Shown one piece after another: positions 1 through 27,851 of a DNA stretch of 27,851 nt (its first letter is position 1; every line of letters starts with the position of its first letter). The notes under the pieces were generated by a model. That model worked only from the letters and a program-made list of their open reading frames with translations, was not told the DNA's origin and searched no databases. The stretch spans positions 1-27,851 of IMG/VR virus record IMGVR_UViG_3300026114_000012; one strand, 5' to 3'. The DNA is from a virus. Made by a program: the position numbers and the translations under genes.

Positions 1-1668
1 TAACTCAGCCTGTAAACTACCGCATACTTGCTCGGCAGTTTCTTCATCGTAACCCTGCTCCTGCATCATCTCTGTTTTGCAATCACTAAAATCCTCCCAA
101 GGGCCAAACGGTTTGCCAACTTGTTCTTTACAACCACAACTGTCTTTGTCGACTGCTTCGCTAAGTTGTAACTGTTGTAGTGCCTCGCCTGCATCTTCCT
201 CTGCGGCCTGATTACTTTCCTCAATTACTTCATCACGGAACCCGTCCTCGTCTACTGGTTCGTAACCGACTTCCGTCCTGTATTCGTTACGAGTGATAAG
301 GCCGTTTTGGAACTCTTTCTGTTTACGGTCGCTAATCTGCTGTCGCTGGTCTTCACTCATACCAGGCTTGAACTCGAATCGTAACTCTCGGCCGAAGAAC
401 GGTTTGATAACTTGCTGATTCCACATCCTTTCGATTTTTTGGAGGTATGGGCCGAGCGTGTTTGACTCGAAGTTTCCTCTTTCACTCTGGAATGTGGAGC
501 GGTTAAGCTCTTCGGTTTCTAATCCGACAACTGATGTCGGCACTTGGAACTCGGAGGCGATTACTTGGGCATACCATTTCTCCCTCTCAGTCATATCCAT
601 TTCCTTCCAGTTCGAGCCCATCTGCACCCATTCGGCATCGGGGTCATCTACCTTGAAGAATCCGCCAACTCTTCCCTGTTCGCCTTGTACTTCATCCTGT
701 AAAGCGTTGCTCTCGGTTATATCGCCATTGGTTTTAAGGAATCCTGCTAGGTGTGAACCTCTGGAGAAGAAGTCCTGCTCCTGTTCGATTGTCAAGTCCA
801 TTAACTGGAGAATATTCTCAACAGCCTTCGTAGGCGGTAGGCCATATCTTCTATTACTTCTAGGGTTGAGGTCTGTCCAAACCAGTTCTTCTTGATCGAA
901 TCTGATAGGGTCTGGCCTGTAAGTACTCCGGCCTCTTATCTGTGTAGCACTATTATTCTGTCTTTCGTACTGCCAGAAACCGCTGAGCATCCCTGTCTTC
1001 TCACGGTATTCTTTCGTAAAGCTGATTGGGTCGCTGGCCTTGGCGTGGATTAGAGTCGGGTTGTTACTTACTAGCTCGTCTCCTTGGTAGTCACTTTCTG
1101 AGAACATCAGTGGAATAGCTAGAGAACCGACTTCCAGCATGTCAGCGACAATTTGTTCTAGTAAATCCGTGAAGTCCTCGTCCGGGTTCGGATGCTTGGT
1201 AAATTCCCTGGCTTTTCGGGCGGCCTCACTTGTAGCTGGCGTGCCTGTCTCCTGTTTACTGACACGCTCGAACGGGTCAAAACTTTTGGCGGTTTCGCCT
1301 GTCTCATCTTCTTCTACTATCTGCCAAGGCGTATTGGCGATTTCTGTGGTCATAGTGTTGACTAGCATCTGCACCCATGCATCGCTTTGTGCTAGTTCTC
1401 TGATCCTGACAGGGTTGTAGTCCCATTCGACTCCTTTTACTGGGTCGTGAAGCCATTGGAACTCGGATTTATGTTTTGGGTCGCCTGTTAATTGTTTGTT
1501 AGTACGGTACGGTGACTTTATTATGCCGTTTCCTTTGTTGTTTGATTGGTTCAGTTCTTGGAGTGTTGGCGGCGATTGTTGAATCGCTCTCTTTGAAGTA
1601 TTCTTTAGCAAGCCTTTCTGTGCAAGCCTTTTCTTGATGTAAGAAGTAGTTTTGTCACCGATACCCAT
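1..1668 (-). CDS. Portal protein (3' end beyond window)
   Basis: Dodecameric head-vertex channel through which DNA is packaged and ejected. The frame opens at ATG 1668 (MGIGDKTTSY) and stays open to base 1, so at least 556 residues are present and the stop lies outside. Family-typical features are the segment around WVQMLVNTMTTEIANTPW, the 'EFQVPTSVVGLE' stretch followed by NRSTFQSE, and 'ITRNEYRTEVGYEPVDE', which match the Phage_portal (SPP1/HK97-like) pattern. The visible C-terminus contains two Cys segments (DKDSCGCKEQ and DFSDCKTEMM, then EQVCG), an extension typical of archaeal and bacterial portal or morphogenesis proteins. It lies downstream of the large terminase, as expected, but with four small genes between. 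A 64-base spacer without a clear ribosome site precedes it. Confidence 0.9.
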   Translation of the reverse strand, partial: MGIGDKTTSYIKKRLAQKGLLKNTSKRAIQQSPPTLQELNQSNNKGNGIIKSPYRTNKQLTGDPKHKSEFQWLHDPVKGVEWDYNPVRIRELAQSDAWVQMLVNTMTTEIANTPWQIVEEDETGETAKSFDPFERVSKQETGTPATSEAARKAREFTKHPNPDEDFTDLLEQIVADMLEVGSLAIPLMFSESDYQGDELVSNNPTLIHAKASDPISFTKEYREKTGMLSGFWQYERQNNSATQIRGRSTYRPDPIRFDQEELVWTDLNPRSNRRYGLPPTKAVENILQLMDLTIEQEQDFFSRGSHLAGFLKTNGDITESNALQDEVQGEQGRVGGFFKVDDPDAEWVQMGSNWKEMDMTEREKWYAQVIASEFQVPTSVVGLETEELNRSTFQSERGNFESNTLGPYLQKIERMWNQQVIKPFFGRELRFEFKPGMSEDQRQQISDRKQKEFQNGLITRNEYRTEVGYEPVDEDGFRDEVIEESNQAAEEDAGEALQQLQLSEAVDKDSCGCKEQVGKPFGPWEDFSDCKTEMMQEQGYDEETAEQVCGSLQAEL

Positions 1669-1732
1669 GGATTATAGTTGGTTATTCGGTGTTTTTCAAA
1701 GGTTCGGTTTAACGAGCTTTCGAAATTCTATT

Positions 1733-1945
1733 TTATCTATCTAATCCAAAAAGCAAACTAATTTCGTTTAATAAATCCTCTTTACTTTCTTCATTTAAAA
1801 CCTCTTTTCCACTTACACCATCTATTAATATGTAATTATCAGGATATGAGTTTGGAGTTATCACTCTGTAACTAGAATCATTATATTTGAAACAATAAGA
1901 ATAGCCTAAATCTTTGTTTGCGAATAGCTTTTGTATACTGCTCAT
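1733..1945 (-). CDS. Small hypothetical protein, 70 aa
   Basis: No family recognised. The product starts MSSIQKLFANK and looks like a compact alpha/beta protein: a Tyr/Ser-rich first half (GYSYCFKYNDSSYRVI), a short turn (LIDGVSGKEV) and an acidic amphipathic C-terminal helix (NEESKEDLLNEISLLF). It is the third gene of an operon that begins at the shared promoter near 2550 and sits 18 bases after the 105-aa gene, directly before the portal gene. Base composition is more AT-rich than in the portal gene, which suggests an accessory gene inserted between terminase and portal. Position alone does not show a structural role. Confidence 0.7.
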   Translation of the reverse strand: MSSIQKLFANKDLGYSYCFKYNDSSYRVITPNSYPDNYILIDGVSGKEVLNEESKEDLLNEISLLFGLDR

Positions 1946-1963
1946 TTTTTCTAATTCACCGTT

Positions 1964-2281
1964 TTAGTAAACGCTCGTTCGAACCAACTCTGATTTAGCT
2001 TTTTCTCTAAATTCTGTAAAGTTCGAGTCCTTAGCTATATCTTTAAGTTTATCAGGTATTTCTATATTAAAACAAGATGCAATCTCTTTTTTAGCATCTT
2101 CAAACTCTTGCTTTGTCTGACAAATCCTTACTCTTTGCTTAGTGGTAAAACTGTTGTCATATGTTTTAATCGTCATTATGTCCGGTGCTTCTATAACTAA
2201 ACCGTAAGCACCTCTTCTTGATGCTTGATAAATCAGTCTTTCTTCTTTATCTGCTATTTCTTGGTTAAAATCTTCAAGCAT
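1964..2281 (-). CDS. Hypothetical protein, 105 aa
   Basis: Unrecognised. It begins MLEDFNQEIADKEERL and is mixed helical/strand in character, with the strand-like segment AYGLVIEAPDIMTIKTYD and a helical Lys/Glu-rich C-terminus (EFREKAKSELVRTSVY). There is one pair of separated cysteines (RICQ and SCFN). The start overlaps the stop of the preceding gene as TAATG, so the two are translationally coupled. The codons are AT-rich. Its neighbours are two other small unknowns between terminase and portal. An accessory role in infection is possible, but nothing in the sequence fixes it. Confidence 0.72.
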   Translation of the reverse strand: MLEDFNQEIADKEERLIYQASRRGAYGLVIEAPDIMTIKTYDNSFTTKQRVRICQTKQEFEDAKKEIASCFNIEIPDKLKDIAKDSNFTEFREKAKSELVRTSVY

Positions 2282-2505
2282 TATTCATCGACCTCTTCAA
2301 ACCAAACAGTTAACACATTTCCATAACCTGCTCTTACCGCACTAACTTGAAAGCCTAAATCGTTAATTTTATCCATTTTTGGAGTATAAATAGCAGGATC
2401 TTCGTTCTTTATTGGAATTTTCACATACTTAACTCCTTCTTTATTAGTTTTTACTTCTTCTCCAAGAATAGATTCTAATTCTCCTACCTTATTTTTGTTT
2501 GTCAT
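2281..2505 (-). CDS. Hypothetical protein, 74 aa, first gene of operon
   Basis: Unrecognised acidic protein starting MTNKNKVGELES. It has an N-terminal Lys/Glu-rich part, then a predicted strand-rich end (GFQVSAVRAGYGNVLTVWFEEVDE) that looks like a small beta domain. It is the promoter-proximal gene of the 2505-to-portal operon. The conserved leader with GAGGT ends 5 bases before its ATG at 2505, which fixes the start. Its stop overlaps the next start as TAATG. Sharing a leader with the early operon at 10.35 kb suggests it may be expressed early rather than with the structural genes. Confidence 0.72.
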   Translation of the reverse strand: MTNKNKVGELESILGEEVKTNKEGVKYVKIPIKNEDPAIYTPKMDKINDLGFQVSAVRAGYGNVLTVWFEEVDE

Positions 2506-2509
2506 TATT

Positions 2510-2559
2510 GGTCTGAACCTCGTATAATAACAATGTCAACTAACACTTATAAATGCTTT
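2510..2559 (-). promoter_or_regulatory. Shared promoter-leader element, copy A
   Basis: Read on the minus strand: AAAGCATTTATAAG, an AT-rich spacer with TTGACATTG, then TACGAGGTTCAGACC and the ATG at 2505. TTTATAA (2547-2553) is an archaeal TATA box and GAGGT is the ribosome site. The 50 bases are identical to copy C at 10353-10402. Copies B (5355-5404) and D (10930-10979) are diverged versions. Confidence 0.82.
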
Positions 2560-2834
2560 CATGTATTTCTTCCAATCCAGTCCTCTTTCTCAGGTGCTCG
2601 ATAAAAATAAATGCCTATCCAAATGAAAAAGTTAAGCAGCGATACCGTGAAACTAATCCAGATCTCAAGATACGCCATTGGCAGTAACGCAGTAACCGGA
2701 TAGGTAACCGCATTGATTAGAGAACCTTTCCGACTCCAAACAGTTTCCGTAAAATACAAGGCCTGTCCTTTGTTGTAAAGACCTATTAGAGAACCGATGC
2801 TCATTAATATATCGGCTAGTAAAAGTTTGTTCAC
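2559..2834 (-). CDS. Small membrane protein, 91 aa
   Basis: Integral membrane protein with three likely hydrophobic segments: about residues 3-20 (LLLADILMSIGSLIGLY), 40-57 (around VTYPVTALLPMAYL) and 58-78 (SFTVSLLNFFIWIGIYFY), followed by a charged tail (RAPEKEDWIGRNT). It starts with GTG at 2834, overlapping the TAG of the large terminase (TAGTG), so it is coupled to packaging-gene translation. Its stop abuts the shared promoter A. A late membrane protein beside terminase could be a holin-like or envelope-interacting protein, but that is a guess from size and topology; no family motif was seen. Confidence 0.75.
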   Translation of the reverse strand: MNKLLLADILMSIGSLIGLYNKGQALYFTETVWSRKGSLINAVTYPVTALLPMAYLEIWISFTVSLLNFFIWIGIYFYRAPEKEDWIGRNT

Positions 2835-4150
2835 TATCGGCCACGCACACCTTTACGGCCACGACCACGATTACTGTTTTTAGCAAACGGGCTGCTTGTC
2901 CGCTCAATCTTAGGCTCAGGCTTATTGTCAATACCCATTACTAGATACCTAGCTGAGTCCATCGCGTGGTCTTGAACATTTGTACCGCCCACATCCTCTT
3001 TCTGATAAGTAACAAACTCCTCAACAGTATTCTCACATTCCTCAGCTACCAAGATGCCGTCCTTTTGAATCCTGTTACGCATCGTATCGATTCCCGCCTC
3101 AATTGACTTTTCGGCCTTCTCCGCCCTATGCTGTGTCTGAGTATTAAACTTCTTGATATGACTAGGCTCATGCTCGGAAAATATCCGGCCTTTCGGTTTT
3201 TCTTTAAGCCATTCGATGGCATCCTCCACAAACTTCTCGGACTCGTAGAACTCATCTAAGATTAACACTGTGCCATCATGTCCAATCGCTGCCTCAAGTA
3301 CAACTCTTTCATCATCCCACCCTGCATCATAACCATAGTATCTCCTCTTATCCTCATCGACCATTTCTTCCAACTCAGATCTAGGCCGGACATGAGTTTC
3401 TCGCTGGAACTGTGGATAAACCCGGCCTTCTACATCTCCGAAGTCGCCGTGAAGCGCCATGCCCTCGTTGGTTCCGCCCTCGTAACGCCTCTTTAGACGG
3501 GCTAATGCATCATCTGACAGGAACGGGTTCTTTTCAGTCGAGGCTTTAACCACCTTAATACTATTATTAAACTCATCACCCGATTTAGGCCATTTCCTTT
3601 GTTCAACTATTTCCTGCAGTGGGCCGGTCTTTCCTGTTGTAGTCCATAGCATCGCACCTGGGTCGCCACGATCCATTCTTTCTAACAGTGTTGAGGCCAC
3701 TCCGTCCAACTTTTTCTTGTAGTTACCGGGTTCGTCCACCCATGCACCGTTGAAGCTACCGCCCTCGTAACGCTCGGACTGGTCGGCACCAGCTAAAACA
3801 ATAGTCGCACCGTTGTTAAGCGTAAGAGTCTTGTCTAGTTTAGTCCAATGCTGAACTACTGGAGAATTTTCTGGGTCACCACCTTCAAACGGATTAACAT
3901 TATCGCCCGGAATCGCCATGTCGAATAAAACATTGTAAGTGGTTTGCTTCCCGATGTTGTAGTTGACGGCCATCGCCAGCCATTTACTGTCGGGATGCTT
4001 GAGGGCGTTCTTGACAATGAATCGTGCCCCTGAGACTGATTTACCACTTCTGTATCCGCCAAGGAACACTGTTATGTCGTAGTTGCCACTGGCAGCGTGT
4101 TCCATGGCCTGTTTCTGTTTCTTCCAGTACTGCCAGTTGACATTATCCAT
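2834..4150 (-). CDS. terL: Terminase large subunit
   Basis: ATPase-nuclease that cuts concatemeric DNA and pumps it into the prohead through the portal. 438 aa, a normal length for the family. Residues 31-38 form the Walker A loop (GGYRSGKS), GAWVDEPG at about 135-142 is Walker B with D139/E140, and TTTGKTG at about 171-177 fits the coupling motif. The C-terminal RNase H-like nuclease has its first acidic residue in YYGYDAGW (D275), a second around E300 (LILDEFYE) and the last in DHAMDSARY (D394/D398). The tail is basic and Arg/Gly-rich (NRGRGRKGVRGR). The ATG at 4150 overlaps the stop of the 36-aa gene as TAATG. The TAG overlaps a GTG start for the membrane protein. Confidence 0.96.
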   Translation of the reverse strand: MDNVNWQYWKKQKQAMEHAASGNYDITVFLGGYRSGKSVSGARFIVKNALKHPDSKWLAMAVNYNIGKQTTYNVLFDMAIPGDNVNPFEGGDPENSPVVQHWTKLDKTLTLNNGATIVLAGADQSERYEGGSFNGAWVDEPGNYKKKLDGVASTLLERMDRGDPGAMLWTTTGKTGPLQEIVEQRKWPKSGDEFNNSIKVVKASTEKNPFLSDDALARLKRRYEGGTNEGMALHGDFGDVEGRVYPQFQRETHVRPRSELEEMVDEDKRRYYGYDAGWDDERVVLEAAIGHDGTVLILDEFYESEKFVEDAIEWLKEKPKGRIFSEHEPSHIKKFNTQTQHRAEKAEKSIEAGIDTMRNRIQKDGILVAEECENTVEEFVTYQKEDVGGTNVQDHAMDSARYLVMGIDNKPEPKIERTSSPFAKNSNRGRGRKGVRGR

Positions 4151-4260
4151 TATTCGTCTTCTATCTCTTCGATAATCTCTTTTTTATGCTGGTCTAAATC
4201 TTCCTTGTCGGTTTTTTCTCCAATGCCTAATAGTTGCTTGACCTTTTCCTTTTTACTCAT
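4150..4260 (-). CDS. 36-aa acidic/basic mini-protein
   Basis: Mini-ORF starting MSKKEKVKQLLGIGEKTD and ending in an acidic run (EEIEDE). It is highly charged, probably one helical hairpin, with no recognised family. It is supported by tight coupling on both sides: its ATG overlaps the previous stop as ATGAGTAA and its TAA overlaps the terminase ATG as TAATG. Without it there would be a 100-base hole in an otherwise gapless operon. Located immediately before terL, it might act in packaging, but that is only positional inference. Confidence 0.7.
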   Translation of the reverse strand: MSKKEKVKQLLGIGEKTDKEDLDQHKKEIIEEIEDE

Positions 4261-4630
4261 CGCTGTCGTCCTCATCTTCTTGTTTTACTTTCAGGCTTTC
4301 GTCTTCGTAGATTATGGCCAAGTGATCCATGCTCTGCATCGTGGACTCGAACTGGAAGTCATACTTGCTCTGGGCTAGGTCTTTGGTAAATGATTGTATT
4401 ACTGAAGCCGAACAGTCCTCGGCATCTAGGAATACTTTCTCCGAACCCTCTGTCTCATCCTTCAATGTCTTCATGAAACGCATCCCGCTCTGAAGCGTGG
4501 CCTCCGCCACCTGCTTAAGCACGAAATGCATGGCATCACTCTCTGCCTCGGTGTAGTAGTCAATGGTTAGCTCGGTTTTGTTCTTCGTGTCGTATCCGTC
4601 TGTCTCTTCTGCGAACTTCTTAGTTTTCAT
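4253..4630 (-). CDS. Acidic hypothetical protein, ~125 aa
   Basis: Unrecognised, very acidic at both ends: a Lys/Asp-rich start (MKTKKFAEETDGYD) and a C-terminal DEDDSDE. The middle is helical (SDAMHFVLKQVAEATLQSG). I chose ATG 4630 because it overlaps the upstream stop by 11 bases (ATGAAAACTAA). An in-frame ATG at 4672 would add 14 residues and overlap the neighbour by 53 bases. The gene belongs to the packaging operon, two genes before terL. Small acidic proteins beside terminase are common in viruses of halophiles; the role is unknown. Confidence 0.72.
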   Translation of the reverse strand: MKTKKFAEETDGYDTKNKTELTIDYYTEAESDAMHFVLKQVAEATLQSGMRFMKTLKDETEGSEKVFLDAEDCSASVIQSFTKDLAQSKYDFQFESTMQSMDHLAIIYEDESLKVKQEDEDDSDE

Positions 4631-4970
4631 AATCTTTGAATCCCTCGTGGCTGGTTGTCTTACATTCTTCAATCAGGTAATCCACCTTTCTCTCTAGCTC
4701 ATTTCGTCTTTCTGTAACTGACTTCGAGTTTTTGGCAGCTTCTTCAACATCCTCTTTGGTAATTTCTTCATCTGTATCTGAAACTGTTTCACTCCAATCT
4801 TCATCTCTACTATCTTCCTGCCTGTTACTGATCTCTCTGTCGATATTGTTTATGGCCGTGTTCCGTTCCTCTCGGCCTCTCAAGTCTTTCAGCTCCTCAA
4901 GGTCTAAGTCTTTTAACTGGTTTTCTTGTTCGTCAACTGTCAGTTCTGTAAGGTCTTGTTCGTCTGTCAT
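4620..4970 (-). CDS. Acidic coiled-coil-like protein, 116 aa
   Basis: Unrecognised. It is almost entirely charged and predicted helical: Leu spaced among Glu/Asp in the first 30 residues (ENQLKDLDLEELKDLRG), an Asp/Glu-rich middle, and a second helix (SVTERRNELERKVDYLIEE) before the C-terminus. This is consistent with a coiled-coil or a chaperone-like partner. GAGG lies about 9 bases before the ATG at 4970 on the minus strand and supports the start. It sits between tiny ORFs and the packaging genes. A scaffold or regulator role cannot be separated from sequence alone. Confidence 0.72.
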   Translation of the reverse strand: MTDEQDLTELTVDEQENQLKDLDLEELKDLRGREERNTAINNIDREISNRQEDSRDEDWSETVSDTDEEITKEDVEEAAKNSKSVTERRNELERKVDYLIEECKTTSHEGFKDYEN

Positions 4971-4989
4971 TTTAGATCCTCGTAGTTCT

Positions 4990-5058
4990 TTATTTGTCGT
5001 GTTTGAATAACATTATTTTCCTCTTGATTTTCCAGTATAATTTTTGTGTTAGAGTCAT
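4990..5058 (-). CDS. Possible 22-aa basic peptide
   Basis: Tiny frame MTLTQKLYWKIKRKIMLFK followed by HDK and TAA. It is basic and amphipathic. The only support is the stop/start overlap (ATGA) with the 30-aa gene before it and the filled gap in the operon. It could equally be leader RNA for the 116-aa gene. Low confidence. Confidence 0.35.
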   Translation of the reverse strand: MTLTQKLYWKIKRKIMLFKHDK

Positions 5059-5147
5059 TCTCTACCCCTCGTGGCCAGTCCGTAAACAAGTCCTGTGGCT
5101 GCCAGTCCTGCATTGCTTAGACCGAGATATAAGAGTAGTTCAGTCAT
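5055..5147 (-). CDS. 30-aa membrane mini-protein
   Basis: MTELLLYLGLSNAGLAATGL then VYGLATRGRE and TGA. A single hydrophobic, small-residue-rich helix (about residues 4-25) ends in positive residues, as expected for a one-pass membrane peptide. The ATG at 5147 overlaps the stop of the zinc protein upstream (ATGA), which argues for translation. Possible roles are a regulatory or lysis-related membrane peptide; nothing specific supports either. Confidence 0.55.
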   Translation of the reverse strand: MTELLLYLGLSNAGLAATGLVYGLATRGRE

Positions 5148-5350
5148 TCGCCACGCACCTCTTCTAGTGTCCGCATGTCGGCATTACTTGAGCCACTGAT
5201 ATTGATCTTGGCTAAGTCGCCCTGGCACTCGCTACAATCATAATTGTCTTTTGTTAACTGGGTTTGCAGCCCAAGCTGTCGCTCTTCATGATGGCCGTTT
5301 TCGCATGTCGTGTTGAGCCATACTGGGATTGCTGTTGTAAACATTGTCAT
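5144..5350 (-). CDS. Zinc-ribbon-like small protein, 68 aa
   Basis: Carries one probable zinc site made of TTCENGHHEE near residue 16 and YDCSECQGDL near residue 40, i.e. C..GH with a distant CxxC. The remainder is hydrophilic (SGSSNADMRTLEEVRGE). Function unknown; proteins of this kind typically bind nucleic acid or host transcription factors. It is the first gene after shared promoter copy B, whose GAGGTTCAGACC leader ends just before the ATG at 5350. A second ATG two codons later is possible. Its stop overlaps the start of the 30-aa membrane peptide. Confidence 0.75.
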   Translation of the reverse strand: MTMFTTAIPVWLNTTCENGHHEERQLGLQTQLTKDNYDCSECQGDLAKINISGSSNADMRTLEEVRGE

Positions 5351-5354
5351 TGTT

Positions 5355-5404
5355 GGTCTGAACCTCGTATTTTAATGTTGTAAAGTAATTGTTATAAATG
5401 CTTT
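5355..5404 (-). promoter_or_regulatory. Shared promoter-leader element, copy B
   Basis: Minus-strand AAAGCATTTATAACAATTAC, spacer, then ATACGAGGTTCAGACC just before the ATG at 5350. It has the same TATA box and the same leader as copies A and C, but its spacer (ACTTTACA) matches copy D instead. The element abuts the stop of the 33-aa zinc-finger gene. Confidence 0.8.
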
Positions 5405-5505
5405 CATGTTTTTGTTCTAGGCATTTCTTCGCAGGATTTGTCTTGATGTAGTATCTTGTCGACCATGCTGCTGAACTCTTTGCCGCAAAAACTGCATTTG
5501 GCCAT
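5404..5505 (-). CDS. 33-aa zinc-finger mini-protein
   Basis: MAKCSFCGKEFSSMVDKILH followed by QDKSCEE. CSFCGKEF with a later H and C forms a C2HC finger (C4, C7, H20, C25), essentially a whole protein made of one finger. Such single fingers in viruses usually contact DNA or a host protein. The ATG overlaps the previous stop as TAATG, making it the second of two adjacent one-finger genes. It ends where promoter B begins. Too short for a family assignment, but the metal ligands are convincing. Confidence 0.7.
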   Translation of the reverse strand: MAKCSFCGKEFSSMVDKILHQDKSCEEMPRTKT

Positions 5506-5630
5506 TATTCGTCCACCTGTTTGATATGGGCATCGCCATGTAAATGCATCTTGGCCGCATGCTTGGCCTTGGCGTACTCATTGAAGTTTTGCTCCCAGTC
5601 GCATTGTTTGCAGTAGGCTTTGGTTGTCAT
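5505..5630 (-). CDS. 41-aa C2H2 zinc-finger mini-protein
   Basis: Begins MTTKAYCKQCDWEQNFNEYA. The pair C7/C10 and later histidines in KHAAKMHLHGDAH form a C2H2-type finger: a knuckle of YCKQC followed by a helix with spaced His. The ATG at 5630 overlaps the stop of the 60-aa gene (ATGA) and its stop overlaps the next finger gene (TAATG). Two consecutive one-finger genes suggest either a pair acting together or a split two-finger protein. Likely DNA- or RNA-binding, by analogy only. Confidence 0.7.
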   Translation of the reverse strand: MTTKAYCKQCDWEQNFNEYAKAKHAAKMHLHGDAHIKQVDE

Positions 5631-5809
5631 TGATTTTTCTCCTCTATACTTTCAATCATATTGTCTAGGGTGTCTCTAGCGTGTTTTAAATTGTGAAGAA
5701 GGTCAAACTTACCACTCCATTCATGATGTCTGGTTCTGTCGATATTTGTCTCTATGCTTTTTCTCAAAGACTCAATATCCATTTCTTCAGGTATATCATA
5801 ATCTGTCAT
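5627..5809 (-). CDS. Small helical protein, 60 aa
   Basis: Unrecognised acidic helical protein (MTDYDIPEEMDIESLRKSIE at the start; a second helix KHARDTLDNMIESIEEKNQ at the end). The heptad-like hydrophobic spacing suggests a helical hairpin or small coiled coil. Its ATG overlaps the stop of the 100-aa gene, and its stop overlaps the first finger gene (ATGA). It is part of the 6108-to-5404 small-gene operon with its own TATA box. No role can be assigned. Confidence 0.68.
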   Translation of the reverse strand: MTDYDIPEEMDIESLRKSIETNIDRTRHHEWSGKFDLLHNLKHARDTLDNMIESIEEKNQ

Positions 5810-6108
5810 CGTCTACCTCCGTTCATATCCCTTACAACACCCTCTATTACTTCTTCCAGACTATCTCTTAACTCTGTGTTATAAGTTATTAATTGATTTC
5901 TTATAATGCCTGATACTGTTTTCTCGAAGTCTTCAGTCATAATATACTGTTGTGCTTTTTCGTAAGCGACCGTTTCCGAATAGTCTTCACCCCATTTTTG
6001 TAGGCGTTCCAAGTCGTTACTACCATTATAGTTCTTAACTAGTTTCTGTCGGAACTGTTTTGGGACGCTCAAAGTCGTCATTTCTATGTTTTCTTCATCC
6101 AACTCCAT
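5806..6108 (-). CDS. Hypothetical protein, 100 aa, possible regulator
   Basis: First gene of the 6108-5404 operon. After an acidic start it contains TTLSVPKQFRQKLVKNY, which resembles the strand-helix opening of ribbon-helix-helix proteins, then a long helical region and a C-terminal helix (ELRDSLEEVIEGVVRD). The similarity is weak, so a DNA-binding role is a guess. A TATA box lies 22-29 bases before the ATG at 6108, so the transcript would start at or very near the ATG (leaderless). A second in-frame ATG nine codons later is a possible alternative start. Confidence 0.68.
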   Translation of the reverse strand: MELDEENIEMTTLSVPKQFRQKLVKNYNGSNDLERLQKWGEDYSETVAYEKAQQYIMTEDFEKTVSGIIRNQLITYNTELRDSLEEVIEGVVRDMNGGRR

Positions 6109-6129
6109 ATTATAAGATTCTTATTAAAG

Positions 6130-6137
6130 ATTTATAA
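6130..6137 (-). promoter_or_regulatory. TATA box for the 6108 operon
   Basis: On the minus strand, GACTTATAAATCTTTAATAAG lies just upstream of ATG 6108. The TATA core is 22-29 bases from the start codon, the distance expected for a leaderless archaeal transcript. It differs from the shared GAGGT-leader promoters. Confidence 0.6.
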
Positions 6138-6167
6138 GTCTTTAGTATCAAAACAATACTGTGCACG

Positions 6168-6206
6168 GGGGCCGCCACTCAACTTTCGGTTGGTCTCTAA
6201 CGCCCC
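6168..6206. other. GC-rich hairpin upstream of the tRNA
   Basis: GGGGC (6168-6172) can pair with GCCCC (6202-6206), and CAAC (6180-6183) with GTTG (6189-6192) around the loop TTTCG. It is an island of GC in an AT-rich spacer between divergent transcription units. It could be a small RNA, part of the tRNA primary transcript, or a transcription boundary. No family recognised. Confidence 0.4.
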
Positions 6207-6209
6207 ATA

Positions 6210-6238
6210 GCCAGAGGCGTTTAAATTAAATATCTGGC
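6210..6238 (+). promoter_or_regulatory. Probable tRNA promoter inside an inverted repeat
   Basis: GCCAGA (6210-6215) and TCTGGC (6233-6238) are perfect inverted repeats around an AT-rich core GTTTAAATTAAATA. The TTTAAATT core is about 15-23 bases before the mature tRNA 5' end (6242), close to the usual archaeal TATA position. The flanking repeats could bind a regulator or form a hairpin in DNA or RNA. Confidence 0.45.
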
Positions 6239-6241
6239 AAA

Positions 6242-6394
6242 GCGCCATTGGTCTAGTGGTCAACGACGCTAGCCAAACAAAACTAATCGAGTCCTGTGGC
6301 TTGCTGAGATAATGCAGTAGCCATCGAATGGCATAGAAAGTTCCGCAGGATAGAGAAGAAGCTGGCGACCCGAGTTCGAATCTCGGATGGCGCG
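6242..6394 (+). tRNA. tRNA gene interrupted in the anticodon loop
   Basis: All arms are present. Acceptor GCGCCAT (6242-6248) pairs perfectly with ATGGCGC (6387-6393), with G6394 as discriminator. The D stem GTCT/CGAC encloses AGTGGTCAA. Anticodon stem CTAGC (6269-6273) pairs with GCTGG (6361-6365) with one G-U. The variable loop is CGAC, and T-arm CCGAG-TTCGAAT-CTCGG is perfect. Between the anticodon stem halves lie 87 bases instead of 7, so about 80 bases are extra. The insertion has its own stem, TCCTGTGG (6292-6299) with CCGCAGGA (6343-6350), and an inner hairpin GCCAT-CGA-ATGGC. I could not place a bulge-helix-bulge or a T at position 33, so the anticodon and identity are unresolved. The overall sequence is closest in style to Gly, Glu or Asp tRNAs. 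Convergent with the next gene, which ends at 6395. Confidence 0.8.
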
Positions 6395-6544
6395 TTAATT
6401 TTCCACTTTCTCCTTTATCCTTATTCTAGAATACTCACTAACAGAACCGCAGTAAGCACAACGCACAGTCAAGAAATCCACGTCAGACAGTTCGCCCATC
6501 CAGAGACAGATCCTTTCACCACAATCATTACACGGGAACTTCAT
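6395..6544 (-). CDS. 49-aa zinc-ribbon mini-protein
   Basis: MKFPCNDCGERICLWMGELS opens the protein, with CNDCG (C5, C8) and later VRCAYCGSV (C29, C32), a classic four-Cys zinc ribbon occupying nearly the whole chain, then a basic tail (SRIRIKEKVEN). It probably binds nucleic acid or a transcription factor. The ATG at 6544 overlaps the stop of the preceding gene (ATGA). Its TAA lies directly against the 3' end of the tRNA on the other strand. It is the last gene of the operon that starts with the probable small terminase. Confidence 0.75.
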   Translation of the reverse strand: MKFPCNDCGERICLWMGELSDVDFLTVRCAYCGSVSEYSRIRIKEKVEN

Positions 6545-6789
6545 CTTTTTCTTTCTACTTGGGCATGGTAAACTGGTATCTTCTCCCTTATTTCCCAGTT
6601 CCAGACATCTCTGTCCGACACTTCCATACTTACATCAAATCCGAGTGACTTAGAAACTGCTCTGATGGCAGACATGTTAACTAGAATCAATCCCAGAACC
6701 ACCTTTCTGAACAAGTAAAGATGCAGAACAGAAAACTTCTCAACTAAATTATCGAACGGCTCGTTATTTTCAACGCCATAATCATCCAT
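6541..6789 (-). CDS. Hypothetical protein, ~82 aa
   Basis: Unrecognised. From ATG 6789 (MDDYGVENNEPFDN) it has one hydrophobic helix (LYLFRKVVLGLILVNMSAI, about residues 30-48) that may be a membrane or buried segment, then a mixed charged C-terminus with Trp (DRDVWNWEIREK). A TTG at 6828 would extend it by 13 residues and overlap the previous gene; I prefer ATG 6789 because a GAGG stretch lies about 13 bases before it. Its stop overlaps the zinc-ribbon gene (ATGA). Part of the TerS-led operon. Confidence 0.65.
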   Translation of the reverse strand: MDDYGVENNEPFDNLVEKFSVLHLYLFRKVVLGLILVNMSAIRAVSKSLGFDVSMEVSDRDVWNWEIREKIPVYHAQVERKR

Positions 6790-6824
6790 ACAGATCCAAC
6801 TCCTCAGTATTAGTAAGCCAGGCC

Positions 6825-7010
6825 TCAATCCTCTGAATCATCGTTTTCAACCTCGTCCGTAAGCATAAAAGTTTGTTCAAGAGCCTCATACTCCTCTACT
6901 GTAAAATTTACTTTAACGCCACTGCCATCGTGACGCTCGATAAATAATTCTGGGTTTTCCTCACCTAAATCAACTTCAATGCTGTCAACTCCTTCTACAA
7001 ATCTAGTCAT
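6825..7010 (-). CDS. Acidic hypothetical protein, 61 aa
   Basis: Unrecognised small acidic protein (MTRFVEGVDSIEVDLGEENP at the start, ENDDSED at the end), probably a small beta domain with a helix (TVEEYEALEQTFML). I chose ATG 7010, which overlaps the previous stop as ATGACTAG. An earlier in-frame ATG at 7037 would overlap the TerS-like gene by 35 bases. It is co-transcribed with that gene. Confidence 0.68.
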   Translation of the reverse strand: MTRFVEGVDSIEVDLGEENPELFIERHDGSGVKVNFTVEEYEALEQTFMLTDEVENDDSED

Positions 7011-7479
7011 CCTGTTGTTCGACCTCTTTGTCATCATCTTTAGTTACAATCTCCTCGTTAAAGGTTATCTCGCCGCTAGTCTCCTGAACCTCTTTACGCT
7101 CCTTCGGCTTCTGGATGACACCAAGCTCCTGCATCATCTTAATGTAACGCTCAGGGATTTTCTGGGCTTCCTTAGCAGCCTTAACATAAGTTGCAGGCCG
7201 AGTCCTTTCATGGCTTACAGCCTTACTAATGTAATTCTGGGCTTCGTTAGTGCCGTCTTCAATACGCTGCTTCATCTGGATTTTAAGGTACTGTTTTTCC
7301 TCTTCACTAAAGAACTCTTCAAACTGGTCCATGTCCTCGCTTGAGAAATAGTTCTCGATGGTGTTCAGAGAGAGTCCAAGTTCGTCGGCGATTGTCTGAT
7401 TGCCTTTGTCTTCCATCCAGCGTTTTTTCGCTGCTTTCAACATGTTTCTTTCCTTACCGGACAGGGTTTTCTGGTCCAT
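7003..7479 (-). CDS. Probable terminase small subunit (HTH)
   Basis: 158 aa. The N-terminus has a helix-turn-helix (NQTIADELGLSLNTIENYF, about residues 27-45), a helical middle (EEEKQYLKIQMKQRIEDGTN) and the segment ATYVKAAKEAQKIPERYI, resembling the oligomerisation core of small terminases, ending in an acidic tail (TKDDDKEVEQQDD). This order of DNA-binding HTH, helical core and acidic end is that of TerS proteins, which recognise the pac/cos site and recruit TerL. It is about 2.9 kb upstream of terL in the same direction with only small genes and the tRNA between. A general HTH regulator is the alternative. Confidence 0.6.
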   Translation of the reverse strand: MDQKTLSGKERNMLKAAKKRWMEDKGNQTIADELGLSLNTIENYFSSEDMDQFEEFFSEEEKQYLKIQMKQRIEDGTNEAQNYISKAVSHERTRPATYVKAAKEAQKIPERYIKMMQELGVIQKPKERKEVQETSGEITFNEEIVTKDDDKEVEQQDD

Positions 7480-7498
7480 ATTTCTACTTTTGGCTACT

Positions 7499-7510
7499 TT
7501 TTATATAAAT
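7499..7510 (-). promoter_or_regulatory. TATA box for the TerS-led operon
   Basis: Minus-strand GAATTTATATAAAAAGTAGCC precedes ATG 7479. The TATA core lies about 20-31 bases before the ATG with no GAGGT between, so the mRNA is probably leaderless. T-runs and AT-rich DNA fill the rest of the 7480-7570 spacer. Confidence 0.6.
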
Positions 7511-7570
7511 TCTATGTTTGGAGCAGTTAAATCAAGAACTCAACGATCTGGTAGATGACTGCTAGGAAAA

Positions 7571-8497
7571 TTATGATGCGTTTTTGGTTATCTCTTGTCT
7601 TAAAACATATACGCATTTATCCGCTACAAGAGAACGGTATTCCTTCCAATTGATTTTATCATTGCGTTTAACAATCTCATCTGCTTCTTCCTCTAAAATA
7701 TCGGTTGAAACACGGATAGGTAAGCCAGCACTTCCATCTTGATTAGCCATTAATTCCATACCTAAGTCTCGGCCTTCGTCTTTCATTTTACCTATATGCT
7801 TACGGATACGCCCGTCAGTGCAATATTTACTGACAACTTTTTCATGGCCGTGAATTGCTTCTTTGCTTTGTCTAGCTCCTGTAGCTTTCTTATGCTTCTC
7901 AGCAAACTCATCAGTAACAGTTTTGGCTCGTGTTGAAAAGCCAGATCTTTGATCCTCATGTAAGTCTTGATTGATTATTACTACACCTTCCATTTTACCA
8001 TCTCTAAAGTTGCTTTCAGGAACCTCATATTCTTCTGGATCAAACTCTTCAGCATCAAAACTATCGACTATTGGAGCGGTTTTAATCCCTAGAGAATTAA
8101 ACATTTCATAAGCTTCTGTATGACTTAAATAACAGTTTTCTTCATGGTCGTAAACATCAAAACCTATTATTTGTGGCATTTCTTCGAAAGGATAATCAAG
8201 ACTGTGTTTGACCATATTTTCAGCAAAAAATGTGTATCTAGGATAGTAAAATGAGTTTTCTTCTGCTTCTTCAAATTTCTGTTTTACGCATTTAATTGCA
8301 TCTCTAAATCGTCCGTCAACATCTGATTCATCTTGATATTCAACATTTTTGCTACCACACAAAATTTCGCCTTCCTCTGTAACTGTAAACCTAAAGTTAG
8401 CTCCGTCAAGTTTTTCTTTTAAAATAAGGTTTCCTCTTTGAAGGATTCCTTGATTTCTTTCATGTCCTAACCGTCTAATCTTAGTGTATTTTTTCAT
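7571..8497 (-). CDS. RNA ligase, Rnl2-type nucleotidyltransferase
   Basis: ATP-dependent ligase that seals breaks in RNA through an enzyme-AMP intermediate. 308 aa. Motif I is KLDGAN with K29 the expected adenylylated lysine. LCGSKN (about 46-51) follows as in the RNA_ligase family. Motif III is FFAENM (E93), IIIa GFDVYD (112-117), IV MEGVVI (E170) and V around STRAKTV (K192). The C-terminal ~100 residues are a helical domain, as in Rnl2. It is the last gene after the early operon, with AT-rich codons. Phage ligases of this kind repair tRNAs cut by host defences; here the same genome also carries a tRNA interrupted in its anticodon loop, so viral tRNA repair or splicing is an attractive but unproven role. 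Confidence 0.88.
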   Translation of the reverse strand: MKKYTKIRRLGHERNQGILQRGNLILKEKLDGANFRFTVTEEGEILCGSKNVEYQDESDVDGRFRDAIKCVKQKFEEAEENSFYYPRYTFFAENMVKHSLDYPFEEMPQIIGFDVYDHEENCYLSHTEAYEMFNSLGIKTAPIVDSFDAEEFDPEEYEVPESNFRDGKMEGVVIINQDLHEDQRSGFSTRAKTVTDEFAEKHKKATGARQSKEAIHGHEKVVSKYCTDGRIRKHIGKMKDEGRDLGMELMANQDGSAGLPIRVSTDILEEEADEIVKRNDKINWKEYRSLVADKCVYVLRQEITKNAS

Positions 8498-8515
8498 TAT
8501 TTATCATCCTCTAGT

Positions 8516-8770
8516 TTATGATGTAGATACTTGGGCCAATCCCTTGTCTGTAAGTTTTAAGCCGCCATTAGTGTTGTTTTCCAACAGTTTCTTATCCAGT
8601 AATTTACGGATGTTCTTGTTTATCGTGGCCTCGCCGCCCATGGCTTGGAGTGCTTTCCTGACTTCTTCCTTCTGACTGTCCTTACTGCCATCCTCGCTAA
8701 TTTTCTTGTAGGCGTTTTTGGATGTTTCTGCTACATCTTGGTCGTTGGAGTCAAATATTACCTCGCTCAT
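8516..8770 (-). CDS. Winged-helix protein, 84 aa
   Basis: Likely DNA-binding regulator. After an acidic Ser/Asp-rich N-terminus, residues 35-80 form a winged-helix outline: helix EEVRKALQAM, helix TINKNIRKLLDKKLLE and wing NTNGGLKLTDKGLAQ. 'LLDKKLLE...LKLTDKG' is the signature of small archaeal wHTH transcription regulators. It ends the run of small genes that begins at promoter C. The ATG at 8770 overlaps the stop of the 58-aa gene (ATGA). Probably controls viral early/late switching; the target is unknown. Confidence 0.72.
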   Translation of the reverse strand: MSEVIFDSNDQDVAETSKNAYKKISEDGSKDSQKEEVRKALQAMGGEATINKNIRKLLDKKLLENNTNGGLKLTDKGLAQVSTS

Positions 8771-8943
8771 TCCAATCCACCTAATGCCTTCTGAATGTTG
8801 TCTCGCTCACATTCCAATAGTTCGTTAATCGGTCGGAACATTGTGATTTTGTCATCAACTCGGCCTTGGACCAAATATTTAGTGTCGTCTATGTTGACTA
8901 TGTCGTTTTGGCCGGTTAGCTCATAACTATCGTAATCATTCAT
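8767..8943 (-). CDS. Hypothetical protein, 58 aa
   Basis: Short frame MNDYDSYELTGQNDIVNIDD continuing to NIQKALGGLE. It looks like a small beta unit (TKYLVQGRVDDKITMF) followed by a helix (INELLECERDNIQKAL). No family recognised. Both junctions are stop/start overlaps (ATGA) with the two winged-helix genes on either side, so it is clearly part of their operon and may be their partner. Confidence 0.65.
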   Translation of the reverse strand: MNDYDSYELTGQNDIVNIDDTKYLVQGRVDDKITMFRPINELLECERDNIQKALGGLE

Positions 8944-9224
8944 TCTTGCTCGACCTCCTTGAATACTCTATTAAGCCTTTCAAACTCCTGAGCCAGTTCC
9001 TCTCCTCGGTCAGTGACGGAAAGAAATTGCGTACCAGCTTCATCCTCTTTAGTCAGTAATTCCAAGTCATGCATCGTGTTAACCTTATTCTGCACTCCCT
9101 GTCGGCTGAGATCGATTTGAGTGGCGATCTTGCTGACATAGGTTTCGCTGTTGTTTCTGTAGATGTGGACTAACATATCGATGTTGGATTCCTTAACTAG
9201 GAATTGCTTGATGTTATTTGTCAT
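8940..9224 (-). CDS. MarR-like winged-helix regulator, 94 aa
   Basis: Clear winged helix: helix IDMLVHIYRN, helix ETYVSKIATQIDL, recognition helix SRQGVQNKVNTMHDLEL, and wing LTKEDEAGTQFLSVTDRGEEL, followed by a helical C-terminus (EFERLNRVFKEVEQE) that could dimerise. This is the MarR/ArsR-like layout common among archaeal virus repressors. It is the second DNA-binding protein in the same operon, and its stop overlaps the next start (ATGA). Candidate controller of the shared promoter-leader elements, by inference. Confidence 0.78.
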   Translation of the reverse strand: MTNNIKQFLVKESNIDMLVHIYRNNSETYVSKIATQIDLSRQGVQNKVNTMHDLELLTKEDEAGTQFLSVTDRGEELAQEFERLNRVFKEVEQE

Positions 9225-9265
9225 TCTAGTTCTCCCTCATATTGTTTAACTGCATGAATTTCAGC

Positions 9266-9355
9266 TCACATTCCAGCGTAGTCTTGACAGCCTAAAGCCA
9301 TTAATGCAGCTTTTAAATGTTCTCCTATTTTTGCAATCTTTTTTGCATCTGTCAT
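9266..9355 (-). CDS. 29-aa mini-protein with in-frame extension after TGA
   Basis: MTDAKKIAKIGEHLKAALMA followed by LGCQDYAGM and TGA. One amphipathic helix plus a short tail. The ATG at 9355 overlaps the previous stop (ATGA). After the TGA at 9268-9266 the same frame runs a further 14 codons (AEIHAVKQYEGELE) and ends at a TGA that overlaps the ATG of the next gene, exactly as other junctions in this operon do. This may be a broken or read-through gene of 44 codons, or coincidence. Confidence 0.5.
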   Translation of the reverse strand: MTDAKKIAKIGEHLKAALMALGCQDYAGM

Positions 9356-9813
9356 TCTTGAATCTCCCTCAGTCTGTCCTGTATCATGTTGCTGTAAGCC
9401 TGTGACTTTTCGTCAACCTCATCTAAATGTGCCGCCTTGTCATCCGTATAATCTGTCTCGGCATTTTCAACTGCTAATTTGACTGCCGAATTGGCTGTAA
9501 TTCCTTGCTGCCGTGGCGACATGTTGTTGTTTGAAGAGGTTTGGCCAGTATTACTGCTCCCGCTCCCCGAACTGGCGTTACTATCTTGCGAAGAGTCTCC
9601 GCCTTCATTGGCCTCTTCAATAATATCAATTTCCTCAATGTCAATAAATGATTCGCTGTTGTCTTTGACTGTAAGCTTGACCTCGGCCTCTTCCAAGTTT
9701 TTCTTTAAACTGCCCGGGCCGTTAAACCAGTCATCGTCGATACAGATTCCGAAATAGTCGTTGTCTTCCTTGTCGCTAGTGGCTTGTACTCTGCCTGAAA
9801 CAGTTTTACTCAT
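9352..9813 (-). CDS. Probable ssDNA-binding-type protein, 153 aa
   Basis: N-terminal ~70 residues look like an OB-type beta barrel (SKTVSGRVQATSD; NDYFGICIDDDWFNG; EAEVKLTVKDN), followed by a Gly/Ser/Asn-rich linker (about 75-105), then NMSPRQQGITANSAVKLAVE and an acidic helical end. An OB domain plus the 'R..I..N.AV..AV' C-terminal segment is seen in viral DNA-binding proteins that act with replication or recombination. The ATG overlaps the previous stop as ATGAGTAA. It lies in the early operon near regulators, a fit for DNA metabolism. The family call is tentative. Confidence 0.55.
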   Translation of the reverse strand: MSKTVSGRVQATSDKEDNDYFGICIDDDWFNGPGSLKKNLEEAEVKLTVKDNSESFIDIEEIDIIEEANEGGDSSQDSNASSGSGSSNTGQTSSNNNMSPRQQGITANSAVKLAVENAETDYTDDKAAHLDEVDEKSQAYSNMIQDRLREIQE

Positions 9814-10087
9814 CTTGCATCAACTCTTTGAAAATAAGAGAAAAATCTTTTTTTGGTATTACTGCAGGTTCTACATAATTGCTTGTAGCTGTAATTAGTT
9901 TTTGTCCTGCTATACTTGGATTTTCTGCTTCAACATTGGCCGAAATTATTAAATCAGACTCTTTCAGTACTTCATATTGATCCCAGCCCATAATTACTAC
10001 TAAATCGTCATGATTCATCGCTCTGTGTCTATTTATCTTGTCTCTAATCTTATTCAATAATTCTTGAGCATCTTTATCTACACTCAC
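9806..10087 (-). CDS. Hypothetical protein, 93 aa
   Basis: Unrecognised. GTG start at 10087 (MSVDKDAQELLNKIRDKINR) overlapping the preceding TGA. It has an N-terminal helix, then a strand-rich middle (DLVVIMGWDQYEVLKESDLIIS) and a hydrophobic C-terminal part (DFSLIFKELMQDE). The spacing of hydrophobics suggests a small globular alpha/beta protein. The AT-rich codons resemble those of other early genes. It lies between a 30-aa mini-gene and the OB-like gene. Confidence 0.65.
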   Translation of the reverse strand: MSVDKDAQELLNKIRDKINRHRAMNHDDLVVIMGWDQYEVLKESDLIISANVEAENPSIAGQKLITATSNYVEPAVIPKKDFSLIFKELMQDE

Positions 10088-10176
10088 TCCGATTCACCTA
10101 GTTCTTTGATGTTGTCTGGTTTGATGCCATGGCCGTAAGTATCCATAAACTGTTGTTGGAAAAGAGGATTCGGCAT
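10084..10176 (-). CDS. 30-aa mini-protein
   Basis: MPNPLFQQQFMDTYGHGIKP followed by DNIKELGESE. Unrecognised. Supported by TAATG coupling to the previous stop at its ATG (10176) and by GTG overlap with the next gene at its stop. The 'NPLFQQQFMDTYG' opening looks like a short protein-interaction peptide rather than a folded domain. Confidence 0.55.
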   Translation of the reverse strand: MPNPLFQQQFMDTYGHGIKPDNIKELGESE

Positions 10177-10352
10177 TACCTAATCGCCTCCCATTCCTTG
10201 AGCATCTCGGCAACATTGTCAAACTCTTCCTGTGCCCACTCGCAGTCAAAATCCTGCTTGGCCTCGAGAATGACATCAACTGCCTGTTCAACTTCTGTTT
10301 TCTGGTTTTCAAACATGTCAGGATTGTGTTGTGTAAAGTCTAAGTCGTGCAT
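10176..10352 (-). CDS. Early-operon leader gene, 58 aa
   Basis: Acidic helical protein (MHDLDFTQHNPDMFENQ...; KTEVEQAVDVILEAKQD; EEFDNVAEMLKEWEAIR), no family recognised. The start at ATG 10352 is chosen because the shared leader GAGGTTCAGACC ends directly at it; a TTG ten codons upstream lies inside the leader and is unlikely. First gene of the early operon 10352-8516. Its stop overlaps the 30-aa gene (TAATG). Confidence 0.7.
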   Translation of the reverse strand: MHDLDFTQHNPDMFENQKTEVEQAVDVILEAKQDFDCEWAQEEFDNVAEMLKEWEAIR

Positions 10353-10402
10353 GGTCTGAACCTCGTATAATAACAATGTCAACTAACACTTATAAATGCT
10401 TT
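10353..10402 (-). promoter_or_regulatory. Shared promoter-leader element, copy C
   Basis: Identical over 50 bases to copy A (2510-2559): TATA box in AAAGCATTTATAAG, the TTGACATTG spacer and the TACGAGGTTCAGACC leader touching ATG 10352. The upstream side (ACTTACAAAGC) matches copy D instead. Drives the early operon. Confidence 0.82.
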
Positions 10403-10419
10403 GTAAGTTTAGTTTAATT

Positions 10420-10923
10420 TCATTCATTTTCTTTATAGAATACAAACCAGCGATTTTCTACCTTCGAGTTTTTTTTAGTTGTAGTTCCAAATAAGGGCGG
10501 TTGTGGTGCGAGATCTAGAACTTTTTTAAAATCTACATCGTTATCTGCAAACTTGAAAACTAAGGTTCCTCCAGGATTTAGTACTCTAAAAAGTTCTTGA
10601 AAACCTTTCTTCAAATCATTTTGCCATGTTTCAGCGTGAAGAGCACCATAACTTTTAGTTACATATCCTGTTAATCCTTTCATACCGTTTTCTCTAATCA
10701 TGTGTGGAGGATCAAATACTACTAGGTTAAAGCTTTCATCTTCGTAAGGCAGATCTCGGAAATCTTGTATCTCATCTGGTTGAACTCCATAGGTTCGGCC
10801 TTCTTGGCCTGTAAATCCTGGTTCTTCTTCTCTCTTATCTATATAAAGCGTATCTTCCCTTTCCTTATTTTCTGGATGCCAAATACTTCTACCTCCGCAA
10901 GTTGCGTCCAAAATTTCTTTCAT
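10420..10923 (-). CDS. SAM-dependent methyltransferase (DPPH type)
   Basis: Small class I methyltransferase, 167 aa. ILDATCGGRSIW (about 4-15) is the SAM-binding motif I. LVVFDPPHMI (about 67-76) carries the catalytic DPPH, the form related to DPPY of amino-methylating DNA/RNA enzymes. FRVLNPGGTLVFKFAD (about 112-127) is the family's strand motif. No target-recognition domain is visible, so the substrate (DNA, RNA or protein) is open; protection of viral DNA from host restriction is one possibility. It stands alone, transcribed from promoter D and facing the early operon's promoter C. Confidence 0.85.
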   Translation of the reverse strand: MKEILDATCGGRSIWHPENKEREDTLYIDKREEEPGFTGQEGRTYGVQPDEIQDFRDLPYEDESFNLVVFDPPHMIRENGMKGLTGYVTKSYGALHAETWQNDLKKGFQELFRVLNPGGTLVFKFADNDVDFKKVLDLAPQPPLFGTTTKKNSKVENRWFVFYKENE

Positions 10924-10929
10924 AAATAT

Positions 10930-10979
10930 TGTCCGAACCTCTTAGCTTAATTATGTAAAGTGATTGTTATAAATGCTTT
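10930..10979 (-). promoter_or_regulatory. Shared promoter-leader element, copy D
   Basis: Minus-strand AAAGCATTTATAACAATCAC, ACTTTACA spacer, then AAGAGGTTCGGAC and ATG 10923. More diverged than the other copies (CTAAGAGGTTCGG in place of TACGAGGTTCAG) and closest to copy B. Drives the methyltransferase. Confidence 0.75.
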
Positions 10980-10999
10980 GTAAGTTAAGGTGAGAATCT

Positions 11000-11265
11000 G
11001 ATTAAAACAGTAGAAAGTGGCAGGAGTATTTCATCCTGCCGAGTAGCAAGCACACGTTGAGGTTCAGACAACGACATGCTGTGCTGTGGTCACGGAGATG
11101 TGACCAAAAAAGTTGGGACAGCTTATGAAGGGGGAGGGCAAACGCTGCCCCTTAATGAGTCTTGGGCGACTCCAAACTACTAAGTTGAATTAAGTCTCTA
11201 TGCTAAAGTTGTAGCCAAAAAGTTTTATTAGTGACTGCATCCGAGAAACAACAACTTGGTTTTTT
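11000..11265 (+). ncRNA. Candidate structured RNA region
   Basis: A run of perfect stems on the plus strand: GGCAGGA/TCCTGCC (11019-11025/11034-11040), GGTCAC/GTGACC (11088-11093/11100-11105) closed by GCTGT/ACAGC (11083-11087/11118-11122), GGGCA/TGCCC (11136-11140/11146-11150) and GAGTC/GACTC (11157-11161/11168-11172). A TATA-like GTTATAAATGC lies at 10965-10975, and T-runs at 11260-11265 could end a transcript. The base composition is richer in GC than in the flanking DNA. It matches no RNA family I know. The region also holds a 35-codon frame (11076-11183), so coding and structure may overlap. Confidence 0.45.
11076..11183 (+). CDS. Possible 35-aa mini-ORF in the structured region
   Basis: Reads MLCCGHGDVTKKVGTAYEGG, then a Gly-rich step and LPLNESWATPNY. 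It is preceded by TTGAGGTTCAGACAACGAC, a plus-strand copy of the same GAGGTTCAGAC leader used by the four minus-strand promoters, with the ATG 10 bases after it. Either a real mini-protein, the last codons of a decayed transposon-type gene (the hairpin-rich Gly...ES.ATP ending recalls the tails of IS200/IS605 TnpB genes), or a chance frame through an RNA gene. Low confidence. Confidence 0.3.
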   Translation: MLCCGHGDVTKKVGTAYEGGGQTLPLNESWATPNY

Positions 11266-11497
11266 CTCCCGCCCCCTCTTTTTCCAACTTTTGCTATGCG
11301 GAAGTAAACAATCTGGCCAGAAACATAACAATATTACATACCTTACAATAGCTGTATACCTCAATAATTTAGTAGAGTAAATAATTAAGGGTAAATATAC
11401 ATCAAGGCCTGTAATCTGCATTATTTCCACTCGAAACCAAGGATTAGAATTATATGTGTAATTACGAGTTAGTAAAGAAAAAGAGGAAAAAAGTTGT
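11266..11497. other. AT-rich non-coding spacer next to the helicase
   Basis: No credible gene. It holds the T-runs (on the minus strand, 11474-11494) that probably terminate the helicase transcript, and an AT-rich tract at about 11325-11405 with weak repeats of GTAAATA. Position beside the replicative helicase makes it a candidate replication origin, but no clear iterons were found. Confidence 0.35.
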
Positions 11498-13096
11498 TTA
11501 TACTGTATAGTCACATTGTAACTCTATATCGACAAAACAACTTTTGGAACTTGCCTCATCATACGGAACCCTACGACTTTTTGTCAATATCGGATGGTCT
11601 GACGCACGACTAATAAATTTCTGCTGCGACACTTTTTCCTCCAAATTATCCTCACACCATTTTTCATAATACTCATAGGTCTCTACAGTCCTAATGTTCT
11701 TGCTGTTTTCCGTGCCTCGCTCAACGACTTCGTTAATAAACTGAGCAACTGAGTCACCGTAATTGCTCCATTTCCGCTTAGTTTCCATATGGTCTCTGTC
11801 TAAGGCAAAACGGTTCTGCGTCATCAAACTTTCATACCCATCAATCGCCCATGCAAGTAACCAATCCATGCATTCTTCGGTCGTCAGTTTGTCAAGAAGA
11901 TTTCTATCCTTATCATCTTCACTAATGGTTTCCGGCGCTTCAATAGTCAAAAACCTGTTGTAAAATGCTTGATCTGCGCCTCGATGTTCTGGCGGATGGT
12001 TTGAGGCAATCATAAAGTTGGCCACAGGCTTCATGTCATAGCCTTTTTCCATTTTAGGATCGGCAAAAATACTTTCTTTAGAAATACATTTCTTAATCCT
12101 GCTTCGTCTCTTAATGTCTTTGTTGCTCATGTCCTGATCAAAGTTGATAACTGATTGCTTCAAACTATCAACGTGATAGGCTCGGTCTTGCCCAAGTTGT
12201 GGAAAACTAATCTCTGATGTGTTTGCGTGTTTGAAAAAATGTTTCACAACTTTTAGCAGTGTTGACTTTCCTGAATCTGTTGGTCCTAAAATCAATAAGG
12301 CTTTTTCAAATCGGTCGCTTGGCCAGGCCAACAAATGCCCTAAAAATTGCTGGAATGTTTCTCTTTCTAAATCATCTGGAATTGTTTCTGTAATAAATTT
12401 TTCCAATTTTGTAGCATATTTGCTTTCAGATTGTTGGCCGTGCACATAATCCTCCATTATGTCTGTCTGGAAACTGGCATTAACGGCGTTTAAAGCATAG
12501 TCTTTTTTCTTAGCCTTCCGCCTATCTTTTTCTAATTCTCCGATGTTGCTTTCTAAATCCAGAATGTCTCCATTCTTGAGCAGGACTTGACTGGTTTTTA
12601 GGCCGAATTTTTCCCATTTTGTGTAGTCGCCGTTATGCCTCATTTTCTTGTCAAATTCGTTATGGAGGTGTTGTGTGACTGTGGCGTTTACTGGCCTAGA
12701 TGAAAGATCTGCATCTAATTCTTTGTGGATTATTTCTAGATCAATTTGTTTCCATGTTTTGGCCTCTGGTTGGTAACGGAAAAATAGGGTTGCTGAATCA
12801 ATCAATACAGGGATTGTGTTTTTTTCTTGTATTTGGTAGTCTGCATACGCATGGGCTAATTTGGTTTTGTTTTCTTTGTCTGTTCCTTGTAAGAAATCTT
12901 CAATTGGAGTTTCTTTGGTTTCTTCAAAGTTTTTGGCTATGATGTCTATCTCGTTTTTGTGATCTGGATACTGGTCTTTTAAAGCCATTTTGTAGCCTTC
13001 TCCCAACCTACTTTTGTTTTCAATAGCCTTTTCTAGCGTTTCCCTTAGACCGTCTGGTATTTCTATATCTTGGAAAAACATTTGGTTATTGTTCAT
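11498..13096 (-). CDS. SF3 replicative helicase (P4/D5 type)
   Basis: Ring helicase that opens the viral replication fork. 532 aa. GPTDSGKST (271-279) is Walker A, VINFDQDM (316-323) the Walker B region, FMIASNHPP (361-369) the SF3 motif C with its sensor Asn, and FYNRFLTIE contains the Arg finger (R381). The preceding region (FFRYQPEAKTWKQI, about 105-118, then 210-260) matches the D5_N domain. No archaeo-eukaryotic primase domain is present at the N-terminus, so priming must come from elsewhere or the host. The C-terminal ~60 residues form a winged-helix-like end. Its ATG overlaps the stop of the 96-aa gene (ATGA). Confidence 0.9.
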   Translation of the reverse strand: MNNNQMFFQDIEIPDGLRETLEKAIENKSRLGEGYKMALKDQYPDHKNEIDIIAKNFEETKETPIEDFLQGTDKENKTKLAHAYADYQIQEKNTIPVLIDSATLFFRYQPEAKTWKQIDLEIIHKELDADLSSRPVNATVTQHLHNEFDKKMRHNGDYTKWEKFGLKTSQVLLKNGDILDLESNIGELEKDRRKAKKKDYALNAVNASFQTDIMEDYVHGQQSESKYATKLEKFITETIPDDLERETFQQFLGHLLAWPSDRFEKALLILGPTDSGKSTLLKVVKHFFKHANTSEISFPQLGQDRAYHVDSLKQSVINFDQDMSNKDIKRRSRIKKCISKESIFADPKMEKGYDMKPVANFMIASNHPPEHRGADQAFYNRFLTIEAPETISEDDKDRNLLDKLTTEECMDWLLAWAIDGYESLMTQNRFALDRDHMETKRKWSNYGDSVAQFINEVVERGTENSKNIRTVETYEYYEKWCEDNLEEKVSQQKFISRASDHPILTKSRRVPYDEASSKSCFVDIELQCDYTV

Positions 13097-13383
13097 TCAA
13101 TTTCGACCTCGTCTTCCTGAAGTGTAGCGCCAACTTCTTCAGCAATTTCCTTAGTTTTCTGCATTTTCTCCAAGTCTTTCTTCTCCCCTCTTTTCTGGTA
13201 GAATGCCTTGTAGTGCTGATACAAGTTGTTTAGCTGGTGTTTCTCTGTCTGTGTAAATTGGTCTTTTTTATGCGTTAGTTCTTGCCAGTAATCAATTGTA
13301 TAAAGCTTGCCGTCTACAATCAAGTTAGTAGAGTCGGGAATCATTTCCGGGAGCGTGTCATGTTTCTCAGGAATTTTTCCCAT
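13093..13383 (-). CDS. Hypothetical protein, 96 aa, helicase partner?
   Basis: Unrecognised. N-terminal part MGKIPEKHDTLPEMIPDSTN leads to a strand pair (LIVDGKLYTIDYW), then two long charged helices (KDQFTQTEKHQLNNLYQHY; KDLEKMQKTKEIAEEVG) and an acidic end. It is translationally coupled to the helicase (ATGA) and to the mini-gene before it (TAATG), so it may be a helicase loader or accessory factor. That is positional inference; no loader motif is visible. Confidence 0.68.
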   Translation of the reverse strand: MGKIPEKHDTLPEMIPDSTNLIVDGKLYTIDYWQELTHKKDQFTQTEKHQLNNLYQHYKAFYQKRGEKKDLEKMQKTKEIAEEVGATLQEDEVEIE

Positions 13384-13466
13384 TATTTTCTCCTCTTGTC
13401 TTGATTGTTATCGCTGTATGAGATTTTGCCGTTATCGTAGAGCCATTTTGTGTGTACCCAGTACAT
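13383..13466 (-). CDS. 27-aa mini-protein
   Basis: MYWVHTKWLYDNGKISYSDN then a basic end (NQDKRRK). Aromatic-rich start, basic tail. Supported by TAAAATG spacing from the previous stop and TAATG overlap with the next gene. No function assignable; part of the AbrB-helicase operon. Confidence 0.5.
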   Translation of the reverse strand: MYWVHTKWLYDNGKISYSDNNQDKRRK

Positions 13467-13467
13467 T

Positions 13468-13554
13468 TTATCGTTCCTCGTTCTTGACTTGTTTTGCTGT
13501 TGGAAACCTCGTATTATACTTGTCAAATGCTTTGATGTATTCTGTAGTTTTCAT
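13468..13554 (-). CDS. 28-aa mini-protein
   Basis: MKTTEYIKAFDKYNTRFPTA then KQVKNEER. Its ATG overlaps the stop of the AbrB-like gene (ATGA). The DNA of its first half (AAAGCATTTGACA, TATAATACGAGGTTTCC) resembles the shared promoter-leader element, so this may be a captured or diverged promoter that now codes. Real translation is likely from the overlap but not certain. Confidence 0.5.
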   Translation of the reverse strand: MKTTEYIKAFDKYNTRFPTAKQVKNEER

Positions 13555-13760
13555 TGGTTGTTTTCCTCTTGTTTAGTTTCGTTCCATAAGCTAGTGTATT
13601 GTCCGTATTCTGTGCTGTGTTCGGCCTGTAGAACTATTTTGTCGCCTATTTCAAGGTTGTTGTGTTCTAATACTGCTTTTGGAATGATTATTCCCTTGCT
13701 ATTGCCGATTTGTCTTAGCTTGGTCGGGATTTGAAGTTTTTCTTTTTGTTCGTGTGTCAT
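13551..13760 (-). CDS. AbrB/SpoVT-type DNA-binding protein, 69 aa
   Basis: Swapped-hairpin DNA-binding fold: TKLRQIGNSKGIIIPKAVLE (about 13-32) followed by NNLEIGDKIVLQAEH (about 34-48), the standard 'G.S..I.IPK.....L..GD.V.' pattern of AbrB, MazE and archaeal relatives. The C-terminus is short and acidic (NETKQEENNQ). It could be an autoregulated repressor of the replication operon it heads, or an antitoxin, although no toxin gene is adjacent. A 12-base palindrome lies between its TATA box and ATG, an apt operator. Confidence 0.85.
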   Translation of the reverse strand: MTHEQKEKLQIPTKLRQIGNSKGIIIPKAVLEHNNLEIGDKIVLQAEHSTEYGQYTSLWNETKQEENNQ

Positions 13761-13778
13761 GTTATCGAGTATTAAGTT

Positions 13779-13790
13779 ATGTTATAACAT
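13779..13790. promoter_or_regulatory. Palindromic operator candidate for the AbrB-like gene
   Basis: ATGTTATAACAT is a perfect 12-base palindrome placed between the minus-strand TATA box (GTTATATAAAC, about 13791-13801) and ATG 13760. A repressor bound here would block the start site, which fits autoregulation by the AbrB-like protein. Confidence 0.5.
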
Positions 13791-13853
13791 TGTTTATATA
13801 ACTTGACATTTAACTAGAAGGTCACAAAAAACCGACAATCATTTTATTAGCTC

Positions 13854-13865
13854 TAAATATAAAAG
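13854..13865 (+). promoter_or_regulatory. Promoter of the SSB-like gene
   Basis: CTAAATATAAAAG is a TATA box for the rightward gene at 13912, about 47 bases before the ATG; a GAGGAGA ribosome site at 13897-13903 follows. It is divergent from the AbrB promoter, giving a 150-base regulatory region between the two genes. Confidence 0.6.
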
Positions 13866-13911
13866 ATTCAGCTTCAAAACCCTATAATACCTAACAGAGG
13901 AGATTTTATCT

Positions 13912-14379
13912 ATGTCTGAATCATCTAAGACTTCATCATTATCTGAACACGAAGAAAACCAGTCTAACGAAGACGATACCACTATTTGGGAGCCTGTACA
14001 GGACAATAATCAGGAGTATAATGACTATCCATTAGCATTTGTCAATGTTGACAAGGAGGACGACAGTATTTCCTACAATGTTGATGGCGACGAGATCACT
14101 CCTGAAGGATTAGATAGTCCGGGGCCGATGATTGTCGGCGAGTTCCAAGGCATTAATGACATTAGCAGCGATGACAATCCTGAACCGAGCATTAAGGTTC
14201 TTGTCGATTCTGATGACGATGAACGCACCTATGCCTTAAACAAGGTTAAGGCTTTGGAGCAACAATTAACCAAAGTTGAAGAAGGTGAAAGAATTGGCCT
14301 AGACTTTGACGGTTATGTTCATCCTGAAGATGATGGGCTGCCATGGCAGAATTGGACTGTTTACACGCCAAGTGCCTAA
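13912..14379 (+). CDS. Acidic OB-fold protein, probable ssDNA-binding
   Basis: 155 aa. A disordered Ser/Glu-rich N-terminus (residues 1-35) is followed by an OB-like core: GPMIVGEFQGINDIS, PSIKVLVDSDDDERTYAL, ALEQQLTKVEEGERIGLDF and NWTVYTPSA. The order strand-turn, long strand, 'L...L..V..GE.I..D..G' and terminal strand is that of small viral single-stranded DNA-binding proteins. It would protect ssDNA exposed by the SF3 helicase, whose operon is divergently transcribed next door. It has its own strong promoter and ribosome site and is one of the few genes on the plus strand. An acidic SSB suits a salty cytoplasm. Confidence 0.6.
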   Translation: MSESSKTSSLSEHEENQSNEDDTTIWEPVQDNNQEYNDYPLAFVNVDKEDDSISYNVDGDEITPEGLDSPGPMIVGEFQGINDISSDDNPEPSIKVLVDSDDDERTYALNKVKALEQQLTKVEEGERIGLDFDGYVHPEDDGLPWQNWTVYTPSA

Positions 14380-14399
14380 CATTTCTTTTCTTTATTTTT

Positions 14400-14858
14400 C
14401 TATGCTCCAACCAACATTTTGGCTGCCAAGTTACTAAGATCTATTTCTTCTAGTCGTCCACCTAACTTGTACTTGAACAGGGCTACGGTAAGCGTGGCAG
14501 ATGCCATCATATACGTAAGTTCGTGCATCACGTCAGCCATGTGACCTTCCAGTCCGTCACCTAACTTTTTGAAACCTGTTCTGAGCATGAGGAGCATGGC
14601 TATAATCATGGACTCGCCGAGCGGAGTTGGTAACATGTAGGCCAGGGCTGGAAAACTAATACCTAATGCAACTGCGTGCCATTCTGGTTTAGAAAGATAC
14701 TTACCTTCTGAGGTCAAAAAACCGTTTGACTTTTTGACATAGCCGAGGACACTTCTAGGTAGTGACAGTATTTTCCTTTTGACTGATTTATCGTTACGAT
14801 CATCTATCTGGTTTTCCAACTTTTCGATCTTCTCCTTAATGTTGTCTTCTTGGGTCAC
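14400..14858 (-). CDS. Membrane protein, 152 aa
   Basis: N-terminal coiled region (IKEKIEKLENQIDDRNDKSV), then about three hydrophobic segments: around 78-95 (HAVALGISFPALAYML), 100-112 (LGESMIIAMLLML) and 128-142 (MASATLTVALF). No family recognised. It is coupled to the upstream membrane gene by ATGA. The pair lies at the end of the tail operon, a usual place for holin-like or lysis/egress functions, so a role at the membrane late in infection is plausible. It ends close to the convergent SSB-like gene, with T-rich DNA between. Confidence 0.75.
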   Translation of the reverse strand: MTQEDNIKEKIEKLENQIDDRNDKSVKRKILSLPRSVLGYVKKSNGFLTSEGKYLSKPEWHAVALGISFPALAYMLPTPLGESMIIAMLLMLRTGFKKLGDGLEGHMADVMHELTYMMASATLTVALFKYKLGGRLEEIDLSNLAAKMLVGA

Positions 14859-15253
14859 AGTAATTCACCTAGATAATGTGTTAGGCCGGATTGAAAACCT
14901 GGTACTGCCTGGTTTGTGCTGTAGGCAGCGACCATGATGATTGAAGCGGCTGCAAGGTAGTAGATCAAGGGCTTAAACTTGGGCTGTTTTTCGTCTGTAA
15001 TTACTGTCACAGTTGTATCTTTCACCACTTTGATCAGTCCGAGAAAGTAGAGGTATGTCCAAACTCCTTGTTTTAGAATTATACTTAGTGAAATCATAAG
15101 TGTGGAGGCGGCGGCAGTCAGCTTGTGGTCGTACTGGTAGACTGTCCCAATGGTAGCAGATTGGTGCAATAAACCATGTCGGAGCTCGAAAGACTTTTTA
15201 CGACCTAGCTGCTCTGCCTCATTTTTCTTGGCCTCCAACCCTTTTTTAGTCAT
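14855..15253 (-). CDS. Membrane protein, 132 aa
   Basis: A charged N-terminus (MTKKGLEAKKNEAEQLGRKK) is followed by hydrophobic helices at about 47-80 (LTAAASTLMISLSIILK; VWTYLYFLGLIKVV) and 98-113 (YYLAAASIIMVAAY), ending in a short exposed tail. Unrecognised family. It overlaps the 152-aa membrane gene (ATGA), so the two probably act as a pair in the host membrane. Candidates are a holin pair or membrane-anchored virion proteins; no decisive motif. Confidence 0.75.
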   Translation of the reverse strand: MTKKGLEAKKNEAEQLGRKKSFELRHGLLHQSATIGTVYQYDHKLTAAASTLMISLSIILKQGVWTYLYFLGLIKVVKDTTVTVITDEKQPKFKPLIYYLAAASIIMVAAYSTNQAVPGFQSGLTHYLGELL

Positions 15254-15274
15254 CCATGATTCTCTAACTACAAA

Positions 15275-15517
15275 TTACCGAGACTTGTTTTTGAAGTCTT
15301 GGCTTACAGAAGGGTCTAGACAAACTTTTGATTCGTTATCGTAGTACTTAGAAATATTGGAAATGTTAATCTTGGTCGGCCCACAAGTATTGTTCTCTGG
15401 GTTAGTAACTTCATAATCAGAGTTTTGATTTAATCCAGAATAAATTGCTAAACCTGTAAGTAAACTTATTGAAAGCCCTGCAATTAAAATACCGACTATA
15501 ATTTTTTGCTTATTCAT
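15275..15517 (-). CDS. Secreted or membrane-anchored protein, 80 aa
   Basis: N-terminal signal/anchor: MNKQK followed by the hydrophobic stretch IIVGILIAGLSISLLTGLAI (6-25). The outer part has two cysteines (NNTCGPT and KVCLDP), able to form one disulphide, and is rich in Asn/Ser. It may be displayed on the host surface or help release. A TATA-like TAAATTTAAAATAG lies about 25-35 bases before ATG 15517, so it may head its own short operon with the two membrane genes. Confidence 0.75.
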   Translation of the reverse strand: MNKQKIIVGILIAGLSISLLTGLAIYSGLNQNSDYEVTNPENNTCGPTKINISNISKYYDNESKVCLDPSVSQDFKNKSR

Positions 15518-15553
15518 AATGTTACAAAAGAATTAACACTATTTTAAATTTAT

Positions 15554-15838
15554 CTAATTTTTGGCGTTGTGAACGCCGTCTTCCATATTTGGAGTTTCTT
15601 GCTGACAATTTTGACACATGTTATCAATCCATTTTCTAACATGTTCTTTCCAGCGACCAGAGCTAACTTGTTCTGGTTTAAACACTTTGTTTGTCTCAAA
15701 TATTTTCTGTTCGCCATTTCCGATCGGTAAACTTGTCTCAATTTTAACAATTATTTTTTCTGGATTTTCTTTACTAGGGCGAAAATCTTTAGTTATGACT
15801 TTGAAGTCATATTTGTTGTCGGCTGTTTTATGATTCAT
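15554..15838 (-). CDS. Hypothetical protein, 94 aa, downstream of tail hub
   Basis: Unrecognised. A strand-rich first part (KYDFKVITKDFRPS; KIIVKIETSLPIGNG) leads to a helix with WKEHVRKWIDN and then MCQNCQQE, a CxxC near residue 75 that may bind metal or be redox-active, with a short polar end. It lies 6 bases after the hub/fibre gene, in the same direction, so it may be a fibre-associated or assembly protein. A CxxC-containing helper for the His-rich fibre tip would be an inference only. Confidence 0.68.
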   Translation of the reverse strand: MNHKTADNKYDFKVITKDFRPSKENPEKIIVKIETSLPIGNGEQKIFETNKVFKPEQVSSGRWKEHVRKWIDNMCQNCQQETPNMEDGVHNAKN

Positions 15839-15844
15839 AATTTT

Positions 15845-17653
15845 TTACCTATCTGTTTTTAGTTCTTGAAGTGCGTCAATAAGTTTTTGGATTTGATCGC
15901 CAGTAATTACGTGTTCGGATGCATCGCCAGACCCGCCGTGCCCAAGGTCGTCAACTAAAACATTGTGTAAATGTGCAGCGGTCGATCCTGTTGTAGTGTG
16001 GTCGTGTTGTCTAACTGCATCGACATTAATATCTATTAGTCCGCCGTTGCCACTATCATAGTTAGATATTGTGGCCTCTATCGTGTCTCCTCCGTCTGGG
16101 CTTCTTTCTATTGCTGTAATAGTTCTGCAAACTTCTGCAGGCGTATTTGGAAAAATTATGTTTAAGTTTTGATTAAAAATAGTTGTATTTGTGTCTGTGT
16201 TTTCAATTTCTAAATTTACGTCGCCAGATCCGCTTCCATCATATTCTAGCTGAAAATTTACAGTCACTAAGTAAAATTCTACATCTAAACTAGAAAATGT
16301 TGGAACGGTTGTAGATACAGATGCAGATCCAGTAAAACCAGCAGGCCCAAAAGCATTATAGTTATAAGATGTTCCTCCAAATGCTGTGCTTGAACTTCCT
16401 GAGGTATCCGGGCTTTGTTCGTCTTCATCAGTACTGTTGTCGGCCTCTGCCGTATCATTTTCTGCATTAAAGTCGCCAAAATTAATGTCTATTTGTTCCT
16501 CTCCGCCCGGATAAATCCTTCTTTGTTGTTCATCATGTTTTCTCCATTCTCTACGCATCTCTGCCGTCTCCGGGTTTTCAAATTCAAAGCTAAAGTAACT
16601 AATGCCTTGATGTAAAAAGTCTTTCTGTTTTACCACAGTAAACTCGCTGTTTAAAGTTGAATCGCCGTCCTGTCTTGAATCGTCTTTAATACCGACAGAA
16701 TCATTTAAATTAGATTCTGGCCTTAATTCTGTATCCAAAGCTAAACTGGTTGAGGCATTTGGATTAAGATTTCTTTCTCCTATTTCATCTGCTAAATTAT
16801 TAGCTTCTATCACATCGGTGCCAAAGTAACCTATTCTAATTGACTTTATTCTTTCTCTATCTGCCGAATCTAACCCAAAATCACTAGGCTCATATGTATT
16901 ATCTATTGTATTTCCGTCCGCAGTGCCTATTATATTAACTTTTGATACAACCTGTGATGTGTCATCCGGCTTATAGTAATCATAGACAAAAGGATCGATA
17001 CCTCTCTCTAAGTTAAAGGCGTTCCCGCCGTATCCTTTTGGCTGAAGTCTTACTATAATATCGTTATTAGCATCCAAGTTTGGAGTAAACTTGATGACAT
17101 GTTTAAAGTCTTCTAAAATATCGTTGTATAGTTCTTGTCTTGCTCCGTCATAGGTAAAACCGTTAACGTTTGGGGCTGTTTCATCGCCCGGATATTCAAC
17201 TGTGTATCCTGGCGGCAATGCCTGTTCTAAAACATCTACTATGTCAGTATCTATCGGCGTGTCAATCGTTACATCGTCCTCGCCAGTCTCCTTTTCAAAA
17301 CCGTACAATCTTTTGTGTTTGTACTTTCCTTCGTCGTCGGTAATGCCGCCATCCTCTGGTTGGACTCTAGCTCGTTTTTCCCAATTACCATCTCCATTTG
17401 GATCAATTTCTGCTATAATTTCTCTCTCGTTTTCATTATTAGAACCAGTTCCAAAATCACTGATTTTTGTAGGCATGTTTTCTTGAAGCGTTGGCTCGCC
17501 TTCAATAATTACTCTGTTATATCCTCTAAAACTTTCCTCAATTGTGAAAGTTTGTATCGTACCGTCTTCAGGATTACTAGGTCTAAAAACTCCAATAATT
17601 TGCTCATTTTCGTCACTATCCACATATTTTAATCTTCCAGGAACTAAACTCAT
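15845..17653 (-). CDS. Tail hub / receptor-binding tail protein, 602 aa
   Basis: Largest tail protein, directly after the 203-aa tail protein (ATGA overlap). Residues 1-390 look like a baseplate hub of siphoviruses (MSLVPGRLKYVDSDENEQII; GGNAFNLERGIDPFVYDYY; SQVVSKVNIIGTADGN). After a Ser/Asp/Glu-rich linker (about 395-430) comes a beta-rich region, and residues 548-575 carry histidines (RQHDHTTTG, AHLHNVLVD, DLGHGGSG), the HxH pattern used by phage fibres to bind metal. The extreme C-terminus is a helix (IQKLIDALQELKTDR), likely trimeric. Probably the host-contacting tip. Confidence 0.75.
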   Translation of the reverse strand: MSLVPGRLKYVDSDENEQIIGVFRPSNPEDGTIQTFTIEESFRGYNRVIIEGEPTLQENMPTKISDFGTGSNNENEREIIAEIDPNGDGNWEKRARVQPEDGGITDDEGKYKHKRLYGFEKETGEDDVTIDTPIDTDIVDVLEQALPPGYTVEYPGDETAPNVNGFTYDGARQELYNDILEDFKHVIKFTPNLDANNDIIVRLQPKGYGGNAFNLERGIDPFVYDYYKPDDTSQVVSKVNIIGTADGNTIDNTYEPSDFGLDSADRERIKSIRIGYFGTDVIEANNLADEIGERNLNPNASTSLALDTELRPESNLNDSVGIKDDSRQDGDSTLNSEFTVVKQKDFLHQGISYFSFEFENPETAEMRREWRKHDEQQRRIYPGGEEQIDINFGDFNAENDTAEADNSTDEDEQSPDTSGSSSTAFGGTSYNYNAFGPAGFTGSASVSTTVPTFSSLDVEFYLVTVNFQLEYDGSGSGDVNLEIENTDTNTTIFNQNLNIIFPNTPAEVCRTITAIERSPDGGDTIEATISNYDSGNGGLIDINVDAVRQHDHTTTGSTAAHLHNVLVDDLGHGGSGDASEHVITGDQIQKLIDALQELKTDR

Positions 17654-18261
17654 AGACGACCACCTACCTTAAAACGGAAAATGCCTGCACCTCTAGCAGG
17701 GTTTTGAGGATTAGGTTCAATATCGCCTTCATCCATGAAAATAGGGCATCCAGAAGGGTTTACGCCTAAGTTATCTGCGTCAATAACTGTGGGGTCAACT
17801 ACTCCATCAACTTTTCTAAAACTGTATGCAGGGCCGAACAATCTCCAAGTGGCTGTAGCTCCCGGGTTGTGCATATATTCTCTAAGCCAGATCTCTTGTT
17901 CGGTAATCGTGCGGACAACATAATCTCCGCCACTGTCTTGTCCAAATCTTGCCCTAAGGACATCTGCCTCTGCAGTAGATGAATTATCTATTAAATCTTG
18001 AAGCGTTCCTGCACTTCTATCAGTTTGAAAAGGTCCGGAGGCAGTTGTATCAACAGCAGTAAAGTTTATCGTTCCTTGCTCGCCTTTACCGCTAAGACTG
18101 AAATTAACATTATTTACTGGCCTATCTGTCTTCATGTTTACAGAACCTATGCTTGTAGGATGTTGTACTGTTTCTTTTTTCGGTATGATGTATCGAAGGG
18201 TGACGTTTTCTAAAGTTTGTAAAGCTACTATTTCGTATTCGTCAATTCTATAATCTGTCAT
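17650..18261 (-). CDS. Tail protein, 203 aa (distal-tail position)
   Basis: Beta-rich protein located between tape measure and hub, the place of a distal tail protein that connects tube to baseplate. Sequence marks are TDRPVNNVNFSLSGKGEQGT, TITEQEIWLREYMHNPG and a C-terminal GIFRFKVGGRL. No family motif is recognised, so the role comes from synteny. Both ends overlap neighbours as ATGA, showing tight co-expression with the tail operon. Confidence 0.65.
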   Translation of the reverse strand: MTDYRIDEYEIVALQTLENVTLRYIIPKKETVQHPTSIGSVNMKTDRPVNNVNFSLSGKGEQGTINFTAVDTTASGPFQTDRSAGTLQDLIDNSSTAEADVLRARFGQDSGGDYVVRTITEQEIWLREYMHNPGATATWRLFGPAYSFRKVDGVVDPTVIDADNLGVNPSGCPIFMDEGDIEPNPQNPARGAGIFRFKVGGRL

Positions 18262-18947
18262 GTTCCTCCGGGACCTCCGTTACGGACTTCACTGCTAGCT
18301 GTTTCTCCAATACTTTGGTCTTGGCTTGTAGCACTTTTTTCACTTAACCAGCCCATTTGAATGAATATATTTTCTCCGACTGAATCTTTAGCTACAGTAG
18401 TTCCAAATGGACCTTCTCTAACCTCTGAACTGTTTTCGGGCGAAACTTGTGTGAATTGATTTACGTTGTTTGTTTGAGGTTTTTCTTCATCAATATTTAC
18501 AAAAGGTATTAAATTATCTATAAATCCTCTAAAATCTCTTATAAGCCCTGCTACTAAATTATCGAGTTTTCTAGTGAACTCATCAAGAGTGGTTTGGAAG
18601 TCTATGCTGCCAATAAATTTTAGTAATTCTTGCAATAATGGTCTGAGAAAGGTCAGTAATAATGCAACTAAAGGTAGTATTGCAACTGAGAAAAGTCGTT
18701 GGAGACCAGCTATTAGTTCTTGGATTGGTTTAAGGCTAGCAAGAAATGTAACAAAACCTAAAATGCCTGCAAGTTTAGCTGAGATGCCGCCTAGCATTCC
18801 TCCTAGGGCGCCGCCATCTCCTCCGTCTCCACCTCCTGCTAAACCGCCGCCATCACCTTCTCCGGCGGCATCAGCTATTTGGTCGGCTGCTTCTTGAGCT
18901 CCATCTTCTTTTATAGAAACAGCAATTTCGCCAAGTTCGTCAGCCAT
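18258..18947 (-). CDS. Very short tape measure protein, 229 aa
   Basis: Tape measure proteins set tail length and sit in the tail tube. This one lies just after the chaperone frameshift product, the standard place. It has an Asp/Glu/Gly-rich start (about 25-50), then two long hydrophobic helices (KLAGILGFVTFLASLKPI; LPLVALLLTFLRPLLQ) and an amphipathic region (KLDNLVAGLIRDFRGFIDN), followed by a hydrophilic C-terminus. At about 0.15 nm per helical residue, 229 residues imply a tail of roughly 35 nm, far shorter than typical siphovirus tails. Another membrane-active protein is the alternative. Confidence 0.65.
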   Translation of the reverse strand: MADELGEIAVSIKEDGAQEAADQIADAAGEGDGGGLAGGGDGGDGGALGGMLGGISAKLAGILGFVTFLASLKPIQELIAGLQRLFSVAILPLVALLLTFLRPLLQELLKFIGSIDFQTTLDEFTRKLDNLVAGLIRDFRGFIDNLIPFVNIDEEKPQTNNVNQFTQVSPENSSEVREGPFGTTVAKDSVGENIFIQMGWLSEKSATSQDQSIGETASSEVRNGGPGGT

Positions 18948-18955
18948 AAACTATA

Positions 18956-19141
18956 TTACCTGCTATTTTGATTTAATGCTTTTGATTTTTGTCTATTATA
19001 TTCGTTTACTGCATTTTGGTAAAATACCCTTTCCAAGTAAGATGTTTCTTCGTAATATTCTGTAACTCCTTTGTAATTGGTTTTCTCTAAAATCTGTATA
19101 ATAGAGGCTCCGGAGTTTTCAGCAAACTTTTTCACCGCCTT
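18956..19141 (-). CDS. -1 frameshift extension of the tail chaperone (gpGT-like)
   Basis: Reading one base back at the A-run (19140-19148 on the plus strand) gives KAVKKFAENSGASIIQIL followed by the Tyr-rich part YYEETSYLERVFYQNAVN and a basic end, 61 codons to TAA at 18958-18956. This fills the whole gap up to the tape measure ATG. The combined protein would be 167 + 61 = 228 aa. The frame has no start of its own, which is how gpGT-type extensions are built in phage lambda and relatives. Confidence 0.8.
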   Translation of the reverse strand, partial: KAVKKFAENSGASIIQILEKTNYKGVTEYYEETSYLERVFYQNAVNEYNRQKSKALNQNSR

Positions 19142-19641
19142 TTTTTTTGTTCTACCTCTTCCTCAACAACAGAAACAATTTTTTCTGCAACTTCAATTGT
19201 TCCACGGACGCCTACATTTTGTTCGTCAAAGCTTTGTTTCCATTCTTCGGCGGTATAATCTACCGTAAATTGCCCTACTAAATCTAAGACTTTTTCTTTT
19301 ATTTCGTCAGATTTGTCGCCTGTAATCTGCTTATCACTTAACTCAGAATATTGTCTTAAACTTTGAATGGTTGAAAATTCTTGGTTATCGGGATCTACCA
19401 GCACACGAACCTCGTTACCCGCTAGATTTACGGTAGAAATCATGTCTTCTTTGACATCTTCTACAATTTGTCCAAGACCGTCTAAGTTTTCTTCGGCTTT
19501 ATCTCCCTTGTATTCGTCAATATTGTCTTGAAGTTTTTGAGCTTTTAAAGAATTATATCTATGCATTTGCTCGTCAGTAAGCTCTTCTTCAGCTTGTCCT
19601 CTTGTAAATTCTAGCAGTTGTTCATCTGTATATTCCGCCAT
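19132..19641 (-). CDS. Tail assembly chaperone (gpG-like), 169 aa
   Basis: Helical acidic protein (MAEYTDEQLLEFTRGQAEEE; later IKEKVLDLVGQFTVDYTAEEW and EVAEKIVSVVEEEVEQKKRR) in the position of the chaperone that holds the tape measure during tail assembly. Its last codons read through nine A residues (CAA AAA AAA AGG CGG TGA), a slippery run, with an extension in the -1 frame. A TATA-like stretch (TTTTTATTTATAGG on the minus strand) lies about 20-30 bases before ATG 19641. No enzyme motif. Confidence 0.75.
   Translation of the reverse strand: MAEYTDEQLLEFTRGQAEEELTDEQMHRYNSLKAQKLQDNIDEYKGDKAEENLDGLGQIVEDVKEDMISTVNLAGNEVRVLVDPDNQEFSTIQSLRQYSELSDKQITGDKSDEIKEKVLDLVGQFTVDYTAEEWKQSFDEQNVGVRGTIEVAEKIVSVVEEEVEQKKRR
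19139..19158 (-). promoter_or_regulatory. Slippery frameshift site with upstream GAGGT
   Basis: Minus strand: GAGGTAGAAC, then nine A's, then GG. The heptamer A AAA AAA permits tandem -1 slippage. The internal GAGGT 5 bases before it is able to pair with 16S rRNA and may promote the shift, as upstream SD-like elements do elsewhere. Confidence 0.7.
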
Positions 19642-19675
19642 AGGTTAAATACTGTAGCCTATAAATAAAAAGGTA

Positions 19676-20119
19676 TTATAGGTCGGTCATATCGGTACCT
19701 TCGCCGCTAATATCTTCCTCAACATGAGTATCTCGACTCCAGGACCAAGAAATATCGTCAAAAATTACATCTTGAACTGTAGGCGTAATTGTCTCAGTTC
19801 CGTCAACACTTTCCAAATCGCCTTTTACATTAAATTTTGGCGGTTCGGGAGTATCTTCTATTTCTTCATTAGTATCGTCATATCCGATAAGTTCTTTCAT
19901 ACCGGCAAGGTCAAAACTTCCAAATGTTGCGCTTACACTTACTCCAACACGGGTTCTTTGACGGTCAATAACTTTTATGGATTGTCCGAGGAGTTCTTCA
20001 TCTTCAAATTGTACTTGCACTTCAACATCTTGTAATGCTCCAACCACAACTTCTGTTCCGCCAGTTGTTTCAACTGTGACGGTTGCAGTTTGACCTCTAA
20101 ATACTTTGCCATCTACCAT
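19676..20119 (-). CDS. Major tail tube protein, 147 aa
   Basis: Beta-rich protein of the right size and place (between tail terminator and chaperone) for the tail tube subunit. Marks are the start VDGKVFRGQTATVTVETTGG, the repeated strand pattern (DVEVQVQFEDEELLG; RVGVSVSATFGSFDLAG) and the ending DDISWSWSRDTHVEEDIS. 'SVSATFGSFD...MKELIGY' is typical of tube proteins of siphoviruses with a single barrel. It is preceded by its own short spacer, consistent with strong separate expression. Confidence 0.75.
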   Translation of the reverse strand: MVDGKVFRGQTATVTVETTGGTEVVVGALQDVEVQVQFEDEELLGQSIKVIDRQRTRVGVSVSATFGSFDLAGMKELIGYDDTNEEIEDTPEPPKFNVKGDLESVDGTETITPTVQDVIFDDISWSWSRDTHVEEDISGEGTDMTDL

Positions 20120-20178
20120 GAATAGTTGTTACAAAAGGTTCTTTTTAATGTTATTCTAAATTTTTATGGTTGTTTTTC

Positions 20179-20592
20179 CTAAACAAAATCCTGTAGTTTG
20201 GTGACTTGCCACTGTACCTCAATAACATTTAGTCTCGCACCGTTATTCTCGGCTACAAAGTACTGGAAGTTTATGGGCTTAAATTCTTTGACTATTTGAG
20301 AATCGTTTTCTAGGTCTTCAAGAATCTGGTCGGTCGCCTTCTCAACTTTCTCAGTTGCATCAAGAAGGTCGATATGGTTAGTGCCTTTCTCCAGTACGAA
20401 AAGGATTGTGAACTGGTCGGCATACTCCAACTCGTTCTGGTACTGACTGCTTTGTGGTAACAGACTGGCAGCTGGATAAGTCATTTTACCGAAGTCGTTG
20501 CCGATTGCTTGGTTGAAGTCGCTGTCGTCCCTGAGTGTGTCTCTCACTGTTTTTAGTGGGCCACTTATCTGTCCCTGAAAACTATCTGCCAT
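20179..20592 (-). CDS. Tail terminator / completion protein, 137 aa
   Basis: Alpha/beta protein in the position of tail terminators, which cap the tube and join it to the neck. The C-terminal strands (ARLNVIEVQWQVTKLQDFV) and a central strand (YADQFTILFVLEK) with a helix (LDATEKVEKATDQILEDLEN) fit the gpU/gp17-like fold. Identification is by synteny (neck, terminator, tube). The gene faces the plus-strand cassette 20676-21498 from a shared TATA region. Confidence 0.65.
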   Translation of the reverse strand: MADSFQGQISGPLKTVRDTLRDDSDFNQAIGNDFGKMTYPAASLLPQSSQYQNELEYADQFTILFVLEKGTNHIDLLDATEKVEKATDQILEDLENDSQIVKEFKPINFQYFVAENNGARLNVIEVQWQVTKLQDFV

Positions 20593-20628
20593 ACCAATTA
20601 TTTCTGTCTTGGATGTTTAAAGAGTAAG

Positions 20629-20638
20629 GTATAAAAGG
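20629..20638. promoter_or_regulatory. Back-to-back promoter between tail and moron genes
   Basis: GTATAAAAGG on the plus strand is a TATA box for ATG 20676 (with GAGGT at 20664-20668). The complement CCTTTTATAC can serve as a TATA box for ATG 20592 in the other direction. One element may therefore feed both units, or two boxes overlap. Confidence 0.5.
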
Positions 20639-20675
20639 TTGGTAGTAGTATTAGTAATATACGAGGTAAGAAAGA

Positions 20676-21053
20676 ATGGATTCAAACAAAAACGATGAAA
20701 GAAATGCAGGAAAAATAGCAGAGTTAATAGACAAAGCTGTAAAAAAACCAGAAGAAGACGGTAAAATGCACTTAATTCGTAATGATAAAGAAATTGACAA
20801 TACAGCTGCAGGAATTGAATATATCGTTGCTAACGATTGCAAAATTTCTGTAAAAAAGTTGCAAATAATTAAAGGGCGCGTGGAATCACTCATAAATAGG
20901 AAAAATATAAGCGGATTTGATCCGGTAGTTTGGGTAGAAAATTTTTATGAAGAACAACCAGTTTTACAACATCACTCAATATTCGTAGGAATAATAGAAG
21001 AAAGTGATAGAAAGGAATCTGAAGCGTTAATAACACAAGAGGCAGATGAATAA
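20676..21053 (+). CDS. Moron gene, 125 aa
   Basis: First gene of a three-gene plus-strand cassette inserted between neck and tail genes. Unrecognised: a Lys/Glu-rich start (MDSNKNDERNAGKIAELIDK), a central part (AAGIEYIVANDCKISVKKLQ) and a C-terminal strand region (HSIFVGIIEESD). Its own TATA box, ribosome site and AT-rich codons differ from the surrounding late genes. It is coupled to the zinc-ribbon gene by TAATG. Cassettes like this often encode host-directed or superinfection-exclusion functions; no direct evidence here. Confidence 0.7.
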   Translation: MDSNKNDERNAGKIAELIDKAVKKPEEDGKMHLIRNDKEIDNTAAGIEYIVANDCKISVKKLQIIKGRVESLINRKNISGFDPVVWVENFYEEQPVLQHHSIFVGIIEESDRKESEALITQEADE

Positions 21054-21166
21054 TGCAGGTTGAGTGTCATAAATGCGGTTACGAGTGGGAGACTAAAAGC
21101 GAGATGAAAATGGTGAGTTGTCCAAGCTGCAGCCGAAAAACACCAAGAGAAAGTGATAATCAATGA
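21053..21166 (+). CDS. 37-aa zinc-ribbon protein (moron, copy 1)
   Basis: MQVECHKCGYEWETKSEMKM then VSCPSCSRKTPRES. CHKCG and CPSC make a four-Cys zinc ribbon covering most of the chain. It is a clear paralogue of the 35-aa protein at 22800: shared EC..CG.EW, K and SCP.C. Coupled on both sides (TAATG before, ATGA after). Likely a zinc-binding adaptor for nucleic acid or a host protein. Confidence 0.75.
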   Translation: MQVECHKCGYEWETKSEMKMVSCPSCSRKTPRESDNQ

Positions 21167-21498
21167 CTAAAGTATATGAAAGAGAAAATGATGAAGGAAC
21201 TTTAACTGTTAAAGTAAAATATGTCGGCAGATTTGATAGTTTTCACATAGATTTTAATCTAGGATCTATAAGCGACGGCAATCTTGGAAAAGATAAAGGA
21301 GAAAGTTATTATTGGGGTAGTGAACACGTTACTGTTGTTAGACATGGAATTATTAGTAAATTAAAGGCTTTGTTTTCTTCTAAAGACTCTAGAACAATAG
21401 CAAAAGAAAAGGCTATAAGGGAGGCAGATAAAGCATTTGAAAAGAGAAATAAGAAAAAGAAGATTTGTAAAAGGCTAGAAAGAAATATGCAGGATTAA
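21163..21498 (+). CDS. Moron gene, 111 aa, basic C-terminus
   Basis: Third gene of the cassette, coupled by ATGA to the zinc ribbon. N-terminal half beta-like (MTKVYERENDEGTLTVKVKY; RFDSFHIDFNLGSISDG), C-terminal third strongly basic (FEKRNKKKKICKRLERNMQD), which suggests nucleic-acid binding and is unlike the acidic proteins around it. No family recognised. Its stop overlaps the convergent neck gene by 4 bases, so the cassette fits without spare DNA. Confidence 0.7.
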   Translation: MTKVYERENDEGTLTVKVKYVGRFDSFHIDFNLGSISDGNLGKDKGESYYWGSEHVTVVRHGIISKLKALFSSKDSRTIAKEKAIREADKAFEKRNKKKKICKRLERNMQD

Positions 21499-21947
21499 CT
21501 ATATTTCTGATTTAGGCGGTCGATCGCCCTTTGCATGAATGGATTGGCTTCCGTACCTGACTCTTTGATGCTTCGGCCTACGATGTATGTGGCTTGGTCT
21601 AAGGTTTTTACCTCCCAGTCACTATTCTCGCCCCATGCTGTATAACTTTCCTCTCCGATTACTCGCCCAACCCATTTACGCAGACTTTGTATGTTAGGCC
21701 ATTCGCCTGGCTCACGCCCAAACTCTACAGCACCAGCATAACCGGCATTAACCGCTACAACAATACTGGCATCATTAGAATCGTATCCTAGAACCTGTAT
21801 CGACTGTCTTAAACGACCAGTAGCTCCGACTGGCGCTTCGTCCTTAGCAAAGTTAGAAAGGTCGGCAGCCACACGAGTCATAAAACTTTCTAGTTCTTCT
21901 CGTATGTCGTCATCGACATTGGACGCATCAAATCTTATCGTAACCAT
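21495..21947 (-). CDS. Neck protein, HK97 gp10-like, 150 aa
   Basis: Head-tail joining protein family (HK97_gp10). Typical marks are an N-terminal helix (DIREELESFMTRVAADL), then APVGATGRLRQSIQV, then NAGYAGAVEFGREPG, the 'P..TG.LR.SI...YA.yvEfG' signature, and a C-terminal PFMQRAIDRLNQ. Length is normal. Its ATG overlaps the stop of the connector gene by one base. The 3' end overlaps the convergent plus-strand cassette. Confidence 0.9.
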   Translation of the reverse strand: MVTIRFDASNVDDDIREELESFMTRVAADLSNFAKDEAPVGATGRLRQSIQVLGYDSNDASIVVAVNAGYAGAVEFGREPGEWPNIQSLRKWVGRVIGEESYTAWGENSDWEVKTLDQATYIVGRSIKESGTEANPFMQRAIDRLNQKYS

Positions 21948-22621
21948 TATCGCATCATAATGTACTTGTGCTTATTTTGACTAATCTGATTTACACGGTT
22001 CTGTATGTCGTCCGTCAGTATTTGCCGCTGGTTAAAGCCCTGTATGTCGTCAGGGGAAAGATTGGCCAAGTTCTGCTCCTGTCTCAAGTAGACAAGTATC
22101 CGCCTCACTATCTCCCGTGTAACTTCCTTTACATCCTGTGGCACATTCCCGACCGTGTAACCTCTATCATATGTTACTCTTACCCTATCGGCTATGTCAC
22201 TCCATCGGGCACGGTTACTGTTTCGTTTTAACGGATTCTGCACATTGTAAAATCGGTACTGGTTTGGTATCAACTGGCTTCTCAGTATTATACCTTGATT
22301 GTCGAAACTGTAAAGATCTGTGTCAAGTGTTTTCCATTCACCGTCCGCCTTCGCAGTAATCTCAACCTTTGTCACATCGTCAATTGGTTGTACTAGCTGG
22401 AGCTCAGGTTTGTCGGGTGCGTTCTCTGTGTCGACCCTGCCGTCTTGACGAGTGTATCCCTCGCCCTTGATTTGTCCATCCACAATTGCCCTTGCCTGTT
22501 GCTCCAGTCTTTCCAGTAGATCCTCGTACTTCGGTTCTGGATTTGTCTGGTAGAACTCTTCACCCTCTCGTGCTGCTGGCTCAACAGTTGCTTTTAACTC
22601 GGACAATGTGAGATAAGTCAT
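21947..22621 (-). CDS. Head-tail connector, 224 aa
   Basis: Positioned after the capsid gene and before the gp10-like gene, the usual place of the gp6/gp15-type connector that caps the portal. The start MTYLTLSELKATVEPAA and the pattern of helix, strand block (DVTKVEITAKADGEW; IADRVRVTYDRGYT) and C-terminal helix (VKEVTREIVRRILVYLR) fit this family. Somewhat longer than the common ~110-200 aa members. Identification is by pattern plus synteny. Confidence 0.75.
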   Translation of the reverse strand: MTYLTLSELKATVEPAAREGEEFYQTNPEPKYEDLLERLEQQARAIVDGQIKGEGYTRQDGRVDTENAPDKPELQLVQPIDDVTKVEITAKADGEWKTLDTDLYSFDNQGIILRSQLIPNQYRFYNVQNPLKRNSNRARWSDIADRVRVTYDRGYTVGNVPQDVKEVTREIVRRILVYLRQEQNLANLSPDDIQGFNQRQILTDDIQNRVNQISQNKHKYIMMR

Positions 22622-22750
22622 AACAATTAAATAGGGTTTCCTGTATTTTAATGGTTAGGATAAAAAAGGGAAACGGGAATCGGGAATTACCGCCCTCAAA
22701 AAACATAGTTGTAACTGGTCGATAAGAAATTTACTGGTTAGATTAAGGAA

Positions 22751-22762
22751 AGATATATAAGT
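22751..22762 (+). promoter_or_regulatory. Promoter of the second moron cassette
   Basis: AGATATATAAGT is a TATA box about 40 bases before ATG 22800, followed by GAAGGTGA (ribosome site) at 22787-22794. The divergent spacer 22622-22799 also serves the connector gene in the other direction and is AT-rich with a run of A's near 22665. Confidence 0.6.
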
Positions 22763-22799
22763 AGTATTCAGTAATAGGTATGTATAGAAGGTGACTAAA

Positions 22800-22907
22800 A
22801 TGGAACTAGAATGTCAAAGATGCGGAAAAGAATGGGATTACAAAGGCGACAGCAACTACTATGCTAGTTGTCCAAACTGCAAAACAAGCGTAAAGGTGGA
22901 AAAATAA
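22800..22907 (+). CDS. 35-aa zinc-ribbon protein (moron, copy 2)
   Basis: MELECQRCGKEWDYKGDSNY then YASCPNCKTSVKVEK. The pairs CQRC and CPNC form a zinc ribbon. It is paralogous to the protein at 21053, sharing EC..CG.EW and SCP.C, and likewise lies in a plus-strand insert among structural genes. Its TAA overlaps the next ATG (TAATG). Confidence 0.75.
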   Translation: MELECQRCGKEWDYKGDSNYYASCPNCKTSVKVEK

Positions 22908-23287
22908 TGGAAACACTTACTAAGACACTACCAAATGGAGAAAAAATAGCCGTAAGATACGATCCCATGGCGGCAGGTAAAGTTGAAGAAATGGCTAAAA
23001 AAGAACTTCAAAGAGAATACGAAAAAGCAATTGGAGTTGACCACACATTAGAAAGTCTTGAAGAAAAATACGAATCTGAATGTCCTCACTGTGTTACTTC
23101 AAAAGAACCTAAGAAAGAAATCGAATGGGAAAGCTGGAGCGGATTACTTAGCGGAGGCATTGAAAAGAAAGAACGATTTAAATGTAGAGACTGCGGAAAT
23201 CAATTTAATAGACAAGAATTAAAGAGGCATAGAAAAACATGTTTAAGAAAAATTACAGAACATAAGAAAAGAAAGAAGAAAAGCTAA
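22907..23287 (+). CDS. Zinc-finger protein, 126 aa
   Basis: Start at ATG 22907 (METLTKTLPNGEKIAVRYDP), chosen because it overlaps the zinc-ribbon stop as TAATG; an in-frame ATG 13 codons earlier lies inside that gene. Two metal sites: ECPHC near residue 58 and FKCRDCGNQFNRQELKRHRK then TC, a C2HC finger of the 'CxxCG..F....L..H...C' type. The C-terminus is strongly basic (KITEHKKRKKKS). Very likely DNA- or RNA-binding. It is convergent with the major capsid gene, with a hairpin at the junction. Confidence 0.78.
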   Translation: METLTKTLPNGEKIAVRYDPMAAGKVEEMAKKELQREYEKAIGVDHTLESLEEKYESECPHCVTSKEPKKEIEWESWSGLLSGGIEKKERFKCRDCGNQFNRQELKRHRKTCLRKITEHKKRKKKS

Positions 23288-23306
23288 GGAGAAAAATTAT
23301 TCTCCT
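23287..23306. terminator. Convergent hairpin at the ends of capsid and zinc-finger genes
   Basis: AGGAGAA (23287-23293), loop AAATTA, TTCTCCT (23300-23306): a perfect 7-base inverted repeat covering the TAA of the capsid gene and the end of the zinc-finger gene. It can form on either transcript and may act as a boundary or mRNA 3' stabiliser for both. Confidence 0.5.
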
Positions 23307-24472
23307 GTAGCATTGACGTACTGAATGTGGCTTGGTGCCTCAGACACAAATGTTCCGTAAACATCTGTGGCAAACTGCTGCTGAGGTGCGACCTTTGCCA
23401 ATGGCTTAACTGTCATGTCCTGAAGCATTCCCATGTAGTTACTTCCCATGTCTGCTCCAACCATGATTGTCTCATCAGTGTCTGTGGAAATACTGTCTGC
23501 TCTTGGCAATGCGTTTGACTTCATAATCTGTACGCCGTCAAACTCAAGAGCTTGGAATCCAAATCCTAGTTCTTCGCCCGGATCATTGTATCGGACTTCT
23601 GTCTCTAGGTCGTTCTGGATGTTGCTGAAAGTGTCGAAGTCAACGAAGACCACGATTCTACCTCTATTGGCTCCTTGGAACTCAAGCTCAGTGATCAACT
23701 GTCTCAAGTTTTCTTTCCAGTCCTGTTGTTCTGCTAGGTCGTAAGTTGATTCAAGTGTTCCTAGGTCTTTCATGCCTTCGAATCCGTTGGCATCTTCCTC
23801 GGTTCCAAGTAGAATCTGTCTTTCCTCATACTGTCTGATTCCTGTGGCATGTGCCTGTTCTGCAACCGACTGTGTAGCTCTAAGCACATCAGATGCTAGA
23901 ACCATCTTGTCTTCAAGTCTTGAAGCAACTCCGTAGCCAACTACATCATACTGGTGGTCTGTGTAGCTTCCATCAGCGTAAGTGTAGCTGCCTTCTGTGT
24001 CGTCAGTTGTTTCAAGGCCTGAAGTTGGACTTGGCTGATCCGTCTCTTCTGTAGCATTGACTGTGTCTGAGTTGACTGAGATTCTTGGAATCATGTCTGC
24101 AGCCGGTGTCTTCTCTGGCTGTGACACTCTGATTTCTGGAATGAAGAAGATCGGGATGTTCCAATCAGCTGTGTCATAGTTCTTTGCAATCTGGTCAACG
24201 GCTTCGTTAAATGGATAATCCTGTTCCTCGTGCAGTCTTGAGAACTCTTTTGCAATTGGCTCGTACTGTTCCCAGAATTTTTCCTTAAGATCAACTGCGT
24301 TCTTGCCAATCTTGCCTGGTGTCCGTGCTCCTAGTGGGTCCCAGTAAACGGTTTTGTGTTCTAGGTCGTTGAAACCGCCTTTGTAAAGGCTGTCTGTGTT
24401 CTGTCTGATTTGTGATTGGGACTTGACGATCCCTTGTTTTCGTGCCGAATTAACTTTCTGTACTGTTTTCAT
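23297..24472 (-). CDS. Major capsid protein, HK97 fold
   Basis: 391 aa. Head shell subunit. It follows the protease-scaffold gene by 4 bases. The sequence carries the HK97-type layout: an N-terminal basic arm (MKTVQKVNSARKQGIVKSQS), a long spine-helix region (VLRATQSVAEQAHATGIRQY), 'ERQILLGTEEDANGFEGM', the P/A-domain helix (QQDWKENLRQLITELEF) and the strand RIVVFVDFDTFSNIQ. Compared with its neighbours its codons more often end in C or G, as in highly expressed genes. No separate propeptide is obvious. Codon bias, position and fold agree. Confidence 0.9.
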   Translation of the reverse strand: MKTVQKVNSARKQGIVKSQSQIRQNTDSLYKGGFNDLEHKTVYWDPLGARTPGKIGKNAVDLKEKFWEQYEPIAKEFSRLHEEQDYPFNEAVDQIAKNYDTADWNIPIFFIPEIRVSQPEKTPAADMIPRISVNSDTVNATEETDQPSPTSGLETTDDTEGSYTYADGSYTDHQYDVVGYGVASRLEDKMVLASDVLRATQSVAEQAHATGIRQYEERQILLGTEEDANGFEGMKDLGTLESTYDLAEQQDWKENLRQLITELEFQGANRGRIVVFVDFDTFSNIQNDLETEVRYNDPGEELGFGFQALEFDGVQIMKSNALPRADSISTDTDETIMVGADMGSNYMGMLQDMTVKPLAKVAPQQQFATDVYGTFVSEAPSHIQYVNATGE

Positions 24473-24476
24473 AATA

Positions 24477-25718
24477 TTATCCTACCTCTTGACGAACTTG
24501 TTCAGCTGCTTTTTGGAAGCTTACGCCCGAAGACTTCTCTGTTTCTTCGTTTGTACCAATTCCTTTAGTGTCGGATCCTTTGGACTTTGCAGTTTTCTCA
24601 CTGTAACTTTCTTCCTCTTCTTCTTCGTCCATGTCTTCTTCTTCCATGACTTCGCCTTCACTTTCTTCCTCTTCTCCTTTTATGCCGTCCATAAGCATGG
24701 AGAAATTGTCTTCACTAAGCATGTCCTCTAGATAATCCATTAGGTCGGACATGTTCTCGAAATCTTCTTCTTTGACTGTAAAGTCTTTGCCAACTTCCAA
24801 TAGCTGGGAGTCGTCTTTTTCAAGGTTTTTAACTGTATTTTGCAGTTGTGTAAAGCTTTTTACAGTTGTAGGTTCTTCTCTTTCCGTATATTCTTTGAAA
24901 GTTTCTTTCATTTCCTGTACTTCGCTGTGTACATCTTTCAAAGCTACTTCGGATTCCCCTTTTTCTGCGTTATCTGGCTGATTTTCTGCCATAGTATTAT
25001 TACCCTTAAGTGAATGTGATTTAGCTTTATTATTAAAGTTTGGCTGGTCTTTGCCTAATTCCAGTTTCTCGGCCTCGCCGAAAATACTCCATCCTGTAAT
25101 GTCGCCTTGCTGGATTCTTTCCTTAATCTCTTTATCCGGTTGAACACCAACCATCCACGCTCCTTCTTCTATCTCTTCCTTACCGCCGTCCGGTAGCTCG
25201 TAAGTCCTTGATTCTTTGGTTATCCAGCTTTCGACCATCGTGCCTTTACCTGTTACTTGGTCGTGGTCGGAGTCGAAACTGTTGACCTTTCCCTCTTTCA
25301 TGAACTCGTGGGCGGCTTCTCTTATCTCTGCCCCGGGAGCTACATCACCATCTTTGTCAATGTCGCTGGCTCGCATTACTGGGCCGTAAACTGTCTTCCA
25401 GTCTTCTTCCGGCTCTTTCATTATCATGGTGCTTTTCTGTACTCTGTTGGAATCGTCCTTCATCATTAGGAACATGCTGTCTTGTGACGGATTTTTCACC
25501 CATGAAACTGTTTCGAGGTCGATGTCGCTTAGAATGTTTTTTGCCCCTTCCTTAATGCTTTGCAGTAGTTGCCGTGGCTGTCCTTCATCGCTCTTGGCCT
25601 CTTCCATTATAATGTCGGCGATTCTCTCGGCTTTTTTCGGGTCGATATTCATGTCTTGCTCTAGATGAGTCAGTAGTTGACCTCGGTCATCGAAAGAAAG
25701 TTTTTGTTCTTCAGGCAT
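24477..25718 (-). CDS. Prohead protease (XkdF type) fused to scaffold
   Basis: 413 aa. Residues ~75-230 match the XkdF/Peptidase_S78_2 serine protease: VYGPVMRASDIDKDGD, EIREAAHEFMKEG, SFDSDHDQ (His of the active site), WMVGVQPDKEIKERIQQGDI and GWSIFGEAEKL (Ser). The remaining ~180 residues are acidic and coiled (VHSEVQEMKETFKEY; runs of Glu such as DMDEEEEEE), as for an internal scaffold. An in-frame ATG at 24992 (M243), preceded by AAGGGT, may start a separate 171-aa scaffold, like lambda C/Nu3. It comes immediately before the capsid gene. The TATA-like CCTTTTTTAACC precedes ATG 25718 by about 30 bases. Confidence 0.85.
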   Translation of the reverse strand: MPEEQKLSFDDRGQLLTHLEQDMNIDPKKAERIADIIMEEAKSDEGQPRQLLQSIKEGAKNILSDIDLETVSWVKNPSQDSMFLMMKDDSNRVQKSTMIMKEPEEDWKTVYGPVMRASDIDKDGDVAPGAEIREAAHEFMKEGKVNSFDSDHDQVTGKGTMVESWITKESRTYELPDGGKEEIEEGAWMVGVQPDKEIKERIQQGDITGWSIFGEAEKLELGKDQPNFNNKAKSHSLKGNNTMAENQPDNAEKGESEVALKDVHSEVQEMKETFKEYTEREEPTTVKSFTQLQNTVKNLEKDDSQLLEVGKDFTVKEEDFENMSDLMDYLEDMLSEDNFSMLMDGIKGEEEESEGEVMEEEDMDEEEEEESYSEKTAKSKGSDTKGIGTNEETEKSSGVSFQKAAEQVRQEVG

Positions 25719-25757
25719 AATAATATAGTTATTGTATCTGCGTGGTTAAAAAAGGTT

Positions 25758-26075
25758 TTAGTCGGTTAGTCTTATCCAGTCGTCCTCATTATCTTTTGTT
25801 CCGTTTGTTGAGGCCGATGTTACGACTTCATAGTCTCCTGCGTCAAGCCCTGAAGTATTCCAGTTGTAGAAGTATTTGCCTGTCGAGTCTTTTGTCATGT
25901 CTTGCTGGCTGACAACCTCGTTATCATTGTATCCTGTTATTGTAATTGTGATCTGGGCCGGATCTACTAGGCTTGATGTTTCTTCAAACGGTTGCTGTTC
26001 CTCGACCGTTGTTTCTATTCTGATTGTGTCTCCAATGTCAAATTCTTCGCCATCGTTCAGGAATTTTATGTTCAT
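25758..26075 (-). CDS. Ig-like domain protein, 105 aa
   Basis: Single beta-sandwich of the type found in adhesins: MNIKFLNDGEEFDIGDTIRI, then AQITITITGYNDNEVV, then STGKYFYNWNTSGLDAGDYE and a final strand. 'GDTI.I...V...P..I.I.I.....G.Y.Y.W.T..L..G.Y' is the common Ig-like pattern. Likely decorates the virion or binds the preceding large adhesin, with which it overlaps (ATGA at 26075). Secretion signals are absent. Confidence 0.7.
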   Translation of the reverse strand: MNIKFLNDGEEFDIGDTIRIETTVEEQQPFEETSSLVDPAQITITITGYNDNEVVSQQDMTKDSTGKYFYNWNTSGLDAGDYEVVTSASTNGTKDNEDDWIRLTD

Positions 26076-27851
26076 TGTTCGGCCTCGTTGTTTATTTTAA
26101 GTACTTCGTATGCTTCGTTATTAACTTTTAATGTCAGTCCCGGAATTGTTAGGGATGCGGTTGCGTCTGCTGTAAATGATGCTGAGCCATCTGCTTGGGC
26201 TTGAATCTGTGTTGTGGCTGTGACTGTTCCGTTTAAACTGGCGTTTCCATCAGCCGAAATTTGGACTTTTATTGAGCCATCTGCGTTCCCTGTTAGATTT
26301 CCAGTTCCTGTTGCTATTCCGTTAAGGCTTTTTGTGGCTGTGGCTGTTCCTGTTAGACTGGCTGTTCCTGTTGCTCTGGCGGATACTACTGCTCCGAGTG
26401 AAGCGGCTGCATCTCCGTTAAGTGTTGCTGAACCTGTGGCGGCTATACTTTCCCGTTTAAATGCGTCTGCCGTACCTGTTAAACTAGCGTTTCCGGTTGC
26501 TACTGCTCGGATATTAATTGTCTGGGTGGCTGTGGCATCTCCATTAAATGTTGCTGAACCACTTGCTGTACCTGTTATCTTATTAGTAGCTGTGGCGTCA
26601 CCTGTTAAACTAGCGGATCCGTTGGCGACTCCTGAAACTGTTACGGCTGTGTCTTCGGCGGCTTGCTGGCTGAAGAATACTTGGCCTCCCTTCGGAGATG
26701 CATCGTACTCTGCTTGAATCCAGGCAGCGTCTTTTTCATCTCCAACATAAAGTTTTTGCTCATCCATAACACCTGCAAACGGAGTGTTCGGCGACTGACT
26801 TGCATCATCTCCGAATCTTACATTATCGCCTGGATTCGAAGTGGCATTTCCATCATTTAAACTACCTAGTTGTGATCCGTCGGCGTAAGCAATACCTGTA
26901 CTGCTTCCGTCATACGTTAAAGCAGCCATATGCCAGTTTCCGTCGTTATATGTGTTCGGATTAAAACCTATCACTTCTCCCCTGTTGACTCTGTAAGTAA
27001 GTCCGCCAGTATCATTCAAATCATCAGCGTCGTTGTTAATATCTATGAAATGCACAAAACCTGAGCCATCAGTACCGAAATTATATAATCCTCCTCTCTG
27101 ATTTGAAGAATCTTTAAACCAAACTATAGTTGTAAATGCTTGACCGTTTTCATCTTGGAGGTCTCCATAATCAATATAATCATCTGTGCCGTCGTAATCT
27201 CCTGCGCCGTTAAACTCTCCGTTGCTTGTGCTTGTAACTCCGTTCACGGTTCCGTCGTTTCCGTTCGGACTTGAGTCTATTGCGTTATCGGTCGGGTAAT
27301 TATCTTCGTTTAAGTGTTGCATCGTTTCGGCGTTCTGTCCTGTGTTACCCCATACCTCGGCAGGTGTTCCTTCCTCACTACTGGCTGGGCCGTTGCCGTA
27401 CACGACCTGTGCCTGAGTACTGCCATCCCGTACCCAAGAATCATAGCACCATAGCGTGGCGGTCTCATTTGTTGCGTCGAACTCCTCGATTTCGTACGGG
27501 AGCAGGTTGCCGTTCTGACCATAGACTGCTAAATCGGATTCAGCGCTTACGTTTGTCCAGTCGATTATAATGTCGCCGTTGCCAGTCTTTGACTCGGTAG
27601 CAGTAGAAATATCGTACTCATAGATAAGGTCAGAACTATTTCCGATTTCATACAGTTTAGTACCATCATTATTCCAAGTCAAACCTTGAGGATTGGCGTC
27701 TTGTGTACTTATGCTTTGGCTGAAAGTTGCTGTACTTATATCAAAAGCAGTACTTACATCATACTCATAAATAAGGTCAGAACTATCTCCGATTTCATAC
27801 AGTTTAGTACCATCATTATTCCAAGTCAAACCTGTAGGACTGGCGTCTTGT
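26072..27851 (-). CDS. Large adhesin / tail-fibre-like protein (5' end beyond window)
   Basis: Open from the right edge to TAA at 26074-26072, so the start is outside. Order: (1) N-terminal tandem repeats of 49 residues (LTWNNDGTKLYEIG..., LIYEYDVSTAFDISTATF), WD-like or propeller blades; (2) DUF2341-like segment (DIIIDWTNVSAESDLAVYG; ETATLWCYDSWVRDG); (3) LamG/concanavalin domain (GTVNGVTSTSNGEFNGAGDYDG with WHMAALTYDGSS), sugar-binding; (4) eight ~20-residue repeats of the form GSASLTGDATAT, a predicted beta-helix stalk; (5) end VNNEAYEVLKINNEAEQ. It probably binds the host surface glycan. Confidence 0.8.
   Translation of the reverse strand, partial: QDASPTGLTWNNDGTKLYEIGDSSDLIYEYDVSTAFDISTATFSQSISTQDANPQGLTWNNDGTKLYEIGNSSDLIYEYDISTATESKTGNGDIIIDWTNVSAESDLAVYGQNGNLLPYEIEEFDATNETATLWCYDSWVRDGSTQAQVVYGNGPASSEEGTPAEVWGNTGQNAETMQHLNEDNYPTDNAIDSSPNGNDGTVNGVTSTSNGEFNGAGDYDGTDDYIDYGDLQDENGQAFTTIVWFKDSSNQRGGLYNFGTDGSGFVHFIDINNDADDLNDTGGLTYRVNRGEVIGFNPNTYNDGNWHMAALTYDGSSTGIAYADGSQLGSLNDGNATSNPGDNVRFGDDASQSPNTPFAGVMDEQKLYVGDEKDAAWIQAEYDASPKGGQVFFSQQAAEDTAVTVSGVANGSASLTGDATATNKITGTASGSATFNGDATATQTINIRAVATGNASLTGTADAFKRESIAATGSATLNGDAAASLGAVVSARATGTASLTGTATATKSLNGIATGTGNLTGNADGSIKVQISADGNASLNGTVTATTQIQAQADGSASFTADATASLTIPGLTLKVNNEAYEVLKINNEAEQ
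26150..26640 (-). repeat. Adhesin stalk repeats (~60-75 bp)
   Basis: The coding strand repeats motifs for G[STN]ASLTG.ATA(T) eight times, with units of about 19-25 residues, divergent in spacer but constant in core (GSASLTGDATAT; GSATFNGDATAT; GNASLTGTADAF; GSATLNGDAAAS; GTASLTGTATAT). It encodes one side of a beta-solenoid; repeat number may vary between relatives. Confidence 0.75.
27624..27851 (-). repeat. 147-bp tandem repeat in the adhesin N-terminus
   Basis: ATAAGGTCAGAACTAT starts at 27624 and again at 27771, with near-identical DNA for about 80 bases (ATTTCATACAGTTTAGTACC, CAAGTCAAACCT). The 147-base spacing equals 49 codons. The window ends inside the second unit, so more copies probably follow. 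Confidence 0.8.

Follow-up and report, generated by a model that had tools for sequence, protein, structure and literature searches.

Arrangement of the two cassettes

The head–tail gene block of the window, i.e., the whole 27.9-kb virus record analysed here, lies on the minus strand and is interrupted by two plus-strand cassettes, C1 and C2. C1 (20676–21498) consists of three genes. The first (20676–21053) encodes a 125-aa acidic protein (pI 5.0) that gave no meaningful match, the second (21053–21166) a 37-aa zinc ribbon of the type CxxCG...CPxC, and the third (21163–21498) a 111-aa protein (pI 9.6). The cassette is located between the neck gene (21495–21947, minus strand), whose product is an HK97 gp10-like tail-completion protein homologous to HSTV-1 gp20, and a late gene for a homologue of HSTV-1 gp21 (20179–20592, minus strand). 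C2 (22800–23287) contains two genes, one for a 35-aa zinc ribbon (22800–22907) and one for a 126-aa protein with zinc motifs (22907–23287; pI 9.2). It is placed between the gene of the major capsid protein (MCP; 23297–24472, minus strand) and that of the head–tail adaptor, a homologue of HSTV-1 gp17 (21947–22621, minus strand). The preliminary description had characterized the neighbors of the ribbons as basic or unknown; the 111-aa and 126-aa proteins are basic, but the first protein of C1 is not.

Adjacent genes within the cassettes overlap by 1–4 nt (TAATG or ATGA), and the C1 ribbon gene has such stop/start overlaps at both of its ends; translation is therefore probably coupled. At its first start codon, each cassette diverges from one late gene, and at its last stop codon it converges with another. 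The 3′ ends of C1 and of the neck gene share 4 nt. Only 9 nt separate the end of C2 from the MCP stop codon, a junction spanned by a strong hairpin (23283–23311; folding z −4.6). The coding nature of the cassettes was examined by shuffling. In 500 dinucleotide shuffles, no ORF attained the length of the longest plus-strand ORFs, 125 and 139 codons. The CxxCGxxW...CPxC ribbon is present twice in the window and was absent from all of 200 shuffles. Hence, the two opposed ORF sets previously proposed at 20676–21498 and 22800–23287 do exist and exceed chance expectation. GC and AT skew change sign across both cassette intervals, the purine-rich strand being switched, as opposite-strand coding would predict. 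The GC3 values of the cassette genes (0.20–0.42) are within the range of the other virus genes, so base composition does not clearly point to a foreign origin. Neither cassette is flanked by repeats or accompanied by a mobility gene that would mark an insertion.

The window has a GC content of about 41% and encodes mostly acidic proteins. It belongs to a halophilic tailed virus of archaea, from a salt lake, that is kin to Halovirus HSTV-1 and to HHTV-2/HCTV-2. Indeed, its MCP, a member of family phrog_25898, shares 40% identity with HSTV-1 gp14, and the homologues of the protease, adaptor, neck protein, gp21, and gp22 are arranged in the same order as in HSTV-1. A portal-like gene is cut off by the left end and the gene for a LamG-like protein by the right end, so the window looks like a circularly permuted fragment.

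Promoter regions and partner proteins

Both cassettes are preceded by promoter-like sequences. The C1 promoter region (20593–20675), divergent from the minus-strand gene starting at 20592, contains a TATA-like box, TATAAAA (20630–20636), and an SD-like sequence, GAGGT (20664–20668). The C2 promoter region (22622–22799) contains TATATAA (22754–22760) and an SD-like AAGGTG ahead of the first start codon. In both cases the TATA-like box starts 46 nt upstream of the first start codon, with the SD-like sequence in between. Downstream of the two boxes, a common 16-nt word is found as AGTAGTATT-AGTAATA at 20644–20659 in C1 and as AGTAGTATTCAGTAATA at 22760–22776 in C2. When the full intergenic regions were compared, the score of this word was reached by 9 of 1000 shuffles.

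The proteins encoded beside the ribbons are largely orphans. The 125-, 111-, and 126-aa proteins had no credible homologue in the phage and viral collections searched. For the 111-aa protein, the search extended to Halobacteria genomes, again without a credible homologue: the one weak match there is a MazG-like frame that was judged, from its sequence, to have matched by chance. Zinc motifs of the 126-aa protein comprise one CPxC pair, one CxxC pair, and, at residues 89–111, a C2H2/C2HC-like finger. Structure models of two partner proteins were of low confidence (pLDDT 66 and 46); thus, neither homology nor modeling supports a function for the partners.

In one study, early archaeal anti-defense genes were recognized by a strong promoter together with a regulatory sequence shared within the same genome (PMC11065993). 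The common word after the TATA-like boxes resembles this criterion, and small proteins without homologues are typical of such genes. The cassettes could accordingly be read as early anti-defense genes controlled by one common regulatory sequence, where the ribbon would regulate the operon in an arrangement like that of Acr/Aca loci. Yet the shared word is of weak significance, since its score was reached by 40 of 1000 shuffles when 60 nt were compared, and its distance to the TATA-like box is not fixed, leaving the two copies out of register. Moreover, a PADLOC search for defense systems gave nothing above noise, and the ribbons are not helix-turn-helix regulators. We regard an anti-defense role as decidedly unlikely.

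A widespread family of archaeal mini ribbons

The sequences of the ribbons are MQVECHKCGYEWETKSEMKMVSCPSCSRKTPRESDNQ (ribbon 1, from C1) and MELECQRCGKEWDYKGDSNYYASCPNCKTSVKVEK (ribbon 2, from C2). Against an HMM built from 84 other ribbons, ribbon 2 scored 66 bits (E 4e-19) and ribbon 1 scored 28 bits (E 4e-7), i.e., the former is a typical member of the family and the latter a divergent one. The W-x-Y-x-G core is present in ribbon 2, whereas ribbon 1 has EWETKSE instead. The two had been described as sister proteins. They do fall into one broad family, but neither is the closest relative of the other: their mutual alignment score of 77 is lower than that of ribbon 1 to 11 of the 84 other ribbons and that of ribbon 2 to 80 of the 84. 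Duplication within the virus as their closest relation is ruled out, as other ribbons score higher to either copy. Ribbon 2 is 60% identical to the ribbon of another virus contig, L033.

The family was defined by the pattern CxxCGxxWxYxG(7)CPxC, and a search with it yielded 69 genome loci, which by record title are nearly all archaeal with a few bacterial or unplaced exceptions, as well as 11 viral contigs. Within the Halobacteria, 24 of 292 genomes contain a mini ribbon. In most cases the ribbon forms an ORF of its own, about 36–50 aa long, and its genomic neighborhoods are diverse. At four archaeal loci (L052, L075, L097, and L100), it lies directly upstream of a TnpB-like gene with Cas12f1-like_TNB and OrfB_IS605 domains, separated by 2 nt in three loci and overlapping in one. 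In Hadesarchaea it precedes genes for MinD/ParA-like ATPases, in Methanomicrobiales it is found near HypD, and viral mini ribbons adjoin methyltransferases. In hypersaline Thermoplasmatota, the ribbon also forms the N-terminal domain of longer proteins. Three Thermoplasmatota loci (L041, L046, and L080), two of them recorded from the Great Salt Lake, have three genes in a row, each encoding a longer protein with an N-terminal ribbon.

Curated libraries largely miss these proteins. No Pfam cut-off was reached by the ribbons, and the NCBIfam model TIGR02098 (MJ0042_CXXC) matched ribbon 2 with 21.2 bits, just above its cut-off of 20.9 bits, while covering half of the ribbon. Over its full length the family resembles RNA polymerase subunit P, though weakly, and matches to TFIIS-type ribbons are both weak and partial. 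CPxCG-related small zinc finger proteins, which are abundant in archaea (PMC2253796; PMC6562870), have been defined as proteins of fewer than 100 aa with two Cys/His pairs 7–40 residues apart, at least one of which is CPxCG-like (CPxCG, CPxCx, or CxxCG) (PMC2253796). With 37 and 35 aa and one CxxCG and one CPxCx pair each, both window ribbons fall within this definition and are therefore not a new kind of protein. They resemble Brz of Halobacterium (PMC2253796) and the zinc-finger micro-proteins of Haloferax (PMC6562870) in size, in the spacing of the two Cys pairs, and in the CPxCG-like patterns. Distinctively, the window ribbons are virus-borne and sit in opposed cassettes among structural genes, and the Pfam ribbon model of Brz was not among their best matches.

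Collectively, the mini ribbon is an archaea-wide family of predicted zinc-binding mini-proteins, spread over viruses, transposon-associated TnpB loci, and chromosomes. The suggestion of a new family of host-directed zinc proteins is supported in neither respect. The ribbon occurs in other viruses, beside IS605-type TnpB genes, and fused to cellular proteins, and nothing in this distribution points to a host-directed role.

The overlap of the ribbon gene with the next start codon, seen in both cassettes and at several unrelated loci, recalls the Com–mom operon of phage Mu, where the gene of a small zinc protein overlaps that of the downstream effector (PMC6483171). By analogy, the ribbon would bind the mRNA of its own operon and turn on the overlapping partner gene. 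Profile comparisons showed similarity of ribbon 1 to phrog_6417, annotated as 'translational regulator', and of the HHTV-2 gp41-type zinc protein from virus contig L022 to Zn_ribbon_Com, but both matches were weak and below every cut-off. Unlike in Mu, the ribbon/partner junctions contain no stable RNA hairpin (z 1.6 and 0.5), folding no better than shuffled sequences, and the partner shows no sign of kinship to Mom. Translational control of this kind is thus highly improbable. At three unrelated loci (L028, L030, and L086), the mini ribbon overlaps a second small gene with a double CxxC, like in C2.

The cassette sites in related viruses

Close relatives spanning the cassette region were not found with the MCP, the adaptor, or the C1 and C2 partners as queries. 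The sole near relative found, contig L003 (terminase 79% identical), stops short of this region. Proviruses with an MCP of the window type are rare and distant: one was present in 391 Halobacteria genomes and one among 194 genomes from the phylum of G019, a genome recorded as Thermoplasmatota. The comparison therefore relies on distant relatives (MCP identity of 40% or less), and the gain of the cassettes is inferred from these only.

C1 and C2 are absent at these sites from every such relative examined. The gap between the neck and gp21 genes measures 162 nt in HSTV-1, without an annotated gene, and 8–16 nt in the Saparoviridae-like contigs measured. The MCP and adaptor genes of most relatives are 324–361 nt apart, and two contigs (L014 and L023) have slightly more than 460 nt here; in most, this interval contains only a 90–108-aa Cys-poor protein (a gene of the gp40/gp34 type) and no zinc protein. 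An intact cassette was not found at other loci either, the ribbon being widespread and the partners lacking homologues. Accordingly, in the relatives examined the cassettes do not accompany the structural block as constant parts that evolve with it, and the proposal that they are moron-like stands.

Indeed, the cassettes resemble morons and accessory loci of tailed phages (e.g., PMC7067206) in their position between structural genes, opposed to the late operon, in their absence from relatives, and in sites that are empty or variable elsewhere. An autonomous promoter, a further moron trait, is predicted for each cassette from its promoter-like sequences and would be of the archaeal type. Both components, accessory cassettes and small archaeal zinc ribbons, are of known kinds, and the zinc-ribbon cassettes form a plausible accessory gene set rather than a new protein family.

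We favor, with middling confidence, a reading in which each cassette is a moron-type accessory transcription unit in a gap of the head–tail block, and its ribbon and partner act as a regulator/effector module. Each ribbon would be co-translated with its partner, i.e., the 111-aa basic protein in C1 and the 126-aa zinc-finger protein in C2. Brz provides a precedent for regulators among the small CPxCG proteins (PMC2253796), and each ribbon may likewise bind nucleic acid or the transcription machinery. The weak similarities to RNA polymerase subunit P and TFIIS-type ribbons, the C2H2-like finger of the C2 partner, and the 16-nt word common to both cassettes are in line with this reading. The pair might then serve as an independently timed module, and its target may be host or virus gene expression.

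A complication for the moron-like reading is that other zinc proteins recur at the same slots. HHTV-2 gp41, a multi-Cys zinc protein, lies directly before the adaptor, and its family, which has no Pfam entry, has homologues in the contigs L016 and L022. In L022, the protein is within the MCP–adaptor interval; in L016, it follows the MCP and the contig ends inside the gene, before any adaptor. Two haloarchaeal proviruses, L144 and L148, also have a family member directly preceding the adaptor, although the MCP of the latter belongs to another family (phrog_1623). The gp41-type proteins between MCP and adaptor were mapped to L005 13406–13906, L022 2448–2972, L148 5059–5511, and L144 6272–6643 (minus strand). 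In HSTV-1, gp15 and gp16 follow the MCP in the slot of C2, and gp15, immediately after the MCP, is a zinc protein with CPxC pairs and a C2H2-like finger. It has no significant similarity to gp41. At the neck slot, L033, a distant virus whose MCP is also of phrog_25898, carries its same-family ribbon (6193–6303) just after the neck-gene region; no other relative examined has a mini ribbon near the MCP. Zinc motifs are otherwise infrequent: of 83 small proteins from three known relatives, only 7 contain one, and 2 of those 7 are slot proteins. Both slots are thus hotspots with a recurrent zinc theme, a new observation here.

All the zinc proteins recurring at these slots in other viruses are in the late-gene orientation, which points instead to a role tied to the slot, in the virion or late in infection. 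In this serious rival to the accessory reading, zinc proteins at the MCP–adaptor and neck–tail slots would help to complete the head, assemble the connector, or regulate late genes, and C2 and C1 would be non-homologous, inverted counterparts of HHTV-2 gp41, HSTV-1 gp15, and the L033 ribbon. The gp41-family proteins are co-oriented with the late genes, measure about 150–175 aa in most cases, and contain up to four Cys pairs; the ribbon at their center has a weak resemblance to the mini ribbon (hhalign probability 56%), but the second C2 protein is not homologous to gp41 (3.5% probability). Similarly, gp15 differs from this C2 protein in its late orientation and shares no significant sequence similarity with it. 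The window cassettes are oppositely oriented with promoter-like sequences of their own, and most relatives do without a zinc protein at the slot, so it is dispensable. Furthermore, the recurrence was recognized in hindsight and comprises about four independent cases. We therefore consider a slot-linked function somewhat unlikely, and the accessory-module reading is retained.

A broader possibility is that unrelated zinc proteins, namely the gp41 family, HSTV-1 gp15, the L033 ribbon, and C1/C2, have been repeatedly recruited to 'zinc slots' after the MCP and neck genes for one shared job, capsid completion or late gene control, the window's versions being inverted and independently transcribed. 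This appears rather unlikely, but the recurrent-slot pattern deserves a survey. Two sites in the genomes of archaeal tailed viruses gather accessory genes, and the zinc theme can be tested in cultured viruses through HHTV-2 gp41 and HSTV-1 gp15.

Elsewhere in the window, a third plus-strand gene (13912–14379) encodes a strongly acidic 155-aa protein without a family match. A further small zinc-type ORF of 49 aa (6395–6544, minus strand) lies outside the cassettes and has no significant match to the ribbon family. An RNA ligase gene (PF09414; 7571–8497, minus strand) is located within the non-structural genes.
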